A DNA stretch of 64,000 nucleotides from Paenibacillus taihuensis. Its GTDB lineage: Bacteria; Bacillota; Bacilli; Paenibacillales; Paenibacillaceae. The position numbers and the translations under genes are program-made. Of this stretch, positions 1-64,000 are shown piece by piece. Numbering within the stretch: the stretch's first letter is position 1; each line of letters begins with the position of its first letter. Location of the stretch: the NCBI RefSeq assembly GCF_003386535.1, contig NZ_QTTN01000001.1:290264-354263 (forward strand). The letters are read 5' to 3'. The notes under the pieces are model-generated. The model was not told where the DNA came from and searched no databases. It was given only the letters and a program-made list of their open reading frames with translations.

Positions 1-2
1 GC

Positions 3-84
3 GAAAGAGAGTACCTGAGGGATACACATTGCGGGAAAACCGGCGAAAAGAGGGAAAGAGAGTACCTTAGGGATACACTTTGCG
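3..84. repeat. Two 31-bp direct repeats, 51-bp period
   Basis: Positions 3-33 and 54-84 are the same 31-bp sequence with two mismatches, starting exactly 51 bp apart. Each copy contains GAGAGTACCTKAGGGATACAC. Read on the minus strand the core becomes CTAAGGTACTCTC, which resembles the CTAAGGAACC units at 53787-53972. The pair lies upstream of the hrpB promoter; the left edge of the window may cut off further copies. Confidence 0.8.
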
Positions 85-110
85 ATCCAGGTGATGTAGA
101 GACAGGTGTT

Positions 111-140
111 TTGACGTCGAAAGCGCAAAGTCCCTATAAT
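111..140 (+). promoter_or_regulatory. Sigma-A type promoter of hrpB
   Basis: TTGACG (111-116) and a perfect TATAAT (135-140) are separated by 18 bp, about 35 bp ahead of the hrpB start. This is a good housekeeping sigma-factor promoter by sequence; no operator is obvious apart from the repeat pair just upstream. Confidence 0.75.
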
Positions 141-175
141 AGAACTTATGAATTCGAGAGACAGGGGACTCATGC

Positions 176-2725
176 ATGGATGATCGGAATGGACAACTAA
201 AATCGCAAGGCGAGCTGCCGATTGACGCTTTATTGCCTGAGCTTCAGCAGGTACTCGCTGAACGCAGCTCTGCGGTGCTCGTGGCGTCGCCCGGAGCGGG
301 AAAGACGACACGCGTGCCGCTGGCATTGCTCGGTGCGCCGTGGCTGGCGGGCAAGCGCATTCTTATGCTGGAACCGCGCCGGTTGGCGGCGCGTTCCGCA
401 GCGCGCTATATGGCGGCGTCGCTCGGCGAGCAAGTGGGCGGTACGGTCGGCTACCGCGTTCGGATGGATACGAAGGTTGGACCCTCGACGGTGATTGAAG
501 TCATCACCGAAGGGGTATTAACGCGCATGCTGCAAGCGGACCCAGCGCTTGAAGGCGTCGGCATTGTCATCTTCGACGAGTTCCATGAGCGGCATTTGCA
601 CGGCGACTTGGGACTCGCCCTCTGTTTGCAATCGCAGTCGGTTCTTCGCGACGATCTGCGGCTGCTTGTGATGTCGGCGACGCTGGAGGCTGAGCCGGTT
701 GCGGAGCTGCTGGGCGGCGCGCCGCTATTAGTGAGCGAAGGGCAGGCTTACCCCGTAGAGACGAATTACGCGGCGAAGCCTGTGAGCGGCCGCATCGAGG
801 ATGCCGTCGCGCGCACAGCGCTCGAAGCTGTGCAGCGCCATGAAGGCGATGCGCTTGTGTTTCTGCAGGGGGCGGCGGAGATTCACCGCGTAGCCGGTCT
901 TCTTCGCGCTTCGGCGGCGCTGCCTGCTGCAACGGAGGTTATCCCGTTATACGGCGCATTATCGCCGGAGGCGCAGGATCGTGCCGTTGCGTCTGCTTCG
1001 CCAGGCGAACGCAAAATCGTGCTCGCGACGACGATCGCCGAGTCGAGCGTCACAGTCCGCGGCGTCCGCATCGTCGTGGACAGCGGACTGAGCCGCGTGC
1101 CGCGCTTCTCGCCGCGGACAGGCATGGCACGGCTGGAAACCGTGCCCGTGTCGGTCGCTTCCGCGGATCAGCGCCGCGGGCGTGCCGGCCGCGAAGCGCC
1201 GGGCGTCTGCTACCGGCTGTGGACGGAGCAGGAGCACCGGCAGCTGCAGCCGCAGAGCGAGCCGGAACTGCTCGGCGCTGATCTTGCGCCGCTTGCGCTG
1301 GAGCTTGCGATCTGGGGCATTGCCGATCCGTTCGAGGAGCTCGCGTGGCTGACGAAGCCGCCGGCTGCCGCGTACGCGCAGGCGGAGGAGCTGCTGCGCG
1401 AGCTTGGCGCGCTCGATGCGCAGGGCAAACCGACCGCGCACGGCAAAATGATGGCCGAGCTCGGCATGCACCCGCGCCTCGCGCATATGGTGCTCGAGGC
1501 GAAGCCGCTCGGCCAAGGCGAAGCGGCATGCGAGCTCGCCGCGCTGCTCGGCGACCGCGATCTGCTGCGCCAGACGCGCAGCATCGATATGCGGCTGCGC
1601 GTGGAAGCGCTGCGCGGTCGCGGTTATTCCGCTGCTGGCGAGCAGCCGGACCCAGCCGCGGTCAAGCGGCTCACCGCGGAGGCGCGCGAGTGGATGCGCG
1701 CCGCCGGCATCACGCCGCAGCCGCGCGGCCAAGCGTCCGCGGCAATGAGCGCGGACGCAGACGCGACCGGGCTCCTTCTCGCGCTCGCGTACCCGGATCG
1801 CATCGCACAGCGCCGCGGCGACATCCGCTTCCTGCTGCGCAGCGGACGCGGCGCGGCTGTGCAAGAGCTGCAGCCGCTCTCGAGCGCGCCGTACCTCGCG
1901 ACCGCGGAGCTTGAAGACAGCGGCACTGACAGCCGCATCCTGCTTGCCGCGCCGATTACGCTCGCGGAGCTTGAGCGGCATTACGCCGACCAGATCATCG
2001 ATGAGGCGGATGTCCGATGGGATCGTGGGGCTGGCGCTGTGCGTGCGCGGCGCAAGCTGCGACTTGGCGCACTAACACTCAAAGAAACTCAGCTTGAGAA
2101 CGCAGATTCCGAGCTGGTCATGCAAGCGCTGTTCACCGGTATTGCCGAACTGGGGTTGGACATGCTTCCTTGGACGAAGCAGGCCCGCCAGCTGCAAGCT
2201 CGAATCGCGCTCATGCATACGCATAATACGAGCTGGCCCGATGTTTCCGAGGAAGCGCTGCTTTCATCGCTCCCGGATTGGCTCGGCCCTTATGTGGGCG
2301 GGATGCGCAGCCGAAATGATCTCTCGCGCCTGAATATGGCGCAAATCATGGAGTCGCTGCTCTCCTGGCAGGAGCGCTCGCAGCTCGACGAAGAGGTGCC
2401 GACGCATATGACGGTGCCGAGCGGCTCGCGCATCCCGGTCGATTACAGCGACCCGGCAGCGCCGGTGCTGGCGGTCCGGCTGCAGGAGCTGTTCGGCCTT
2501 CAGCGGACGCCGCGAATTGCAGGCGGCAAGCTGCCGATTACGATTCACTTGCTCTCGCCGGCGCACCGGCCCGTGCAGGTGACGCAGGACTTGGCGAACT
2601 TCTGGCAGAACACGTATTTCGAGGTGAAGAAGGACTTGAAAGGCCGGTATCCGAAGCATTATTGGCCGGATAATCCGCTTGAAGCGGCACCGACGAATCG
2701 AGCAAAGCCACGTCCCCAATCTTGA
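176..2725 (+). CDS. hrpB: ATP-dependent RNA helicase HrpB (DEAH family)
   Basis: 849-residue DEAH/RHA-type helicase of the HrpB family. The ATPase core is visible in order: Walker A SPGAGKTT (residues 38-45), Walker B DEFH (134-137), SAT-type motif MSAT (166-169), and motif VI QRRGRAGR in the second RecA domain, followed by the helicase-associated and HrpB C-terminal domains. Length matches the E. coli protein (about 810-820 residues). HrpB proteins are putative RNA helicases whose physiological role is poorly defined. The start at 176 follows AGGGGA at 162-167; an ATG at 172 is dismissed because it runs into a stop after three codons. It is transcribed from its own promoter. The middle of the gene is much more GC-rich than its neighbours, with long GC-only third positions. 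Confidence 0.9.
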   Translation: MDDRNGQLKSQGELPIDALLPELQQVLAERSSAVLVASPGAGKTTRVPLALLGAPWLAGKRILMLEPRRLAARSAARYMAASLGEQVGGTVGYRVRMDTKVGPSTVIEVITEGVLTRMLQADPALEGVGIVIFDEFHERHLHGDLGLALCLQSQSVLRDDLRLLVMSATLEAEPVAELLGGAPLLVSEGQAYPVETNYAAKPVSGRIEDAVARTALEAVQRHEGDALVFLQGAAEIHRVAGLLRASAALPAATEVIPLYGALSPEAQDRAVASASPGERKIVLATTIAESSVTVRGVRIVVDSGLSRVPRFSPRTGMARLETVPVSVASADQRRGRAGREAPGVCYRLWTEQEHRQLQPQSEPELLGADLAPLALELAIWGIADPFEELAWLTKPPAAAYAQAEELLRELGALDAQGKPTAHGKMMAELGMHPRLAHMVLEAKPLGQGEAACELAALLGDRDLLRQTRSIDMRLRVEALRGRGYSAAGEQPDPAAVKRLTAEAREWMRAAGITPQPRGQASAAMSADADATGLLLALAYPDRIAQRRGDIRFLLRSGRGAAVQELQPLSSAPYLATAELEDSGTDSRILLAAPITLAELERHYADQIIDEADVRWDRGAGAVRARRKLRLGALTLKETQLENADSELVMQALFTGIAELGLDMLPWTKQARQLQARIALMHTHNTSWPDVSEEALLSSLPDWLGPYVGGMRSRNDLSRLNMAQIMESLLSWQERSQLDEEVPTHMTVPSGSRIPVDYSDPAAPVLAVRLQELFGLQRTPRIAGGKLPITIHLLSPAHRPVQVTQDLANFWQNTYFEVKKDLKGRYPKHYWPDNPLEAAPTNRAKPRPQS

Positions 2726-2768
2726 TTTTTCATAGCTGAAGCCGTTGTTAGAAGAGGAGACTTATAAA

Positions 2769-3053
2769 ATGACGCTAATTATCAAACTATTACTTGTATA
2801 TCTCATCATTATGAACGTGTATGTGTTCTTTCTGATGCGTATCGATAAGCGGCGTGCAACGAAGGATCGCAGGCACCGCATTCCGGAGAAAAAGCTGCTA
2901 GGACTCAGCCTGATCGGAGGAGCGCTTGGCGGTGTGATGGCGATGCGGATGTTTCGGCATAAGACGAAGCATACCGCTTTTGCTCTTGGCATGCCGCTCA
3001 TGCTGGTGCTTCACGTCGCGCTTGTTTGCTCGTTAATCCGGTATGTGATGTAA
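2769..3053 (+). CDS. DUF1294 family small membrane protein
   Basis: 94-residue protein with an N-terminal membrane segment (residues about 2-20), the DUF1294 signature MRIDKRRA followed by RIPEKKLL and a Gly-rich stretch, the FRHKTKH motif, and a C-terminal hydrophobic segment. Family members are small two- to three-helix membrane proteins with no established function. I chose ATG 2769 over the upstream TTG 2745 because AGAGGAGA at 2753-2760 is correctly spaced from 2769 and would lie inside the gene otherwise. It follows hrpB by 43 bp and could be cotranscribed. Confidence 0.85.
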   Translation: MTLIIKLLLVYLIIMNVYVFFLMRIDKRRATKDRRHRIPEKKLLGLSLIGGALGGVMAMRMFRHKTKHTAFALGMPLMLVLHVALVCSLIRYVM

Positions 3054-3077
3054 CATATTGGCAGGGGCTGGTATGAA

Positions 3078-3107
3078 TTGACACTCGCTAGTCCGGTGTG
3101 CTATATT
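3078..3107 (+). promoter_or_regulatory. Promoter of helD copy 1
   Basis: Consensus TTGACA (3078-3083), 18-bp spacer, TATATT (3102-3107). Predicted transcription start is near 3114, giving a leader of about 145 nt before the helicase start codon. Confidence 0.7.
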
Positions 3108-3117
3108 GTTCACTCGT

Positions 3118-3212
3118 GCTCCATAGCGGAGCTTAAAACGCCATTATTCATATGAACAGACTTAAGCCGCATGTAACAATGCGGCTTTCGCCGCCTCTAA
3201 TTCTAGGCGCGG
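3118..3212 (+). promoter_or_regulatory. Structured 5' leader of helD copy 1
   Basis: The leader contains a GCTCC/GGAGC hairpin (3118-3132), then a perfect 9-bp stem AAGCCGCAT (3164-3172) / ATGCGGCTT (3179-3187), then a weaker GCCT/AGGC stem near 3190-3210. No U-run follows the 9-bp stem, so it is not a classical terminator. Structured leaders that make expression respond to rifampicin-like drugs are known for some helD-type genes; that link is an inference here. Confidence 0.45.
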
Positions 3213-3259
3213 AGAGCTGCAGGTAATCAGGCTTGAAGTCGAAGAGGGAGGTAACTGAC

Positions 3260-5359
3260 ATGACCGTTCAAAGTGCCTTTCAAGAAGAGGCTGTACGCGT
3301 CGAGAACGTGCTGAAGCACATTCACGAGCAGCTTCGTACGATTGGACCTCGTTACACAGGCAATGATTTTACAGAGCAAATGCTCGAAATTCAGCGTGAA
3401 CAGCGGCAGCAGCGGCTGGAGGTCGCACAGCGGGAACCGTATTTTGGCCGAATTGATTTTCAAGAAACGGTTCAGCCGGGACCCAAACCGCTTTATATCG
3501 GCAAAGCCGGCGTCGCCCACGAGAAGTCGAATGAAGTGCTCGTCGTCGATTGGCGCGCACCGGTTGCAAGCTTGTTCTACGCGTTCAGCGGCGGGGAAGC
3601 CCCCGTTACCTACGAATCGCCGGATGGCGATGTGGAAGGGACCGTTCATCTCAAGCGCAACCTGATGGTGCGCGAAGGGAAGCTCGAACGGGTTGTCGAC
3701 AGCTACGTGCGCGGGCAGGAAGAGGAGAGCGTCACCGACGAGTTCCTGTTGTACCGCCTCGGCGAGAGCAAAGACAACAAGCTGCGTGATATCGTTTCGA
3801 CGATTCAGCAGGAGCAGGACCGTATTATTCGGACGGATAAAAATAAAGCCGTCTTCATTCAAGGGGTTGCCGGTAGCGGTAAAACAACCGTTGCGCTGCA
3901 CCGTCTCGCGTATTTGCTGTATCGTTATGCTGGCGCGATTCGTGCGGACCGGATGGTTATTTTTGCGCCGAATCGGATGTTCCTCGATTATATTTCCGGC
4001 GTACTGCCGGAGCTCGGTGTTGGAGATATTCTGCAGACGACGTTTGCAGATTGGGCACTGGAGCAGCTGCATGATGCTGTTCGTCTCAGCGAAGACTTCG
4101 ACCCGTTCACCTATTGGTTCGAACATCCGCGGACTCGAGAAGAGATGGATACGGCGACAAGCCGCTTGAAAGGGAACCTTGATTTCAAGGCAATTATTGA
4201 TGCAAAGCTGGTGCTCACCGAATCGTCGCTTATCCCAGAGGAGTCCTTCGAGCCGATGGCTGGCTGGAAAGTGACGCCTGCGATGATTATCGAATGGCTG
4301 TCGACGGACGACAGCAACGAGCCTTATATGAAACGCCGCACGCGGCTGGTCAGCCGGTTGAAGCGCTGGCTCGAGTCGGAGTGGAAGACGCGCAGACTGA
4401 CGGACAAAACGCTCAAGTCGAAGCTGAACACGAAGCTTAATGCCTATACGAAGAAAATTCCATCGTTTACAGCGCCGCAATTGTACAGCTCGCTATTAGG
4501 TGAAGCCGCTGCGCAAGAGCTGCTTGGCGTTGAAGCGTGCAAGAATACGATTAAATCGCTCAAGAAAAAGCTGATTCTCCCAGAGGATCTCGCGCCGCTC
4601 GTATACATTCAGCTTCGGATGTACGGCAATGAACAGCCGCCTTACGATCATATCGTCATTGACGAGGCGCAGGACTATTCGCCATTCCAGCTGGAGGCTC
4701 TTAAGCAATGCCAGCGTCAGCCGTCGATGACGGTGCTCGGCGATTTGCAGCAAGGGATTCACGGCTACGCCGGGATTCACAGGTGGAAGGAGCAAACGGC
4801 GCTATTCCCGGAAGCAGACACGGGGTATTACGAGCTTGATCGAAGCTACCGGTCAACGATGGAAATTATCGATTTCGCGAACCTGGTGCTCGGCAGTATG
4901 GGCGACGGTGTAAAGCCGGCGGTTCCTGTATTCCGCAGCGGCGAGGCTGTCGATGTGGTTGAGAGCAAATCCGATCAGGAGCGGCTCTCTGGCGTCGTGC
5001 AGACCGTGAAGGAATGGCAGGCATCCGGCCATTATCGGACGATGGCGGTGCTCGGCCGTACTGCACGTTCCTGTGCAGCAATTGCTGCTGAGCTGGAAGC
5101 AGCAGGCGTACCTTGCTCGCTGGTTGAGAGCAAGCAAGAGGCGTATGGCGGCGGATTGACCGTAGTGCCGGCTTACTTGGCGAAGGGCCTCGAGTTCGAT
5201 GCCGTGCTCATCGCGGATGCCGATGTGGAGAGCTTCGGCAGCAATGATGCGAAGCTGCTCTATGTCGCGTGCACGCGTGCGCTGCATAAGCTGAAGCTGC
5301 TGTACAGCGGCGAGCTTACGTCTCTTGTTGCGGAGCGAGGACCGGTCGCGGTAGGCTGA
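3260..5359 (+). CDS. HelD-like RNA polymerase-recycling helicase, copy 1 (short arm)
   Basis: 699-residue superfamily 1 (UvrD-like) ATPase of the HelD type. HelD binds RNA polymerase and releases it from DNA using ATP. Visible: the family motif PYFGRIDF (residues about 60-67), DWRAPVAS, Walker A GVAGSGKTT (202-210), Walker B VIDEAQDYSP, then GDLQQGIHGY and LDRSYRST of the second RecA domain, and CTRALHKL near the C-terminus. Only about 59 residues precede PYFGRIDF, whereas the second copy at 14547 has about 98, so the N-terminal coiled-coil arm that enters the polymerase secondary channel is shorter. ATG 3260 is preferred to TTG 3233 because GAGGGAGG at 3244-3251 is correctly spaced. Confidence 0.85.
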   Translation: MTVQSAFQEEAVRVENVLKHIHEQLRTIGPRYTGNDFTEQMLEIQREQRQQRLEVAQREPYFGRIDFQETVQPGPKPLYIGKAGVAHEKSNEVLVVDWRAPVASLFYAFSGGEAPVTYESPDGDVEGTVHLKRNLMVREGKLERVVDSYVRGQEEESVTDEFLLYRLGESKDNKLRDIVSTIQQEQDRIIRTDKNKAVFIQGVAGSGKTTVALHRLAYLLYRYAGAIRADRMVIFAPNRMFLDYISGVLPELGVGDILQTTFADWALEQLHDAVRLSEDFDPFTYWFEHPRTREEMDTATSRLKGNLDFKAIIDAKLVLTESSLIPEESFEPMAGWKVTPAMIIEWLSTDDSNEPYMKRRTRLVSRLKRWLESEWKTRRLTDKTLKSKLNTKLNAYTKKIPSFTAPQLYSSLLGEAAAQELLGVEACKNTIKSLKKKLILPEDLAPLVYIQLRMYGNEQPPYDHIVIDEAQDYSPFQLEALKQCQRQPSMTVLGDLQQGIHGYAGIHRWKEQTALFPEADTGYYELDRSYRSTMEIIDFANLVLGSMGDGVKPAVPVFRSGEAVDVVESKSDQERLSGVVQTVKEWQASGHYRTMAVLGRTARSCAAIAAELEAAGVPCSLVESKQEAYGGGLTVVPAYLAKGLEFDAVLIADADVESFGSNDAKLLYVACTRALHKLKLLYSGELTSLVAERGPVAVG

Positions 5360-5372
5360 GCGGTGGGGGAAG

Positions 5373-5407
5373 AAATAAGTGGAAATATCTGAAAAATCCA
5401 CTTATTT
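5373..5407. repeat. 11-bp perfect inverted repeat (AAATAAGTGGA family)
   Basis: AAATAAGTGGA (5373-5383) and TCCACTTATTT (5397-5407) flank a 13-nt loop just after the helD stop. The arms differ by one base from the AAATGAGTGGA repeats at 54190-54324, so this is probably an interspersed palindrome family rather than a gene-specific site. Confidence 0.65.
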
Positions 5408-5452
5408 GCTCATTCATGATCGATTCGCACAAGCCTTCCACCATATTAATTC

Positions 5453-5494
5453 AAAAAAGCTGTCTGAGCTTCGTAGCTCCGGACAGTTTTTTTT
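5453..5494 (+). terminator. Rho-independent terminator after helD copy 1
   Basis: CTGTCTGAGC (5460-5469) pairs with GCTCCGGACAG (5476-5486) with one bulge, followed by eight T residues (5487-5494). An A-run at 5453-5458 upstream means it could work on both strands. Confidence 0.8.
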
Positions 5495-5647
5495 CATTCA
5501 AGTGAAACGAAGTCCATCCGGTCAGCGTTAACGTTAAATATGAAAAACGCGACTTCCATAATTTCTCTTTTTCTCCAATGCGATAGCCGTTATATTTGCA
5601 GCAAAGGCTTGGCGTTTCTAATCTCAAAGTGCGAGGTGCATCCGAAC

Positions 5648-6478
5648 ATGTTACACCCGTCCGTAGAGCGGAAGATGAGCAGGCTTGCAAGCTGCCTGCA
5701 GAGCAGAACGTCCATCATCGAATCGATCTATCTGTACGGCTCGGTCGCGTTAGGCGATTATATCGACGGAACGAGCGATATTGATTTTGTCGCCATTGTC
5801 CGCGAAAAGCTGTCTGAGCCGGACCTTCAAGCGATTCGCGAAGCGCATGAGGAGACCGAGCAGGAATGCCCAGAGGTCGATATTATGGGCATGTATGTAC
5901 GCGCTCATGAACTTGGCCAGCCATATAACGAAGAACGCACTCCAGTAACCTTTTACAACAAACAGGTCCATACGAACGGTCACGGCGCGGATATGAATCC
6001 GGTCACATGGTGGATTCTGAAGCATCACGGTATCCGAGTGTATGGATCAGAACAGGCAATGACATTTGATTATGACATCCCTTCACAAGAGCTGGTCACC
6101 TATGTAATCGGAAACCTAAACAGCTATTGGTCAGGCTGGATGGAACGGTTAGAGCAGGTGCAGGCAGCTGCGGCTCTGGACCCTAGTTTACTGCAAACCC
6201 AGCTGCTGGATGAAGCGGTGGAATGGTGTGCGCTTGGTATGCTGAGGCAGCTCTACACCTTGTCGGAGCACGGCATTAGGAGTAAAGTGCAGGCCGGTCA
6301 ACATGCACTCACTTTCGTTCCTGAGAAGTGGCATTGTGTGATACAAGAAGCAATCTGGATTAAGCAGCTTCGTTCGGATCGCCATTATAAGGACAATAGT
6401 GAGCGGCTTTCTGACCTTATCGGATTGATGCGATATATTCACGAGGAAGCGAATCGAATCTGCAGCGACCTGAGTTAA
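5648..6478 (+). CDS. AadA-like aminoglycoside nucleotidyltransferase
   Basis: 276 residues, the usual size of AadA/ANT(9)-type adenylyltransferases (about 260). The nucleotidyltransferase motif is intact: LYGSVALGDY (about 29-38) followed by TSDIDF (42-47), with the metal-binding Asp pair at 44 and 46. The C-terminal half matches the helical DUF4111 domain found in AadA proteins (EWCALGMLRQLYT). Known members adenylate spectinomycin or streptomycin using ATP; substrate here is unknown. I place the start at ATG 5648 because GAGGTG at 5633-5638 is well spaced; a longer reading from 5540 lacks a ribosome site and adds 36 residues absent from the family. Confidence 0.75.
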   Translation: MLHPSVERKMSRLASCLQSRTSIIESIYLYGSVALGDYIDGTSDIDFVAIVREKLSEPDLQAIREAHEETEQECPEVDIMGMYVRAHELGQPYNEERTPVTFYNKQVHTNGHGADMNPVTWWILKHHGIRVYGSEQAMTFDYDIPSQELVTYVIGNLNSYWSGWMERLEQVQAAAALDPSLLQTQLLDEAVEWCALGMLRQLYTLSEHGIRSKVQAGQHALTFVPEKWHCVIQEAIWIKQLRSDRHYKDNSERLSDLIGLMRYIHEEANRICSDLS

Positions 6479-6567
6479 CCTATATCACTCCGAAAACGAA
6501 ATATGCTATGCTAGTGACTTGGGTGTTCTTGGACACGCAGATTTTGGAGGCAAAAGGGGTCGCATCA

Positions 6568-7677
6568 ATGGATTTTATCGTCGAGTACTTATCGTTCTTC
6601 GTTATTCAAGGCGAGGGCGGCGACACGAGCGCTGCCAAAACCTTTAAACATTATCAGACGCTGGACCGCTACGATTATGCAGAAAGCGAGCTGAAGTCGT
6701 TCCTGGACGGCGAGTTTGCCCGGATTTGCAAGAGAAAAGCGGAGCGTCATCCGTCAACGGACAACGCGCCGACGAAGATCGGACGTTTCATCGTTGAGCC
6801 CGGCTACGAGCTGGACAGCAATCCGAACTACAATACGTTCCAGCGTCTGCGTATGGCTGAATCCGCGCAAGAGTTTCACGGATTCGCCGATGAGCTTGTT
6901 CGGCTCTATATGGAGGCGGCGGCCGTACGCGGCGGCGCGTTCATCGTCGTTCATGCAACGCCGAACCGGCATACGGACGAGCCGCTGCTGTTCGTGCTCA
7001 AGTGCGATTTCGAGCCGAAGATTGCGCGGATTACGGATGAGCATAATCTAATCTCGCAAGTCGAGATGGCGATCAGCGCTCGGAATATGAAATCGATCCA
7101 ATATCCGCTCATGCCGGAGGAAGGGATGCTGGAGCTGTGGGAGCTGAAAATCCATCAAGCGTCGCATGCCCGGTATTTCGAGGATTTCCTGAGGTTCGTC
7201 AGCTATGAGAAGGCGATGCCGGAGCTGATGAGCGACCATATGCTCGAGATGGTTCACGAGTATATGGAGGATAAATGGCAGGGACAAGCGAGCGAGGCGC
7301 GGGAGCAGGAAGCGCAGCAGTTCGAGGTGTGGGCAGCGAGAGAGAAGCGGGAGCTGCAGGAGTCCTGGCCGCAGGAGCGGGTTGTTGCCGCTGCGGAACG
7401 GCTTATCGAACAGCAGCCCAACCTGAGCGTGGCGTTCAAGCTTGGCGATTGGGCGGTCAAAGGGCCGCTAGCCGAGTTCGGGCTTTCGATCCATTTTGCC
7501 ACGTACAATGGTCGTTATGTCGCACTCATCGAAGGAGACGGCTTCCAGTTCGATCGCAGCATGTCGCCGGTTGAACTGCTGCAGCCGCCGGATTTGCTGG
7601 AGGTGCTGGAGTATGTCGGCAGGAAAAGAGAGAAAGAGACCGAATCGGCATCGAGGTTGGACGGTCTTCCTTACTAG
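6568..7677 (+). CDS. DUF3900 family protein
   Basis: 369-residue soluble protein that I recognise as DUF3900, a Bacillus/Paenibacillus family of unknown function. It opens with FIVEYLSFFVIQGEGGD and FKHYQTLDRYDY, typical of the family, and ends with a charged region. No catalytic motif is recognisable. ATG 6568 is preferred to an in-frame ATG at 6508 because AAAGGGG at 6554-6560 lies at the right distance and family members start near here. The stop codon lies 65 nt inside the next gene, so the two are probably translated from one message. Confidence 0.7.
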   Translation: MDFIVEYLSFFVIQGEGGDTSAAKTFKHYQTLDRYDYAESELKSFLDGEFARICKRKAERHPSTDNAPTKIGRFIVEPGYELDSNPNYNTFQRLRMAESAQEFHGFADELVRLYMEAAAVRGGAFIVVHATPNRHTDEPLLFVLKCDFEPKIARITDEHNLISQVEMAISARNMKSIQYPLMPEEGMLELWELKIHQASHARYFEDFLRFVSYEKAMPELMSDHMLEMVHEYMEDKWQGQASEAREQEAQQFEVWAAREKRELQESWPQERVVAAAERLIEQQPNLSVAFKLGDWAVKGPLAEFGLSIHFATYNGRYVALIEGDGFQFDRSMSPVELLQPPDLLEVLEYVGRKREKETESASRLDGLPY

Positions 7678-8071
7678 GCGATGGCGGTATGCTTTCGCGG
7701 CAGGAGCCGTGATCGTGCTTGGTCTAGCGGTGAGGCGGTACTCGGAAGTGCTGCCTGAACGGATCGCCAACCATGCGGGAGATGCGCTGTGGGCATGCAT
7801 GATATATTTTGGTGTTCGCTTCTGCTTCTATAGACTGAGCATAGGCATCGACACCGCAGCAATTATTAGCTTGAGCATCTGCTTCGCGGATGAATTCACC
7901 CAGCTGTACCAAGCGGACTGGATCAATCAGATACGTGCAACGACACTAGGTGCGCTTGTGTTAGGTCATGGTTTCCTGTTTGTTGATTTGATTCGGTACA
8001 CGGCAGGCGTTGGAGTGGCTTACGGCTGCGACCGTTTGTTGTATCATTATCCGGGGAGGCGGGATGAATGA
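7613..8071 (+). CDS. DUF2809 family membrane protein
   Basis: 152 residues with about four hydrophobic segments. The pattern LPERIANHAGDALWAC and FADEFTQLYQADWINQIR is characteristic of DUF2809, small integral membrane proteins of unknown function. The only sensible start is ATG 7613 inside the DUF3900 gene in another frame: GGAGG at 7599-7603 is ideally spaced, and no ATG, GTG or TTG occurs in frame between the DUF3900 stop and the first membrane segment. This creates a 65-nt overlap. The stop overlaps the SDR start (ATGA), so three genes appear translationally coupled. Confidence 0.75.
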   Translation: MSAGKERKRPNRHRGWTVFLTRRWRYAFAAGAVIVLGLAVRRYSEVLPERIANHAGDALWACMIYFGVRFCFYRLSIGIDTAAIISLSICFADEFTQLYQADWINQIRATTLGALVLGHGFLFVDLIRYTAGVGVAYGCDRLLYHYPGRRDE

Positions 8072-8838
8072 TGAAGGAAAAGGTGAGCTGCAACAAGGCA
8101 GCCATCGTAACGGGGACATCACGCGGACTTGGCGAAGCCATTGCAGAAGAGCTAATTCTGCAAGGGTATCAGGTGTTTGGGATGGCACGCACCGCGCCGG
8201 ATGAACGGCTTGCACGAGTAGACGCCTTTGCGTTTGTTCAGTGTGATCTGGCAGACACGGGGGCATTAGAAGCATCGTTTGATTATATCAGCCGATCCGT
8301 CGATATATCGCAAGTGGAGGAGCTGCTTCTCATCAATAATGCTGCGATGCTGGAGCCGCTTCGACCGCTGCCTGAGATTGCTGCTGCTGAAATGGCGAAG
8401 CACCTGGAGACAAGCCTTCTGGCGCCGATGGTGCTCTGCAGCCGATTCATTAAGCTCGTTCAGGTTCAGGAGCAGCATTCTTGTCGAGCTACGATTGTTA
8501 ATGTAACATCCGGTCTTGGCGAGTACGCTGCACCGTCGATGAGTATGTATTGCAGCAGCAAAGCTGCGATCAATATGCTCACGCGCTGTATCGCCGAGGA
8601 GCAGGGGGATGCAGCAAGACCGGTGCAGGCGTATGCATACGACCCAGGCATGATCGATACGGCGATGCAGACGGCCGCGCGGGGACAGGAGCTGGGGCAG
8701 TTTCCGCTGCAGCGATTCTTTCAAGAGAGCTATGAGACCGGAAAGCTGCGTCAGGCGTCGGATGTGGCGCTGGAGCTGCTGCGAATGCTTCAGGAACCGC
8801 ATGAGAATGGAAGTCTGCTAAAGGCGACTCGATATTAA
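8068..8838 (+). CDS. Short-chain dehydrogenase/reductase (YueD-like)
   Basis: 256-residue classical SDR. NAD(P)-binding motif TGTSRGLG (residues 15-22), NNA (90-92), catalytic Ser 148 (VNVTSG), Tyr 161 and Lys 165 (YCSSK) are all present. Sequence style resembles YueD of Bacillus, a benzil/benzoin-type NADPH reductase of the sepiapterin-reductase group, but substrate cannot be fixed from sequence. Starts at ATG 8068, whose last two bases are part of the TGA of the DUF2809 gene; GGGGAGGCGGG at 8053-8063 is the ribosome site. A strong terminator follows. Confidence 0.85.
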   Translation: MMKEKVSCNKAAIVTGTSRGLGEAIAEELILQGYQVFGMARTAPDERLARVDAFAFVQCDLADTGALEASFDYISRSVDISQVEELLLINNAAMLEPLRPLPEIAAAEMAKHLETSLLAPMVLCSRFIKLVQVQEQHSCRATIVNVTSGLGEYAAPSMSMYCSSKAAINMLTRCIAEEQGDAARPVQAYAYDPGMIDTAMQTAARGQELGQFPLQRFFQESYETGKLRQASDVALELLRMLQEPHENGSLLKATRY

Positions 8839-8859
8839 GAAGCGTAACTATTATAAGAA

Positions 8860-8895
8860 GAAGCCGAGCCTGCCGGGAGGTTCAGGCTTCTTTTT
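8860..8895 (+). terminator. Rho-independent terminator after the SDR gene
   Basis: GAAGCCGAGCCT (8860-8871) pairs with AGGTTCAGGCTTC (8878-8890), with one G-U pair and one bulge, followed by a T-rich run. Confidence 0.8.
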
Positions 8896-8924
8896 CTTTT
8901 TGCCTGCAATTGGTAAGATGGAAC

Positions 8925-8942
8925 TGTTCATATTGTGTTCAT
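8925..8942 (+). promoter_or_regulatory. 11-bp-phased direct repeat upstream of the OmpR-type regulator
   Basis: TGTTCAT occurs at 8925-8931 and 8936-8942, exactly 11 bp apart, the spacing used by OmpR/PhoB-type regulators. A TATAGT box lies at 8953-8958. Autoregulation by the downstream regulator is plausible but inferred. Confidence 0.4.
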
Positions 8943-9003
8943 GATTCGATCTTATAGTGAATGCATGATTTCCCATTCTACTTTCAACCGGAGATGACTG
9001 AAG

Positions 9004-9672
9004 ATGACCAAACTACTAATCGTCGATGACGATCCTCATATCCGCGAGCTGGTTCGGCTGTTTCTCGCCCGCGAAGGCTTTGATGTCGTTGAAGCAGGCG
9101 ACGGCGAGGAAGCACTGGCGATTCTGGAGAATACGCAGGTTGATCTCGCCATTCTCGACGTGATGATGCCCAACATGGACGGCTGGGAGCTGTGCAAGGA
9201 GCTGCGTGAATCGACGGAGCTTCCGGTGCTGATGATGACAGCGAAGGGCGAGACGAGTCAGAAGCTAAAAGGATTCGAGCTTGGTGCAGACGACTATCTC
9301 GTCAAGCCATTCGAGCCGGTGGAGCTAGTTGCGCGCGTGAAAGCACTGCTCAAGCGTTATCGCATTGCGACTTCGAGTACGGTTACCGTAGGCGCTGTGC
9401 AGCTCAATCGATCTGCTTATGCGGTAACGATGGACAATACGACCATGACGCTGCCGATGAAGGAGTTCGAGCTGCTGTTCAAGCTCGCCAGCTATCCGGG
9501 CAAAACATTTTCGCGCGAGCATCTCATCGAACAGCTGTGGGGCTATGATTACGAAGGCGATGAGCGGACGGTCGATGTGCATATCAAGCGGCTGCGGGAG
9601 AAGTTCCCGGAAGAGCGCAGCCGAATCCGGATTCAGACGATTCGGGGCCTTGGCTACCGGCTGGAGGTATAG
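9004..9672 (+). CDS. OmpR/PhoB-family response regulator
   Basis: 222 residues: a receiver domain (1-120) with acidic pocket VDDD (7-10), phospho-acceptor Asp 52 (AILDVMMP), Thr of MMTAKG and Lys of YLVKPF, followed by a winged-helix DNA-binding domain (about 130-222) with the typical RTVDVHIKRLREK recognition region and IRTIRGLGYRLE wing (IQTIRGLGYRLE here). It forms a two-gene operon with the histidine kinase 3 bp downstream. The signal is not identifiable; overall style is similar to the YclJ/YclK and YkoG/YkoH pairs of Bacillus. Confidence 0.9.
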   Translation: MTKLLIVDDDPHIRELVRLFLAREGFDVVEAGDGEEALAILENTQVDLAILDVMMPNMDGWELCKELRESTELPVLMMTAKGETSQKLKGFELGADDYLVKPFEPVELVARVKALLKRYRIATSSTVTVGAVQLNRSAYAVTMDNTTMTLPMKEFELLFKLASYPGKTFSREHLIEQLWGYDYEGDERTVDVHIKRLREKFPEERSRIRIQTIRGLGYRLEV

Positions 9673-9675
9673 CGG

Positions 9676-11124
9676 ATGAAGATGCCATTATGGAAGCGAA
9701 TCTTGGCAGGCCTCGCCGGAATGGTGCTCATGAATATCGCGATCTATTCGACCTATTCGATCGCCTACACAGGCATATCTTTCTACAAAGAGAAACAGAA
9801 TCGTTCCACTCTAACGGCAGAGCTGGTTCATGACGGGCAGCTGATTGCGGATATTCTAGTAAGCCGGCCGAACAGCGAATGGAAGGACGTTCTTCAGCCA
9901 GCCGCGCGAAGTAACGGGTATCGAATCGTACTCGTTGATACGAAGGGCCGAATGAATACCTATGGTGATGCAGAACAGGTTGGCAGCTTGCCGGATCAAG
10001 AGGTAATGGCGGCAGTGCTTGAGCATGGTCAGACGGTGGAGAAGCTGAAGCGATCGAATCCTTTTGCCAAAGGAACCGCGCTTGCAGGCATGAAAGTGAG
10101 CAGCGGCGGCCAAGTCTATGCGCTGTTTATTCAAGAGAAAGCGCCTAGCTTATTCCGCGGCTTGCCGCAGCAGCTTTTCACCTCGTTCGTCGGGTTCCTG
10201 CTCTTGTTTATCGTACTGCTGCTAATCGGCCGCCCATGGAGACATCGGGACGGGGCAAGAGTCTATATTAATGCAATAAGGCGTATGTCCAAAGGCGACT
10301 TCTCCGTCTCGATCGCCAAATCCGAGCAAATCCCGCAATTCGGCGAGCTTGCCGCAAGCATTAACGATATGGCTGCCGAGCTGAGCCAGATGGAGCAGAT
10401 GCGCCAGACGTTCATCAGCAACGTCTCTCATGAAATCCAGTCGCCGCTCACCTCGATTCGCGGCTTCGCCAAAGCGCTGCAGCACGAAGGAATCGATGAC
10501 GAACAGCGCAATCACTATGCAAGCATCATCGAGAACGAGAGCACAAGGCTGTCCAAGCTGAGCGATAATTTGCTGAAGCTGACGACGCTCGAAGCGAGGG
10601 ATGAACCGGTGCAGCTGAAGCCGCTGCGCCTCGATCAGCAGGTGCGGTCGATGATTCTGGCGTGCGAGCCGCTCTGGATGGAGAAGGATATTGTGATGGA
10701 CGTCAATCTGGACGAGGAAGTGACGATCCAGGGGGATGATGAACTGCTATCGCAGGTGTGGATGAATATTCTTGCGAACAGCATGAAGTTCACGCCTGAA
10801 GGCGGCACTGTAAGCGTGCAAGTGAAGCAGGCTGACGGGGGAGCAGTCGTCTCGATAGCTGATTCAGGGATCGGGATATCGGAGGTAGATCTGCCTCATA
10901 TATTCGAACGTTTCTTCAAGGCGGATAAGTCGCGGAACCGCAAGCTCGGAGGAAGCGGACTGGGGCTCTCTATCGTCAAAAGAATCGTCGATATGCATCA
11001 TGGAACCGTGACTGCGACAAGTAAAGCGGATGAAGGTACAACGATTACGGTGAAGCTGCCATTCAGCCCGCCACCGCCACCGCAGCAGTCACAGACAAAA
11101 TCGCAATCACAGTCGCGAAAATAA
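9676..11124 (+). CDS. Sensor histidine kinase, partner of the 9004 regulator
   Basis: 482 residues. Two membrane segments (about 8-35 and 168-186) enclose an extracellular sensor of roughly 130 residues; a HAMP-like linker (about 195-245) leads to the dimerisation helix with phospho-acceptor His 252 in NVSHEIQSPLTS, and the ATPase domain shows N (NILANSMKFTPEGG), DSGIG, FERFFKADKSR and GGSGLGLSIVKR. An unusual low-complexity tail of Pro, Gln, Ser and Lys ends the protein. It autophosphorylates and passes phosphate to the adjacent regulator. Ends inside a bidirectional terminator. Confidence 0.9.
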   Translation: MKMPLWKRILAGLAGMVLMNIAIYSTYSIAYTGISFYKEKQNRSTLTAELVHDGQLIADILVSRPNSEWKDVLQPAARSNGYRIVLVDTKGRMNTYGDAEQVGSLPDQEVMAAVLEHGQTVEKLKRSNPFAKGTALAGMKVSSGGQVYALFIQEKAPSLFRGLPQQLFTSFVGFLLLFIVLLLIGRPWRHRDGARVYINAIRRMSKGDFSVSIAKSEQIPQFGELAASINDMAAELSQMEQMRQTFISNVSHEIQSPLTSIRGFAKALQHEGIDDEQRNHYASIIENESTRLSKLSDNLLKLTTLEARDEPVQLKPLRLDQQVRSMILACEPLWMEKDIVMDVNLDEEVTIQGDDELLSQVWMNILANSMKFTPEGGTVSVQVKQADGGAVVSIADSGIGISEVDLPHIFERFFKADKSRNRKLGGSGLGLSIVKRIVDMHHGTVTATSKADEGTTITVKLPFSPPPPPQQSQTKSQSQSRK

Positions 11125-11167
11125 AAAACGCACCTCCTCGGCTATGAGCTGGGGAGGTGCGTTTTTT
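11123..11167. terminator. Bidirectional terminator between the kinase and thrC
   Basis: A perfect 15-bp stem, AAAAAACGCACCTCC (11123-11137) with GGAGGTGCGTTTTTT (11153-11167), serves the two convergent genes. The left arm begins within the kinase stop codon. Confidence 0.9.
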
Positions 11168-11190
11168 GCTGTATGCTTCTAGCTAGTCGG

Positions 11191-12417
11191 CTAATTAGCT
11201 AGTTGAACCTGTTGGATGCGATCAGGAATATCCCGATATGAGCGCAGTGAATCGGAATCTTTCAAAATATGACCGGTCAAAATACAGGCTGCCGTCTCAT
11301 CACGGTGGATCGTGCCATCGCGAACAAGCTTCCGCAGACCGGCAACAGCAGCTGCGGACGCCGGCTCAGCTCCGATGCCGGAGCGGTCAATATGCAGCTT
11401 CGCTTGCATAATCTCTTCGTCGGTGACAGCCGCCGTTACTCCGTTCGTGAGCTGCAGCACGTCGCGAGCTTTGCGCCAGCTCGGAGGGTTGCCGATATTG
11501 AGCGCCGACGCAACCGTGGACGGCTTCTGTTCGGGGGTTAAAGACACGTTGCCGTTTGCGATCATTCTATGAAACGGGCTCGCGCCTTCGGCTTGAATGA
11601 CCGCAACCCGCGGCAGCTTCGAGATGAAACCGAGCTCGTATAGATCATGCAGCCCTTTGCCGAGCGCAGAGGCATTGCTTAGTGCTCCGCCTGGGAGCAC
11701 AATCCAATCCGGCAGCGACCAGTCCATGTCCTGCGCGAGCTCGAACAGGATGCTCTTCTGACCTTCGATTCGAAACGGATTAATTGAGTTGCATACATAT
11801 AAGCCTTCTGTCTCCGCGTGGTTGTCAAGCCAGCGGATGCCATCATCATAAGTGCCGGTGAAGGTTCGGACCTGTGCGCCGTAAGCAAGCGTCTGCAGCA
11901 CTTTATTAAGAGCGACATCGCGGTCAGGCACGAGTATAAGGGAAGCGAGTCCTCCAGTTGCGGCATACATGGATAGCGACGAAGATGTGTTGCCGGTGGA
12001 TGTGCATGCAAAGCCGCGATAGCCGAGCGACCGGCCATGGGAGATGGCGACAGTCATGCCATTATCCTTGAAGGAGCCGCTCGGATTCTCGCTCTGTGCT
12101 TTCAGCCACAGCCGTCTTATGCCAGCGAATTGTCTCACGGACTCTGTTTCGTAGAGTCCCGTGTTTCCTTCATTGCGGGTGACGATATGATCTTCGGGCA
12201 GCTTTGGCGCGATAAGCTCCTTATATCGCCATACTCCGCTGGCAGATATCGTGTGACGCAGCGCTCGGCGTTCGTAGAAACAGCGCTTCAGCTGATCCGC
12301 ATCGATACCGCTGAAGTCTTGTACCAGCTGAAGCAAACCGCCGCATTCGCAGCTGTACCGCATCGGACTTGTATCCATGCTGTAGGGCGAGTTGCAAATG
12401 ATGCATGAGGCTATCAT
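11191..12417 (-). CDS. thrC: Threonine synthase
   Basis: 408-residue PLP-dependent enzyme that converts O-phosphohomoserine to threonine. The PLP lysine is K117 in NPSGSFKDNG, and the Gly/Ser-rich phosphate-binding loop is STGNTSSSL. Four cysteines at 5, 8, 23 and 25 form a small zinc-ribbon-like start (CIIC and CEC) often seen in threonine synthases of this class. The start is fixed by AAAGGAGG (12428-12435, minus strand) ten bases upstream. It stands alone, away from hom and thrB, and faces a LysR regulator across a 227-bp gap. A related PLP enzyme with another substrate cannot be excluded. Confidence 0.85.
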   Translation of the reverse strand: MIASCIICNSPYSMDTSPMRYSCECGGLLQLVQDFSGIDADQLKRCFYERRALRHTISASGVWRYKELIAPKLPEDHIVTRNEGNTGLYETESVRQFAGIRRLWLKAQSENPSGSFKDNGMTVAISHGRSLGYRGFACTSTGNTSSSLSMYAATGGLASLILVPDRDVALNKVLQTLAYGAQVRTFTGTYDDGIRWLDNHAETEGLYVCNSINPFRIEGQKSILFELAQDMDWSLPDWIVLPGGALSNASALGKGLHDLYELGFISKLPRVAVIQAEGASPFHRMIANGNVSLTPEQKPSTVASALNIGNPPSWRKARDVLQLTNGVTAAVTDEEIMQAKLHIDRSGIGAEPASAAAVAGLRKLVRDGTIHRDETAACILTGHILKDSDSLRSYRDIPDRIQQVQLAN

Positions 12418-12644
12418 AATTAGAAATCCTCCTTTAGCTGTCCTTATCTGTTTTTTTTTCTATCTTTTATCTGTTCTTTATCAGCTGTTCGCTTGATAGG
12501 CGATGTTCTACTCCTTACAATAAGTTGAAATGACCTATAATTCTAATACAGATATATTGGTTAATGATAATAATAGATTATGAATTCTCGGATTCACGAA
12601 TTCTCGGGTGGATAGTCAGGTATGCGTGAGGAGGGACCTATGCG
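12418..12644. promoter_or_regulatory. Divergent control region thrC / lysR
   Basis: An AT-rich 227-bp gap that must hold promoters for both divergent genes. It contains a direct repeat GAATTCTCGG at 12582-12591 and 12598-12607 (16-bp period) just before the LysR ribosome site, and T-rich tracts near 12450-12480. I looked for a T-box (TGGNACCGCG) on the minus strand and found none. Confidence 0.45.
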
Positions 12645-13553
12645 ATGAATCTCTATGGGCTGATTGTATTTCATCACGTTGCAACAACAGGAAGCGTTAC
12701 AAGAGCTGCGGAGCTGCTGCGGATTAGCCAGCCAGCGGTGACGGCGCATGTGCGCAATATGGCCGCGGAGCTTGGTATGACGCTTCTGGCGCCGAAAGGG
12801 AGAGGCATCCTCCTCACGGAAGCCGGTGAACGGCTTGCTGCTCATGCAGCCAGACTGTTCTCGCTGGAGCAGGACATTACGCGGGATTTGGCAGCGTTCC
12901 GCGATGGTTCGGTGGGCAAGCTGCGCATCGCGGCTACATCGCTGCCGGCGAATTTTCTGCTGTTAGAGCAGATTGCAGCTTTTAAGCAAGCATTTCCATC
13001 CGTAGCGGTGACGCTGGATACACGAAATGCAAATGATGCAGCGGAAGCGCTGTATCAATATAAAGCGGATATTGCGGTTATCGGTGGAAGCGGGGAAGCG
13101 CGAGAAGGGCTAACAAGGCATGTGCTGCTCGAGGACGAGCTGTGGTTTGTCGCCGCACCGACGCATCCGTTAGCAGGTCGAAACGTTTCGCTTGGCGAAC
13201 TGTTTATGGAACCGTTCATTATGCGCGAAGAAGGCAGTGCAGCGCGCGATCGGCTGCTTGCGCTCTGTCGCATTCATGGCGCGGCGATACCCGAAACGGC
13301 GATTCAAGTAAGCGGCGTCCACGAATCGCTTCATGCGGTGGCGGCCGGACTCGGAGTTTCGTTCGTTTCGTCGTTGGAGGCAAAGCGTGCAATAGCAAGA
13401 GAAGAGTTGACGAGAGTGCAGGTACAAGGTGAAGCTGAACTGCGCAACCCGATCGTGCTCTACACGCGAGATGAGGAGATGCTCCCTCCAGCAGCGCAGC
13501 AGTTCATGAAAGCTCTGCTTCAGTCCATTCAGCATGAACATACTTCGTTCTAA
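12645..13553 (+). CDS. LysR-family transcriptional regulator
   Basis: 302 residues. The N-terminal winged helix-turn-helix (1-60) reads FHHVATTGSVTRAAELL then ISQPAVTAHVRNM, the standard LysR layout; the rest is a periplasmic-binding-protein-like co-inducer domain (about 90-300). Such proteins normally control a divergent or adjacent gene. Here the candidates are thrC (divergent) and the azoreductase (downstream, same strand). The start at 12645 follows GAGGAGGG at 12629-12636; an ATG six bases earlier hits an immediate stop. A GCGATTG/CAATCGC hairpin lies just after the gene (13568-13588). Confidence 0.88.
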   Translation: MNLYGLIVFHHVATTGSVTRAAELLRISQPAVTAHVRNMAAELGMTLLAPKGRGILLTEAGERLAAHAARLFSLEQDITRDLAAFRDGSVGKLRIAATSLPANFLLLEQIAAFKQAFPSVAVTLDTRNANDAAEALYQYKADIAVIGGSGEAREGLTRHVLLEDELWFVAAPTHPLAGRNVSLGELFMEPFIMREEGSAARDRLLALCRIHGAAIPETAIQVSGVHESLHAVAAGLGVSFVSSLEAKRAIAREELTRVQVQGEAELRNPIVLYTRDEEMLPPAAQQFMKALLQSIQHEHTSF

Positions 13554-13705
13554 CTTGCGCAGGAATGCGATTGCTTATGTACAATCGCTCAGTAAATAAC
13601 AGTTAAGCCAGCAACAATCCCTCGGACTCAGGTATCCATTGCCATGCGCCGGACCAACCTAAACCGTGTCCGTCAATCTAAAGAAGAGGCAGGGATCGTT
13701 CATTT

Positions 13706-14362
13706 ATGGCAAAGCTTCTGTATATTACTGCGCATCCGCATGATCACCAAACTTCATACAGCATGGCTGTTGGCCAAGCCTTCCTTGATTCCTACCGCGA
13801 ATCGCATCCGCAGGATGAAATTATTCATTTAGACTTGTACAAGATGGAGATTCCTCATATCGATGCAGATGTGTTTAGCGGATGGGGCAAGCTGCGAAGC
13901 GGCGGTGAATTCAATTCGCTCTCCGAGGCTGAGCAGAAGAAGGTCGTAAGGCTTAACGAGATTGTCGACCAATTCGTGTCAGGGGACAAGTATGTGTTCG
14001 CGACGCCGATGTGGAACTTCTCTTATCCGCCGATCATGAAAGCCTATATTGACTCCATCTGTGTTGCAGGCAAAACCTTCAGCTATACGAAGGATGGTCC
14101 TGTCGGATTGCAAAAAGGCAAATCGGCGATTCATATTCAGGCGCGCGGCGGTATATATTCAGATGGGCCTGCCGCACAGATCGAATGCGGTCACCGGCAC
14201 TTGTCTGCCATTATGGGATTCTTCGGCATCACCGACTTCAAGGGCATCTTCGTTGAAGGCATGAATGCCATGCCGGAGAAAGCAGCGGAGATCAAAGAGA
14301 AGGCGATCGCTGAAGCGAAGCAAGAAGCGAAAGTGTTCGGCAATGCGGCCGTAAAGGTCTAA
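13706..14362 (+). CDS. azoR: FMN-dependent NADH-azoreductase
   Basis: 218-residue flavodoxin-fold NAD(P)H:quinone/azo reductase (AzoR/AcpD family). The N-terminus [18 protein letters not shown] is the FMN phosphate-binding loop, and [18 protein letters not shown] is the conserved FMN-binding segment of azoreductases. The family reduces azo bonds and quinones and helps with thiol and quinone stress. Length is typical (about 200-211). Ribosome site is weak (AGAGGCAGGGA around 13684). The 152-bp gap upstream carries the hairpin at 13568-13588. The neighbouring LysR gene is a candidate regulator. Confidence 0.88.
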
Positions 14363-14375
14363 TATAGTTTAACTG

Positions 14376-14411
14376 GCTCCTCCTGACGCACATGCTGACG
14401 GGGGAGCTTGA
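14376..14411 (+). terminator. Probable terminator after azoR
   Basis: GCTCCTCC (14376-14383) can pair with GGGGGAGC (14400-14407, one bulge), followed by a short T-rich stretch. The tail is weak. Confidence 0.5.
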
Positions 14412-14479
14412 TTTACATAGGCCGAGGTTGAACGACATAGAATAATGAGGTTTCGCATGAGCTTTCGATCGTCGATACA

Positions 14480-14508
14480 TTGATTTTCCAGTTCGAGTTT
14501 GATAAAAT
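14480..14508 (+). promoter_or_regulatory. Promoter of helD copy 2
   Basis: TTGATT (14480-14485), 17-bp spacer, TAAAAT (14503-14508). The predicted leader is only about 30 nt, unlike the long structured leader of copy 1. Confidence 0.55.
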
Positions 14509-14546
14509 CAATTTTCGTTTTTCTGTCATGAGAGGTGGAAATTCAG

Positions 14547-16931
14547 GTGAGTCTTAAATCGCAGGATTGGCAGCAGGAGCAAGCGCGAGTGGACGATGTT
14601 ACAAAGCAAATTCGGGCGAAGATCCGCTCACTGGAAGAAACAACCTCAGAAACGAAGTCTGAGATGGTCGATATTCGCAAAAACTTCTGGGATGACGTGA
14701 CCGTCAACTTCGAGGACTCGGCGGAAATGGCCGAGACATTCGCAAGCTTGAAGCAGCAAGCTGAAATTTTGTCGGAGCGCGAGCGTACCCATCGTCATTC
14801 TGCTCTGCAGCTGCGTACGCTTAAGAAGCTGAAGTCATCGCCTTATTTTGGGCGGATTGATTTTGTGGAGAATGAGGAGGAAGCGCTTGATCAAGTTTAT
14901 CTTGGTATCGCCTCGCTTCGCGACCATAATGACGAAGGTTATTTGATCTATGATTGGCGGGCGCCGATTGCCAGCCTTTATTACGATTATCCGCCGGGTC
15001 CTGCGGTTGTTGAGACGCCGATAGGATCGATCTCCGGCGAACTGAAGCTAAAGCGCCAGTTCGTTATTCGAGACGGCGAAATCCGCAGCATGTTCGATAC
15101 AGGCGTTACGATTGGCGACGAGCTGCTGCAAGAGGTGCTGGGCAAGCAGTCCGATGCCTCAATGAAGAGCATTGTCGGCACGATCCAGAAGGAGCAGAAT
15201 CGCATTATTCGCGATGAACGCAGCCGATTGCTGCTTGTTCAAGGTGCAGCGGGAAGCGGCAAGACGTCTGCAGCTTTGCAGCGGGTCGCTTACTTGCTGT
15301 ATCGGTTCCGCGGCACGCTTAATGCAGATCAGATCGTTTTGTTCTCGCCGAATCCGATGTTCAACAGCTATGTCTCCACGGTTCTTCCGGAGCTAGGCGA
15401 AGAGAATATGCAGCAAACGACGTTCCAGGAGTACTTGATGATTCGGATCGGAAAGTCGTTCAAGCTGGAGAATCCTTACGCTCAGCTGGAATATGCGCTA
15501 ACCGCGATGGATGAACCGGATTACAACGTGCGGATGGCGGGCATTCAATATAAGGCATCAACACATTTTGTGGCACTTATTGATCAATACTTAGTTCATC
15601 TTGGATCGGGAGGTCTCGTATTCCGTGACATCGCGTTCCGTGATGAGATAGTCGTGTCTGCGGTTGAAATTCATGATTACTTCTATGCGATTGACCGCAA
15701 TATCGCGATCCCGAACAGGCTGCGCCTTGTTGCGGAATGGCTGCTCGGCCAGTTGAGAGAAAGGCAGAAGGCTGCGCTCAAAGAAGAATGGGTCGACGAG
15801 GCTGTCGAGCTGCTTGATAAAGAAACGTACTTAAAGGCGTATCAAATCGTCCGGAAGAGCAATCGCAACATCCGCGACGATTCCTTCGACGATTTCGACC
15901 GCGAGCGGGAGCTGCTTGGCCAATACGTCGTTTCGGAGGAGTTTAAGCCGATCCGGTCACGGCTGCGCAAGCTTGCTTTTGTCGACTTGCGTGCCGCATA
16001 CCTGAGCATGTTCCGCGATCCGGCATTTGCTGCTTCGTTGCTTGAAGGTACGGCTAGCGCTGAACTGCCGGCAGAATGGCAGGAAATCTGCGCATGGACG
16101 ATCGATAAGCTGATGAATCGCGTCATGCCGTATGAGGATGCAACGCCATTCTTGTACGTCGTGGAACGAATTCGTGGTTTCCAAACGAATACTTTGGTGC
16201 GTCATGTCATCATCGATGAGGCGCAGGACTATACGGCATTCCAATTCGCTTATATGAAGCGCTTGTTCCCGTTCAGCCGAGTAACTGCGCTCGGCGACTT
16301 GAATCAATCCATCAACGCGCATACCGCATCGGATGGTCTGACCGGTTTCAGCGCGCTTGCTGCGCTCTATCCAGCGGAAGAGACCGAGACAATTGTGCTG
16401 CGGCAGAGCTATCGCTCGACGCGTCCGATCGTCGAGTTCACGAGCCAGCTTATACCAGGCGGTGAAGGGATTCAGCCGTTCAATCGGGACGGTGTGAAGC
16501 CGACTTTGACCGTTGCAGGAAATACGGCAGAGCTTCACTCCCGCATTGTGGAGCGCATTCAGAAGCTGAATGGCGAAGGCAACAGGACCATTGCTGTTAT
16601 CTGCAAAACAGCCGCTCAAAGCGCGCAAGTCTATGAGGCATTGCGCAACATGCTTCCGATTCGTCTGATCGAGCGGGAAACGTCAACTTTTGCACCGGGC
16701 ATCGTCGTAATTCCATCTTATCTGGCAAAAGGTGTAGAGTTTGACGCCGTTCTGGTGTATGATGCATCTGATCATGCTGCGGCTGGCTATCGGCTGGAGC
16801 GGGAACGGAGACTGTTCTACACGGTATGTACGCGAGCGATGCATGAGCTTCATCTGTTCGTATCCGGCTCTGGGCAGATCAGTCCTTTTATCCCGGGACA
16901 TTCATTAACGCTATCGTTGAAAGAGGTATAA
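14547..16931 (+). CDS. HelD-like RNA polymerase-recycling helicase, copy 2 (long arm)
   Basis: 794 residues, close to Bacillus subtilis HelD (774). About 98 residues rich in charged heptads precede SPYFGRIDF, consistent with the long coiled-coil arm that reaches into the RNA polymerase secondary channel. Walker A is GAAGSGKT (233-240), Walker B VIIDEAQDYTAF, followed by GDLNQSINAH, LRQSYRSTR and CTRAMHELHLF. The family displaces stalled polymerase from DNA using ATP. I choose GTG 14547 because AGAGGTGG (14531-14538) is its ribosome site; the GTG at 14535 lies inside that site. A GNAT gene follows by 3 bp. Confidence 0.88.
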   Translation: MSLKSQDWQQEQARVDDVTKQIRAKIRSLEETTSETKSEMVDIRKNFWDDVTVNFEDSAEMAETFASLKQQAEILSERERTHRHSALQLRTLKKLKSSPYFGRIDFVENEEEALDQVYLGIASLRDHNDEGYLIYDWRAPIASLYYDYPPGPAVVETPIGSISGELKLKRQFVIRDGEIRSMFDTGVTIGDELLQEVLGKQSDASMKSIVGTIQKEQNRIIRDERSRLLLVQGAAGSGKTSAALQRVAYLLYRFRGTLNADQIVLFSPNPMFNSYVSTVLPELGEENMQQTTFQEYLMIRIGKSFKLENPYAQLEYALTAMDEPDYNVRMAGIQYKASTHFVALIDQYLVHLGSGGLVFRDIAFRDEIVVSAVEIHDYFYAIDRNIAIPNRLRLVAEWLLGQLRERQKAALKEEWVDEAVELLDKETYLKAYQIVRKSNRNIRDDSFDDFDRERELLGQYVVSEEFKPIRSRLRKLAFVDLRAAYLSMFRDPAFAASLLEGTASAELPAEWQEICAWTIDKLMNRVMPYEDATPFLYVVERIRGFQTNTLVRHVIIDEAQDYTAFQFAYMKRLFPFSRVTALGDLNQSINAHTASDGLTGFSALAALYPAEETETIVLRQSYRSTRPIVEFTSQLIPGGEGIQPFNRDGVKPTLTVAGNTAELHSRIVERIQKLNGEGNRTIAVICKTAAQSAQVYEALRNMLPIRLIERETSTFAPGIVVIPSYLAKGVEFDAVLVYDASDHAAAGYRLERERRLFYTVCTRAMHELHLFVSGSGQISPFIPGHSLTLSLKEV

Positions 16932-16934
16932 TTC

Positions 16935-17372
16935 GTGGAATACTTAAGAGCTAATACGAGAGAACTGCTTGAAGAAGCCATTGCGGTACGATTCGAAGTG
17001 TTTGTTGATGAACAGAAAGTGCCTGCTGATTTGGAGCGGGATGAATACGATGATACGCCAGAGTCTTGTCATCATTTTGTCGTGAAGGATAACGGCAAAG
17101 CGGTTGGCGCCGGCAGATGGAAAGAGTATGAGCCAGGTGTCGCGAAGCTGCAGCGTATTGCGGTTTTGCTTCCGTACCGCGGTCACGGCGTTGGCAAGAA
17201 GCTGATTGAAGTGATGGAGCAGGACGCAAAAGCGGCTGGTTATTCCGCTGCATTCCTTGGCGCGCAATGCACGGCAGAAGGGTTTTATAAGAAACTAGGG
17301 TATACGACGGAATCGGATGAGCCATTCCTCGATGCGAATATCCCGCACGTGAATATGCGCAAACCATTATAA
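16935..17372 (+). CDS. GNAT N-acetyltransferase (YjcF/ElaA-like)
   Basis: 145 residues with the compact single-domain GNAT fold of the YjcF/ElaA group: VRFEVFVDEQKVP near the N-terminus, then ARW-like AGRWKEYE, acetyl-CoA loop YRGHGVGKKL (about 76-85) and FYKKLGY near the C-terminus. Substrate unknown. GTG start with AAAGAGG at 16920-16926; three bases after helD copy 2, so probably cotranscribed with it. A strong terminator ends the unit. Confidence 0.85.
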   Translation: MEYLRANTRELLEEAIAVRFEVFVDEQKVPADLERDEYDDTPESCHHFVVKDNGKAVGAGRWKEYEPGVAKLQRIAVLLPYRGHGVGKKLIEVMEQDAKAAGYSAAFLGAQCTAEGFYKKLGYTTESDEPFLDANIPHVNMRKPL

Positions 17373-17396
17373 TTGGTTGATGCCCGCGCGGGGCAC

Positions 17397-17448
17397 AAAA
17401 CATCCCATTCGAGCAGGACGTTGATCGCTCGGGTCCGGGATGTTTTTT
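17397..17448 (+). terminator. Terminator after helD2-GNAT
   Basis: AAAACATCCC (17397-17406) pairs with GGGATGTTTT (17437-17446) followed by more T; the loop carries a smaller GAGC/GCTC stem. Confidence 0.75.
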
Positions 17449-17472
17449 GCGAGGATGTAAGGAGGCGTGAAC

Positions 17473-18090
17473 ATGATGAAACGCTGGTTCATTATCGGAT
17501 TCTATATGATTGTCGTCGTTGCTGTTTGGAGCAATCGGACGGAGCTGATAGCGTGGATGCGTGACGGCGATGTGCCGGTGCTGCTGCTTCTGCTGCTTGT
17601 CATCGGCTTGGCGTGTATTCCTATCATCCCGTTCAGTGTTGTAATCGGCACGATGGGATATTTATATGGTCCGCTGCTTGGCGCATTGCTGAGCTTAATT
17701 GGCGCGTGGATTGCCGCACTGCTGCTCTATGGTTTGTTCCGGTATGCACTGCGTGAGCGTGGACGAGCTATGCTGCGACGCTATCAGCTTACGGAGCGTT
17801 GGACGGTCATGGTGGAGAAGTATCCGTTCCGGTCCATTCTGCTGGCTCGGTTGATGCCGATCGTCCCGCAAGTGGCGGTCAATATCTATGCCGCCGTAGT
17901 GTCGATCCCCTTCTTGAGCTACGCCTTCGCATCGCTGCTTGGCAAAATCCCGGGCATGCTCGTGTTCGCTTTTATCGGCGGAAGTGTCGCTTCGGGGTGG
18001 CGTTCGCTAGTGCTTGCAGTGGCTGTTTATGTCGTCTTCCTGCTCACCGTGTACGTGTCGATACGATGGTGGAAGGCTCGGGAGGCGTGA
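17473..18090 (+). CDS. TVP38/TMEM64 (VTT-domain) membrane protein
   Basis: 205-residue integral membrane protein. About five hydrophobic segments; the VTT/SNARE-associated core is visible as PIIPFSVVIGTMGYLYG and SLIGAWIAALLLYG, then ARLMPIVPQVAVNIYA and a Gly-rich re-entrant segment. Bacterial members (DedA superfamily) are implicated in lipid scrambling or flipping across the membrane and in membrane homeostasis; the substrate here is unknown. AAGGAGG at 17459-17465 selects ATG 17473 rather than GTG 17467. Single gene between two terminators. Confidence 0.85.
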   Translation: MMKRWFIIGFYMIVVVAVWSNRTELIAWMRDGDVPVLLLLLLVIGLACIPIIPFSVVIGTMGYLYGPLLGALLSLIGAWIAALLLYGLFRYALRERGRAMLRRYQLTERWTVMVEKYPFRSILLARLMPIVPQVAVNIYAAVVSIPFLSYAFASLLGKIPGMLVFAFIGGSVASGWRSLVLAVAVYVVFLLTVYVSIRWWKAREA

Positions 18091-18163
18091 GAGAGGGGCT
18101 GGGCACGGGTATTATGAACAGTCTAAGTTTATTGAACGTTCTGCGGCTAGTACGACTTGATTG

Positions 18164-18199
18164 AGCCCCGGTGGTGAGTGGTGATCCGGGGCTTTTTTT
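18164..18199 (+). terminator. Terminator after the VTT gene
   Basis: Perfect stem AGCCCCGG (18164-18171) / CCGGGGCT (18186-18193) followed by a T-run. It marks the boundary to the hairpin array. Confidence 0.85.
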
Positions 18200-18202
18200 G
18201 TT

Positions 18203-18660
18203 GAGAGTCGGATATTCCGACTCTCGGGGTTCAAATTGGACGAATTTATTGTTGAGAGTCGGATTATCCGACCCTCGGAAACCATGGGCGTGGATGGGAG
18301 AAGTGGATAGTCTATCTCGCGAGTCGGATCCGTCTGGTAGCGGCGCATTCCCCGGTCGAGAGATCCTAATAGGCACTCTCAGCGTGGAAAATCAACGTTC
18401 CTCCTGCTGAGAGATCAAGATAGGCACTCTCGCGAATTGAATCCGTCTGGTAGCGGCGCATTCCTCGGTCGAGAGATCCTAATAGGCACTCTCAGAGTGG
18501 AAAACCACCGCTTCGCCTGTTGAGAGATCCAGAAAGGATCTCTCGCGAATCAAACCGCCGGAACACGGCGCTTCCTCACCCGAGAGAACCTATATTTTAT
18601 ATGTTCTCTCTGCTCGAAAAACCTTCGTTTCGCCTTCTGAGAGAACAAATACGTTCTCTC
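18203..18660. repeat. Tandem array of GAGAG...CTCTC hairpins, about 113-bp double unit
   Basis: Eight clear hairpins: 18203-18225, 18254-18276, 18358-18380, 18409-18431, 18471-18493, 18522-18544, 18582-18610 and 18639-18660, plus a degenerate one near 18298-18318. Outer arms are always GAGAG/CTCTC, while the inner arms vary: TCGGA/TCCGA in the first two, ATCC/GGAT at 18522, AAC/GTT in the last two, so pairing is often kept although sequence changes. Hairpins come in pairs. The second of each pair is followed by CGCGA or CGCCA, and these marks fall at 18318, 18431, 18544 and 18660, a period of 113-116 bp. Within pairs the start spacing is 51, 51, 51 and 57 bp. No credible coding sequence crosses it. 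Confidence 0.85.
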
Positions 18661-18801
18661 GCCAATCCACTCCTCCGGAGAACAGTTTCTACCTCACTCT
18701 CGCGAACCGAATCTGCTTTTACTAATCAGCATTTTAGCGTAATCTCCAATCATCCTCACTCATATGCTTGTCGTACAAGACTGTGCTTGGGAGGGCTTGA
18801 T

Positions 18802-19335
18802 TTGAGATTGATCCTATTGATCGTCGGAGTCATCATCCTTGGACTAAAGTGGACAAACCCGACAACGCCGCGATTTGAGCAATGGGTAACTAAACAAGAA
18901 ACTCAAAGCGGCCAGAATACCAAACTGTCCGACCTGCATGATGTGCGGAGGAAGAGCTACTTGTTCTTCTCGATTCATGAGCTCTTGATTATCAGGGAGC
19001 ATAATGATCGGTACACCAGATCTGTCAGTTACTCTGGAGTTGGAATCCTCGGTATGATCTTCCCAACCTCTAAACCTACTAATGTCGGGAAGCAAGCTCC
19101 TCTTTTTAAAGATAAATTTCAACTCAAGTCGGATGACAGGGCATTAATAGAAAGCTTGGTTGAGCTTGAAGCTCATGATGAGCCGTATATTACTCAAGTT
19201 GCTATCGCCGCTGTCGTGTTTAATCGGATGAAACTTGTTGATTTCTCAGGAAGTGTCCCGGATGTCATTATGCAGTTAAACGCAGCAGCGATGGAGAATA
19301 TCGCCGTATCTGAATCAGCGAAGAAGTGCGGTTGA
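18802..19335 (+). CDS. DUF4359-like small protein fused in frame to a SleB remnant
   Basis: 177-residue reading frame from TTG 18802, chosen because GGGAGGG at 18789-18795 is well placed. Residues 1-16 are a membrane or signal segment; TNPTTPRFEQWVTKQ and RRKSYLFFSIHEL, ending near GVGILGMIFP (about residue 88), resemble small DUF4359-type proteins as I remember them. From about residue 104 the sequence changes to the start of a SleB/CwlJ-type hydrolase domain (LIESLVELEAHDEPY), which then breaks by frameshift. The fusion looks like a deletion scar rather than a designed protein. Whether the first 90 residues are still expressed is unknown. An upstream in-frame extension to 18520 runs through the hairpin array and is not credible. 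Confidence 0.4.
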   Translation: MRLILLIVGVIILGLKWTNPTTPRFEQWVTKQETQSGQNTKLSDLHDVRRKSYLFFSIHELLIIREHNDRYTRSVSYSGVGILGMIFPTSKPTNVGKQAPLFKDKFQLKSDDRALIESLVELEAHDEPYITQVAIAAVVFNRMKLVDFSGSVPDVIMQLNAAAMENIAVSESAKKCG

Positions 19336-19459
19336 AGATGCGTGGAACGGGATGGACCCTGGGGGCGGGTCTACGCGTTATTTTAAGACGGATCAAGAAG
19401 CAATTGATTCTAAAATGAATGTGATAAAGAAAATCGGAAGTATTACGTTTTGGAAATAA
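19111..19459 (+). pseudogene. Frameshifted SleB/CwlJ-type cell-wall hydrolase fragment
   Basis: The first part reads RALIESLVELEAHDEPY and QVAIAAVVFNRMK, the start of the Hydrolase_2 domain of spore cortex and cell-wall lytic enzymes, with its conserved Glu. After SESA an extra base near 19321-19324 shifts the frame: the continuation SAVEDAWNGMDPGGGSTRYF, the hallmark of the same domain, is found in the next frame and runs to TAA at 19457-19459. The N-terminal signal and peptidoglycan-binding parts are missing, and a short internal stretch seems lost. The 217 bp after it (19460-19676) hold nothing I can identify. Confidence 0.6.
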
Positions 19460-19676
19460 TTCGGCAAATTCAGGATTCTCAGATATTTCCGCGAATGTTA
19501 GAATGGGGGATATTCATGGGCAAAGCAAGGTGAGAAGGAGGGTTTCGCTACGGCATGAGGCTCTATCCTTCGAGCCTGCAGTGTCAGCATGCGAAGAGGC
19601 ATATGACACAGATGCAGAGCGTTCAAACCGAGTTTAATGATAATCAATGCAACTAGCGACATAGAGGAGGCCACTA

Positions 19677-20150
19677 ATGAGGGTCAGCGTAGGCGTTCAA
19701 GCGGTTATTTTCCAGAACAATAGGGTGCTAACGGTTAAGAAAAGGGAAGATGATGGCGGTGTAAGCTATATCCTGCCAGGCGGCAAGCAAGAATTTGGCG
19801 AAACGATAGAGCAGGCGATTCGCCGTGAAGTGTTTGAGGAAGTAGGCATAGCCGTTAAGGTGAACGAACTGTTATTTCTTCGAGAATTTATTGGCGCGAA
19901 TCATGATCATGCTGAAGCGAATAAGGAGCTGCATATCGTCAGCCCGATCTTCTCATGCAGCTTATTGAACGCCGACGATGATATTCCCCAAACTCCCCCT
20001 CACCCTGATCCAGACCAAATCGGAGTGGAATGGATCGAGGTAAGCAAGCTCAGTGAAGTACGATTTTATCCAAAAGAGTTAGTTCCTCGCTTAATCGAAA
20101 TCGCATCCGGCGTTAAAATCAATCCATGCTACGTTGGCGACATGAACTAA
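19677..20150 (+). CDS. NUDIX hydrolase
   Basis: 157 residues with a complete Nudix box (GX5EX7REUXEEXGU) beginning GGKQEFGETIEQAIRREV and ending FEEVGI, at about residues 36-58. Nudix enzymes hydrolyse nucleoside diphosphates linked to another moiety; substrate not predictable. Start follows GAGGAGG. First gene of a long rightward run that extends, almost without promoters or terminators, to the MFS gene. Confidence 0.88.
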   Translation: MRVSVGVQAVIFQNNRVLTVKKREDDGGVSYILPGGKQEFGETIEQAIRREVFEEVGIAVKVNELLFLREFIGANHDHAEANKELHIVSPIFSCSLLNADDDIPQTPPHPDPDQIGVEWIEVSKLSEVRFYPKELVPRLIEIASGVKINPCYVGDMN

Positions 20151-20188
20151 TGCTCAGCTAAAACGGCTGGCGAAGGGGACGAGCTTCT

Positions 20189-20932
20189 ATGAATGAGGAC
20201 GTATTTCTTCAAACTCCTTTTCGAGTGCGATTTGAATGGGGAACAGAAGGGGTAAGACGATTGGCTCCTTTATCGAGAGTAATAGTCATCATCGATGTAC
20301 TCTCTTTTACAACCTGTGTTGAAGTCGCCGTTTCAAGAGATGCAGCGGTGTTCCCATGTCGACATAAAGATGATTCCGCGATTACGTTCGCAGAGTCTGT
20401 CGGTGCCGTCCTTGCAAAGAAGCGTGGGGAGACGCCGTCACTTTCCCCGGCATCCTTACTCTCATTACCGCCACAATCCCGGATCGTATTACCTTCCCTC
20501 AATGGCTCCACATGCACCATTGTGGCACAGGAGTCAAACGTGACAACAATAGCTGGCAGTTTGCGGAATGCTGCGGCTGTTGCAGCGTACATCAATCAGC
20601 ATTATCCGAACGAAGTTGTAAGTTTTATCGCGTGCGGCGAGCAGTGGTCAAATGGTAGCTTACGCCCTGCGATCGAGGACTTGCTTGCAGCCGGTGCGAT
20701 TATTAGTCGATTGGACCAAGTGAGTCTATCCCCTGAGGCAAAAGTAGCTGTGAGTGCATTTAATCAGGCAGAAGTTGATATCGCGATGACATTGCAGCAA
20801 TGTTCGTCTGGTCGTGAGCTTATCGAGAAGGGCTTTGCGCAGGATGTAGATCTTGCCAGCGAGCTGAATGTGAGTGAAGCCGCCCCTGTGTTTCAAGGCG
20901 GGGCTTATATGAAGAAGGGCGGAAGCACATGA
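20189..20932 (+). CDS. 2-phosphosulfolactate phosphatase (ComB) family protein
   Basis: 247 residues. The signature VIIDVLSFTTCVEVAVSRDA near residues 33-52, LPSLNGSTC (about 97-105) and IACGEQW are typical of the ComB family. In methanogens and some bacteria ComB dephosphorylates 2-phosphosulfolactate in coenzyme M or sulfolactate synthesis; in Firmicutes the function is often unproven, so the annotation is family level. The gene overlaps the following methyltransferase by 4 nt (ATGA). Confidence 0.8.
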   Translation: MNEDVFLQTPFRVRFEWGTEGVRRLAPLSRVIVIIDVLSFTTCVEVAVSRDAAVFPCRHKDDSAITFAESVGAVLAKKRGETPSLSPASLLSLPPQSRIVLPSLNGSTCTIVAQESNVTTIAGSLRNAAAVAAYINQHYPNEVVSFIACGEQWSNGSLRPAIEDLLAAGAIISRLDQVSLSPEAKVAVSAFNQAEVDIAMTLQQCSSGRELIEKGFAQDVDLASELNVSEAAPVFQGGAYMKKGGST

Positions 20933-21684
20933 ACATTACGGACTACAAATCATTCTACGACAATGTCGGCAAAACCAACGGATGGGATTTCAGCCGCGTA
21001 AAATGTACGATCGAAGGAAACGACCGGGATTTCTATAAGGAAGTCAAGCAGTCCTGCGGAAAAGGGGACATGTTGCTTGATATCGGCACTGGCGGCGGCG
21101 AAGCGATTTTAACAATTGCAGCTGATTCTGCGTTGCTCCTGATTGGGATCGACCAATCCGCTTGGATGATCGAGACGGCAGCGCGAAACGCGGCGAAGTC
21201 GGGCTTGCCTAATGTACGATTTCTGCAGATGGAAGCTGAACGATTGATATTCCCAGCGAACTTATTCAATGTTGTCTCGTGCAGGCATTCGGAGTTCTAT
21301 GCTGAAGAGGTTGCGAGAGTTTTGACCAACAGCGGAGGTCTATTCTTCACCCAGCAAGTAAGTGAGAACGACAAGTTCAACCTGAAGCTAGCCTTTGGAA
21401 GAGGGCAATCGTTTGGCATCGAAGCGGGTACGTTGAAGCAGCGATATTTGAGCGAATTGAGGGAGGCTGGGTTTAGCGATATTCAGTCCTGGGATATTAG
21501 CGGCATCGAGTACTACCACGCCGCGGAAGACCTGAGTTTCTTATTGAAGCACACGCCGATTATCCCTGACTTCGGCCGAGAAGAAGCGGACTTCAAGCTG
21601 CTGCAGCAATTTATTGAGCAGAATCAAACCGAGAAAGGAATTCGAACAAACTCGGAGCGATTTGTGATACAGGCTAGATTATAG
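20929..21684 (+). CDS. SAM-dependent methyltransferase
   Basis: 251-residue class I methyltransferase. Motif I is LLDIGTGGGEA (about 47-57), followed by an acidic residue after the second strand (IGIDQSAWM), and FNVVSCRHSEFYAEEVARVL around motif IV. Substrate unknown. It overlaps the ComB-family gene by 4 nt and shares its transcript. Confidence 0.85.
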   Translation: MNITDYKSFYDNVGKTNGWDFSRVKCTIEGNDRDFYKEVKQSCGKGDMLLDIGTGGGEAILTIAADSALLLIGIDQSAWMIETAARNAAKSGLPNVRFLQMEAERLIFPANLFNVVSCRHSEFYAEEVARVLTNSGGLFFTQQVSENDKFNLKLAFGRGQSFGIEAGTLKQRYLSELREAGFSDIQSWDISGIEYYHAAEDLSFLLKHTPIIPDFGREEADFKLLQQFIEQNQTEKGIRTNSERFVIQARL

Positions 21685-21807
21685 AATCGGTTGAAGGCAG
21701 TTGAGTTGGATGGAGAATCGGCTGCTCTTTTTTGTTGACTGAACAGCTTGAATGGAGTATTATCTTTCCAATTTACATATTCGCATTTTGAAGGGGAATG
21801 GCAGGCT

Positions 21808-22374
21808 ATGGATCCGATAATGATGGATTTCCCGGATGAGTTTCACACGGAGCGACTATGGATTCGAATGCCGAGGCCAGGCGATGGAAGAGCTGCATTC
21901 GAAGCGGTTAACGCGTCGTTAGACGAGCTGAAGCCATGGATGAAATGGGCACAAAACGAGCTGTCCGAGTATGATGCGGAACTTGGCATGAGAGAGTCTC
22001 ATATCAAATTTCTAAGCCGGGAGAAATTAAGATTTCTGGTATTCTTAAGAAGTACGGGGCAGTTCGTCGCGGCAACCAGCTTGCATAGTATTGATTGGGA
22101 AGTACGAAAGTTCGAGATTGGCTACTGGATTGATACGCGTCTCAGTGGTAACGGATATATGCTTGAAGCTGTTCGCGGGCTATGTGAATTTGCATTTAAT
22201 CAATTGAATGCCAGAAGATTGGAAATACGTTGTGACACGACAAATAGCAAAAGCATTAAGATCCCGGAGCGACTGCAGTTTGAATTAGAAGGTACGTTCA
22301 GAGCTGATGATGTTTCTGCAGATGGTACAGAGCTAAGGGATACCTATTTGTTTGCGAAGTTGGGCTTCAGCTGA
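21808..22374 (+). CDS. GNAT N-acetyltransferase (RimJ/RimL type)
   Basis: 188 residues. HTERLWIRMPRPGDG near the start is the RimJ/RimL/YdaF-type N-terminus, and GYWIDTRLSGNGYMLEAV is the acetyl-CoA loop. Ends with RDTYLFAKL, the usual RimL-like C-terminus. ATG 21808 is preferred to TTG 21748, since AAGGGGA lies between them. Stop and the next start share a base (TGATG). Confidence 0.8.
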   Translation: MDPIMMDFPDEFHTERLWIRMPRPGDGRAAFEAVNASLDELKPWMKWAQNELSEYDAELGMRESHIKFLSREKLRFLVFLRSTGQFVAATSLHSIDWEVRKFEIGYWIDTRLSGNGYMLEAVRGLCEFAFNQLNARRLEIRCDTTNSKSIKIPERLQFELEGTFRADDVSADGTELRDTYLFAKLGFS

Positions 22375-22889
22375 TGATCTTCAACATCGAAGTAAACCTT
22401 AGAAAAATGACCACCGACGATTATTCCTGCATGCTGGGCTGGCGGAATGATCCCGAAGTGATGCGGTTTTATGGTAACCCTAACGATATCCATACCATGG
22501 AGAAAGTCATTCAGAAGTATCAGGCGAGAGTTGACGGTGCAGATCGGAAAATCCCTTGTATTATTGAGTATCTCGGCAATCCAGTCGGTTACTTGCAATA
22601 TTACGAGCTGGATAGCGAACAGAAGCAGGAGTACGAGCAAGACGCTCAGTTGAATATGATCGGGATGGATATTTTCATGGGAAGCAGCGAACATCGCAAT
22701 AAAGGTATTGCTACACAAGCTATTCAGCTGCTCCAATCTTATTTAAGAGAGAAATCGATCGCAGGCCGTATCATTTTGAAAACAGCAATTGATAACCCTA
22801 CCGCCGCAAGATGTTATGAAAAGTGTGGTTTTGTGAAAATAAAAGCTCTTTCAGAGAAGCTCATTCTAATGGAGTATTCTTTCAACTAG
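22374..22889 (+). CDS. GNAT acetyltransferase, AAC(6')-like
   Basis: 171 residues. The layout (MLGWRNDPEVMRFYG, then GYLQYYEL, IGMDIFMGSSEHRNKGIAT, and NPTAARCYEKCGF) resembles the Acetyltransf_8/AAC(6') group, which acetylates aminoglycosides or related amines. The likeness is in overall architecture; resistance function is not shown. Translationally coupled to the preceding GNAT gene. Confidence 0.7.
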   Translation: MIFNIEVNLRKMTTDDYSCMLGWRNDPEVMRFYGNPNDIHTMEKVIQKYQARVDGADRKIPCIIEYLGNPVGYLQYYELDSEQKQEYEQDAQLNMIGMDIFMGSSEHRNKGIATQAIQLLQSYLREKSIAGRIILKTAIDNPTAARCYEKCGFVKIKALSEKLILMEYSFN

Positions 22890-22956
22890 CCAATCAGAAG
22901 GTTACATGTCCCTTGGATGTTGTAATCTTCTTGTTATTTCCAGCTCTTTCAGTGAC

Positions 22957-22965
22957 TGCTATAAT
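22957..22965 (+). promoter_or_regulatory. Extended -10 promoter for the PPOX gene
   Basis: TGC directly followed by TATAAT (TGnTATAAT form, 22957-22965) lies about 55 bp before the start at 23021, in one of the few real gaps (131 bp) of the gene run. No convincing -35 box. Confidence 0.5.
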
Positions 22966-23020
22966 GAATAGATATTATTGCGGAGCAACTGATTCCAGCA
23001 TAGAAGGCGGTACATGAAAT

Positions 23021-23656
23021 ATGATGAAACCATTCTTTAACGAGATCGTTCATACTGATGAGGAGCTGCGTTCCTTGCTTGGATATCCAAGCGAGCTCGT
23101 ACGGAATAAAGTCGTTACGAAGTTGGACCGGCACTGCCGGGATTTTATTGCGAAGTCGCCATTGGTTTTTGTAGCAACGAGCGATGCGTCTGGGGCATGC
23201 GATGTATCGCCCCGCGGCGATACAGCTGGGTTCGTGGCTGTGCTTGATGATACGCATCTGCTTATCCCGGAGCGTCCGGGCAATAAGCGAATGGATGCAC
23301 TTCGGAATATTTTGGCGAATCCGCAGATCGGACTGATCTTTATTATTCCAGGCCTAGAGGAGACGCTGCGCATTAATGGCCGCGCCTGTATAACCAAGGA
23401 TCCGGAACGGTTGCGGCCGCTTGAAGCCCATGGCAAAATACCTCTTCTCGGTATCGGTATAGAAATGGAGGAAGGCTTCATCCATTGTGCCAAAGCGTTC
23501 AAACGCTCGAAGCTGTGGGAGCCGGCAAGTTGGCCCGAGCAGGCAGCGCTTCCGAATCCGGCACGAATACTTGTAGAACATGCAAGCAGACTTGGAAAGA
23601 CAGAGGAAGAAATCGCTGCAGCTTTACGAGATAGCTATGAGAAAAGGTTGTATTAA
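23021..23656 (+). CDS. PPOX-type FMN-binding flavoprotein
   Basis: 211 residues of the pyridoxamine 5'-phosphate oxidase-like split-barrel fold (MSMEG_1061/DR_2398-type subgroup). Characteristic parts: FVATSDASGACDVSPRGD (about 51-68), LIPERPGNKRMDAL and the Gly-rich IFIIPGLEETLRINGRA. Probably an FMN- or F420-binding oxidoreductase; substrate unknown. GAAGGCGG at 23003-23010 supports ATG 23021 (24 is also possible). Confidence 0.82.
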   Translation: MMKPFFNEIVHTDEELRSLLGYPSELVRNKVVTKLDRHCRDFIAKSPLVFVATSDASGACDVSPRGDTAGFVAVLDDTHLLIPERPGNKRMDALRNILANPQIGLIFIIPGLEETLRINGRACITKDPERLRPLEAHGKIPLLGIGIEMEEGFIHCAKAFKRSKLWEPASWPEQAALPNPARILVEHASRLGKTEEEIAAALRDSYEKRLY

Positions 23657-23686
23657 ACTCCTACTAAAATGAATTAGAGGTGGTTC

Positions 23687-24052
23687 ATGATGATTTTGCT
23701 ATCCGATGTGATCTCGACCCTCCTGCAGGCGCTTGGCGAGTTGGTGGCAGACCTGAGTGACGGCTTCTTCGCAAGTAAAGACGAGCGGCGCTATAGAAGG
23801 AGACTGAACAGGCTGAGGCAAGAACAAGAATGGTTCGACCAGTTCTATACGAACGGCGAGCAGTATAGGTTCGTGATGAAGACGGATGAAACGATCAAGA
23901 ACCTGCTTCTTAATAACGAATATGTGCGCGATCTGGAGCTGAACGCATCGGCTAGAGCGAGCTTCCGCAAGCTCGTTGCTGAGCTGCACGAGAAATCTCG
24001 GGACGCAGACCCAAAGGATGTGAAGCATGGAATTCTCAGCCCTCGTACTTGA
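23687..24052 (+). CDS. Hypothetical helical protein
   Basis: 121 residues, no family recognised. Predicted mostly helical: a short amphipathic N-terminus (residues 3-22), then a strongly basic patch (DERRYRRRLNRLRQEQEW) and a Lys/Glu-rich C-terminal half. No membrane segment or catalytic motif is obvious. GAGGTGG at 23675-23681 gives a good ribosome site. Its last 26 nt overlap the HAD gene, indicating cotranscription. Confidence 0.6.
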   Translation: MMILLSDVISTLLQALGELVADLSDGFFASKDERRYRRRLNRLRQEQEWFDQFYTNGEQYRFVMKTDETIKNLLLNNEYVRDLELNASARASFRKLVAELHEKSRDADPKDVKHGILSPRT

Positions 24053-24815
24053 TCTCGATGGCACGCTGCTAGATTCGAACAAACAAGTATCGGAGCGAAA
24101 CAAACAAGCTGTAATCTCCTGTCATCAACGGGGGCTCACGATTATCTATGCGACTGCGCGTCCGCCTCGAGCGGTGAAAGAGCTGCTCCCTGAAGAGCTG
24201 TACACAATCGGCTCGTTCGTTTATTACAATGGGGCACTTGTTCGCAGTTCGCATTGCGGTGAGGAACATCATTTTCCGATTGAGAGGGATTTGTTCGGCG
24301 AGTTTCTTGATCATTGCCTGGATATCGCGCCGAGTGTGGAATTTAGCATTGAAGTAATGGACGAATGGTATTGTCTTGGCGAGATTGAAGTCGCTGTCGT
24401 CGCCCGAAGGAAGGGCAATCCGATTCAACGCGAAATTGATGAGCTGAAGCAGTATCATCCTACCAAAATCTTGCTTTCATCCATAGACGAATCAAACGCT
24501 GCAGCACTTGTAGATCCATTCGCTACCCGACTTAACATTGTCATTACCGATGGCGGTAAGCTGATCCAGATCATGTCTCTGACTGCCTCGAAGGAAGCTG
24601 GAGTTCAGCTGCTCTGCGATAGCTTTGGCATCTCGATGTCGGAGTTGATCGTTTTCGGCGATGATTACAATGACACCGGCTTGCTGGGAGCGGCTGGTTA
24701 TTCCGTGGCGATGGGGAACGCGCCGCATGATGTGAAGGAAGCGGCGGATGAAGTTGCGTTGACGAACGATGAAGATGGGGTCGGCGTGGTGCTTGAACGG
24801 ATTTTAGCTGAATAA
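24027..24815 (+). CDS. HAD-superfamily phosphatase, Cof type
   Basis: 262 residues with all four HAD motifs: VLDLDGTLLDS (motif I, nucleophile Asp near residue 9), ATARPP (motif II), a Lys in the cap/core junction, and VFGDDYNDTGLL (motif IV). The large C2-type cap inserted between motifs II and III places it in the Cof/YwpJ group of sugar-phosphate and nucleotide phosphatases. Overlaps the preceding gene by 26 nt. Confidence 0.88.
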   Translation: MEFSALVLDLDGTLLDSNKQVSERNKQAVISCHQRGLTIIYATARPPRAVKELLPEELYTIGSFVYYNGALVRSSHCGEEHHFPIERDLFGEFLDHCLDIAPSVEFSIEVMDEWYCLGEIEVAVVARRKGNPIQREIDELKQYHPTKILLSSIDESNAAALVDPFATRLNIVITDGGKLIQIMSLTASKEAGVQLLCDSFGISMSELIVFGDDYNDTGLLGAAGYSVAMGNAPHDVKEAADEVALTNDEDGVGVVLERILAE

Positions 24816-24832
24816 GGGGTGGAAATGCGCAC

Positions 24833-25279
24833 GTGATCAGACAAGCAACCTTAGATGAAATCAAGACCATTGTAGAGTTGAAGATCAGAATGTTTGAAGA
24901 GGCGGGCATTAAGCATTACCTTAAAGCTCATGCAGAGTCGAGTGTTTATGACAAATATTGTGAAATGTATCGTAACTTTCTTGGGATCCATTTCGTCATG
25001 GAAGAAGAAGGCAGGATCGTCGCATGTGCAGGCGCATTTTTGAAGTCCGATATTCCCTACTGTTTCTATGAACCGGACCAGTATGGATTTATTGGAGATA
25101 TCTATGTAATGCCGGAATACCGCAAACGCGGCTTTGCACGCAGATTAACGGAAGAGACGATTGGCTGGCTGCAAGCTTGCGGTGTGAAGACGATTCGGCT
25201 GCTTGCATCGCCTGACGGTCGGCATCTGTATGAGACGATGGGCTTCAAGCCTACGCACGAGATGGAGCTGAAGCTGTAG
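24833..25279 (+). CDS. GNAT N-acetyltransferase
   Basis: 148 residues. GDIYVMPEYRKRGFARRLTE contains the acetyl-CoA loop; the C-terminus LYETMGFKPTHEMEL is typical. GTG start at 24833 after AAGGGGTGG. Substrate unknown. Confidence 0.82.
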   Translation: MIRQATLDEIKTIVELKIRMFEEAGIKHYLKAHAESSVYDKYCEMYRNFLGIHFVMEEEGRIVACAGAFLKSDIPYCFYEPDQYGFIGDIYVMPEYRKRGFARRLTEETIGWLQACGVKTIRLLASPDGRHLYETMGFKPTHEMELKL

Positions 25280-25314
25280 CAACGATGGAATTCTTATGAT
25301 GGAGGCGAATGTGG

Positions 25315-25983
25315 ATGCCTTGGCCAATGGTTCATTTTGGAATTGCGGTCCAGCTGTACAACGGACAGCCTTCCCCAAGCTTCCTGCTGGGAAGCATAGC
25401 TCCGGATGCGATTCATACGCGAGGTCATGTGACTCGTGAGGAGAAAGGCGCCACGCATTTCGTCACAGGAGGCCGGTTTCCGACTATTGCGGAATTGGAG
25501 CAGGCTTGCGTGAATGAGCTCGGAAAACGTGGAGAGATGGATCGGGCGGACTTCGTGCTCGGGTATATCGCGCACGTGTATGCGGACATCAGGTGGACGG
25601 ATACGATTTACGCATCATTCGAGCGTGCGTATGAAGATGGGAAGCAGGGTCGAATTATACGGAATGTGTACAATGAGGAGATGGCCCAGACCGAGTTCAA
25701 CCTGCTTCGTACGAAAGCGTGGTCGGATGAAATTTTAGATGCGCTAAGGAGAGCTGAGATTGATGGGCTCGAACCGCTGGTCTCGGAACATGAAGTAAGC
25801 CTCTACCGGGAGATGAAGCTCGACTATTTAAGCGAACCGTCGCATGAGCCGAAGATAGAGTCCGTTTATTTCACTGATGAAGCGGTGCTTGCTTTTATTG
25901 CACGAACTGCGGAGGAATTAAAGCTGTTGTTTGTTGAGTGGGAGGTTGCAGATATCTCAGTCCCAGGTGCAGCATCAATATGA
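25315..25983 (+). CDS. Zinc-dependent phospholipase C-like hydrolase
   Basis: 222 residues. The arrangement MPWPMVHFGIA, GSIAPDAIHTR, THFVTGG and LGYIAHVYADIRWTD gives a set of His and Asp residues (H7, D31, H48, H87, D91) typical of the zinc-dependent phospholipase C / HD-like hydrolase family found in Firmicutes. No signal peptide, so cytoplasmic; substrate unknown. GGAGG at 25301-25305 is too near ATG 25309 and well spaced for ATG 25315, so the latter is chosen. ATGA overlap with the next gene. Confidence 0.65.
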   Translation: MPWPMVHFGIAVQLYNGQPSPSFLLGSIAPDAIHTRGHVTREEKGATHFVTGGRFPTIAELEQACVNELGKRGEMDRADFVLGYIAHVYADIRWTDTIYASFERAYEDGKQGRIIRNVYNEEMAQTEFNLLRTKAWSDEILDALRRAEIDGLEPLVSEHEVSLYREMKLDYLSEPSHEPKIESVYFTDEAVLAFIARTAEELKLLFVEWEVADISVPGAASI

Positions 25984-26315
25984 AGCTGATACATATCAAG
26001 GGCATTGGATATTCGGCTTGCGTGTTAGCAGTGATTATCTGGGCGTTGCTCGCGTGGGAAAATCCTTATTTTGACGGGATGACGCAGTTTAGTCCCGTTC
26101 ATTCGTTTATGATGATCGTATTGCCAGCTTGCTTGTTCGCGCTTGGTTTACTGCAATCGCGCGTCAGTATTCTCATCGGCGCATTCCTATGGAGTTTACC
26201 GTATGGGGTTGTAATGCTCACGACTTCAGGCATTTATCTCTTGATCGGGGCTATTTGTATCATCTATTTGATCTGCTTGATGCTTTGTCGGGTTAGAAGA
26301 ATGAGGTATTGGTAG
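25980..26315 (+). CDS. Small integral membrane protein
   Basis: 111 residues with four hydrophobic segments (about 9-25, 37-58, 60-78, 84-102) and a basic C-terminus (CRVRRMRYW). Family not recognised. Start ATG 25980 overlaps the stop of the hydrolase gene, with AGGTG upstream; a longer reading from 25938 lies inside that gene. Confidence 0.6.
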   Translation: MKLIHIKGIGYSACVLAVIIWALLAWENPYFDGMTQFSPVHSFMMIVLPACLFALGLLQSRVSILIGAFLWSLPYGVVMLTTSGIYLLIGAICIIYLICLMLCRVRRMRYW

Positions 26316-26325
26316 GGAGGCTGAC

Positions 26326-26427
26326 ATGCGTACGATTCTTAGACTAAAATGGCTGCTAGCATCCTTGCTCGTGTTTATGATCGTCTATTGTGAAGGATAC
26401 GCTCAATACCATTTACATGCACCCTGA
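26326..26427 (+). CDS. Possible 33-residue membrane or secreted peptide
   Basis: A short frame, ATG 26326 with GGGAGG (26315-26320) upstream. It starts MRTILRLKW, continues with a hydrophobic stretch (LLASLLVFMIVY) and ends at TGA 26425-26427. An overlapping frame (26417-26500) continues with RGTYVAEDVW, so both could be pieces of a once longer exported protein. No homologue recognised. Confidence 0.35.
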   Translation: MRTILRLKWLLASLLVFMIVYCEGYAQYHLHAP

Positions 26428-26506
26428 GAGGGATAGTGAGTTGCGAGGCACTTATGTAGCAGAGGATGTCTGGCCTATATTAAGCATACTCCCGAGGTGA
26501 AGTTGC

Positions 26507-27334
26507 ATGTATGAAACAACTATTCAAACGGCAAGATTGCTAGCGGAGACTGTCATTCGCGAGGCAGGGCAAATCTGCAAGGCGAAATTCGATCATTTTG
26601 CCGAGCTGCGGACGAAGGATGAATTTGGCGATGTCGTCACGGAAGTGGACTTGATTGCGGAAGAGGTTATTATTAAGCGCATCCGGGAAGCTTTTCCCGA
26701 GCATCAAATCCATAGCGAAGAAGCGGGCATCATCGGTTCGGAAAATGACTGGCTGTGGATGATTGATCCGCTCGACGGAACGAATAACTTCGCAATCGGG
26801 CTGCCGGTGTTCTCGACTTCGATTACACTGCTGTATAAGCGGGAGCCTGTACTAGGCGTTATATATGAGCCATTGACCGATCGGCTATTCGTCTCTGCAC
26901 GAGGAGAAGGCGCGTTTTGCAATGGCCGGCGGATTGGAGTAAAGCCTATAGCCAATATCTACAGAGGCAATATAGGGTGGATTCAAGGACATGGCGTGCA
27001 AAATGATCCGAAAGCCGTCGCGCTCAGACAGCATATTGATGTAAGCTTCCGCAGAATGCTCAGACTATGGGCGCCAACCTTGCTCTGGTGCATGCTGGCC
27101 AAAGGAAATCTCGATGGCATCGTGCTCTACAATTCGGAAGGCGATGATCTATATTCGGGACTGCTTATGGTGCAGGAGGCTGGCGGTGTCGTCGTTGATT
27201 TTGACGGCAATCCGTTCACGGGTATGAAGGATGAGCCGTACATCATCGCGTGCCATCCGGATCATAAGGAACCGCTGCTTGCGGCTGTAAGAGCCGGGCT
27301 TGGGGAGAGGGATGATTCGAATGAAGAACGTTAG
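26507..27334 (+). CDS. Inositol monophosphatase family protein
   Basis: 275 residues. Metal-binding motifs are complete: HSEEAG (about 69-74), DPLDGTNN (87-94) and, near the C-terminus, EGDDLYSGLLMVQEAGG. The family removes phosphate from inositol phosphates, histidinol phosphate, fructose-1,6-bisphosphate or 3'-phosphoadenylate in a Mg- and Li-sensitive way; the substrate here is open. GAGGTGAAG precedes the start. Its end overlaps the next gene by 14 nt. Confidence 0.85.
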   Translation: MYETTIQTARLLAETVIREAGQICKAKFDHFAELRTKDEFGDVVTEVDLIAEEVIIKRIREAFPEHQIHSEEAGIIGSENDWLWMIDPLDGTNNFAIGLPVFSTSITLLYKREPVLGVIYEPLTDRLFVSARGEGAFCNGRRIGVKPIANIYRGNIGWIQGHGVQNDPKAVALRQHIDVSFRRMLRLWAPTLLWCMLAKGNLDGIVLYNSEGDDLYSGLLMVQEAGGVVVDFDGNPFTGMKDEPYIIACHPDHKEPLLAAVRAGLGERDDSNEER

Positions 27335-27620
27335 ATTGGTATTATCGGTCGCATCGATGTTAATCGGCGTCATCATAATCACTGGCACTAAGCTGGTCGA
27401 GGAGTTTACGGTCAAGCTAGGCTTTGCTGCATATCAAGCGGCAGCTGCCGGATCGTACAGCTCAGAGAATTATGAGCTCGATCTCTCGCTCAATTATTGG
27501 TTAGGGTCACTCTGTATTATAATCGGAGCTGTGTTTGCACTGCTTGACCCCATAAAGCGCTATTCGGATAAAGTGAAAGAAATGAATAAAGAATTCGATC
27601 CACAAAATAAGGACGTGTAA
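27321..27620 (+). CDS. Hypothetical two-helix membrane protein
   Basis: 99 residues: one hydrophobic segment at 6-24, an external loop rich in Ser/Tyr, a second segment at about 55-75, and a charged tail. No family recognised. ATG 27321 chosen for its spacing from GGGGAGAGGG (27302-27311); ATG 27312 abuts the site. Overlaps the preceding gene by 14 nt. Confidence 0.6.
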   Translation: MKNVRLVLSVASMLIGVIIITGTKLVEEFTVKLGFAAYQAAAAGSYSSENYELDLSLNYWLGSLCIIIGAVFALLDPIKRYSDKVKEMNKEFDPQNKDV

Positions 27621-27622
27621 AC

Positions 27623-28078
27623 GTGAGCATTCACCTGGAGAAAGTTTCAACAGATCATGAGGATTTTGGCTATTTAATCGAGCTGCTCGACCGGGATTTG
27701 TGGAAGCGGTACCCCGATACGCAGCAGTTCTTCGATCAGTTCAATAAAGTGAAATTAGATGCCAAAGCAATCGTAGCCTATCTGGACAACAAGCCGGTAG
27801 GCTGCGGATGTTTCAGGGAAGCTGCGGATGCTGGCGTTGTCGAGATGAAGCGGATGTTTGTGTTGGATGAAGCGCGCGGCAAAGGAATTGCCAAAGCAGT
27901 TCTGAGCGAGCTCGAACAATGGGCGAAGCAAGAAGGCAATCGCCGAGCGATTCTCGAGACGGGCACGGGACAGCCGGAAGCGATCGCGTTGTATACGAAG
28001 ATGGGCTATGACCGGATCCCGAATTATGAGCCGTATGTTGGCAGCGATGAAAGTGTTTGTATGGGGAAGGACCTATAG
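27623..28078 (+). CDS. GNAT N-acetyltransferase
   Basis: 151 residues. MKRMFVLDEARGKGIAKAVL contains the acetyl-CoA loop, followed by ETGTGQPEAIALYTKMGYDR. This resembles the group of small GNATs annotated as PaiA/YhhY-like. GTG start at 27623 after AAGGACG. Substrate unknown. Confidence 0.82.
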   Translation: MSIHLEKVSTDHEDFGYLIELLDRDLWKRYPDTQQFFDQFNKVKLDAKAIVAYLDNKPVGCGCFREAADAGVVEMKRMFVLDEARGKGIAKAVLSELEQWAKQEGNRRAILETGTGQPEAIALYTKMGYDRIPNYEPYVGSDESVCMGKDL

Positions 28079-28107
28079 GGGATCATTCGAAAACAAAGGA
28101 GCCGCTC

Positions 28108-28494
28108 TTGAAAAATATCGTATTGCTCGTGTTTGTTACCATTGTCGCGTACTTCGCCGTTATGGCTGTTGTTGATCATGATCAAAGCGGGTTCACGATT
28201 ACAATACAGAATAACCTCGATCAGACTGTGAACGAGCTAACGATTACATATCCCGGTGGACCGAAAATGGTTTCATTGAAAGCTCATTCGAAGAAACGAA
28301 TCCACATTGTGCCAAAAGTGCATGGGGAAGGCAGTATTAAGCTTGAGTATGAGACGGGGCATGGGAAGCAGGAGTCGTACATATTCGGTTATATTGAACC
28401 TGGATACTCAGGTAAAGCCACAGTCGATATTGATTCCTCTAAAGAAAACGGCGAGCTGGATTTTAAGGTAAAAGACGAACTCGACTTGTATTAG
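28108..28494 (+). CDS. Membrane-anchored beta-rich hypothetical protein
   Basis: 128 residues from TTG 28108. One N-terminal membrane segment (IVLLVFVTIVAYFAVMAVV, about 4-22) followed by a soluble outer domain of alternating hydrophobic residues (FTITIQNNLDQTVNELTITY) likely to be a small beta-sandwich. AAAGGAG at 28095-28101 fixes the TTG start; a longer frame starting at 28057 lies inside the previous gene. No family recognised. Confidence 0.6.
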   Translation: MKNIVLLVFVTIVAYFAVMAVVDHDQSGFTITIQNNLDQTVNELTITYPGGPKMVSLKAHSKKRIHIVPKVHGEGSIKLEYETGHGKQESYIFGYIEPGYSGKATVDIDSSKENGELDFKVKDELDLY

Positions 28495-28543
28495 TCAATT
28501 TCAATAACAATTACGATGGTGGTTACTGGAGGGAGGGTAGCCG

Positions 28544-29092
28544 ATGACTTATTATCGCGAGATGACCGCTGCCGATGTACGGCTGCTGCGGCAAATCGAC
28601 CGTTCCGAGCATATCGACCTCATCTATGAGATGCAGAATGGCCAGATGACAGAACGTTCAGCGGATCATGAATGTCCGACATGGGATGTTCAGCTGTTAA
28701 CCGAGATGGAACAGCGTTTCGTTGAGGAGTGCCACCGAGGCGGTTTCGCTATAGGTGCTTTCATCGAAGGAGAGAATGCGGAGCGCTTCATCGGCTTTGG
28801 CGTGCTTGCGGCACCGTTCAGAGGTGAGCAGCGGGACCGGCTGCAAGTGGACCTAATGTATGTGAGCCGTGATTATCGCCGGCAAGGCATTGGCAGTCGG
28901 ATTTTCGAGCAACTGCGAGAGGAAGCGATTCGAAGAGGGGCGAAGGGGCTCTATATTTCGTCGACGGAAACCCGCTCGGCTGTATCGTTCTATCGCAGCA
29001 GCGGGGCGCAGCTCACCGATAAGCCCGATGAAGAGCTGTTAAAGAAAGAACCGCTCGACATCCATATGGTTGTGGAGCTGAAGGGGGAATAA
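28544..29092 (+). CDS. GNAT N-acetyltransferase
   Basis: 182 residues. LMYVSRDYRRQGIGSRIFEQ is the acetyl-CoA loop and SAVSFYRSSGAQL the C-terminal FYxxxG-type motif. GGAGGGAGGG supplies a strong ribosome site. The gene is followed by the paiB-like gene after 2 bp; in Bacillus paiB is paired with the acetyltransferase gene paiA, but this GNAT is not an obvious PaiA orthologue. Confidence 0.82.
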   Translation: MTYYREMTAADVRLLRQIDRSEHIDLIYEMQNGQMTERSADHECPTWDVQLLTEMEQRFVEECHRGGFAIGAFIEGENAERFIGFGVLAAPFRGEQRDRLQVDLMYVSRDYRRQGIGSRIFEQLREEAIRRGAKGLYISSTETRSAVSFYRSSGAQLTDKPDEELLKKEPLDIHMVVELKGE

Positions 29093-29094
29093 GG

Positions 29095-29703
29095 ATGTAC
29101 ATTCCAAAACATACCCGCGTGGAAGACGAAGCGACGCTATTCGCGTTCTTGGAGCGATACAGCTTTGCAACCCTGATCTCGACGAGCGGAGGTCATCCGA
29201 CTGCATCGCATCTTCCGCTAGTGTTGGACCGGGAGAACAGGTGCTTGATGGGACATTTTGCCAGAGCGAACAGCCAGTGGACCGATATTAGCGGAGAAGA
29301 GGTGCTGGCTATCTTTCACGGGCCGCACACCTATATTTCCTCCTCGTGGTACGAGACGAACCAGTCTGTGCCGACGTGGAACTATGCCGCCGTTCATGCA
29401 TATGGCCAGGCCGAGTTGATCGAGGATGAAGCAGAACTCTTGCAATGTTTGAACGAGATGGTTGCCAAGTACGAGGAACCAGGAAGCGCGTACCGCATTG
29501 ATGACTCGAATCGTGACACCATTGACGGACTTATGAAGGGAATCGTCGGGTTCCGGATTCGGCTCGATCGGCTAGAAGGCAAATGGAAGCTGAGCCAAAA
29601 TCATTCCAAAGAGCGTCAAGCGCTTGTCATCAGCAAGCTCGAGCAATCGTCCAGCAACAATGCGCAGGAAATCGCCAGGTTAATGCGAGAGAACAACGCA
29701 TGA
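29095..29703 (+). CDS. paiB: FMN-binding negative regulator PaiB
   Basis: 202 residues. MYIPKHTRVEDE at the start, HLPLVLDRE, GHFARANSQW, FHGPHTYISSSWYE and VPTWNYAAVHAYG are diagnostic of PaiB proteins, which have an FMN-binding split-barrel fold and in Bacillus subtilis act with PaiA as negative regulators of sporulation and degradative enzymes. Length matches (about 207). It may be an enzyme rather than a DNA-binding regulator. Start and stop overlap its neighbours. Confidence 0.88.
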   Translation: MYIPKHTRVEDEATLFAFLERYSFATLISTSGGHPTASHLPLVLDRENRCLMGHFARANSQWTDISGEEVLAIFHGPHTYISSSWYETNQSVPTWNYAAVHAYGQAELIEDEAELLQCLNEMVAKYEEPGSAYRIDDSNRDTIDGLMKGIVGFRIRLDRLEGKWKLSQNHSKERQALVISKLEQSSSNNAQEIARLMRENNA

Positions 29704-29807
29704 GCGCGGGATGTCTAGGCTGCAGTATCGCAAATAAACGGCAAGCGTGCGAAGTTGCAGCAAGCAATCCAGCCCATTTCAAAAAAGTAGGAGGCGCACG
29801 GAAGTGA
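29700..29807 (+). CDS. Possible 35-residue remnant of a HIT-family gene
   Basis: Frame from ATG 29700 (overlapping the PaiB stop) to TGA 29805-29807. The opening SAGCLGCSIANKRQ resembles the N-terminus of HIT-family nucleotide hydrolases (CLGC-IAN), but the HIT motif itself is absent; the tail looks unrelated. Probably a truncated remnant or a short coupling frame; it carries the ribosome site of the next gene. Confidence 0.3.
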   Translation: MSAGCLGCSIANKRQACEVAASNPAHFKKVGGARK

Positions 29808-30337
29808 ATCGCATTCTCATCGTAGGCTCATCAGGTTCTGGTAAATCCACGCTCGCGCAACAGCTTGGCCGCATCTGGTCGCTACCTGTGATTCATCTTG
29901 ATGCATATTACTGGAGACCGAATTGGGTGGCGCCGCAGAAAGCAGAGTGGGATCAAACGATCACACAGCTAACGATGCAAGAGCAATGGGTGATTGACGG
30001 GAACTATGCTCGCACGATGGAGAAGCGGATTGAACGCGCTGACCTCATTATTTTGCTGGACATGCCTAGATGGCTCTGTATGGTTCGAATATTCAAACGG
30101 AGAATTATGTTTCATAAGAAGACGAGGCCGGATATGAACGAAGGCTGCCAGGAGAAGATCGACTGGGCGTTCATCAAGTGGGTATGGAATTATCCGAAGC
30201 GCAGCCGGTTAAGTACGCTGAGCAAGCTGGAGACGGCTGCCGCACAAGGGAAGCAAGTGATCATCGTTAATACGAGAAAACAAGTAAAGGAACTGCTCCA
30301 TGATCAAATACAATATTGCCTTCATACGCAGAAATGA
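29804..30337 (+). CDS. P-loop kinase (DNA topology modulation protein FlaR-like)
   Basis: 177 residues. Walker A IVGSSGSGKSTLA near the start, then VIHLDAYYWRPNW, IDGNYARTMEKRIERAD and LLDMPRWLCMVRIFKRR, typical of the adenylate-kinase-like FlaR/YqaC group. Members are small nucleotide-binding proteins with unproven activity. GTG start at 29804 follows AGTAGGAGG (29786-29794). Overlaps the NUDIX gene by 38 nt. Confidence 0.82.
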   Translation: MNRILIVGSSGSGKSTLAQQLGRIWSLPVIHLDAYYWRPNWVAPQKAEWDQTITQLTMQEQWVIDGNYARTMEKRIERADLIILLDMPRWLCMVRIFKRRIMFHKKTRPDMNEGCQEKIDWAFIKWVWNYPKRSRLSTLSKLETAAAQGKQVIIVNTRKQVKELLHDQIQYCLHTQK

Positions 30338-30854
30338 TCAAATCTTGCTGCTGAACCGGGAGAAGCCATCGTGGATGGGCGCATGGAACGGTGTCGGCGG
30401 CAAGCTGGAAGAAGGAGAATCCGCGCGGGATTCGATGATTCGCGAGATTCAGGAAGAGACGGGAATCGAGTCTGCAGCTTTACGTGTGAAGTTCAAAGGG
30501 CTTGTAACGTGGCAGGTGGATGCGGATTATTTTGGCGGGATGTATTTGTATACGGCTGAAGTAGATTCGGACTTTCCTCTCGCGACGCCTGTGAAGACAG
30601 CCGAAGGCATTCTCGATTGGAAAGACATGGCATGGATTATGCATCCGGACAATGTTGGGGTCGCGACGCACTTGCCCAAATATATGCCGCTGATGCTTGA
30701 GCAGCAAGCCTGTTATAACCATTATTGCATCTTCAAGGACGGCGTTCTCGCCAGCGTAACCTCTTACCCGATACCTGAAGCAATCGAATGGGATCGGCAG
30801 CTGCTGCTTGAGGAGCTTGAACCATTTCAATTAGGCGGGAAGGTACAGCGATGA
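30300..30854 (+). CDS. NUDIX hydrolase (MutT/8-oxo-dGTPase like)
   Basis: 184 residues. The Nudix box starts GGKLEEGESARDSM and ends IQEETGI (about residues 31-53). GAWNGVGGKLE before it is typical of 8-oxo-dGTP diphosphatases, suggesting nucleotide-pool cleaning; other nucleotides are possible. A roughly 50-residue C-terminal extension follows the usual 130-residue core. AAAGGA lies within the preceding gene, which it overlaps by 38 nt. Confidence 0.85.
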   Translation: MIKYNIAFIRRNDQILLLNREKPSWMGAWNGVGGKLEEGESARDSMIREIQEETGIESAALRVKFKGLVTWQVDADYFGGMYLYTAEVDSDFPLATPVKTAEGILDWKDMAWIMHPDNVGVATHLPKYMPLMLEQQACYNHYCIFKDGVLASVTSYPIPEAIEWDRQLLLEELEPFQLGGKVQR

Positions 30855-31186
30855 AATCATTCTCACTTAGTCATTTATTAAGCGCTATCATTATTGCAGC
30901 TTCGATTCTCGGTGGCTGTTATATCTTGAAAGACAATCAACGCGCAGCCGAAACAAACCGATACGGACCGCTGATGAATCTTGCCGAGACGGCGGATTAT
31001 CTTCATCTCACAGTAGCTGAGCTCAACACCATTATTACACTCGAGGACACGACGCTAGAGTCGACAGGCAGTTATTCGGGCAAAATGTTCCCTTACTTCA
31101 AGATTGACAAGGAAATCTATGTGAGTCGAGATGAGCTGGACGCGTGGATCAAAGAGACAGCAACGCAGCGCAAGCAATATCAATAA
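30851..31186 (+). CDS. Membrane-anchored protein with an excisionase-like HTH domain
   Basis: 111 residues. A hydrophobic N-terminus (about 8-24, LLSAIIIAASILGGC) ends in a lipobox-like LGGC; it could be a lipoprotein signal or a membrane anchor. After a 15-residue linker, residues 40-102 read LMNLAETADYLHLTVAELNT, then FKIDKEIYVSRDELDAWI, the layout of helix-turn-helix domain 17 (excisionase/MerR-like). A DNA-binding fold placed at, or outside, the membrane is unusual, so it may have become a protein-binding module. ATGA overlap with the NUDIX gene. Confidence 0.6.
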   Translation: MKSFSLSHLLSAIIIAASILGGCYILKDNQRAAETNRYGPLMNLAETADYLHLTVAELNTIITLEDTTLESTGSYSGKMFPYFKIDKEIYVSRDELDAWIKETATQRKQYQ

Positions 31187-31213
31187 CGTACGCATGAAGG
31201 AGCGGAAGTGCAC

Positions 31214-31636
31214 ATGCAGCTAACAAGTATGAATCATCTCTGCTTCTCGGTGTCTGACCTGGAGAAATCTATTATTTTTTACGAGCAAGTGCTTGGTGCG
31301 AAGCTGCTCGTTATTGGCAGGTCGCTGGCGTACTTTGACCTTGGCGGGTTATGGATTGCGCTGAATGAAGAGAAAGACATTCCGCGCAGCGAGATTCATA
31401 AGTCCTACACGCATATGGCGTTCACAATTGAAGAGTCGGAGTTTGATGCGTGGCTTGGCAAGCTGGAAGACCACAAGGTGAATATCCTGTCTGGTCGGGA
31501 ACGGGCGGCCGAGGATCGGCAGTCGATATATTTTACAGATCCGGATGGTCATAAGTTTGAGCTGCACACGGGCAGCTTGCAGGATCGGCTTGCCTACTAT
31601 CGTGAGACGAAGCCGCATATGATGTTCTTCGAATAG
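31214..31636 (+). CDS. fosB: Metallothiol transferase FosB (fosfomycin inactivation)
   Basis: 140 residues of the vicinal oxygen chelate (glyoxalase) fold. [21 protein letters not shown] and the very conserved [16 protein letters not shown] match Bacillus FosB closely. Metal ligands His 8, His 67 and Glu 116 are present. FosB adds bacillithiol (or cysteine) to fosfomycin with Mg or Mn, opening its epoxide. ATG 31214 matches the family start and has AAGGAG eleven bases upstream; GTG 31208 is too close. Confidence 0.9.
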
Positions 31637-31652
31637 GGGAGGTCGAGATTAC

Positions 31653-32201
31653 ATGTCGTCAGATCCTATCATCGTAGTCCCGCATGACCCGAGCTGGGCG
31701 AGAGAGTTCCAAAAAATTGGTGCACGGATGCGTCAGTCACTCGGCGGCATCGCAACGCGAATCGATCATATTGGCTCGACCTCAATCGCTGGACTTGCGG
31801 CTAAACCTGTCATTGACATTCAAATCTCAGTTCGCTCCTTAGAGCCGGTAAGTGTCTATCAACTTCCGTTAGCATCGCTCGGCTACGTATATAAGGCGGG
31901 CAATACGGAGCGGACGAAGCGGTATTTTCGCGAAGGAGCGGGTATGCGGAGAACCCATATTCACGTGCGGGAAGAAGGAAGCTTCGGCCAGCAATTTGCA
32001 CTATTATTTCGCGATTACTTGCGAGCGATGCCGGATGAAGCGAAGTACTATGAAGATGCCAAGCTCAAGCTGATGGCACTTTATCGAGAAGAACGGCAGC
32101 GTTACGTAGACGAGAAAGATCCATATATTTGGGACATTATGCGCAGGGCGACCAGCTGGAGTCAGGAGATTGGCTGGCGGCCAGGCGATTCGGATATATA
32201 G
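31653..32201 (+). CDS. GrpB/UPF0157 family protein
   Basis: 182 residues. VVPHDPSWAREF at the start, IDHIGSTSIAGLAAKPVIDI (nucleotidyltransferase-like GSTS and D-x-D) and HIHVREEGS are diagnostic of the GrpB family, which has a minimal nucleotidyltransferase fold. In Bacillus homologues are sometimes fused to kinases. Function unknown. Confidence 0.88.
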   Translation: MSSDPIIVVPHDPSWAREFQKIGARMRQSLGGIATRIDHIGSTSIAGLAAKPVIDIQISVRSLEPVSVYQLPLASLGYVYKAGNTERTKRYFREGAGMRRTHIHVREEGSFGQQFALLFRDYLRAMPDEAKYYEDAKLKLMALYREERQRYVDEKDPYIWDIMRRATSWSQEIGWRPGDSDI

Positions 32202-32221
32202 CTGAATAAGGAGGACAAGCC

Positions 32222-32695
32222 ATGATCACAATCGAGCAATTGCAAGATCAGTCACGCGAATTTATTGATCGTGCGATTCAATATTACTGGTCCCAATGGG
32301 GGACAGGACAGAATCTCGCATTCTATCGGGATTGCATCGATCATTCATTGACCTCTGAGGTAGATGTGCCGAAATTTTATGTCGCTCTTGACGGGGAGAA
32401 GTTCGTCGGTATGTGTGCATTGCTTCGCAATGATCTAATCAGTCGGCAAGACTTGTATCCCTGGCTTGCTTGTCTATTCGTAGACCCTGCCTATCGGGGG
32501 CAGCAGCTAGGGAGCCGGTTGATGGAGCATGTGCAGCGAGAAGCTGCAGCGAGAGGCTACCGCGAGCTCTATCTGAGCACAACGTTAAACGACTATTATG
32601 AGCGATATGGATGGATTTATGCAGCAATCGGCTATTATTCATACGGCGGCAAATCAAAGATTTATAAGAAGTGTTTGATAGATTCTATTGACTAG
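32222..32695 (+). CDS. GNAT N-acetyltransferase
   Basis: 157 residues. CLFVDPAYRGQQLGSRLMEH is the acetyl-CoA loop; the C-terminal part LYLSTTLNDYYERYGW is typical of GNATs that act on small molecules. GGAGG precedes the start. Substrate unknown. Confidence 0.82.
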   Translation: MITIEQLQDQSREFIDRAIQYYWSQWGTGQNLAFYRDCIDHSLTSEVDVPKFYVALDGEKFVGMCALLRNDLISRQDLYPWLACLFVDPAYRGQQLGSRLMEHVQREAAARGYRELYLSTTLNDYYERYGWIYAAIGYYSYGGKSKIYKKCLIDSID

Positions 32696-32709
32696 AGTGA
32701 GGGATGTCC

Positions 32710-33225
32710 ATGATCGAAATCAAGCTCATTACGCCCGATGAAGTAGAAGCCTATTGGCAGCTCCGGCTGGAGGCGCTGCAGGACAGTCCCGAAGCATTCG
32801 GCGCGACCTATGAGGATTCGGTTGTCACGCCGCTCGAAACGGTCAGAGGCCGTATCCAGCTCCGTGACGATAATTTCATCCTAGGTGCGTACACGGAGGA
32901 AGGCGAGCTGGTCGGCATGGTCGGTTTTCGCCGGGAAGACGGCACGAAGGTGAGGCACAAAGGGTTCATCTGGGGCATGTTTGTCAGTGCGCGAGCAAGG
33001 CAGCAAGGTGTCGGCAGGAAAATGCTGCAGCGCCTATTGGAGCGAGTCGATGGAGTTGAAGGGCTGGATCAAGTCACGCTTATGGTCGTCACGAGCAACG
33101 AGCAAGCCCGCAAGCTGTATCTCTCACTCGGATTTGAAGTGTTTGGTCTGGAGCGGCATGCGCTGAAATATAAAGGCGTCTATTACGATGAAGAGCTGAT
33201 GGTTTATTGGTTGAATCGGCGATAG
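32710..33225 (+). CDS. GNAT N-acetyltransferase
   Basis: 171 residues. The start LITPDEVEAYWQLRLEALQD followed by PEAFGATYED is the common SsuN/PhnO-like N-terminus; GMFVSARARQQGVGRKMLQR is the acetyl-CoA loop; ARKLYLSLGFEVFG closes the fold. GAGTGAGGG ends next to ATG 32704, so ATG 32710 is the better start. Confidence 0.82.
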   Translation: MIEIKLITPDEVEAYWQLRLEALQDSPEAFGATYEDSVVTPLETVRGRIQLRDDNFILGAYTEEGELVGMVGFRREDGTKVRHKGFIWGMFVSARARQQGVGRKMLQRLLERVDGVEGLDQVTLMVVTSNEQARKLYLSLGFEVFGLERHALKYKGVYYDEELMVYWLNRR

Positions 33226-33243
33226 AAGAAGGGAGGAAGCAGG

Positions 33244-33681
33244 ATGGTGGAGGTTCGCGCGTATGCCGAGTCGGATTTAGCGGGGCTTGCGGCATTGATG
33301 ACTGACCTGGGCTCGCCTACTTCGATTGAAGATATGCAGATCAGGATGAGGCGGATATCCGAGAGTCCGAATTATTTTACATTCGTTGCCTGGTTAGAGC
33401 ATGCAATTGTTGGCATGATCGGCTTGCGGATGCAATATAGCTATGTTAGCAATGACTTGAAGACGCAGGTTTCCTCGCTTGTTGTGAGGGATGGCCTGCA
33501 AGGCAGAGGCATCGGAAAGGCGCTGCTTGCTCATGCAGAAGCGTATGCGGTGCAGCAAGGCTCTCACTTTGTTTACGTTAACAGCGGCATTAAAGAGGAG
33601 CGCACCAATGCGCATGCATTCTATAAGAAACGCGGCTATGAGGTGACGGGGTACCGGTTTGCGAAGAAGCTAAATCACTAA
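33244..33681 (+). CDS. GNAT N-acetyltransferase
   Basis: 145 residues. SSLVVRDGLQGRGIGKALLA is the acetyl-CoA loop; NAHAFYKKRGYEVTGYRFAK the C-terminal motif. Short N-terminal half as in single-domain GNATs. GGGAGG at 33231-33236 gives a good ribosome site. Substrate unknown. Confidence 0.82.
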   Translation: MVEVRAYAESDLAGLAALMTDLGSPTSIEDMQIRMRRISESPNYFTFVAWLEHAIVGMIGLRMQYSYVSNDLKTQVSSLVVRDGLQGRGIGKALLAHAEAYAVQQGSHFVYVNSGIKEERTNAHAFYKKRGYEVTGYRFAKKLNH

Positions 33682-33693
33682 GGGGGACTGAAG

Positions 33694-34365
33694 ATGGAGC
33701 AGCTGAAAGCCGTTATTTTTGACTTGGACAATACTTTGCTTGATCGGACCCACACATTCTCGAGGTTTACACGCGCATTCGTTAATCAATATTTCAGCCA
33801 TGTTGAGGATGCTGAGCCACTCTGTGATCGTATTATTGTGCTGGATGAAGATGGCTACAAGGACAAAGGTCGGCTTTTCACAGAACTGCTCGAGGAGATG
33901 CCTTGGGATAATAAGCTTGAAAAGCCTGCACATCACGAGCTAATGGCATACTATGAGGAGCATTATGTGAGCAATGCCGTGCTGATGCATGAAGCGAACG
34001 AGGTCATCGCGCATGCGCGTACGAAGTATAAAGTCGGCATGATTACGAACGGCCGGACACCGATTCAATACGGGAAAATCGATCAGCTCGGCATTCGCGA
34101 CTCGTTCGATTTCATTATCGTCTCTGAGGAAGCAGGCGTAAATAAGCCGGACCCGCAGATATTCGCGCTTGCTACCAGTAAACTAGGCTTGCGTGCGGAC
34201 GAATGTCTCTATATCGGCGATCATCCGGTCAATGATATCGAAGGGGCATCGAAGGCTGGCATGGCGACGATATGGATGAAAGTGAATCAGCCTTGGCTTG
34301 ATGAGCTGGAGGCGAAGCCGCTGCATACGATAGGGCAGCTGAATGAGCTGCTTCAGTTGATCTAA
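33694..34365 (+). CDS. HAD-superfamily hydrolase, subfamily IA
   Basis: 223 residues. Motif I VIFDLDNTLLDRT, motif II ITNGR, motif III Lys in NKPDPQIF and motif IV YIGDHPVNDIEGA are complete, with the small alpha-helical cap after motif I, as in YfnB/phosphoglycolate phosphatase-like proteins. Likely a nucleotide or sugar phosphatase. Confidence 0.88.
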   Translation: MEQLKAVIFDLDNTLLDRTHTFSRFTRAFVNQYFSHVEDAEPLCDRIIVLDEDGYKDKGRLFTELLEEMPWDNKLEKPAHHELMAYYEEHYVSNAVLMHEANEVIAHARTKYKVGMITNGRTPIQYGKIDQLGIRDSFDFIIVSEEAGVNKPDPQIFALATSKLGLRADECLYIGDHPVNDIEGASKAGMATIWMKVNQPWLDELEAKPLHTIGQLNELLQLI

Positions 34366-34408
34366 ATTAATGAGTGGTCGCTATATTGAAAGGCGTGGTA
34401 AGTAAGTG

Positions 34409-34876
34409 ATGTCAATTACGATCAGGCAGCTTCAGGATGGCGAGTCACTTCCGTATGAGCTGCTGCTTCTTGCGGATCCCGAGCGGCAAGCGATAGATGC
34501 TTACGCCGAGCGCTGCGTATGCATGCAGGCTGAAGATTACGGTGGAGAGGTCATTGGAGCTTATATGCTGCTATGCACGCGGCCGAAGACAGCGGAAATT
34601 ATGAATATTGCCGTGCTTGAGGACAAGCAGGGCAAGGGGGTTGGGAAACTTCTGCTCGAGCATGCCATCGCATACAGCAAAGATCAGGGATATAAACAGC
34701 TGGAGGTAGGAACAGGTAATTCCAGCTTGGGTCAGCTTGGATTTTATCAGAAATGCGGTTTTCGCATCGTTGGCGTTGAGATCGATTATTTCGTCAGGAA
34801 CTATGCCGAGCCGATCATCGAGGATGGGATTCCGTGCCGGGATATGATCCGGATGCGAATGGAGTTCACGGGATAA
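34409..34876 (+). CDS. GNAT N-acetyltransferase (YvbK-like)
   Basis: 155 residues. EIMNIAVLEDKQGKGVGKLL contains the acetyl-CoA loop, and GNSSLGQLGFYQKCGFR plus the long C-terminus with NYAEPIIEDGIPCRDM is characteristic of YvbK-type proteins. Ribosome site weak; ATG 34409 taken rather than the GTG before it. Last gene of the run before the MFS gene, which has its own promoter. Confidence 0.85.
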   Translation: MSITIRQLQDGESLPYELLLLADPERQAIDAYAERCVCMQAEDYGGEVIGAYMLLCTRPKTAEIMNIAVLEDKQGKGVGKLLLEHAIAYSKDQGYKQLEVGTGNSSLGQLGFYQKCGFRIVGVEIDYFVRNYAEPIIEDGIPCRDMIRMRMEFTG

Positions 34877-34886
34877 TATTCCCGCA

Positions 34887-34915
34887 TTGATAGAATATTG
34901 AGCTTGAATTATGAT
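34887..34915 (+). promoter_or_regulatory. Promoter of the MFS gene
   Basis: TTGATA (34887-34892), 17-bp spacer, TATGAT (34910-34915), 35 bp before the start codon. Confidence 0.6.
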
Positions 34916-34950
34916 AATAGGATCAATCAGCTAGAGGAAAGGCATCACCT

Positions 34951-36198
34951 ATGTGGAAGTACACGGCAAGTTTGGTACAAGATTTATCGCCAGGGGTCAA
35001 AAGATTTATCGCAACAGAGAGCTTATTCGGTATTGGAGCCGGAATATTCAGTCTCATTCTTAACCTGCATCTGCTCGCGCTTGGATTCTCGGAAGGGGTC
35101 ATCGGTCAGATTACTTCACTCGGCGCATTGACCGTTGGAATAACGAGCCTTCCCGCCAGTATGATTGTCCGGCGTGTTGGCCGCAAGCGAATGCTAGTCC
35201 TTGGCATTACATTAGCCTGTATTTCGCTCATTGTATTCGGCTTTGGGACAAGCCGGGGCGAGATAACCGTTGCTCAGATCATCTGGTCGCTCGGCGTCAC
35301 GGCTGTGGTGAACTCGGAAATTCAATTGATTTTCGGCTATTGCCGGACGAAGAAGGAAGAGACGAGCGCGTACTCGCTGCTCTTCGCGATCTTCACGTTA
35401 TTCACCGGAGTCGGAACGATGCTCGGCGGTTTTCTGCCGGATTTACTTGGCGGATCGACGACCGTATATCAAAATTCCTTCTTCGTGGCTGCAGGCTGCA
35501 TGGGCTTAATGGCATTGCTGCGGGGATTACTTCTGCCTGCGGGTGAAGAAGCAAGTCGTGAGAAAGCTGCAGCCGGGGCGCCGGAGAAGAGCAAGAGTCG
35601 GCATGCCTTCTACTTCCTGCTCATGCTGTCCGTGCTCATCTTCAGCAGTGGATTTAAGTATGGGCTTGTCACACCGTTCCTGAATGTCATCTTGAAGTTC
35701 CGCTTTGATATGAACGATGGGTCCATCTCCACGCTTCTTGCAGTGTGCGGCGTATTCTTCTTTATCGGATCGATCATTATGCCATACATCGTTGAACGAT
35801 GGGGCAGCCGCCGGACGTTTATCTTCACGTTCGTCAGCAATATCGTGATCACAGGCTTGATGGCGGTCACGATGCCGGCTGCAGCGTTCGCGGTTCTGCT
35901 GATGCTTCGCGGTACTAGTACAACGATGCTGGACAATCATATTGACAGCGAATCGATGTCCGCCGTAGCTGATGAGGATCGCAACCTGTACGCAGGGATG
36001 CGAACCGTATCCAGAAGCATCGGCAATACGATTGCGTCGTACTGGGCGGGGTATATCTTGGCAGGCGGGCATTACTCGCTGCCTTTCCTGCTGACAACGG
36101 GCGCACTGCTGTTCGGGTTCGTACTCTATGCTTGGTTCGTTCAAGGCAAGCTGGATCAGAGACTGAAGCAGAAGGAACTGGCGGCGACCAGCCCATAG
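34951..36198 (+). CDS. Major facilitator superfamily transporter
   Basis: 415 residues with about twelve hydrophobic segments, an MFS motif A-like loop (SMIVRRVGRKRMLV, after segment 2) and a second half beginning around residue 215 after a charged central loop (EEASREKAAAGAPEKSKSR). Likely a drug or small-molecule exporter of the proton-driven type; substrate not predictable. Own promoter, and a bidirectional terminator follows. Confidence 0.85.
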   Translation: MWKYTASLVQDLSPGVKRFIATESLFGIGAGIFSLILNLHLLALGFSEGVIGQITSLGALTVGITSLPASMIVRRVGRKRMLVLGITLACISLIVFGFGTSRGEITVAQIIWSLGVTAVVNSEIQLIFGYCRTKKEETSAYSLLFAIFTLFTGVGTMLGGFLPDLLGGSTTVYQNSFFVAAGCMGLMALLRGLLLPAGEEASREKAAAGAPEKSKSRHAFYFLLMLSVLIFSSGFKYGLVTPFLNVILKFRFDMNDGSISTLLAVCGVFFFIGSIIMPYIVERWGSRRTFIFTFVSNIVITGLMAVTMPAAAFAVLLMLRGTSTTMLDNHIDSESMSAVADEDRNLYAGMRTVSRSIGNTIASYWAGYILAGGHYSLPFLLTTGALLFGFVLYAWFVQGKLDQRLKQKELAATSP

Positions 36199-36206
36199 CA
36201 TGAATG

Positions 36207-36251
36207 AAAAAAGCAGTGACCTTGAGGAAACCTTGGGGTCGCTGCTTTTTT
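36207..36251. terminator. Terminator after the MFS gene
   Basis: AAAAAAGCAGTGACC (36207-36221) pairs with GGTCGCTGCTTTTTT (36237-36251), one mismatch, T-tail on both sides, so it can work in both directions. Confidence 0.85.
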
Positions 36252-36299
36252 CGCAAATAGGAGATGCTGCAGGTACTAGACAAAGTTAGTACTAGCAGG

Positions 36300-36351
36300 T
36301 CAGAACCCCTCGCGCCATAATAGAGCAAACTTAAAAGCGGAGGGGTTCTGA
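36300..36351 (+). promoter_or_regulatory. 12-bp inverted repeat enclosing a -10 box and a ribosome site
   Basis: TCAGAACCCCTC (36300-36311) and GAGGGGTTCTGA (36340-36351) are perfectly complementary. CATAAT (36316-36321) lies in the loop, and GGAGGGG (36339-36345), the likely ribosome site of the gene at 36358, forms most of the right arm. Another inverted pair, GTACTA/TAGTAC, lies at 36273-36292. The arms could form an operator around the promoter or, in a longer transcript, hide the ribosome site. Confidence 0.5.
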
Positions 36352-36357
36352 TCGATC

Positions 36358-36611
36358 ATGCGTTTATTCAAACGCTGCAGCCTTTGGCTTACGCTGATTT
36401 CAGCATGGATTGTGTACTACAACGCGACAGGAAGGGATGACAAAAACATCCTGTTGTTCTTTCAAGCCCGCCATTCTGGATAACAGAGTATCTGTCGCTC
36501 CGAGTATCATTCTCGATGCAGTATGTACTCGATCTGGTGTTCTGGTTCGCTGCGGGATCTTTCTTGGACAGCCGGCTTTTGCGGAGACGAAGACGGAAAC
36601 GCAACAACTGA
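36358..36611 (+). pseudogene. Frameshifted small membrane protein gene
   Basis: ATG 36358 opens MRLFKRCSLW, a hydrophobic helix and NATGRDDKNILLFF. This frame stops at 36483 after 41 residues. One base back, from about 36462, another frame continues naturally: PPFWITEYLSLR, a second hydrophobic helix (YVLDLVFWFAAGSFL) and a very basic tail (RLLRRRRRKRNN), ending in TGA 36609-36611. Joined, they would make an ordinary protein of about 84 residues with two membrane segments, so I read this as a one-base deletion (or a sequencing error). No -1 slippery heptamer is evident at the junction. Confidence 0.5.
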
Positions 36612-36615
36612 TCCG

Positions 36616-37077
36616 TCAATTAGCGATCCGCTTCAAATCCGGAAAATCGTCCAAATACCCCGATTGCTTCAACTCCTGAAGCGCACGCTTCACGCTTTGC
36701 TCATCTTCGCTGGATTGGTCCGACTTTGCGAGCAGCTCGTCCAGGCTCACGTTCGGATTAGCTTTGCAATAAGTGAGCAGTCCTTTAGCTGACCAAGAGA
36801 GGCGATCGTCGTTGAATTCGCCGATGAGATGCTTGAACATTTTATGGGAGATGAGCTTGTGGTCAGCGAGATCTTGCATCGCTTTGATCACTTGCTTCAC
36901 GGTCATCCGCCCCTTGCGAGACATATCGGTTAAGGTAAGTGACATCGAATCTGCCGCGGACGAGCTGAGCACGATATAGATCATTTGAGAATAAATATCG
37001 AGATGCGGATTCGTAAAAATTTCGCTGGAAACGGTAAAGCTGCGAGGAGCAGCTCCAGTCGTGGATTCAGTAGCCAT
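36616..37077 (-). CDS. Helix-turn-helix protein resembling replication-initiator/DnaD-type winged helix
   Basis: 153 residues. The first half, SSEIFTNPHLDIYSQMIYIV and GRMTVKQVIKAMQDLADHKL, has the layout of the winged helix-turn-helix at the N-terminus of DnaD/RepA-type proteins (HTH_36-like); the C-terminal half (SVKRALQELKQSGYLDDFP) looks like a second helical bundle. It may bind DNA; chromosomal copies in Paenibacillaceae are uncharacterised. AAGGAGAG supports ATG 37077. It converges on the broken gene at 36358 with a 4-bp gap. Confidence 0.6.
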   Translation of the reverse strand: MATESTTGAAPRSFTVSSEIFTNPHLDIYSQMIYIVLSSSAADSMSLTLTDMSRKGRMTVKQVIKAMQDLADHKLISHKMFKHLIGEFNDDRLSWSAKGLLTYCKANPNVSLDELLAKSDQSSEDEQSVKRALQELKQSGYLDDFPDLKRIAN

Positions 37078-37155
37078 AGGTTGACTCTCCTTCCAAATCG
37101 GTATCCTTATAGAATACGAGCGGGATTGTCCGATTCAGGGGTTTATGAGGAGTTT

Positions 37156-37710
37156 CTAACCTTTCCCAATTGCCTTCCTTGCCGCATTGTGCGCGAGTCG
37201 GTGCAGCGGATTGCCTTGTTTATGCTTGCCGATGTACTTCACTTCGACTCCGATAGAAGGGAATTTCGCTTGCAGCTGCTGACATGCGGTAGTGAATTCG
37301 CCTCTTGCTTCTTCGTAGTAAGACTTCGTGAAACTTGGCTGCGACATCAGTTTCATAATCGCATGGCAATCGGAGTAGACGATAGCGTGCTTAGGCAACT
37401 GGGCTTCCGTATGGACAAGCTGCTCCAATGCTTCTGTCAGAAGCTGAACGCCGAAAGCAATCGCGAGCATCTCCCCGAAATTCGAGCCTCGCTCATAATC
37501 ATGTGCTAGCTGACGGCCGCTCACGAACATACTGCGATTGTACACGAGGCAGCAGCCCGCGCCATGAACAGCTTCCCCGGCCGCGCCGGAGTAATCGCTA
37601 TAGATCGAGACGATCGCTGAATTGACAAGATGCGCGCGGACGGATGGTGTCGCATACGCTTGTTTAATATAGGAATGATTACTCGCCGTCCGATCAGTAG
37701 TTACAAACAA
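37156..37710 (-). CDS. RNase H-like protein with one catalytic Asp replaced
   Basis: 184 residues of the RNase H fold. First Asp in SIYSDYSGAAG, Glu in SNFGEMLAI, second Asp in IVYSDCHAIM match the catalytic set of type 1 RNase H. The final carboxylate normally found in NxxADxLA is here NPLHRLA, His instead of Asp. It could still cleave RNA of RNA-DNA hybrids weakly or be a binding protein. GAGGAGG eight bases upstream of TTG 37710 decides the start; the longer frame from ATG 37746 would contain that ribosome site in its coding part. An operator-like palindrome lies over its promoter. Confidence 0.7.
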   Translation of the reverse strand: MFVTTDRTASNHSYIKQAYATPSVRAHLVNSAIVSIYSDYSGAAGEAVHGAGCCLVYNRSMFVSGRQLAHDYERGSNFGEMLAIAFGVQLLTEALEQLVHTEAQLPKHAIVYSDCHAIMKLMSQPSFTKSYYEEARGEFTTACQQLQAKFPSIGVEVKYIGKHKQGNPLHRLAHNAARKAIGKG

Positions 37711-37751
37711 CAGATTTTCCTCCTCGGTATTTACACAAGCTAGCATTGACT

Positions 37752-37780
37752 ATTATAAAATGAATCAGCCTAGATAGGCT
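37752..37780 (-). promoter_or_regulatory. Promoter and palindrome upstream of the RNase H-like gene
   Basis: On the minus strand TATAAT is complementary to 37752-37757. About 10 bp further upstream, where the -35 box should be, lies the palindrome AGCCTAGATAGGCT (37767-37780). A repressor or activator site overlapping the -35 region fits this arrangement. Confidence 0.5.
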
Positions 37781-37823
37781 AGTTTTCGGCATCCTCGGAG
37801 GTGCTATTTGCAGAGGCAAGATG

Positions 37824-37850
37824 AAAAAAAGCCGCTTCTCAGCGGCTTTT
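37824..37850 (-). terminator. Terminator after the FusB-like gene
   Basis: On the minus strand, AAAAGCCGCT, loop GAGA, AGCGGC, then seven T. Stem 37831-37846 plus flanking A/T runs. Confidence 0.85.
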
Positions 37851-37869
37851 CAGGCTTACAATCCTGTTG

Positions 37870-38526
37870 TCATCCGACCACGGCTTCAATAAAGCGCTCT
37901 AGAGAAGCAACACTCGTGATGTTCTTATTGCACGTATGACCGTTCGCGCAAATATAGTTGCCGATCGTCTTGTAATAATCCGGTGAGGCATGGACAGGCC
38001 TCTTTTTGAAGTTCGCCGAGAACAGCACCACTTCTTCCAATCGGTTGCAGGCAAAGCAATAGCTCTTCTTGCTGCTTGCCGTATACCGGCCTTCCAAGCC
38101 GATGAATTGCCCGTCGCCCGAAGGGTATACGATATACATGCGATTAGTCGCAATATCAGCCCAGCTCAAATAAGAAAGCTTGCGGTAATCGAGATGCGCG
38201 AGATCGGGCAACTTCAGCTTTTTGACTTTCGGAAAAAGCTTCAGGATATCCTTGGCCGCAAGCGATGGAAACTCATCCCGATACGGCTCAAGCAATTGCA
38301 TATACTTCTGGAAATCCTCGGTTGACTGAAGGTCCGCGATAGATGCCAGCATCGTGCTCCGTTCATCTGTGATTTCCGCGAATAACTCCGCTACCTTGGC
38401 TTGCGCTTCGGATCGAACCGATGCTACGATCTTCGGATCCCCAACCGTTCGGAGTGCGTGCAGCACGTAGTCTGCTTGCTTGTTAATAAAGTTATAGTCG
38501 TGATTTCTAATAAATGGTTTACACAT
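37870..38526 (-). CDS. FusB/FusC-type elongation factor G-binding protein
   Basis: 218 residues. The N-terminal helical domain (KPFIRNHDYNFINKQADYVL) and a C-terminal treble-clef zinc finger (CFACNR, then ICANGHTC) match the FusB/FusC/FBP family. Such proteins bind EF-G on the ribosome and free it from fusidic-acid arrest. I choose ATG 38526 (MCKPFIRN) since family members start there and AAGGGG lies nine bases upstream; a start at 38577 adds 17 unrelated residues. Whether it gives resistance or serves a housekeeping role is unknown. Confidence 0.82.
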   Translation of the reverse strand: MCKPFIRNHDYNFINKQADYVLHALRTVGDPKIVASVRSEAQAKVAELFAEITDERSTMLASIADLQSTEDFQKYMQLLEPYRDEFPSLAAKDILKLFPKVKKLKLPDLAHLDYRKLSYLSWADIATNRMYIVYPSGDGQFIGLEGRYTASSKKSYCFACNRLEEVVLFSANFKKRPVHASPDYYKTIGNYICANGHTCNKNITSVASLERFIEAVVG

Positions 38527-38574
38527 GGACTCCAGCCCCTTATTTTTAATTGATAAGCAAATAAGGCGCAAAGC

Positions 38575-38669
38575 CATCTATTAGAAAACGATAGATGCGA
38601 GTAGTTGACCGGCGATAAAATAATGGCCAGCCTATGCAAAGTATCGCTCCCTATTCAGGCTTTGCATAG
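38575..38669 (-). promoter_or_regulatory. Inverted repeats upstream of the FusB-like gene
   Basis: Two perfect inverted repeats: CATCTAT/ATAGATG (38575-38597), within the probable leader, and CTATGCAAAG/CTTTGCATAG (38632-38669, 18-nt loop) further upstream. fusB in staphylococci is controlled by translational attenuation, so a leader hairpin is noteworthy; here the mechanism is only a guess. No other feature is seen in the 344 bp between this gene and the next. Confidence 0.4.
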
Positions 38670-38870
38670 CGCTGTTCCAATCCGGCAATCTCTGACTGCC
38701 ATCAGTATCAGCTCCTCTTCTCAGGAATGGGATTATTATACCTTATCCGGCAGGATAGTTGAAACCATAAGTCGAATGCTATAAAGGTTGACGGAACGAG
38801 ACGATGAAGCAGAGGTGAACGTAAGGTGAAGCGGTTACAAGAACCCCGTAAAGAAGCAGGAAGAAACGTA

Positions 38871-39707
38871 ATGAGTATCCTCGAAACAGTTGATGTGCAA
38901 AGCGGGGAGCGTAGCGTTGCGGCTGAGTTCGATTATCTAATCGAAGCGCCGAATTGGACTCGCGATGGCAAATATCTCATCTATAACAGCTTGGGGCACC
39001 TTTATAAATTTGATCTGAGTACTTGTGAAAGCGCAATGATCGAATCGGGTTTCGCCAATCAGTGCAATAATGACCATGTGCTTTCACCAGATAACTCGCA
39101 AGTAGCCGTCAGCCATCATACCTACGAGGATGGCCAGTCCCGAATTTATATTTTCGCCTTGCAAGGCGGCAGTCCGGTGCTTGTCACGCCAATGGCACCT
39201 AGTTATTTGCATGGCTGGTCACCGGACGGAACCACGCTCGCTTATTGCGCCGAGCGGGATGAGGAGTACGATATTTATACCATTTCCGTTCATGGAGGCA
39301 TTGAAACGCAGCTAACGCATACGGCAGGACTGAATGACGGGCCTGAGTATTCACCGGATGGGAAGCACATTTGGTTCAATTCCGTACGCACGGGTCTGAT
39401 GCAGGTATGGCGCATGAATGCCGATGGCAGCGAGCAGATTCAGATGACTCATGATGAAAACAACAGCTGGTTTCCGCATATCTCTCCTGATGGAGACAAG
39501 GTAGCTTATATTACCTACCGCAAGGGAGATGTTGCACCCGGTGACCATCCTCCTAACAAGGAAGTAGAGATCCGCATCATGCCAAGCGCTGGCGGCGAAT
39601 TCCGAACGCTTGTTAAGCTCTTCGGAGGGCAGGGAACCATAAACGTCAATTCCTGGTCGCCCGATAGCGGCAAATTAGCATTCGTTAGCTATCGAATCAA
39701 GGAATAA
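38871..39707 (+). CDS. TolB-like beta-propeller protein
   Basis: 278 residues made of repeated blades: [74 protein letters not shown] and [13 protein letters not shown]. These SPDG-type WD40/PD40 repeats form a TolB-like propeller. There is no signal peptide, so it is probably cytoplasmic. Similar proteins are annotated as TolB family or biopolymer transporter, without proven role. ATG 38871 fits family start; GTG 38826 would add 15 basic residues. Confidence 0.8.
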
Positions 39708-39740
39708 GAAGATAGCTGCCATAAGAGTGAATCTGAAGTT

Positions 39741-39768
39741 CGCATCATAATGATGCGGGCTTTTTTTT
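39741..39768 (+). terminator. Terminator after the TolB-like gene
   Basis: CGCATC (39741-39746) pairs with GATGCG (39752-39757), extended through ATAAT, followed by GGC and eight T. Confidence 0.75.
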
Positions 39769-39785
39769 ATCGACTCTTAGGCGGT

Positions 39786-40067
39786 CTACTGCATCAAGTC
39801 TAAGGCGTGATGTTCAATGCTAATATCGTCGATGTTGCCTTTCTCGTCCTTCAATACGTGGATAAGGTAAGGTACGCCTGCGTCAAAGGCTTTGAATATC
39901 AAGTGTTCTTTGTCGATCAGTATGACTTCATGACCGCATTCCCTCAGGCATTCCTCTACATCATTCAATGTCGGCTTTTGGCTCTCTTCCAGAAAGACAA
40001 TCCCTCGCAGCAAGGAAGTTTTGTCACGGTGAATCACTTTGAAATGGATGGACTTTTCTTTAATCAT
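39786..40067 (-). CDS. Hypothetical small protein
   Basis: 93 residues, no family recognised. It is acidic in the middle and may form a small alpha/beta fold (GIVFLEESQKPTLNDVEECL, EVILIDKEHLIFKAFDAG, IHVLKDEKGNIDDISIEH). No membrane segment. AAGGAG eleven bases upstream supports ATG 40067; the upstream GTG 40079 is too close to that site. Single gene, converging on the TolB-like gene. Confidence 0.6.
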   Translation of the reverse strand: MIKEKSIHFKVIHRDKTSLLRGIVFLEESQKPTLNDVEECLRECGHEVILIDKEHLIFKAFDAGVPYLIHVLKDEKGNIDDISIEHHALDLMQ

Positions 40068-40163
40068 GGCATTCTCCACTCCTTCACATATGTGTGCTCA
40101 TTACGTTTATCATAAACGGTCTTTATTCAAGCTGGTTATCGGGGGAATCACTGATCTTTCGAG

Positions 40164-40263
40164 CGGGGAAATCCCTATTGATCCCTCCTCATAAATCGCG
40201 ATTCTCCCTGCGGAATTTTCAGGGAATCGCTCGCCGTAGATTCCGTGTTTATCCCGATACAAT
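40164..40263 (+). promoter_or_regulatory. NreC-box-like site and -10 box of the doxX operon
   Basis: CGGGGAAATCCCTA at 40164-40177 fits the staphylococcal NreC box TAGGG-N4-CCCTA except for its first two bases. A second motif pair, CCCTG (40206-40210) and CAGGG (40220-40224), lies closer to the promoter, whose -10 TACAAT is at 40258-40263. Compare the palindrome at 43747-43766. Confidence 0.5.
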
Positions 40264-40317
40264 GCGAACGCGACAGAAGCTATGATGAAGACAGATCGAA
40301 CGAGGGAGCTGGTAGAA

Positions 40318-40857
40318 ATGGTAATGAATTGGCTAAGAAGCAACCGCTACGCTGCGATTATGTTGACGCTGGTACGACTGTATTTAGGCTGGGAGTGGAC
40401 GAAAGCCGGATGGCATAAACTCACGGGGGATAAGGCATTCGATGCGGCGGGATTTATCAAAGGCGCGATTGCCAAACCTGTGTTGGACAGTGGAACCCAT
40501 GAGCGCATTTATCCGAATTTTATCGGTTTTCTTCATGACTTTGCGCTTCCGAACGTGAAATTGTTCAATATCCTTGTCCCGTGGGGAGAGTTATTCGTTG
40601 GCATTGGGTTGCTGCTTGGCGCCTTAACGACTGCGGCCGTCTTCTTCGGCCTGCTGATGAATTTCATGTATATGTTTGCGGGCACCGTGTCGACGAACCC
40701 TTGGCTGGTGCTGCTCAGCTTCTTTATCATCGCTGCGGGCAGCAACGCGGGTAAGTTCGGATTGGATCATTATATCCTGCCGTTCCTGCACCATTGGTGG
40801 CTGAAAGGGAAAGAAGCCGCAAGGGGCCGGGGAAGAACGAGAGGAACCCATGTATAA
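40318..40857 (+). CDS. DoxX-family membrane protein
   Basis: 179 residues with four membrane segments. TLVRLYLGWEWTKAGWHKL near the N-terminus, VPWGELFVGIGLLLGALTTAA and the last segments with NPWLVLLSFFIIAAGSNAGKFGLDHYI are typical of DoxX proteins; similar ones occur with thiosulfate:quinone oxidoreductase or redox proteins. AGGGAG (40303-40308) selects ATG 40318 over ATG 40282, which lacks a ribosome site. Overlaps the hemerythrin-like gene by 8 nt, so the two are cotranscribed. Likely a respiratory or redox membrane component. Confidence 0.85.
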   Translation: MVMNWLRSNRYAAIMLTLVRLYLGWEWTKAGWHKLTGDKAFDAAGFIKGAIAKPVLDSGTHERIYPNFIGFLHDFALPNVKLFNILVPWGELFVGIGLLLGALTTAAVFFGLLMNFMYMFAGTVSTNPWLVLLSFFIIAAGSNAGKFGLDHYILPFLHHWWLKGKEAARGRGRTRGTHV

Positions 40858-41353
40858 CGGACTGTCAGATGTGCTCAAAATCTTGCAGGAAGAGCATTAC
40901 GGCTTGGCACAGGAGTTGCATCAGTACGATATGGCGCTTCAGTCAACAGTGGATGCTTGTGTTCCGGGGGATTTGGATTGGAAGCATTCCGTTCAAGAAT
41001 TACGTGTCCGGGCGATTGGATTCGCGGCGCAACTGAAGCACCATTTAAGGATCGAGGATGAGCAGCTGCTCCCGGAGCTTCAAGCCTGCTTATCGGAGGA
41101 AGATACCGTTCCGTCACTCCGATTCTCTTCCTTGCTCATGGAACAGTATTTCTGGTCGGGTCTCAGTTATTTGAATCTGTTCATTGATCAAACGGAGCAG
41201 CTAATTGAATTCAGGTCGACAAAGGACTTGAAACGGATGCTCTATTATCTACGCGAAGCGTTGATTCACTTATCGGAATATTTCAAGGTTGAGCAAGAAT
41301 ATGTTCTGCTTCAGGCGGTGCGAGTGCTTGAGGATGACCAGGCGGAAGGTTGA
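40850..41353 (+). CDS. Hemerythrin-like protein
   Basis: 167-residue all-helical protein. LQEEHYGLAQEL (His 16) and AQLKHHLRIEDEQLLPEL (His plus HxxxE and LLP) are the usual hemerythrin HHE-domain signs; IHLSEYFKVEQEYVLLQAV gives a further His and Glu. One of the standard HxxxE/HxxxxD pairs is not fully clear, so metal binding is probable but unproven. Hemerythrins bind O2 or sense NO and O2 through a di-iron centre, which fits the DoxX partner and the adjacent NreABC-like system. Confidence 0.65.
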   Translation: MYNGLSDVLKILQEEHYGLAQELHQYDMALQSTVDACVPGDLDWKHSVQELRVRAIGFAAQLKHHLRIEDEQLLPELQACLSEEDTVPSLRFSSLLMEQYFWSGLSYLNLFIDQTEQLIEFRSTKDLKRMLYYLREALIHLSEYFKVEQEYVLLQAVRVLEDDQAEG

Positions 41354-41368
41354 TCATGGAAACATTAT

Positions 41369-41412
41369 GGAAACAAGAAGAGCCCCCTATCAAGGGCGCT
41401 CTTCTTGTTTCC
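41369..41412. terminator. Bidirectional terminator between the hemerythrin-like and kinase genes
   Basis: Perfect 15-bp stem GGAAACAAGAAGAGC (41369-41383) / GCTCTTCTTGTTTCC (41398-41412) placed between convergent genes. Confidence 0.8.
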
Positions 41413-41422
41413 AGCTATACAG

Positions 41423-42535
41423 CTATTCTGCCTGCTTCGGCACAAGCAGAACGATGCTTGTGCCTTGCGTTGGTTCCGAATCAATGATGAGCTGGCCGCC
41501 AATGCTTCGCGCACGCTCCTCCATGCTGAACAGGCCGACGCCCTTCGCGCTCTGATCGCGTACGAATCCTTTGCCTGCATCCGTGATCCGCACCTCGATT
41601 CTGGCATCGGCATCGAGCAATTTCACATCGGCCTGGGATACATCCGCATATTTGCTAATATTGGTGAGCGCCTCTTGAATGACACGGTAGATCGTCGTTT
41701 CAATGGCGGCCGGAAGCCTTTTGCGCAAATTCGTCTCGAAATCGATCTGAATAGCAGTGTGCTGCGTGTAATTCTCGATGTAGGTACGAATAGCCGGAAC
41801 GATGCCCAAATCATCAAGAACGGATGGGCGCAGCTCCCATGCCAATGTGCGCACCTCTTCCATAATCGAGGATACGCTCCGTCGCAGCTTCTCAAGCTCG
41901 GGATTTCCTTTCCCGGCTATGATGCTGTCGAGCTGAATCAGCAGAGAAAACATGCTTTGTCCGATACCGTCATGCAGCTCGCGGGAAAACCGTTTTCTCT
42001 GTTCTTCCTGCATATGCATCACTTGCGTCATCATCTGCTTCAGCTCTTGTTCTACGCGTTTGAGCTCGGTTACTTCATTTCTGATGGCCAGATATTGGTA
42101 CGGTTCTCCATCTTCGTTCAGGAGAGGGACGATCGTTGTATTGACCCAATAGAATGAGCCGTCCTTTGCCCGGTTTCGGATGTCTCCGCGCCAAACTTTC
42201 CCGGCTGTAATCGTGTTCCATATATCGCGTATAAAGGTTTTGTCATGATGGCCGGAATTGATGATGCGATGATCCTTGCCCAGCAGCTCTTTACGGGCAT
42301 ATTGCGAGATTTCGCAAAATTTATCATTCACATAAAGAATCTTGCCCTTCGAATCCGTTATCGCTACGATCGATGATTCGTCGAGGGCGAATTTCAAATC
42401 AGTCAGTTGTTTCAGGGACAGCTTCAAATCGTCGCGAATCGGCACATCCACGAGCTGCACGTCGATCTGTTCCAACAAATGCTGGACGTTCTTGCCGATT
42501 ACTTCGGGAAATGCAGCGTCATGCTCCTTATTCAA
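41423..42535 (-). CDS. NreB-like PAS histidine kinase
   Basis: 370 residues. A PAS domain (about 45-155: DESSIVAITDSKGKILYVND and GSFYWVNTTIVPLLN) precedes the HisKA_3 dimerisation helix with phospho-acceptor His 188 (SRELHDGIGQSM) and a HATPase domain (QEALTNISKYA, DAGKGF, GLFSMEERA). No membrane segment. Layout and gene order match NreB, the cytoplasmic O2 sensor of staphylococci, but the four Fe-S cysteines of NreB are missing; only Cys 74 lies in the PAS domain. It therefore must sense something else, perhaps through another cofactor. Overlaps the regulator gene by 8 nt. Confidence 0.8.
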   Translation of the reverse strand: MNKEHDAAFPEVIGKNVQHLLEQIDVQLVDVPIRDDLKLSLKQLTDLKFALDESSIVAITDSKGKILYVNDKFCEISQYARKELLGKDHRIINSGHHDKTFIRDIWNTITAGKVWRGDIRNRAKDGSFYWVNTTIVPLLNEDGEPYQYLAIRNEVTELKRVEQELKQMMTQVMHMQEEQRKRFSRELHDGIGQSMFSLLIQLDSIIAGKGNPELEKLRRSVSSIMEEVRTLAWELRPSVLDDLGIVPAIRTYIENYTQHTAIQIDFETNLRKRLPAAIETTIYRVIQEALTNISKYADVSQADVKLLDADARIEVRITDAGKGFVRDQSAKGVGLFSMEERARSIGGQLIIDSEPTQGTSIVLLVPKQAE

Positions 42536-43181
42536 AGGTCAACAGTCCCTTCTTCATGGCGAACCTGACCAGCTCCGGTCTCGTTTTTAAGCCGAGCTTA
42601 TCCATCAGGTTGCTCTTATGGGATTCGACGGTCTTGACGCTGATGATCAGATGCTCGGCAATTTCTTTATTGGAGTAACCTTTTGCAATCCAGCCCAAAA
42701 TTTCTTTTTCGCGCTCGGATAAGGTATCGAAGATATCGGAGTGCTCTCCGCGTTTCAGCGTATCCAAGTATTCGCTCATTAGACGCTTCGTAGCCGTTGG
42801 ATAGAGGTAAGCGTTGCCTTGCGAGATCGTATGAATAGCAGAAACCAACTCTTCATGCGGGGCATTCTTCAGGATATATCCGGATGCGCCGGCGTGAATG
42901 GCCCGAAACAGATATTCATGGTCATCATGCATCGTTAAGACGAGAATCGAACAGTCGGGAAGGCGTTTCTTTAACTCGGCTGTCGCGGACAGACCGTCTT
43001 TGCCATGTGGCATGCTTAAATCCATGAGAACAACGTCCGGCTTCAGGCTGAGCGCTTTCTCAATTCCTTCGTCACCCTCGGCAGCTTCGCCGACGACTTC
43101 CATGGTGGTATGATCGTTTAACAAAGTCATTAGTCCGGAACGGACGATGGCGTGGTCGTCCACAATTAAAAGTTTTATCAT
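42528..43181 (-). CDS. NreC-like LuxR-family response regulator
   Basis: 217 residues. Receiver domain with phospho-acceptor Asp 54 (VVLMDLSMPHG) and a C-terminal LuxR-type helix-turn-helix (about 150-212: LSEREKEILGWIAKGYSNKE, then AEHLIISVKTVESHKSNLM). Similarity to Staphylococcus NreC is high throughout, for example GYILKNAPHEEL, VKTVESHK and KPELV-like RPELVRFAMKKGLL at the end. NreC activates nitrate respiration genes at a TAGGG-N4-CCCTA box. It forms an operon with the kinase and the GAF gene. Confidence 0.85.
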   Translation of the reverse strand: MIKLLIVDDHAIVRSGLMTLLNDHTTMEVVGEAAEGDEGIEKALSLKPDVVLMDLSMPHGKDGLSATAELKKRLPDCSILVLTMHDDHEYLFRAIHAGASGYILKNAPHEELVSAIHTISQGNAYLYPTATKRLMSEYLDTLKRGEHSDIFDTLSEREKEILGWIAKGYSNKEIAEHLIISVKTVESHKSNLMDKLGLKTRPELVRFAMKKGLLTFE

Positions 43182-43212
43182 GTTGCCCCTCCTTTGGAGT
43201 TGCTTATTTACC

Positions 43213-43671
43213 TCATCTATTATATAGGAGCTGCTGAAGATGAGGTATTAAATGTTCCGCTGCATGCTTGACCAGATGCAAATGGTTGTCTTCATACAGA
43301 CGTTCAGAGCGGTTCCCGACCAGCAGTACGCCGCGAATTTCATCTTGGATGGTGAGCGGAACTCCGATGGCAGCCTGCAATTGCTCCACGAGCATTATGG
43401 AATAGTCTGGCCGCAATCGTTCCCGTTCTGATGCCGGCATTCTTGCGTCTACGATGACAGGTCTTCCAAGCTTGATGACGAGACCTGATAATCCGCGCCC
43501 CGGCCTTATCACCAGCTCCGCATATCTTTCATTCGAATTCCCCGAAGCCGCCAACCAGCGAATCCGGCGATGGTACTGCTCTTCCATGGCGAATCCCGCC
43601 CAATCGCTGTCCGTTGACGTACGTATCTGATCCAGTTGAGACTGGATTTCTTTCTTCCAGGGAGCACTCAT
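43213..43671 (-). CDS. NreA-like GAF-domain sensor
   Basis: 152 residues, one GAF domain. The segment IRWLAASGNSNERYAELVIR, RPGRGLSGLVIKLGRPVIV and the C-terminal VPLTIQDEIRGVLLVGNR match NreA, the nitrate-binding GAF protein that restrains NreB. Start ATG 43671 is supported by GAAGAGGTGAG just upstream. It is first in the operon, followed by the regulator after 31 bp and the kinase. Ligand could be nitrate or another small anion. Confidence 0.75.
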   Translation of the reverse strand: MSAPWKKEIQSQLDQIRTSTDSDWAGFAMEEQYHRRIRWLAASGNSNERYAELVIRPGRGLSGLVIKLGRPVIVDARMPASERERLRPDYSIMLVEQLQAAIGVPLTIQDEIRGVLLVGNRSERLYEDNHLHLVKHAAEHLIPHLQQLLYNR

Positions 43672-43719
43672 GCTTCTCACCTCTTCCCAGCTGGCCATAT
43701 ACCTATTACTTGTCATTCC

Positions 43720-43766
43720 ATTATAGCCATTCACTTTGCCGTTGTAATTCAGGGAATTCCCTGAAT
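43720..43766 (-). promoter_or_regulatory. Promoter and perfect 20-bp palindrome upstream of the NreA-like gene
   Basis: ATTCAGGGAATTCCCTGAAT (43747-43766) is a perfect palindrome whose core AGGG-AATT-CCCT equals the NreC box core. The -10 TATAAT is complementary to 43720-43725, so the palindrome centre lies near -43, a classical activator position; TTACAA is a possible -35 box. Autoregulation by the operon's own regulator is the simplest reading. Confidence 0.65.
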
Positions 43767-44025
43767 CCGCACAAGCAGCAAACAAATAGAAAAACGCAGC
43801 AATGTCCGTTGCGACAGAAACGTAGCATACTTGAATCAGAGTGGAGCGCCCGCAGAGAAAACACATAGCGGGCTATTCGATATGCAGCGGGGAGGCGGTA
43901 ACGAAACGTTGGCGTTACTTTGCAAGGGTTAAGGAGCTCGGAAGCAAGAGAGCAACTTGCAAAAACTTGCTTTGCAGGCAAAAGTTTATGCCACGCAAGA
44001 TCCATGTTGAAACGGAGGAATGTTA

Positions 44026-46929
44026 ATGAGCAATGATCGCAAAATACGCGTCCCCATGCTTGGCTTGCTGCTGTTCGGATGCGCGCTGCTATGCGCGATC
44101 CTGTTCGTGCCGAACCGTGCTTATGCAGCGGATTATACAACGCAGAACTGGCAGACGGTCGAGATTCAGCTGACCAGCACGAAGTCCTACACCGATCCAT
44201 TCCAGAACGTTGATGTCACGGCAACCTTCACTGGACCTGGCGGAACGACGATTACGCGTCCGGCGTTCTGGGACGGCGGCTCTGTCTGGAAGATCCGCTT
44301 CGCACCGACGAAGACCGGCACCTGGACGATGACGACGTCGGCGAACGATCCTACCGATACGGGCTTGAACGGCATCAGCAAGTCGATTCAAGTCAATGCG
44401 TACACGGGCAGTCTCGCGATCTATCAGAAAGGGTTCCTGAAAGTGAGCAGTAACGGCCGCTACTTGACCTACAACGACGGAACGCCGTTCTTCTATCTCG
44501 GCGATACGCACTGGATTCTCCCGCACGAGCGGTTCGCGACTTCCAACGCATCCGGAGTCGCTTCGCAGTTCAAGTATGTCGTCGATAAGCGCGTTAGCCA
44601 AGGGTTTACGGTGTTCCAATCGGAGCCGATTTGGCAGCCGCATGGCGGCGGTACACATTCGGGAGCGGACGAGGAAATGGTAGCTAACTTGAGTGACGGC
44701 TTCACGAGCGCGGATCTTGCCGGATTCGCCAATTTGGACCGCAAGTTCAAATACATCGCCGACCAAGGCCTCGTCCATGCGAACGCGCAAGTCACATGGG
44801 CGCAAGATCCCGCGAATTATTCCGTGTATTCGGATGCCTACATGACGCGCGTGGCGAAATATTGGGTCGCCCGGTATGGTTCGTATCCGCTGATCTATAC
44901 GATTGCGCAAGAAATCGACCAGAATATGTACGGCGCATATAACTCCACAACGATGAGCAAATGGTATGCGGTAGGTCAGAGCATCACGGACAATGACTCG
45001 TACAATCAGCCGATCATGCCGCACATGGAGAATACGAGCTCGACGGTGGCGACCAATTCGTCGTGGGCAAGCAAGCCGTACGATGACGTCTTTGCTGTCC
45101 AATGGCAGGGCGATCTGCAGGGAATGAGCACGGCAAAGAACTTTTACAATTACACCACGACCAAGCCTTCCGTCCTCTACGAAAGCGCGTACGATAACTT
45201 CTGGACAGATTCGCGCGGCGCACTCGGAGCAGGCTACAAGGCGTTCCAATACGGGATGTACGGCTACGGATACGGGGCGGCTGGCGTATGGAACGACGTC
45301 TACTCCAAATCCGGAGATCCCGATGACTTCGGTACGGGATACGACTTGCCTGCGCATTACTATTGGTGGTATGACGGAGCGAATCTGACGACAGGCAGCC
45401 AACTGACCTACTTCAAAAACTTCTATACATCGCTGGAGTGGTGGAAGCTGGTGCCTCGATTTGACGATGGGGCGTGGGGGTCTTTCAACGATACATCCAC
45501 GTCGCTGCTGTCGTCGGACGGCAACAACACCTACGTGACGTTCTTCTTCAACGGGAACACGAATACGGGGACAATTAAAGGCATGGACAACGGTTATTAC
45601 TATAACGCGCGGTGGTTCAATCCGAGAACAGGTGCGTACACGACGATAAGCGGGGCGGCTGCTTCGACGTCCGGGCAGTGGAATATACCGCCCAAGCCGG
45701 ACAGCAACGATTGGGTACTGCTGCTGCAAAAGACGACTACCGCGGTACCGCCGCAGACGAACTTGGCGCTGGGCAAAACCTACGCGAGCTCCTCTTCGTG
45801 GGACGCGACACAAACAGCGGATAAAGCATTCGACGGTCTGCTGTCCACGAATTGGCAAGCTTGCAACACCTGCTGGAACGGACAGACGCTGGAAGTGAAT
45901 TTCGGCGCGAGCACGACGTTCAATCGGGTCGTATTGTCCGAATACGATAACCGTACGACCGGCTACCGCATCGAGTATTGGAACGGATCGACGTGGCAAA
46001 CCGCGTACACGGGCACGAGCATCGGATCGCCGAAGACGATTACGTTTTCCGCGGTGACCGGCAGCAAGGCGCGGATTTATTTTACATCGGGTACGTCGAA
46101 CGCGCCGATCATCTACGAATTCGCCGTCTATTATGACGTCGTGAATCTAGCGCTCGGCAAATCCTATGCAAGCTCCTCTTCATGGGACGGGACACAAACG
46201 GCGGACAAAGCATTCGACGGCTTGGCGGCCACGGATTGGCAGGCTTGCGACGGATGCTGGTCAGGGCAGACGCTGGAAGTGAACTTCGCGGCAAACACGA
46301 CGTTCAATAAGGTTGTATTGTCCGAATACAACAACCGCACGACGGGCTACCGCATCGAATATTGGAACGGTTCGACATGGCAAACGGCGTATACCGGCAC
46401 AAGCATGGGACCGTCGAAGACGATTACATTCACCGCGGTGACCGGCAGCAAGGCGCGGATTTATTTCACCACGGGAACCGCAAACGCGCCGATCATTTAC
46501 GAATTCGAAGTGTATAACGATAGCGTAGCCGTGAATCCGAATCTGGCACTCGGCAAAACTTACGCGAGTTCCTCTTCGTGGGACGCGTCACAGACGGCGG
46601 ATAAAGCATTCGACGGATCTGCCGCCACGGACTGGCAAGCTTGCAGCGGCTGCTGGAGCGGACAGACGCTCGAAGTGAATTTCGGTGCGAACACGACGTT
46701 CAATAAAGTCGTGCTGACAGAGTACGATAGCCGCACGACGGGCTACCGGATCGAGTATTGGAACGGCTCGGCATGGCAAACGGCGTACACCGGCACTTCC
46801 ATCGGCGCGACTAACGTACCGAAGATGATCACATTTACCGCGGTGACGGGCAGTAAGGCTCGGATATATTTTACTTCGGGCACCAGTTACGCTCCGATTA
46901 TCTATGAATTTGAAGTCTATAATCAGTAA
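44026..46929 (+). CDS. Secreted DUF5060/DUF4038 (GH140-like) glycoside hydrolase with three C-terminal modules
   Basis: 967 residues. Signal peptide to about residue 35 (cut after AYA). An Ig-like DUF5060 domain (about 38-125: WQTVEIQLTSTKSYTDPF) precedes a TIM barrel of the DUF4038 type (about 140-480: GTPFFYLGDTHWILPHERF, AQEIDQNMYG, VLYESAYDNFW) and a C-terminal beta-domain. Known members include GH140 apiosidases of pectin side chains. Three F5/8-type (CBM32-like) modules follow. CGGAGG at 44013-44018 favours ATG 44026 over ATG 44020. An inverted repeat GTAACG/CGTTAC lies upstream at 43898-43918. Ends in a 38-bp palindrome. Confidence 0.8.
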   Translation: MSNDRKIRVPMLGLLLFGCALLCAILFVPNRAYAADYTTQNWQTVEIQLTSTKSYTDPFQNVDVTATFTGPGGTTITRPAFWDGGSVWKIRFAPTKTGTWTMTTSANDPTDTGLNGISKSIQVNAYTGSLAIYQKGFLKVSSNGRYLTYNDGTPFFYLGDTHWILPHERFATSNASGVASQFKYVVDKRVSQGFTVFQSEPIWQPHGGGTHSGADEEMVANLSDGFTSADLAGFANLDRKFKYIADQGLVHANAQVTWAQDPANYSVYSDAYMTRVAKYWVARYGSYPLIYTIAQEIDQNMYGAYNSTTMSKWYAVGQSITDNDSYNQPIMPHMENTSSTVATNSSWASKPYDDVFAVQWQGDLQGMSTAKNFYNYTTTKPSVLYESAYDNFWTDSRGALGAGYKAFQYGMYGYGYGAAGVWNDVYSKSGDPDDFGTGYDLPAHYYWWYDGANLTTGSQLTYFKNFYTSLEWWKLVPRFDDGAWGSFNDTSTSLLSSDGNNTYVTFFFNGNTNTGTIKGMDNGYYYNARWFNPRTGAYTTISGAAASTSGQWNIPPKPDSNDWVLLLQKTTTAVPPQTNLALGKTYASSSSWDATQTADKAFDGLLSTNWQACNTCWNGQTLEVNFGASTTFNRVVLSEYDNRTTGYRIEYWNGSTWQTAYTGTSIGSPKTITFSAVTGSKARIYFTSGTSNAPIIYEFAVYYDVVNLALGKSYASSSSWDGTQTADKAFDGLAATDWQACDGCWSGQTLEVNFAANTTFNKVVLSEYNNRTTGYRIEYWNGSTWQTAYTGTSMGPSKTITFTAVTGSKARIYFTTGTANAPIIYEFEVYNDSVAVNPNLALGKTYASSSSWDASQTADKAFDGSAATDWQACSGCWSGQTLEVNFGANTTFNKVVLTEYDSRTTGYRIEYWNGSAWQTAYTGTSIGATNVPKMITFTAVTGSKARIYFTSGTSYAPIIYEFEVYNQ
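45760..46929 (+). repeat. Three tandem F5/8C-like module repeats in the GH140-like gene
   Basis: The units begin NLALGKTYASSSSW (45760), NLALGKSYASSSSW (46144) and NLALGKTYASSSSW (46540). Periods are 384 and 396 bp. Each carries a CxxC-W motif (CNTCW, CDGCW, CSGCW) and TTGYRIEYWNGSTWQTAYTG (SAW in the third). High identity suggests recent duplication or gene conversion. The CxxC pair may form a disulfide. Confidence 0.85.
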
Positions 46930-46949
46930 CGCGCACGCATAGCAGGTCG

Positions 46950-46987
46950 AACAACAAAGGCAGCCGATATCGGCTGCCTTTGTTGTT
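46950..46987 (+). terminator. 38-bp perfect palindrome, probable terminator
   Basis: The left arm AACAACAAAGGCAGCCGAT (46950-46968) and its exact complement (46969-46987) meet without a spacer. It lies between convergent genes; the T content of the right side supports termination rather than an operator. Confidence 0.75.
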
Positions 46988-47040
46988 AAATAAGGTTAGC
47001 ATGTTTCGTTTAAACGAATAGGAAATCGAAATCGCCCTAA

Positions 47041-47667
47041 TTAGGTATTCGCTTTACCCGCATAAACGTTGATGTGGTCGATGTGTGCAACTTGGCCTTT
47101 AGCGACTTTGCTTGGACCGACGAATTTCAGTTCGTACAGCTTCGAAGGGTGGTAGACATAGATTTTGTCCGTACCCGAGTAGCGAACTTCTTTAGGCATG
47201 CCAAGTGTTTTGATAACGGACGCGAATGTCAGCGACTTGACGCCAACCGTCCGATCAATGGACTGCCCGAAATTGCGCAGATCGTAGATGACGCCGGATT
47301 TGTTAATACCGAAGCCATAAGCGCCTTGACCCATTCCGAAGTTGTACAATTCATAATGGTTGCCTTTCAGGTCGCCGCCAACGTCCGGAATGCCCCATTT
47401 GTAATGAACGTCGGAGATCTTCGTTTTGCCTGCGATCGCGTTTAGTCCGGGAATTTTACCTTCACTCGCAAGCATGTAAATGCTCTTGATATATGTGCTG
47501 CCCTTCTGCGCGCTAAGGCTGGTCGCTGCGGACTGTGCAGGTGCCGCAGTGGATGCCGCATTGACATTCGAATGGGACATAGCGGCCATCGAGCTTACTG
47601 CAATTAATCCAGCCAAGGCAAGCTTATTGGTTAATTTCATTGTTTGTTTTAATTTGTTCTTCATCAT
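47041..47667 (-). CDS. YjgB (DUF4309) family secreted protein
   Basis: 208 residues. Signal peptide (about 1-37, ending SNVNA), a Ser/Ala-rich spacer, then the DUF4309 domain (about 60-205): KISDVHYKWGIPD, GKYHELYNFG-like GNHYELYNFGMGQGAYGFGI and LTFASVIKTLGMPKEVRYSG. The family is secreted and of unknown function in Bacillus and Paenibacillus. AAGAGGTG precedes ATG 47667. The 11-bp-phased repeats at 47751-47788 lie upstream. Confidence 0.82.
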   Translation of the reverse strand: MMKNKLKQTMKLTNKLALAGLIAVSSMAAMSHSNVNAASTAAPAQSAATSLSAQKGSTYIKSIYMLASEGKIPGLNAIAGKTKISDVHYKWGIPDVGGDLKGNHYELYNFGMGQGAYGFGINKSGVIYDLRNFGQSIDRTVGVKSLTFASVIKTLGMPKEVRYSGTDKIYVYHPSKLYELKFVGPSKVAKGQVAHIDHINVYAGKANT

Positions 47668-47750
47668 TAATTCACCTCTTCTATTTTGTGGACACCAGGG
47701 ACGGTTACCTAACTTACAAATTCATAGTAACCAATCTATTAATAGAAGGA

Positions 47751-47788
47751 ATGACAGAATGGTAACGAAATAGTTACAATAAAGTAAC
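47751..47788. promoter_or_regulatory. Four direct repeats with exact 11-bp phasing
   Basis: ATGAC (47751), GTAAC (47762), GTTAC (47773) and GTAAC (47784) start exactly 11 bp apart between the divergent yjgB-like and YesN-type genes. Such one-helical-turn phasing is the style of OmpR/PhoP-type regulators. A palindrome GTATGG-TTA-CCATAC (47886-47900) lies nearer the YesN gene. Confidence 0.5.
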
Positions 47789-47933
47789 GATGACAGACGA
47801 TTATAACTCAAAATAGTATATTTTCCACAATCTGGAATAATCCTCCGATCACAATCTCTCTATTGCGAACTTGTTCGGCGGCATAGTATGGTTACCATAC
47901 AGCACCATATGAGAGCTAGGGGGAAGGCTAAGC

Positions 47934-49556
47934 ATGTGGAACGTCATGATCGTTGAAGACGAGATGCTTGTCCGTTTAGGCTTCAAAAATTCCGTGCAAT
48001 GGGATCACTATGGGATGACCGTTTGCGCAGACGCGGCTAATGGCAGAGAAGCATGGGACTACTACAATAGCGAAGTGAAGCCAGATGTCATCATTACCGA
48101 TTTGCGCATGCCGATTATGGGCGGAATCGAGCTCATTAAGAAAATACGCGAGCACGATACGCAGACACGGATCGTTATTCTCTCCTGTATGGAAGATTTC
48201 GATCTGATTCGCCAGGCGATGCAGCTTGGCATTTCGAATTATATTTTGAAATTAACGATGACGGAGGAAGAGATCCACAATGTACTGATGCGGGTACGCG
48301 AGGAGCTTGGGACGCAGCTGTCGCTTGGAACCTCGAAAGGCATCATTCGCAACCCCGATTCGCTGAAAGAGAACATTATCAAGAACTTCGTATTCTACCA
48401 CCTTTACTCCAAAGAAGAATTTGCCCGCCATATTGATCAGTTAAAGTTTCGGCTCCATCCCGAGCGGCTCGTCGTCTGCATGATGGAAATCGACCATTTC
48501 GAGCAAGTCCAGACCAAATTTAACGATGAGAAAGGCGAACTCATTCGCGTAACGTTCTTGAATGTGCTGAATGAGCTGCTGTCGCAGTCGCAGCGCGGTG
48601 AAGTTGTATCGGACGAGGACAAGCGGTATCTGTTTATCTTCAGCTTCCGGGATATGGCGAGCGAGCTCCAAATACGTGAAGACTTGAGTGCCACAATGAC
48701 GCAGATTCAGAAGGTGCTGAAGCGCTTCTTCAATATCTCGGCGTCGTTCGGCGTAAGCGGGATGAAGAGCGGGTATGCTTCGCTGCATGCGTTGTACCGG
48801 GAGAGCGAGAAGGCGGTTGGCCAGAAGTTCTTCTACGGCACGGAACGCATCCTTCATCTGCGGGAGATCGAGCTGGAAACGGGGGACGACGTTGTAAGGC
48901 GTAAGCTGCAGCAGTTCCACGAGAAGTGGTCCATGATTGAAGAAGGCGCGCAGCGGGATGTGGAATCGATTGTGCAAACCTTCCTCGCGACCGGCAGGCT
49001 GCGGCATGAGCAGGATATCCGGAATCTGTTCGTCCGGCTGCTGCATATTCCGTCCGTAACGGCGACGCTGAACGAGACGGAAGTGATGCTAATCATCTCG
49101 ACATATAGCGAAGAGATGCAGCGCTCCGAGACACTTGATGAATGCGCAGGCATCTACAGCCGCTTTCTCGCGGAAGTGCTGACGACCGGCGGGACGAAGA
49201 AGCAGCTGAACAAAGATATTGCGAAGACGGTCAAATATGTGCAGGAGCGGTTCAATGAGGATATTTCCCTGCAGCAGATCGCCGAATTTCTGGAGCTGTC
49301 TCCAAACTATCTAAGCGTGCTGTTCAAGAAAGAGCTGCAGATGAACTTCTCCGAATACTTAAACCGGATTCGCCTGGAGAAAGCGAAGGAGCTGCTCCTT
49401 GGCACGAATCTCAAATCGTACGAAATCGCGCAGCAGGTCGGATTCACCGATGACAGCTACTTCAGCCGCGCGTTCAAGAAGCATACCGGCGTCCGGCCGA
49501 ACGGCTTCCGCCGGCTGTGGATCAACGATTGGACGGGAGTGGCGGAGGACAAATGA
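47934..49556 (+). CDS. YesN-type response regulator with AraC DNA-binding domain
   Basis: 540 residues. Receiver domain (1-125) with acidic pair in IVEDE and phospho-acceptor Asp 56 (VIITDLRMP); a long middle region (about 140-420), and an AraC-type double helix-turn-helix at the end (about 430-535: DISLQQIAEFLELSPNYLSV, IRLEKAKELLLGTNLKSYEI, FTDDSYFSRAFKKHTGVRPN). Such regulators switch on neighbouring ABC sugar uptake and hydrolase genes. ATGA overlap with the kinase gene. Confidence 0.88.
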   Translation: MWNVMIVEDEMLVRLGFKNSVQWDHYGMTVCADAANGREAWDYYNSEVKPDVIITDLRMPIMGGIELIKKIREHDTQTRIVILSCMEDFDLIRQAMQLGISNYILKLTMTEEEIHNVLMRVREELGTQLSLGTSKGIIRNPDSLKENIIKNFVFYHLYSKEEFARHIDQLKFRLHPERLVVCMMEIDHFEQVQTKFNDEKGELIRVTFLNVLNELLSQSQRGEVVSDEDKRYLFIFSFRDMASELQIREDLSATMTQIQKVLKRFFNISASFGVSGMKSGYASLHALYRESEKAVGQKFFYGTERILHLREIELETGDDVVRRKLQQFHEKWSMIEEGAQRDVESIVQTFLATGRLRHEQDIRNLFVRLLHIPSVTATLNETEVMLIISTYSEEMQRSETLDECAGIYSRFLAEVLTTGGTKKQLNKDIAKTVKYVQERFNEDISLQQIAEFLELSPNYLSVLFKKELQMNFSEYLNRIRLEKAKELLLGTNLKSYEIAQQVGFTDDSYFSRAFKKHTGVRPNGFRRLWINDWTGVAEDK

Positions 49557-51382
49557 TACGCCTGAGCCGATCTACCTTTAAGCCAGCCGGATTCTCGCTT
49601 CGAGCACAGCTCATCTTCTCGTTCGTAGCGGTCACATTGCTCGTGCTCTCGATCAGCTCTTACTACAGTTACGTGAAAACCCTCGATATTTTTAAGGAAC
49701 GCACCCAAGAGACCACGTTCTCGCAATTTCGCCAGATAGAAATGAATACGCTTACGCTGCTGCACGAAGTCGATAAGCTGTCCAATACGTTCCTGATGGA
49801 GAGTAAAGTTCAGTCGTTTCTGCAGAGCGATAAGCTGTCGAATCTCGAGTTCATATCGCTTGAGCGCGACATCATGGAGCGGATCAATCAATATTTGACC
49901 AACTATGATTACTTGGATTCGATCTACATCTTTACGGAGAACGGTACTGTTATTGGCGGGACGCTGACGCAGAACCAGAGCGCTTTTCAAATCGGCCGCG
50001 GCTATGCGTTCTACAATACCGAGCTGTACAGCAAAGTGAAAACAAGCTTTCCGCAGTCGATCTGGACCGGCGGTCTGAAGACGAGCGACTTCATGCGCAG
50101 CTCCATTCCGGAGGGGCTTACGAATTCGCGTCTCATCTCCTCGATTCGCGGGGTGAGATGGATCGGCGGCAGCCAGATGAGCGCGGAGCTCGTGCTGAAC
50201 GTGAACGAGCGTTTCTTCAATGCCGGATACGGGAGTCTGCAAAGCTTGCCCGGAGGCTCCATCCACATCATTGACGGCAGCGGCAAGGTCATCTCCAGCA
50301 CGAACCAGGAGACGATCAATGCGCCGTACTTGTTCAACACGAGAATAAAGCCGGGCGTGAATTTCGGTTCGTTCTCCACGGATCGAGACGGTTCGCACGA
50401 GCAAGTCATCTATTACCGGATGAGCGAAACGGGCTGGATGCTCGTCAATGAAGTGCCCACCGAGCTGTATACGAAGGACGTTGTCGGTATCGGACGGTTT
50501 ATTGCGGCCATCTTCTTGCTGTCGCTCGTGCTGATCGTACTAATTTCCACCTTATGGATGAACCGGATTATGAAGTCCTTCCATCAGCTGGTCAAAGGGA
50601 TGCGCTTCATTGGAAAAGGGAATATCGGCCATACGCTCCCGAAAGCGTCGAACCTGGAGATGGGGCAGCTCATCGAGCAGTTCAACCATATGTCGACCGG
50701 TATTCTGGAGCTGATGCAGCAGAACGAAGAGACGGAACGGACGAAGCGGCAGCTCGAGATCGAAGCGCTGCAGTCGCAGATCAATCCGCATTTTCTATAC
50801 AACACGCTCAATACGGTCAAATGGATGGCGGCCATCGCCAAAGCGCCGAACATTATGGAATGTATGACGAGTCTCGGCAACATGCTGCGTCCGATCTACT
50901 ATGATCCATCACCGCTCTGGTCCATTAAGGAAGAGCTGGAGTTCGTCCGCAACTATATCAACATTATGAATTTCCGCTACGGGGAAGAGTTGAAATTCGA
51001 GTTCGACGTGCCGGAGCAGCTGCTGCATTGCCGGACGCTGCGATTCATGATCCAGCCGTCCATCGAGAACGCGCTCATTCATGGCGAGATGCATCAAGGG
51101 GTTATACAAGTGTCGGTCGCGGAGCTGAATGGCGATCTGCAAGTCGTTGTACGGGATACTTGCGGCGGCATGTCGCCGAGCAAGGTGTTGGAAGTGAACG
51201 AGCGGATCAAGGCGAATGACAAGGCGGAACGGCCGGCCAAAGGGATCGGACTGAGCAATGTGAACAAGCGGATTCAGCTGCATTTTGGCGAACGGTACGG
51301 GATTGAGGTACGCAGCAGCGAGGGCGTTGAAACGCGGGTTTATATGATGATTCCTATTATTACAGGCAGTGAAGCTTCTTAG
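49553..51382 (+). CDS. YesM-type sensor histidine kinase
   Basis: 609 residues. Two membrane segments (about 16-36 and 315-340) enclose a large external sensor (about 280 residues); HAMP (about 340-395); His_kinase domain with His 413 in SQINPHFLYNTLN; and a HATPase domain (IENALIHGEM, IGLSNVNKRI). The YesM type senses sugars directly or through a binding protein. ATG 49553 overlaps the YesN stop; the longer frame from 49517 lies within YesN. Confidence 0.88.
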   Translation: MIRLSRSTFKPAGFSLRAQLIFSFVAVTLLVLSISSYYSYVKTLDIFKERTQETTFSQFRQIEMNTLTLLHEVDKLSNTFLMESKVQSFLQSDKLSNLEFISLERDIMERINQYLTNYDYLDSIYIFTENGTVIGGTLTQNQSAFQIGRGYAFYNTELYSKVKTSFPQSIWTGGLKTSDFMRSSIPEGLTNSRLISSIRGVRWIGGSQMSAELVLNVNERFFNAGYGSLQSLPGGSIHIIDGSGKVISSTNQETINAPYLFNTRIKPGVNFGSFSTDRDGSHEQVIYYRMSETGWMLVNEVPTELYTKDVVGIGRFIAAIFLLSLVLIVLISTLWMNRIMKSFHQLVKGMRFIGKGNIGHTLPKASNLEMGQLIEQFNHMSTGILELMQQNEETERTKRQLEIEALQSQINPHFLYNTLNTVKWMAAIAKAPNIMECMTSLGNMLRPIYYDPSPLWSIKEELEFVRNYINIMNFRYGEELKFEFDVPEQLLHCRTLRFMIQPSIENALIHGEMHQGVIQVSVAELNGDLQVVVRDTCGGMSPSKVLEVNERIKANDKAERPAKGIGLSNVNKRIQLHFGERYGIEVRSSEGVETRVYMMIPIITGSEAS

Positions 51383-51403
51383 TCGTAGTGAGGGGGAGTG
51401 CTT

Positions 51404-53128
51404 GTGGAACGGATTCGAAGTCTTAGTCGCAGAAGAATAATCGCTTGCTTGCTTGCTATGATGCTATTCGCACTGCCTGCTTGCAAGTCAGGGGATTCGG
51501 ATGGCAATGGAGACACAGCGGCATCGAATGCTGCGGTTTCTGCGGAGAGCTCAGGGGCTGCAGAACCGATCACGTTGAAGGTGCAAGTGAGCAGTACGGG
51601 AAAAGATTTTGAGAATACCGATGTGTACAACGAAATTAAGCGGATTACCGGCGTGACGATGGACATGGAGACGTATGACGAGCAGAAATTCAAGGTCCAG
51701 CTGGCCGGTGGCGATCTGCCGGACATTATCCAGGTGCCGAATAAGAACATCAAGGAACTGATTGAGGGGAATAACATCATTCCGCTCGACGAGCTCGTGA
51801 AGACGAATGGCCCGAACATTATGAAGCCGGTCTACGAGAAGAGCCTTGCGTATATCCGGAAGTTCTGGAGCGATAACACGAACAAGCTGTATATGATCCC
51901 TGTCCAGATCGGGTCGAGCAGCTTCGGCTTCGAGCAGCAGATCGGGTTCAACGTCAGATGGGACTACTACAAGGAGCTCGGCTATCCGAAAATTACGAGC
52001 ATGGACGATATGATTAACGTGCTCGCGGAAATGGTTGAGCGTCATGGGACGACGAGCGACGGCAAGAAGGTGTACGGAGTCAGCATGTGGAACGATTGGG
52101 GTTCGGGAGGAACGTGGGGGCTCCGCAGTATGGGGCTTATTACGGGCAACGGCTTGTTTAATGTGAATACCGGGCAGCTTGCGAATGAATATACGGAGCC
52201 GGATAAGAGCGGTATCTGGGATACGGCTTACTTTATGTTCAAGGCGCAGCAGAGAGGGATTCTCGACCCCGATGCGTTCACCGCGAAGTATAACGATATT
52301 GTGGCAAAAGGTTCAGAAGGAACGCTGTTATCCTCCATCGCGACTTGGCCGTTCTACGCAGCGAATGCGGAGCTGCTGGGGGAAGGTCCGGACAAAGGCT
52401 TCGTCACGATCCCGCTGGAATGGGGTTTTACGAACATTGGCGGGACAACAATCGCGGGCTGGAATGACCGGGCATGGGCGATTTCGTCAAACTGCAAAGA
52501 TCCGCAGCGCGCGATGGATCTGATCAACTTCCTCGTCTCGGAGGAAGGCTCGCGGCTGATCGAGAGTGGGATTGAAGGGACGCATTGGGATAAGGCGAGC
52601 GGCAAGCCGACGATGAAGATGGACACGGTGAAGCTGGCAGCCGCGGGCGGCGACAGCTGGAAGAAGACCGGCATCGGGCAAATGGCGAATCAGCAAGGCT
52701 TCTCTGACTATACCAGGCTAAGCGACGGCGGTGTCGTCAACTTGTTCAATACGCCGGAAGTGTTCGCCACGAAGGTCAATTCGCTCAATCAAGACTATGA
52801 TGCCTACTATGGCGTCACGTACCCGGCGGAAGCGTATAAGAAATATGCGGATGAGGGCAAAGTGAAAACATTAGACCAGGTTCCGCAGGATGTCATGAAC
52901 GCGATGCCGCCTCAGCCGGACGACATCAAGCGAATTGTAGCGAAGGTGGAGGAGCTGCTGGTGAAAGGAATGCCGAATGTCGTGCTAGGCTCGAAGACGG
53001 ATGAGGAGTATAAGCAGAATCAGCAGGCACTCATTCGAAAGCTGGTTGAAGCTGGCGCGGAGACGTATTTCGCTTGGTTCAAGCAAGCTTTCGAGGAGAC
53101 GAAGGCGAAGCTGGTTGGTCAAGAGTGA
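51404..53128 (+). CDS. Lipoprotein sugar-binding protein of an ABC transporter, copy 1
   Basis: 574 residues. Lipoprotein signal with lipobox LPAC (Cys 27), a short Ser/Gly/Ala linker, then the solute-binding fold (COG1653/LplA type) with FKVQLAGGDLPDIIQV and DLINFLVSEEGSRLIESG. It follows the YesMN genes by 21 bp and may work as their signal-capturing partner. It is strongly similar over its whole length to the second binding protein at 56425. GAGGGGGAG selects GTG 51404; GTG 51398 is too close. Its permeases are not adjacent but lie 1.4 kb downstream. Confidence 0.85.
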   Translation: MERIRSLSRRRIIACLLAMMLFALPACKSGDSDGNGDTAASNAAVSAESSGAAEPITLKVQVSSTGKDFENTDVYNEIKRITGVTMDMETYDEQKFKVQLAGGDLPDIIQVPNKNIKELIEGNNIIPLDELVKTNGPNIMKPVYEKSLAYIRKFWSDNTNKLYMIPVQIGSSSFGFEQQIGFNVRWDYYKELGYPKITSMDDMINVLAEMVERHGTTSDGKKVYGVSMWNDWGSGGTWGLRSMGLITGNGLFNVNTGQLANEYTEPDKSGIWDTAYFMFKAQQRGILDPDAFTAKYNDIVAKGSEGTLLSSIATWPFYAANAELLGEGPDKGFVTIPLEWGFTNIGGTTIAGWNDRAWAISSNCKDPQRAMDLINFLVSEEGSRLIESGIEGTHWDKASGKPTMKMDTVKLAAAGGDSWKKTGIGQMANQQGFSDYTRLSDGGVVNLFNTPEVFATKVNSLNQDYDAYYGVTYPAEAYKKYADEGKVKTLDQVPQDVMNAMPPQPDDIKRIVAKVEELLVKGMPNVVLGSKTDEEYKQNQQALIRKLVEAGAETYFAWFKQAFEETKAKLVGQE

Positions 53129-53185
53129 GCGCTTAGTATGGTGAGTGGTGAGTGCTGAGAATGGCGAGCGGTGGGAGGCTAGCAT

Positions 53186-53554
53186 ATGATTGTATGTCCG
53201 TATTGCGATAGTGAAGTTGAGATTCAGAATGGCCGATGTCCGAAGTGCAAGGAGCATCTGCATGAAGTGAAGGATGAGGATTTCTCGGAGGATCGCGAGA
53301 CGGAAGGCATGAGCGTGACCGAGCTGATCGAGCATCGGTTCAAGTGTGCGAAATGCCAGTCGACCAGCGGCCGGGTCAAGGAAGTATCGATGACAGGCGC
53401 GGGGCTGAGCAAGCTGTTCGATATTGAGCATAACCATTATTTGTTCGTCTCGTGCCAAAATTGCGGGTTCGTCGAGGTGTACGACCCGGATGTGCTGTAC
53501 GGGAAGAAGGCGGGCAGTCTCGGCACGGTATTGGATATTTTGTTTGGTGGTTGA
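53186..53554 (+). CDS. Zinc-ribbon nucleic-acid-binding-type protein
   Basis: 122 residues with two zinc ribbons. The first, CPYCD and CPKCK (residues 4-7 and 18-21), precedes an acidic linker; the second, CAKC and CQNCGF, has the motif TGAGLSKLFDIEHNHYLFVS that defines the DUF2082-like zinc-ribbon group and the final VLDILFGG. Function unknown. It sits between the two binding-protein genes and has no apparent link with sugar uptake. Confidence 0.8.
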   Translation: MIVCPYCDSEVEIQNGRCPKCKEHLHEVKDEDFSEDRETEGMSVTELIEHRFKCAKCQSTSGRVKEVSMTGAGLSKLFDIEHNHYLFVSCQNCGFVEVYDPDVLYGKKAGSLGTVLDILFGG

Positions 53555-53566
53555 GTGGAGGAAGGT

Positions 53567-53608
53567 CCTCTCTTGGCAGCATGCGGCTGCTGGGGGAGGG
53601 CTTTTTTT
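53567..53608 (+). terminator. Terminator after the zinc-ribbon gene
   Basis: CCTCTCTTGGCAGC (53567-53580) pairs with GCTGCTGGGGGAGG (53586-53599), using several G-U pairs, followed by GC and seven T. Confidence 0.7.
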
Positions 53609-53660
53609 GTTTGGTGTGTTTGTAATTGCAATTTCCGTATAGCTCCTTGCCATGCAGCAG

Positions 53661-53716
53661 CCTTGCAAAGCACTACCTTGCAAAGCACTACCTTGCAAAG
53701 CACTACCTTGCAAAGC
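53661..53716. repeat. 15-bp tandem repeat, 3.7 copies
   Basis: CCTTGCAAAGCACTA is repeated without change at 53661, 53676 and 53691, with a partial copy at 53706. Degenerate copies with CCTTGC continue to about 53790. Read on the minus strand it would encode repeated KVVLC, but no gene structure supports it. Confidence 0.9.
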
Positions 53717-53786
53717 TCCCCCATGCTAAGTTAACTCTTGCTGAGCGCCACCTTGCCAAACTGCTCCTCGCAAAACAGCATCCTTG

Positions 53787-53972
53787 CTAAGGAATCGTAC
53801 AGCACTTATTTTCCGTTTTTCGGCCAGTCTGGTGTTCTAAGGAACCTCAGCAAGCTTATTTGGTGCTATTCGACAGATTTTCATCGAAGAGGCGTGCAAA
53901 TAGCATGTGTGGGGTTCCTTAGCTGAGCTAGACCGCTATTTTCGCCCGAATAGTGTTGCTGGAGTACCTTAG
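53787..53972. repeat. Four CTAAGG-core repeats, two in each direction
   Basis: CTAAGGAATC (53787) and CTAAGGAACC (53837) are 50 bp apart on the plus strand; GGTTCCTTAG (53913-53922) and GTACCTTAG (ending 53972) are the same core inverted, also 50 bp apart. Each core is followed by CAGCA-type and CTATTT-type sequence, so about 45 bp of each unit is alike. Similar to the pair at 3-84. Confidence 0.65.
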
Positions 53973-54034
53973 AGCTACGCCGAGCTCAGACGTAATCGCG
54001 ATAAACTGACGAGCGAGGGATTCGCAGAGGAGCA

Positions 54035-54124
54035 CGCACCCGCACCCGCATCCGCACCCGCACCCGCACCCGCACCCGCACCCGCACCCGCACCCGCACC
54101 CGCACCCGCACCCGCACCCGCACC
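54035..54124. repeat. CACCCG hexanucleotide repeat, about 15 copies
   Basis: CGCACC/CACCCG runs from about 54035 to 54124 with one variant (CATCCG near 54049). It is a simple-sequence tract outside any reading frame; slippage could change its length between strains. Confidence 0.92.
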
Positions 54125-54189
54125 TACTAGTTGTAACCTATATGGGATTTATCCAACGTAGAAAGGCCAGAATCGCCGAAATTGCAATC

Positions 54190-54324
54190 TATATTGGAAA
54201 AATCCACTCATTTACGCCTGAAATCGACCATTTTAACCCTATCTGTAGAAAATGAGTGGATAAATCCAATATACGTACCGATAATCGCCTTTTTGACGTA
54301 AAATGAGTGGATTTTTCCACTATA
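54190..54324. repeat. AAATGAGTGGA palindromic repeats, three copies
   Basis: The copy at 54190-54213 (ending TCCACTCATTT) is inverted relative to 54250-54273 and 54301-54324 (AAATGAGTGGA then TATA-type ends). The two direct copies are 51 bp apart. The last copy contains GTGGATTTTTCCAC, itself a hairpin. Related to the inverted repeat at 5373-5407. Confidence 0.8.
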
Positions 54325-54350
54325 GCTTTTACGCAGGCACATTTTGCCCC

Positions 54351-54437
54351 ACGCAAACCGCAATCGCCATGATACGACGATTACGATTTCGCTCCAACGC
54401 AAATCGCAATCGCCATGATACGGCGATTACGATTTCG
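54351..54437. repeat. Two 41-bp tandem hairpin units, 46-bp period
   Basis: 54351-54391 and 54397-54437 agree at all but two positions. In each, AATCGCC and GGCGATT (ACGATT with one mismatch in the first) form a stem around ATGATAC, and the outer ACGCAAATCG and CGATTTCG extend it to about 18 pairs. The hairpins lie just upstream of the permease promoter region. Confidence 0.8.
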
Positions 54438-54532
54438 TGTTAGTCCAAAAATCGTAGATTTCTCCATATTTCCGTATTTTCGCATTACGTATACTTGGCT
54501 TAGAAATCGAATCCCGGCTGGAGTGATTAACA

Positions 54533-55438
54533 ATGAAGCTCAAAGCAAACCGCGTCACACTTTTTCTCATGGTCATCCCGTTCGTCATTATCGTCTTCCT
54601 CTTTAACTACATCCCGCTGTTCGGATGGCTCTATGCATTCTACGATTATAAGCCCGGCATCCCGCTGTCTCATACCGAGTTTGTCGGCTTGAAGTACTTC
54701 AAGTGGGCGATTGAGGAGAAGGATGACCTCATCCGCGTTCTTACGAACACGCTCGCGCTTAGCTTCCTGTCCATTCTCGCTTCTCCGCTGTCCGTGATTT
54801 TTGCGATCATGATCAATGAAGTGAACAGCAAGCGGTTTCGTAAAGTCGTGCAAACGCTCACCACGCTCCCGAACTTTATCAGCTGGATTATCGTGTACTC
54901 GCTGGCCACATTCATGTTCTCCTCCGGCGGGCTGCTCAACGAAGTGCTGATGAAGCTGCACTGGATCGAGGAGCCGACGACGGTACTCGGCAACTCGAAT
55001 GCGACCTGGTGGTTCCAAACCGCGATCACTGTTTGGAAAAACTTGGGCTGGGGCGCCATCATCTACTTGGCCGCCATTGCCGGTATCGATACGGAGCTGT
55101 ACGATGCCGCGAAAGTGGACGGCGCCGGACGATTCCAACGCATTCTCGCGATAACCGTGCCGGGAATCATGCCAACCTTCTTCGTCCTGCTGCTGCTCAA
55201 CATTGCAAGCGTTCTCTCCAACGGCGCCTCCGGCTTCGAGCAGAACTTCGTTTTCTACAACTCGCAGGTCGGCGATAAGATCGAAGCGCTCGATTACTAC
55301 GTGTACCGGGTCGGTATTGCGACTGGCGACGTTTCCTTCGGTACGGCGATCGGCATCGCCAAGACATTAATCAGCGTCATTCTACTATTCTCGATGAATG
55401 CATTATCCAAGCGGGTAAGAGGACATTCGGTATTCTAG
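54533..55438 (+). CDS. ABC sugar transporter permease, LplB/YteP type
   Basis: 301 residues with six membrane segments. The ATPase-contact EAA loop is YDAAKVDGAGRFQRIL (about residues 190-205). LFNYIPLFGWLYAFYDYKPG near the N-terminus is typical of the LplB/COG4209 group, importing oligosaccharides. GGAG at 54520-54523 supports ATG 54533; TATACT (54490-54495) may be its -10 box. First of a permease pair; as usual for this group no ATPase gene is present, so a shared ATPase (MsmX/MsmK type) is probably used. Confidence 0.88.
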   Translation: MKLKANRVTLFLMVIPFVIIVFLFNYIPLFGWLYAFYDYKPGIPLSHTEFVGLKYFKWAIEEKDDLIRVLTNTLALSFLSILASPLSVIFAIMINEVNSKRFRKVVQTLTTLPNFISWIIVYSLATFMFSSGGLLNEVLMKLHWIEEPTTVLGNSNATWWFQTAITVWKNLGWGAIIYLAAIAGIDTELYDAAKVDGAGRFQRILAITVPGIMPTFFVLLLLNIASVLSNGASGFEQNFVFYNSQVGDKIEALDYYVYRVGIATGDVSFGTAIGIAKTLISVILLFSMNALSKRVRGHSVF

Positions 55439-55456
55439 GAAGGAGGAACTTCGCCA

Positions 55457-56335
55457 ATGAAAAATGATTCATCCATCTGGTTCGACATCGTCAACTATAC
55501 GCTCCAAATCCTGTTCACACTGCTCTGCGTATATCCGTTCTACTACATCTTGATCTATTCCATCAGCGATCCGCAGCAAGCACTGAAGGGCGTGTTCCTG
55601 CTGCCGAATGGCTTCACCATTGTCAACTATACGCACATCTTCCGGCTCGATAACATGCTGAACTCGTTCTTCATCTCCGTCCTACGAACGGTGAGCGGCA
55701 CAATCTTAACCATAGCATGCAGCTCGTGGCTTGCTTATGCAGTCACGAAGAATGAGCTTTATTTTCGCAAAACGATCTATCGTTTCGTCGTTATCACGAT
55801 GTACTTCAACGCAGGCTTGATTCCGTGGTACATCACGATGAAAGAGCTGGGGCTGAAGAACAACTTCCTGCTCTACATTTTGCCAGTCGCTGTCGTCGCT
55901 TACTATGTGGTCCTGTTCAAGACGTTCATCGAGCAGCTGCCTCCAGCGCTTGAGGAGTCGGCGATGATTGACGGAGCGGGGTTCCTGAAAATTTTCACGC
56001 ACGTCATCTTCCCGTTATCCATGCCGATCATCGCAACCATCGCGGTGTTTGCCTCCGTCGGGCAGTGGAACACATGGTATGACAATTATTTTCTCGTGTC
56101 GGACGATCGCCTTCAGACGCTTCAGCTCATTCTGTACAACTATTTGACCGACGCACAGCGGATCGTATCCAGCAGCAACCTGCAAGATTTGAACCGGGGT
56201 CTCGCTGCCAAAATATCGCCGGATTCCATTCGCATCACCATCACGATGGTCGTGACAATTCCCGTGCTGCTTGTTTATCCGTTTCTTCAGCGGTTCTTTG
56301 TCAAAGGGCTTATGGTCGGCGCCATCAAGGGCTAA
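55457..56335 (+). CDS. ABC sugar transporter permease, LplC/YtcP type
   Basis: 292 residues with six membrane segments. EAA loop LEESAMIDGAGFLKIFTHVI (about 165-184). Starts 18 bp after the first permease with AGGAAGGAGG as ribosome site. Partner in the heterodimeric permease for a binding-protein-dependent oligosaccharide importer. Confidence 0.9.
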   Translation: MKNDSSIWFDIVNYTLQILFTLLCVYPFYYILIYSISDPQQALKGVFLLPNGFTIVNYTHIFRLDNMLNSFFISVLRTVSGTILTIACSSWLAYAVTKNELYFRKTIYRFVVITMYFNAGLIPWYITMKELGLKNNFLLYILPVAVVAYYVVLFKTFIEQLPPALEESAMIDGAGFLKIFTHVIFPLSMPIIATIAVFASVGQWNTWYDNYFLVSDDRLQTLQLILYNYLTDAQRIVSSSNLQDLNRGLAAKISPDSIRITITMVVTIPVLLVYPFLQRFFVKGLMVGAIKG

Positions 56336-56424
56336 CTCTCTCGGCTCTCCCAGGTTAGGATGCAATAGCTCTCTCCCAAGAAGCTATCATCATATCGCGT
56401 CAAACAAAAATAGGAGGTCATGGT

Positions 56425-58209
56425 ATGAAGGTGAAGCAGGCTTTTAAAGGTTCAGCAGCCTTCTTGCTTGCGACGACGATGGTCGTTCTGGCAGGCTGCG
56501 GCGGCAATAATGCGAATTCTGGGGCGAACAACACGGCCAGCACGAATAACGCAGCAACAACGACGAATAACTCGAGCGGGACAACAAACAACAGCGCGAC
56601 AACAGATAATACCGCGACGACGAATGACAGCACGTCGACGAACAATTCGAGCACGAACGAGACAACCGCGCCTGCGAAAGAACCGGTAACGTTGAATGTG
56701 CAGATGGCCGCGACAACGAATGAGCTGGAGAACACGGACGTTTACAATGAGATCGTGAAGCAGACCGGCGTTACGATGAAAGTCGAAACGTACGACGAAG
56801 AGAAGTTCAAGGTGCAGCTGGCGGGCGGCGACCTGCCAGACATCATTCAGGTACAGAGCAAGTATCTGAAGCAGCTTATCGATGGCAACCTCATCATTCC
56901 GCTGGACGATCTTGTCGCTTCGAACGGACCTGATATTCAGAAGCCGGTGTTCGAGAAGAGCCTCGCGTACAGCAAGCAGTTCTGGAGCAACGACACGGGC
57001 AAGCTCTATGAAATTCCGCTTCAAATCGGCCAGAAGGGCTGGGGCTTTGAGCAAACAACCGGCTTTACCGTTCGCTGGGACTATTACAAGGAGCTCGGTT
57101 ATCCGCAAGTGAAAAGCATCGATGACATGGTGAACGTGCTGGCGGATATGGTCGCGAAGCATCCGAAAACGAAAGAAGGCAAGAAAGTGTACGGCACGGC
57201 GATTTGGAACGACTGGGGAACATGGGGCCTCAGCAGCATGGGACTAATGATCAATGATGGTTCTCCTGTCGTGAACAACTACACGGACGTTGCGAAGAGC
57301 GGCTTCTGGGCGACTTCCGAGTTTCTGTACAAGGCGAAGCAGAAGGGTATCCTCGATCCGGATGCGTTTACGGCCAAATATGATGACATCGTAACGAAAG
57401 CATCCCAAGGTACATTGCTCAATACGATTGCGACTTGGCCGTTCCAGAACGTCAACGCGGAACTGCTGAAGGAAGGTCCGGACAAAGGCTTCGTGACGCT
57501 TCCGCTGGATTGGGGCTTCGCTTGGGCTGCCGGCAACACCATTGCGGGCTGGGCGGACCGCGGCTGGGCGATTACGAAGAACGCCAAAGATCCGAAGCGT
57601 GCGATGGATCTGATCAACTTCCTCTCCTCGGAGCAAGGCTCGCGTCTGATCGAAAGCGGCGTTCAAGGCGTGAACTGGGATATGGTGGACGGCAAGCCGC
57701 AGATGAAGCCAGAAACCGTCGAGCTGTCCAAAGCAGGCGGCGACGCATGGAAGAAGACGGGTATCGGCATGATGGCCAACCAGCAAGGTCTGTCCGATGA
57801 TACGGTGCTTAGCGATGGCGGCCCGGTTAATCTGTTCAATACGCCGGAAGTGTTCTCAACGAAGCTGAACACGCTGAACAAAGACTATTCCGACCATTAC
57901 GGAGTGGCTTTCCCAGCCGCAGCTTATAGCAAATATGAAGATTCGGGCCAAGTGAAGTCGCTGGATTCGATGCCGCAGGACGTGCAAGCTGCAATGGCTC
58001 AGGCTCCGGACGATATGAAGCGGATTCAAACGAAGCTTGACGATCTCATTACGAAGGGCATCCCTGACATCGTCCTTCACGCGAAGAACGATGCGGACTA
58101 CAAGGACAGACAGCAGAAGCTGATCGACAAGCTGAACAAAGCGGGCGCCGAAGAGTTCTACCAATGGCAGCTGAAGGCGTTCGACGATGCGAATAAGAAG
58201 TTTCAATAA
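56425..58209 (+). CDS. Lipoprotein sugar-binding protein of an ABC transporter, copy 2
   Basis: 594 residues. Lipoprotein signal with lipobox LAGC (Cys 25), then about 60 residues of Asn, Thr and Ser (low-complexity linker), then the binding domain with FKVQLAGGDLPDIIQV, YDEEKFK and DLINFLSSEQGSRLIESG. Shares most of its length with the copy at 51404. TAGGAGG gives a strong ribosome site. This one sits with its permeases and the hydrolases, so it is the likely main substrate-capturing component. Confidence 0.88.
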   Translation: MKVKQAFKGSAAFLLATTMVVLAGCGGNNANSGANNTASTNNAATTTNNSSGTTNNSATTDNTATTNDSTSTNNSSTNETTAPAKEPVTLNVQMAATTNELENTDVYNEIVKQTGVTMKVETYDEEKFKVQLAGGDLPDIIQVQSKYLKQLIDGNLIIPLDDLVASNGPDIQKPVFEKSLAYSKQFWSNDTGKLYEIPLQIGQKGWGFEQTTGFTVRWDYYKELGYPQVKSIDDMVNVLADMVAKHPKTKEGKKVYGTAIWNDWGTWGLSSMGLMINDGSPVVNNYTDVAKSGFWATSEFLYKAKQKGILDPDAFTAKYDDIVTKASQGTLLNTIATWPFQNVNAELLKEGPDKGFVTLPLDWGFAWAAGNTIAGWADRGWAITKNAKDPKRAMDLINFLSSEQGSRLIESGVQGVNWDMVDGKPQMKPETVELSKAGGDAWKKTGIGMMANQQGLSDDTVLSDGGPVNLFNTPEVFSTKLNTLNKDYSDHYGVAFPAAAYSKYEDSGQVKSLDSMPQDVQAAMAQAPDDMKRIQTKLDDLITKGIPDIVLHAKNDADYKDRQQKLIDKLNKAGAEEFYQWQLKAFDDANKKFQ

Positions 58210-58219
58210 AGGTTAGCTG

Positions 58220-58260
58220 AAGCTGCGGACCTGCCTGCGCTGGGCGGTTCGCAGCTTTTC
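58220..58260 (+). terminator. Hairpin after the second binding-protein gene
   Basis: AAGCTGCGGACC (58220-58231) pairs with GGTTCGCAGCTT (58246-58257), one G-U pair, followed by only two T. It could stabilise the 3' end or lower transcription into the hydrolase genes. Confidence 0.6.
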
Positions 58261-58290
58261 CAATGCTTATGACGGAGGTGTAGGAGCGCG

Positions 58291-61158
58291 ATGAAACTGA
58301 CGTATGACGGAAAATCCTTTCTGCTCGGCGGGGATCGGATTTGGATCACTGGCGGAGAAATCCATTATTTTCGCTTTCCACGAAGCGAGTGGCGAGAGGT
58401 GCTGTTTCGGGCGAAGCGTGCCGGGCTGAACACGATTTGCACGTATGTGCCGTGGAACTTCCATGAGTTTACGGAAGGGCAGGCGGATTTTGCAGGAGAT
58501 AAGGACCTGGCTGCTTATATGGATTTGATCGGGGAGCTCGGAATGTATGCGATGCTGAGACCGGGTCCATATATTTGCAGCGAGTGGGATGGCGGCGGCA
58601 TTCCGGCATGGCTGTGCGCTTCAGGTCTTCGGCGGTTCCGGGAGGATGACCCGATCTATATGGCTGCGGTGGAAAGCTGGTTCGATCGGTTAATTCCGAT
58701 CATTAGCGAGCGGCAGATTACGCGCGGCGGTCCGGTTATTACGATTCAGAACGAGAACGAGTATCCAGGCGGCTGGGATGCGTCGATGCGCCGGTACTTG
58801 GAGAAGATCAATGCGATCTATGCCAAGCATGGCATCGACATTCCGGTGCTGGCATGCAACGTTCACGGCAACACGGAAACGACAGTGAAAATCAATGACT
58901 CCACCGATGCGCGCGATCAGTTTATCGATGAGAGCATGATCCTCACGTACAACCACCATGTCGAGGTTGAGCCGGTCTATGACCTGAAGAGAAAGCAGCC
59001 GAATGCGCCGCTTATTACGACGGAGTTCTGGTGCGGAGCGCCGATCTATTGGGGCAATCAAATTACGGATTGGCCGAACAGGCTGGACCTTACTCGCGCC
59101 GTCTATGAATATACTTCATCTGGAACGCAAGTGTGCTATTACATGTTTGAAGGCGGCACGAACTTCGGGTTCTGGGGCGGCAACAACATTGTTACTTCAT
59201 ATGCATCCGGGTATCCGGTCGGCGAAGCAGGGAAGCTTACGGACAAATATTACGCCGTTCGACCTGTGAATCTGTTTATCGAAGGGTTCAGCAGCTTCTT
59301 CATGGACAGCGAGGAGCTAGAAGATCGCGCCGGTATCCAGTACGGAGCGGATGTTCGTCTTGTCGTGCGCGAAGGGGAACGAGGAGCGATCGCGTTTCTA
59401 TCGACGCATGGTGCGAAGAGAGAGCTGCCGATCACGACACGGGAAGGCAAGCAGTTGACCGTGCATCTTGGCGAGGTGGCGGCGACTGTCCTGCCGATCG
59501 GGCTGCAGCTGTTCGATGATGTGACGGTGGATTACAGCAACCTCTGCTTACTGACGCAGGATGAGGCGAAACGGATTCTTGTCCTATACGGTCCTGCAGG
59601 AACGGTGGGCGTTGTAAGTGTGAACGGTGTCGAGCAGAAAATCCCAGTGCTGCGCCGGAAAGTCCAGTACAGCGGAGTGATTGATGGAGTCAGCGTTATC
59701 GTCGTGGATGAAGAACTCGCTAGACGTTGCTGGATTGTAGATGAGCAAATCGTCTTCGGACCTGACTATATCGCGGAAACTCTAGTTGATGGTGGGCTTG
59801 ATCTTCGCGTCAGTGAAGGAACGCCAGATGTCACCTATCTGGATGCTGATGGTCTGCCTGTGACGAGATCGTTCAAGCACGAGCCGCGCGAATTTAAACT
59901 GCCGGAGCTTGGTGAGTGGAAGATGACGCCATGCCCGGAAGTCGTTACTGGCGCGGGCGATGGGTGGTCTGCGCTTGAGCAGCCGTGTTCGCACGAGCAG
60001 CTCGGTGTCGTGCAAGGATATTTGTGGTACAGCGCGGAGCTGGAGTGCGAGGAAGACGGCGTCGAAACGATGCTGCTCAGCCATACGCCGACGCGCGTAG
60101 CTGTGTTCGTGAACGGGCAGTTCTGCGGCATTCACGCCGAAGGCAGATCCGTACGGATGCGCGATGAATATGGGCATCCGGCGGATTGGGCATTCGAGGA
60201 ACTGACGGTTCGCGTGAAGAAAGGGACGAACCGTTTCGTGTTCCTCTCCGATGATCTCGGCCACAACTACGATGTGCCGATATCGGTTGGTATTCAAGGA
60301 CCAGTGGTTGTCGGTTCCCGACGGGTTGAGGTGGAGCAGTTTATTGAAGTTGCGCCGCAGCCGGTGTCGGACGATGCGTTCAACTTCTTGTATAACCGCT
60401 TCTACAGAGAGCAGGAACCGCTGCCAGGCGTGGAGTTTGAGCTTGCGCTCGAGCCAGAACAGGTGGTGTTCATTATGATTCACGGCGTGAAAGCCTGGGT
60501 GACGGTAAATGGCGAAGAAGTGCTGCCGATGTCCTACCCGGATTCACCGTGGACGATGTTCTCGCAGATTAAGCGCTGGATTACATGGCAGCTGCCGGAG
60601 CCGCAAGCAGCAGGTCAAGCTTGCAAGGTTCGCATCCAGTATGCAGAGCCAATTCCAACTGCCGTACAAGAGAATATCGCGGTCTATGTTGCGCCACGGA
60701 GCGGGCAGCTGACGAATTGGCAATGGAAGCAGTGGACAGGTGAAGTGGAGAATGCGTCAGCGGCTGCGGCTTCGCATGCGGTAGATGGCGGAGGGCAAGA
60801 GGCAGAGGGGCTTGTTGTGCTGCTGCCAGTCGGCACGAGACTCGCTCGCAAAGGTAGACTGCTGCGCCCTGCTTATCTGCAAACACAGTTCAAGATGCCT
60901 GAGGGCGATCGGCCGGTGTACTTGAAGATTGGCGAGCTGCAGAAGGGGCAGATCTACATGAACGGCCACAACATTGGTCGTTTCTGGGCTTACGGCGGCA
61001 CGCAGGATGCTTATTATTTGCCGCGCAGCTGGATGAAGAATGACAATGAGCTCGTGATTTTTGAAGAGCTGGGGCTGAATCCGCAGCAGACATCGCTTGC
61101 GTATGGCGAGAGCGGCAGCTGGACCAGCGTGCAATTAAGCTTCGAAAAGGTGAGGTGA
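58291..61158 (+). CDS. GH35 beta-galactosidase
   Basis: 955 residues, no signal peptide. The GH35 barrel (about 1-330) shows GGEIHYFRFPRSEW, PGPYICSEWDGGGIPAWL, the acid/base Glu 157 in QNENEY and the nucleophile Glu 245 in LITTEFWCG. Extra beta-domains follow; near the end GQIYMNGHNIGRFWAYG is the jelly-roll motif of GH35 enzymes. Removes terminal beta-galactose from oligosaccharides, probably after import. Good ribosome site GGAGG. Overlaps the enolase-family gene region at its stop. Confidence 0.9.
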   Translation: MKLTYDGKSFLLGGDRIWITGGEIHYFRFPRSEWREVLFRAKRAGLNTICTYVPWNFHEFTEGQADFAGDKDLAAYMDLIGELGMYAMLRPGPYICSEWDGGGIPAWLCASGLRRFREDDPIYMAAVESWFDRLIPIISERQITRGGPVITIQNENEYPGGWDASMRRYLEKINAIYAKHGIDIPVLACNVHGNTETTVKINDSTDARDQFIDESMILTYNHHVEVEPVYDLKRKQPNAPLITTEFWCGAPIYWGNQITDWPNRLDLTRAVYEYTSSGTQVCYYMFEGGTNFGFWGGNNIVTSYASGYPVGEAGKLTDKYYAVRPVNLFIEGFSSFFMDSEELEDRAGIQYGADVRLVVREGERGAIAFLSTHGAKRELPITTREGKQLTVHLGEVAATVLPIGLQLFDDVTVDYSNLCLLTQDEAKRILVLYGPAGTVGVVSVNGVEQKIPVLRRKVQYSGVIDGVSVIVVDEELARRCWIVDEQIVFGPDYIAETLVDGGLDLRVSEGTPDVTYLDADGLPVTRSFKHEPREFKLPELGEWKMTPCPEVVTGAGDGWSALEQPCSHEQLGVVQGYLWYSAELECEEDGVETMLLSHTPTRVAVFVNGQFCGIHAEGRSVRMRDEYGHPADWAFEELTVRVKKGTNRFVFLSDDLGHNYDVPISVGIQGPVVVGSRRVEVEQFIEVAPQPVSDDAFNFLYNRFYREQEPLPGVEFELALEPEQVVFIMIHGVKAWVTVNGEEVLPMSYPDSPWTMFSQIKRWITWQLPEPQAAGQACKVRIQYAEPIPTAVQENIAVYVAPRSGQLTNWQWKQWTGEVENASAAAASHAVDGGGQEAEGLVVLLPVGTRLARKGRLLRPAYLQTQFKMPEGDRPVYLKIGELQKGQIYMNGHNIGRFWAYGGTQDAYYLPRSWMKNDNELVIFEELGLNPQQTSLAYGESGSWTSVQLSFEKVR

Positions 61159-61166
61159 GCGAGAAG

Positions 61167-62321
61167 ATGGGACTGAAGATAACTCGCGTAGAGACATTGT
61201 GTCTATCCCGGAAGCATGAACCGGAGCGGGAATGGTTCACCACGACGATGCGCATCGTGAAAGCGGACTGTACCATCGTCATCATTCATACCGATGGCGG
61301 GATTATCGGCATTGGCGAAGCTTGCTCCTACGGAGTGCCCGACCAGATTCGGGCACAAGTTACGAGGCTGACGCCGCTATTAATCGGCCGCGATCCGCTT
61401 GATCTTGGCACGACGCTGTCGCCGAACGGCCGCGCTTGGAGCTATGACTGCGCAGTATCCGGCATCGACTGCGCACTATGGGATATCCGCGGCAAAGCGG
61501 CGGGCAAGCGCGTATCGGAGCTGCTGAGCGACAACCCGCTGGAGCGGATTGAGCTGTACGCTTCCGCGGGCTGCAGCTACGATTGGCGCGATCGGCCGGA
61601 GCAGCTGATCGAGGAAGCGGTTCGCTGCATGGAGCAAGGCTTCAAGACGTTCAAGTTCCGGCTTGGCACGCATTGGGCATGGGACAGCATCAATGTCGAC
61701 CGGATGCTGGGCCTCATCCGGGAGCTTTCAAGCGAGGTTGGCGGAAGAATGGCGCTCGCGCTTGACGGCAATCAGCGGCTGAACGAGGAGGATGCGCTCG
61801 CCATCGGCCGCGGGCTGGATGAGATCGGCGGCTTCGCTTGGTTCGAAGAGCCGTTCGATATGCGCAATGTCGCCGGCTACGCACGGTTGAATAGTCAATT
61901 GAATGTGCCGGTGACTGGCGGCGAGCAGTACACGACAATGGAGCAGTTTCTGCCATATCTGGAGCAAGGTGCATACGCGATCGTGCAGCAAGATGCGGGC
62001 ATTTGCGGCATTACGGAAGGACTCCGCATCGCCAAGCTTGCGTATCATCACGGCGTGCCGACGATTCCGCATAACTGGCATAACGGATTAATGACGCTCG
62101 CGAACGCGCATATGGTCGCTGCGCTGCCGAAGCCGATCATGCTTGAGCTGTGCATGATCCAAGGTCCGCTGCAGTGGGGGATCTTGAAGGAGCAGCCTGT
62201 TATCCATAACGGTTATCTGGAGCTGCCATCGGCACCGGGTCTTGGCGCGGAGATTGCGGAAGGTCTTCTTGAGCAATACCCGTATATGGAGACGGATTAC
62301 TATGTGACCGTCGATCGATAA
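61167..62321 (+). CDS. Enolase-superfamily (mandelate racemase/muconate lactonizing) enzyme
   Basis: 384 residues. Metal ligands Asp 200 (LALDGNQ), Glu 227 (WFEEPF) and Glu 253 (GGEQY), base Lys 163 (TFKFR) and the Asp 276 / His 302 dyad (QQDAGICG, PHNWHNG) are in place. Relatives act as sugar-acid dehydratases or cycloisomerases. Substrate may be galactonate, galactarate or a related acid from the polysaccharide. ATG 61167 is preferred; GTG 61155 lies inside the ribosome-site region GAGGTGAG. Confidence 0.82.
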   Translation: MGLKITRVETLCLSRKHEPEREWFTTTMRIVKADCTIVIIHTDGGIIGIGEACSYGVPDQIRAQVTRLTPLLIGRDPLDLGTTLSPNGRAWSYDCAVSGIDCALWDIRGKAAGKRVSELLSDNPLERIELYASAGCSYDWRDRPEQLIEEAVRCMEQGFKTFKFRLGTHWAWDSINVDRMLGLIRELSSEVGGRMALALDGNQRLNEEDALAIGRGLDEIGGFAWFEEPFDMRNVAGYARLNSQLNVPVTGGEQYTTMEQFLPYLEQGAYAIVQQDAGICGITEGLRIAKLAYHHGVPTIPHNWHNGLMTLANAHMVAALPKPIMLELCMIQGPLQWGILKEQPVIHNGYLELPSAPGLGAEIAEGLLEQYPYMETDYYVTVDR

Positions 62322-62381
62322 CAATGAAACGACAGATATAAGCGATCAAGGTAGTAGAAGCTGAATAGAGGTGAGTTACGA

Positions 62382-64000
62382 ATGGCAGAGCAACAGACAC
62401 GTACAGAATTGCAGCTGTACGTCGCCCCGCATGGTTCGGATACGAATGCGGGGACAGAAGCAGCACCTGTGCGCACGCTCTCGGAAGCATTGGCGCGAAC
62501 GAGAGAAGCCGCTGGCAGCGAGGACAAACGAATTATCGTCCGAGCCGGTGAATACGAAGACGTTAGCCTCGTCCTGACGGCTGCAGATTCCGGCTTGACG
62601 ATTGAGGCATATCCGAACGAGCATCCGGTGTTGTATGGCGGTTCGTTCATTACCAATTGGCAGCGGGAAGGCGATTGGCTGACCGCGCAGCTGGACGGCG
62701 TGAGCGCAGACGATCGCTCGCGCGACTTCCGTATGATCGAAGCGAACGGTACATACCGGCAGCGGGCGCGACTTCCGGAGCAAGGCGCGTTCCGGCATCT
62801 GAACGAGTTCGACGTCGAATGGCTATCGACCTTCGCAGGCGGATGGAAGAGACCGCCAGCCGAGGAAGAGATGATGACGCTTCGCGTTCGAAGCTCGGAC
62901 GTCGGCGCCTGGCTGGACCCGAACAATGCGGAGTTGACCGTATTCCATGAATGGGATGAATCGCTCGTTGGCGTCGCGCAGGTTGAAGAAGCAAGCAAAG
63001 GCAACGCCGAAAGCGCAATCGAAGGCGGAAGCGATGGTGTGACCGCCATTCGCTTCGCGAATGCGCCGGGTCATCCGCCAGGCGCGTTCTATAAGCGTAA
63101 CGACAACGCCATGACCTATGTGGCGTGGAATGTGCGGGAAGGGCTGCGCCAGCCAGGTCAATGGTATCTCGACCGGACGGCTGGAAAGCTAGTCTATTGG
63201 CCGCTGCCTGAGGAGATTGAGCGACCGGAAGCGCTCCGCTTGATCGCGCCTGCGAAGGAGCAGCTTCTCCGTCTCGAAGCTGGTGCAAATCGAATCCGCA
63301 TCGCCGGACTCACTTTCGCCTGCGCTGCAACTGCGCTTTCCGCGGGCGGCTTCGGCGCTATTCATGTAAGCGCCGCAATCGACGCTGAAGAGGTGGAGGA
63401 CGTTGCCTTCGACCGCGTCACCGTTCGCAACACGGGCGGCTGGGCATTTAAATTGAGCGGCATGCACATCAAGCTCACCGAATGCCACATCCACCATACC
63501 GGAGCGGGCGGCATCCAGTGGAGTGGCGAAGACATCACGCTTGAGCGGTCGCGTATCCACGATGTCGGGCTCGTGTACTCGAGTGCCATTGCTGTGAATG
63601 GTGACGGCACTGGGCACACGATTTCCCATAATGAGATTCATGATACGCCGTACAGCGGCATTTCGACCACAAGCTCAAATACGACGATCAGCGGAAATCT
63701 GCTATACAATACGATGAACTTCATGAAGGATGGCTCTGCGATCTATTTATCCTGGCATAGCGACCAGGTGACGGTCAGCGGCAACGCGGTCTTCGCCAAA
63801 TCGAAGGAGCATGTGCGCCGTTATGCGTACTATCTCGACGAGAAATGCACGAACTGCACGGTGGTGCGCAATCTGGCTGTCAATCTCGGATTGCCAATGC
63901 TAAGCCATATGACGAGGGGCAGCCGTTATATCAGCAATATTTTTCTCGATCGGGGTCCTCAGGTGCTCTCGTTCTATAATTCCTACGGACTTGCGTTCGA
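62382..64000 (+). CDS. Right-handed parallel beta-helix protein, cut by the window end
   Basis: The frame from ATG 62382 (AGAGGTGAG just before) stays open for 539 codons to the end of the window; the stop lies outside. It starts LQLYVAPHGSDTNAGTEAAP, the typical start of pectate-lyase-like beta-helix proteins, and further on shows repeated coils (TLERSRIHDVGL, ISHNEIHDTPYSGISTTSSN, TVSGNAVFAKS). No signal peptide. Possibly a glycosidase or lyase on galactose- or uronate-rich oligosaccharides. Its place after the GH35 and enolase-family genes suggests the same operon. Confidence 0.8.
   Translation, partial: MAEQQTRTELQLYVAPHGSDTNAGTEAAPVRTLSEALARTREAAGSEDKRIIVRAGEYEDVSLVLTAADSGLTIEAYPNEHPVLYGGSFITNWQREGDWLTAQLDGVSADDRSRDFRMIEANGTYRQRARLPEQGAFRHLNEFDVEWLSTFAGGWKRPPAEEEMMTLRVRSSDVGAWLDPNNAELTVFHEWDESLVGVAQVEEASKGNAESAIEGGSDGVTAIRFANAPGHPPGAFYKRNDNAMTYVAWNVREGLRQPGQWYLDRTAGKLVYWPLPEEIERPEALRLIAPAKEQLLRLEAGANRIRIAGLTFACAATALSAGGFGAIHVSAAIDAEEVEDVAFDRVTVRNTGGWAFKLSGMHIKLTECHIHHTGAGGIQWSGEDITLERSRIHDVGLVYSSAIAVNGDGTGHTISHNEIHDTPYSGISTTSSNTTISGNLLYNTMNFMKDGSAIYLSWHSDQVTVSGNAVFAKSKEHVRRYAYYLDEKCTNCTVVRNLAVNLGLPMLSHMTRGSRYISNIFLDRGPQVLSFYNSYGLAF

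Follow-up and report, generated by a model that had tools for sequence, protein, structure and literature searches.

An NreABC-like system with a probable flavin PAS domain, and its candidate target promoters, in Paenibacillus taihuensis and relatives

What might drive an NreABC-like gene set that lacks the cysteines of the staphylococcal oxygen sensor, and which genes might it control? These questions are raised by a locus in the 64,000-nt stretch of Paenibacillus taihuensis DNA (contig NZ_QTTN01000001.1, positions 290,264 to 354,263) that was analyzed here and is referred to as the window. From sequence comparison, we think it probable that the locus encodes a flavin-type variant of NreABC that would activate its own operon, doxX and, in many relatives, fnr. 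A literature search limited to PMC found no description of such a variant. The features of the locus are as follows.

39786-40067, minus strand: small conserved gene, divergent from doxX, with its own predicted box
40137-40156, minus strand: box toward the small divergent gene, GATCAGTGATTCCCCCGATA on this strand (27.0 bits; 42 nt to TATGAT at 40114-40109)
40165-40176, no strand assigned: distal box GGGGAAATCCCT, about 24 bp centre to centre from the box at 40137-40156
40240-40259, plus strand: predicted promoter-proximal doxX box ATTCCGTGTTTATCCCGATA (16.1 bits; 41 nt to the -10)
40281-40286, plus strand: predicted -10 of doxX, TATGAT
40282-40857, plus strand: doxX, DoxX family membrane protein (domain match); real start perhaps 40318
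40850-41353, plus strand: gene for a hemerythrin-like four-helix protein; canonical histidines incomplete
41423-42535, minus strand: PAS-HisKA_3-HATPase kinase gene; TTG start; predicted FAD-type PAS at about 56-158; no CxxC..CxxC
42528-43181, minus strand: NreC-like response regulator gene; Response_reg and GerE/LuxR domains
43213-43671, minus strand: NreA-like GAF gene; ATG at 43671, RBS GAGGTGAGAAGC; domain and structure-database matches
43720-43725, minus strand: predicted -10 of the kinase operon, TATAAT, 41 nt from the box start
43747-43766, no strand assigned: predicted regulator box, perfect 20-bp palindrome ATTCAGGGAATTCCCTGAAT, centre at about -43.5 of the kinase operon

The trio runs in the order GAF-regulator-kinase on the minus strand (41423-43671), and domain assignments and sequence matches agree with the first-pass annotation that these genes encode an NreABC-like set of GAF protein, NarL/LuxR-type regulator and PAS kinase. 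The GAF protein has NreA (4iuh) as its top PDB match (E = 6.5e-19) and NreA as its top NCBIfam family, at 103 bits against a curated cut-off of 175, and the regulator is 53% identical over 217 aa to the regulator adjoining the Fe-S-type NreB of a related locus, L064. A second NreABC, raised earlier as a possible controller of these genes, was checked in part: the genome holds a single NreA-like match (E<=1e-10) and a single kinase match (E<=1e-80), with no second system at these thresholds.

With staphylococcal NreABC (S. carnosus, S. aureus) the system shares an NreA-like GAF protein, a cytoplasmic PAS-HisKA_3 kinase, a NarL/LuxR regulator, clustering of the genes and palindromic target sites, which are here predicted. 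It differs in its gene order and in its PAS domain, which appears to be of FAD type and lacks the four cysteines, and its likely targets are its own operon, doxX and, in relatives, fnr, in a genome without narG.

Promoter boxes at the trio, doxX and fnr

The palindrome previously placed near -43 of the operon stands: its 20 bp are centred about 43.5 nt upstream of the predicted transcription start, which was placed by the TATAAT at 43725-43720. Among the 80 named kinase loci, 65 of the 71 GAF promoters scanned carry a box of at least 14 bits, as against none of 80 control windows inside kinase genes, and in 61 of 63 GAF promoters the distance between box start and -10 is exactly 41 nt, a spacing that puts the box centre near -43.5. 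A full 8/8 match is present in 15 of 33 GAF upstream regions, compared with 0.23 expected in shuffles. Thus RGGG-N4-CCCY boxes stand at a conserved position upstream of the putative targets, in line with the NreC-type palindromic sites of canonical NreABC.

Across 31 genomes, exact TCAGGGN4CCCTGA occurs at 17 sites against 14 for the reversed control, a number not clearly in excess; position, not count, is telling, with 13 of the 17 at the system's own promoter. The AGGGN4CCCT core alone is not usable as a genome-wide marker because it shows no excess over the reversed control (61 sites against 64). Another pattern, AGGGNAATTNCCCT (at most one mismatch; 11 sites against 6 in the reversed control), was discarded, its spacing differing from that of the palindrome. 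The boxes fall into two subtypes, GAF-side and fnr/doxX-side, which differ in their outer bases. The GAF box model was trained on loci that include at least six of the 80 scored, and the fnr box model on fnr-side boxes, many from loci later scored, with the doxX-side boxes outside its training set. Because training and scored loci overlap, the scores are partly circular; the -10 spacing, the doxX-side boxes and the kinase-less control described below are less so.

The GGGG-AAAT-CCCT reported upstream of doxX is present at 40165-40176, but it is distal and pairs with the box at 40137-40156, which faces the small gene at 39786-40067; the promoter-proximal box is instead that at 40240-40259. A related box with 41-nt spacing to the -10 is found in 13 of the 14 doxX promoters examined. 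The gene is found near the trio in 13 of the 80 loci picked by kinase and in 19 of a set of 34 that includes the window, where the arrangement may be divergent, convergent or co-directional; its presence alone means little, since 301 of the 394 family genomes have DoxX. The possible start at 40318 derives from locus L045, where a stop codon follows the upstream in-frame ATG of doxX.

The association of the system with doxX and the hemerythrin-like gene, noted earlier, is supported. The hemerythrin-like protein itself falls below the Pfam cut-off (17.0 bits against 25.3 for Hemerythrin, PF01814), while two orthologues pass it narrowly (25.8 and 27.4 bits). The canonical iron-ligand histidines of its helices 3 and 4 are replaced, and a fold search with its model returned no match at E<=0.001. 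The second doxX of the genome, which is grouped with a formate/nitrite transporter and lactate dehydrogenase, has a candidate box of 11.1 bits, to be read against about 24 chance matches per Mb at 10 bits or more for the second-type (fnr/doxX-side) model.

The commonest neighbour of the system is fnr, in 62 of the 80 kinase loci. Its box is present in 57 of these 62, as against only 2 of 22 fnr genes whose genomes have no kinase that we could detect, and 47 of 56 box-bearing fnr promoters have the -10 at the 41-nt spacing. Thus fnr is a likely target in many relatives, going by these promoter sequences, and the system would sit above Fnr there. The fnr of the window genome has no regulator box, so this branch seems absent in the strain. 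Read by eye, this promoter carries TGTGA-N6-TCACA repeats instead. Nine fnr genes, this one included, are unlinked to the system in genomes that have the kinase; four of the nine have a box of at least 14 bits. In the B. subtilis ResDE-fnr cascade (PMC8139620), too, a two-component system stands above Fnr, which there has its Fe-S cluster at the C-terminus, but the kinase and regulator here are different ones, and the fnr box at about -43.5 occurs in many relatives and is absent in the window genome. Since resDE is also present in Paenibacillus (PMC4774088), ResDE and the trio could act side by side.

We consider it unlikely that the boxes serve another regulator, such as an unlinked redox regulator, with the trio placed beside them by operon history. 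The differing outer bases of the two subtypes are what such an arrangement might produce, but the concentration of the exact palindrome at the system's own promoter and the tracking of the kinase by the fnr box both speak against it, and NreC is known to bind GC-rich palindromes (PMC8139620).

Sensor domains of the kinase and the GAF protein

The kinase in the window has a single cysteine, Cys74, and no CxxC...CxxC motif, confirming the proposed lack of the four Fe-S cysteines. In an alignment of 32 kinases (window included) the motif is confined to that of L064, whose locus is separated from narG by about 3 kb, and is found in none of the 31 others; it is likewise missing from all 80 loci picked by kinase.

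The nearest match of the PAS domain is MmoS PAS-A (56 of 103 positions identical; whole-chain E = 5.1e-52), followed by NifL and Aer, and the conserved flavin-pocket residues of FAD-binding redox PAS domains of this type are present in the kinase. We aligned T60, H89, W106, N121 and R152, the putative FAD pocket, with T18, H53, W70, N85 and R115, given as flavin-pocket residues of Aer in PMC9668731. All five are invariant in 31/31 and 81/81 kinases, as is the phospho-His residue among the 81. The PAS matches and pocket residues suggest that the kinase PAS probably holds FAD, in keeping with the different cofactor anticipated by the first-pass annotation. MmoS, NifL and Aer, which share PAS sequence and flavin-pocket residues with the kinase, have other output modules and regulons, in contrast to the NreBC-type kinase core and NreA-like partner found here.

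A GAF gene was detected in 73 of the 80 kinase loci and none in the other seven; the regulator is present in all 80. The residue at what we take to be the position of the NreA pocket tyrosine varies among the GAF relatives, which makes nitrate uncertain as the ligand; our literature search found no paper naming the NreA pocket residues.

An alternative that we regard as similarly improbable is a sensor of sulfide or reactive sulfur resembling NreBC of Bacillus licheniformis, with DoxX serving thiol or sulfur oxidation instead of anaerobic respiration. DoxX homologues have a role in sulfur metabolism, and members of one cluster lie near doxX in loci L062, L063 and L075, the L062 member passing the YpdA cut-off. 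According to PMC9918477, the B. licheniformis system is encoded with sqr-pdo, is sulfide-responsive, has a PAS in a clade separate from the Fe-S and haem ones and acts at sites resembling the NreC sites of S. carnosus. The same paper, however, names the missing NreA as the difference from S. carnosus, whereas most of our loci have an NreA-like GAF gene; the commonest neighbour here is fnr, joined in some genomes by a NasC-like set, and the PAS is nearest to redox-FAD sensors.

Proposed scheme and distribution

For the flavin-type NreABC variant that we favour, we suggest that the PAS domain, with its probable FAD, would read the cytoplasmic or respiratory-chain redox state, and that a small ligand (nitrate-like) is probably a further input, through which the NreA-like GAF protein would restrain or free the kinase. 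The phosphorylated regulator would then bind RGGG-N4-CCCY-type inverted repeats and related boxes near -43.5, and as a class II activator adjoining -35 it would turn transcription on. Probable direct targets in this strain are its own operon, doxX with the hemerythrin-like gene, and the small divergent gene; the second doxX, with the formate/nitrite transporter and lactate dehydrogenase, is perhaps another. Of this scheme, the sequences show the order of the genes, their domains, the pocket residues, the loss of the cysteines, the conserved boxes with their distance to the -10, and the dependence of the fnr box on the presence of the kinase; that FAD and nitrate are bound, which way the signal runs, that this regulator occupies the boxes and activates, and the role of DoxX are inferences.

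We give even chances to a broader proposal, in which a widespread flavin NreABC is the top-level redox and nitrate co-sensor of Paenibacillus and relatives, reading flavin redox state instead of an O2-labile Fe-S cluster and driving fnr, doxX and itself from one promoter architecture (box centre at about -43.5). The lineage of the window would have lost the fnr branch and moved its output to doxX paralogues, with the hemerythrin-like protein and the formate/nitrite transporter-lactate dehydrogenase operon. If so, a redox flavin can take the place of the oxygen-labile Fe-S sensor in the NreABC scheme with the NreA-like partner retained, and there would be a testable account of fnr and fermentation gene control in many Paenibacillus and Cohnella species, reaching genera in which narG was not found. 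The regulatory setting of DoxX in these bacteria would also be defined.

The kinase is present in 182 of 394 family genomes and 12 of 19 genera, and narG in 157 of the 394, the two occurring together in 54. By genus they are mostly apart (kinase against narG: 17 and 0 of 22 in genus 1, 3 and 27 of 40 in genus 3, 7 and 58 of 100 in genus 9); genus 5 is the exception, with the kinase in 73 of 75 genomes, narG in 46 and both in 45. One genome, G122, carries both kinase kinds, with and without CxxC...CxxC.

That this is a canonical nitrate-respiration NreABC in decay, changed only by the loss of its cysteines, is a very remote prospect. The absence of narG from this genome and from 22 searched genomes of the genus would suit it, but the breadth of the kinase distribution, the invariance of the FAD-pocket and phospho-His residues and the coexistence of both kinds in G122 argue against decay. 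A light sensor with a LOV-like flavin PAS is scarcely credible: the kinase has weaker matches to LOV proteins, but MmoS, NifL and Aer are its top matches, the redox-FAD PAS histidine (GKDHR) stands at the aligned position, and the LOV-type motif NCRFLQ is absent from the kinase alignment.

The earlier statement that the window has no nitrate reductase gene holds for narG throughout the genome, which does, though, contain two nasC clusters. The control of narGHJI/nir that characterizes canonical NreABC was not seen, there being no narG and no convincing box at the nas clusters: these have no GAF-type box of at least 8 bits, and their scores of 8.9 and 10.6 bits under the second-type model were not counted because of its chance rate at 10 bits or more. 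In some genomes, a NasC-like gene set lies near the system.

A variant of NreABC with a putative flavin sensor

The system is encoded in the 6.79-Mb genome of P. taihuensis (85 contigs), where it faces doxX and a hemerythrin-like gene:

43213-43671, minus strand, GAF protein
42528-43181, minus strand, response regulator
41423-42535, minus strand, PAS-HisKA_3-HATPase kinase, TTG start
40850-41353, plus strand, hemerythrin-like gene, convergent with the kinase gene
40282-40857, plus strand, doxX, convergent with the kinase gene
40281-40286, predicted doxX -10, TATGAT

It works like NreABC, but it lacks one of the defining features, the Fe-S NreB, as well as the canonical regulon, and we therefore set it apart as a variant and not as a member. 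Most likely, it senses redox state through a flavin, takes a further input from the GAF protein and activates transcription from boxes near -43.5. The kinase PAS domain would hold FAD and sense redox state, the GAF protein would add a ligand input, and, with a presumed direction of signalling between kinase, GAF protein and regulator, the regulator would bind the boxes and activate transcription.

In a phmmer search of the PDB, the kinase matches MmoS best (whole-chain E 5.1e-52), followed by NifL and Aer; excerpts of the literature describe MmoS and Aer (PMC9668731) and NifL (PMC3466315) as FAD redox sensors. Aligned with MmoS PAS-A, the window kinase is identical at 56 of 103 positions. The Aer pocket residues are T18, H53, N85 and R115, with W70 stacking on the adenine, and their MmoS counterparts are T103, H132, N164 and R195 (excerpt of PMC9668731). 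The window-kinase equivalents, set from the PDB-search alignments, are T60, H89, N121, R152 and W106, all invariant in 31/31 kinases (the window and 30 relatives; a 32nd, at locus L064, was kept apart as Fe-S type) and in 81/81 of a second set (80 named loci and the window). The CxxC...CxxC pattern of the four NreB cysteines occurs in none of the same 31 kinases (L064 excluded) and in none of the 80 named ones, which bears out the first-pass annotation's claim that the kinase lacks them. The L064 kinase, in genome G122, has the motif, and the GAF gene of that locus is separated from narG by about 3 kb. Since G122 additionally carries a flavin-type kinase on another contig, the two types can coexist.

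The best solved relative of the GAF protein is NreA (4iuh, E 6.5e-19), also its top NCBIfam family, which it matches with 103 bits, below the cut-off of 175. The tryptophan of the NreA IKW motif is kept in every row of the GAF alignment; the tyrosine of the NreA GYPI motif is variable in the relatives, and the window protein reads DYSI there. We take these motifs to hold the nitrate-binding residues of NreA. Nitrate is therefore a plausible ligand.

Used as a query, the GAF protein finds matches in 31/394 family genomes at E<=1e-20 and in 8/22 genus members at E<=1e-10. The kinase finds a single match in each of 182/394 family genomes (12/19 genera, E<=1e-80, best five candidates scored per genome), and is thus the better tracer of the system. 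Its nearest named match is from Paenibacillus lycopersici, at 87% identity, in a search that may omit records of the window's own genome. In two genomes (G013 and G305) the GAF protein matched by the window query sits on a different contig from the kinase, beside which a separate GAF gene is present in both cases.

Boxes at the operon and fnr promoters

A perfect 20-bp palindrome, ATTCAGGGAATTCCCTGAAT, lies at 43747-43766; the box-to--10 geometry places its centre near -43.5, in agreement with the first-pass estimate. Upstream of the GAF gene at 33 loci (window included, L064 omitted), the best match to AGGGN4CCCT is 8/8 in 15, 7/8 in 11, 6/8 in 6 and 5/8 in 1, against shuffle expectations for the same scan of 0.23, 3.8, 18.6 and 10.3. 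Exact TCAGGGN4CCCTGA occurs at 17 sites in 31 system-bearing genomes, against 14 for the reversed control, and 13 of the 17 sit at the system's operon promoter. In 36/40 promoters selected for having a box, the distance from box start to best -10 is exactly 41 nt. Among the named loci, 71 of the 73 regions upstream of a GAF gene had enough length for the scan and 65 of these hold a box of at least 14 bits, with a model whose training set shares at least six of the 80 named genomes; the -10 lies at 41 nt in 61/63 GAF promoters with the box on the gene strand and a readable -10. Control windows within kinase genes reach 14 bits in 0/80.

A box of at least 14 bits lies upstream of fnr at 57/62 scanned kinase loci. 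In another scan, the -10 lies at 41 nt in 47 of 56 fnr promoters with a box of that strength; a related scan of the named set covered 61 fnr promoters. Among 30 genomes chosen from those with no detected kinase, 19 had an fnr match, and 2 of their 22 fnr genes reach 14 bits; the fnr box tracks the kinase. One of these two lies in G044, whose listed completeness is 91%, and the other in G057, an assembly of 180 contigs where a doxX sits at a contig edge; either genome may have a kinase that went undetected. Nine scored fnr genes distant from the system, which do not include another Fnr-like copy at L149, are divided: four score 15.5-16.7 bits (L142, L144, L145, L146), two are near threshold (L143, 12.8; L150, 13.2) and three fall below (L148, 8.5; L147, 7.4; L141, -3.0), the last being P. 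taihuensis's own fnr, where a box was sought and is absent.

In a set of Fnr-like proteins separate from those at the 80 named loci, 30/31 end in a cysteine cluster, the exception being an L076 copy that does not adjoin the system; P. taihuensis's own Fnr ends likewise. A C-terminal Fe-S cluster characterizes Bacillus-type Fnr (excerpt of PMC8139620).

doxX, the hemerythrin-like gene and other neighbours

A second box model, trained on 28 fnr-side boxes (training range 14.7-30.2 bits), ranks 40137-40156 first in the window (27.0 bits), then the operon palindrome (18.0), 40240-40259 (16.1) and a next site at 12.0. Of these sites, 40240-40259 alone stands 41 nt from the doxX -10. The first-pass annotation had placed the doxX box at GGGGAAATCCCT (40165-40176); that sequence is present, about 24 bp upstream of box 40137-40156 (centre to centre), but the doxX spacing belongs to 40240-40259. 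A like extra palindrome occurs at that position in fnr promoters, matching at least 7/8 in 28/55 against about 0.8 in shuffles. Box 40137-40156 faces a divergent small gene (39786-40067, minus strand), with TATGAT 42 nt further on. P. glycinis (L045, L153) has a conserved counterpart of the small protein, which also occurs at L156 and L166.

The 41-nt layout recurs in 13/14 doxX promoters (exception L065). The 14 are those of the window copy, both copies each at L044 and L045, P. taihuensis's second doxX and eight copies in divergent orientation; doxX genes that follow the kinase in the same direction, and additional ones such as those at L117, L168 and L193, lie outside this set. The own second doxX (within L151:2486-4972, minus strand, contig 73 of the window's genome, G000) has a weak box, 11.1 bits, at 41 nt; a formate/nitrite transporter (225 bits) and lactate dehydrogenase follow on the same strand.

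In a first set of 34 loci, made up of the window and 33 relatives chosen through the GAF protein, 19 have DoxX-family genes of one cluster, whose placement may be divergent, convergent or co-directional. Among the named loci, the best 80 of more kinase matches, the regulator is present at 80, the GAF gene at 73, an Fnr-like gene at 62 (L189 a weak match only), hemerythrin-like genes at 24 and DoxX at 13; DoxX is common anyway, in 301/394 family genomes at E<=1e-30.

The hemerythrin-like protein scores 17.0 bits for PF01814, below the cut-off of 25.3, and its orthologues at L044 and L045 score 25.8 and 27.4. AlphaFold2 predicts a four-helix bundle with confidence (mean pLDDT 89.2), for which Foldseek returned no match at E<=0.001. 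In the alignment, helices 1 and 2 keep their histidines and helices 3 and 4 have other residues in their place; iron binding is doubtful.

Nitrate genes

The first-pass annotation had seen no nitrate reductase gene in the window. narG is indeed absent from the genome, and from all 22 genus genomes searched, but two of its four molybdopterin reductases best match NasC (1190 bits, above the cut-off of 1100, and 941, below it), in clusters with NarK-like and, by eye, nitrite-reductase-like genes. Neither box model found convincing boxes in these two clusters.

NasC-like molybdopterin reductases are among the first-set neighbours at L051, L052, L054 and L076, the last scoring 863 bits for NasC, below the 1100 cut-off. 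Such a reductase and a membrane protein adjoin the system or its GAF gene at these loci and at L197, L199, L209 and L210, and may form a membrane-linked nitrate reductase. Several of the sets include a Rieske protein and, by eye, a 4Fe-4S protein. At L076:435-1970 (minus strand), a transporter of the NarK family carries a PAS domain fused to its C-terminal end; in a family scan of this copy, the domain resembles the PAS domains of NifL and DibA. The fusion's cluster also has members at L051 and L064. In the window, 44020-46929 (plus strand) encodes a secreted-looking protein of 969 aa, in whose C-terminal part a repeat of the NLALGK..ASSSSWD type occurs in three similar copies.
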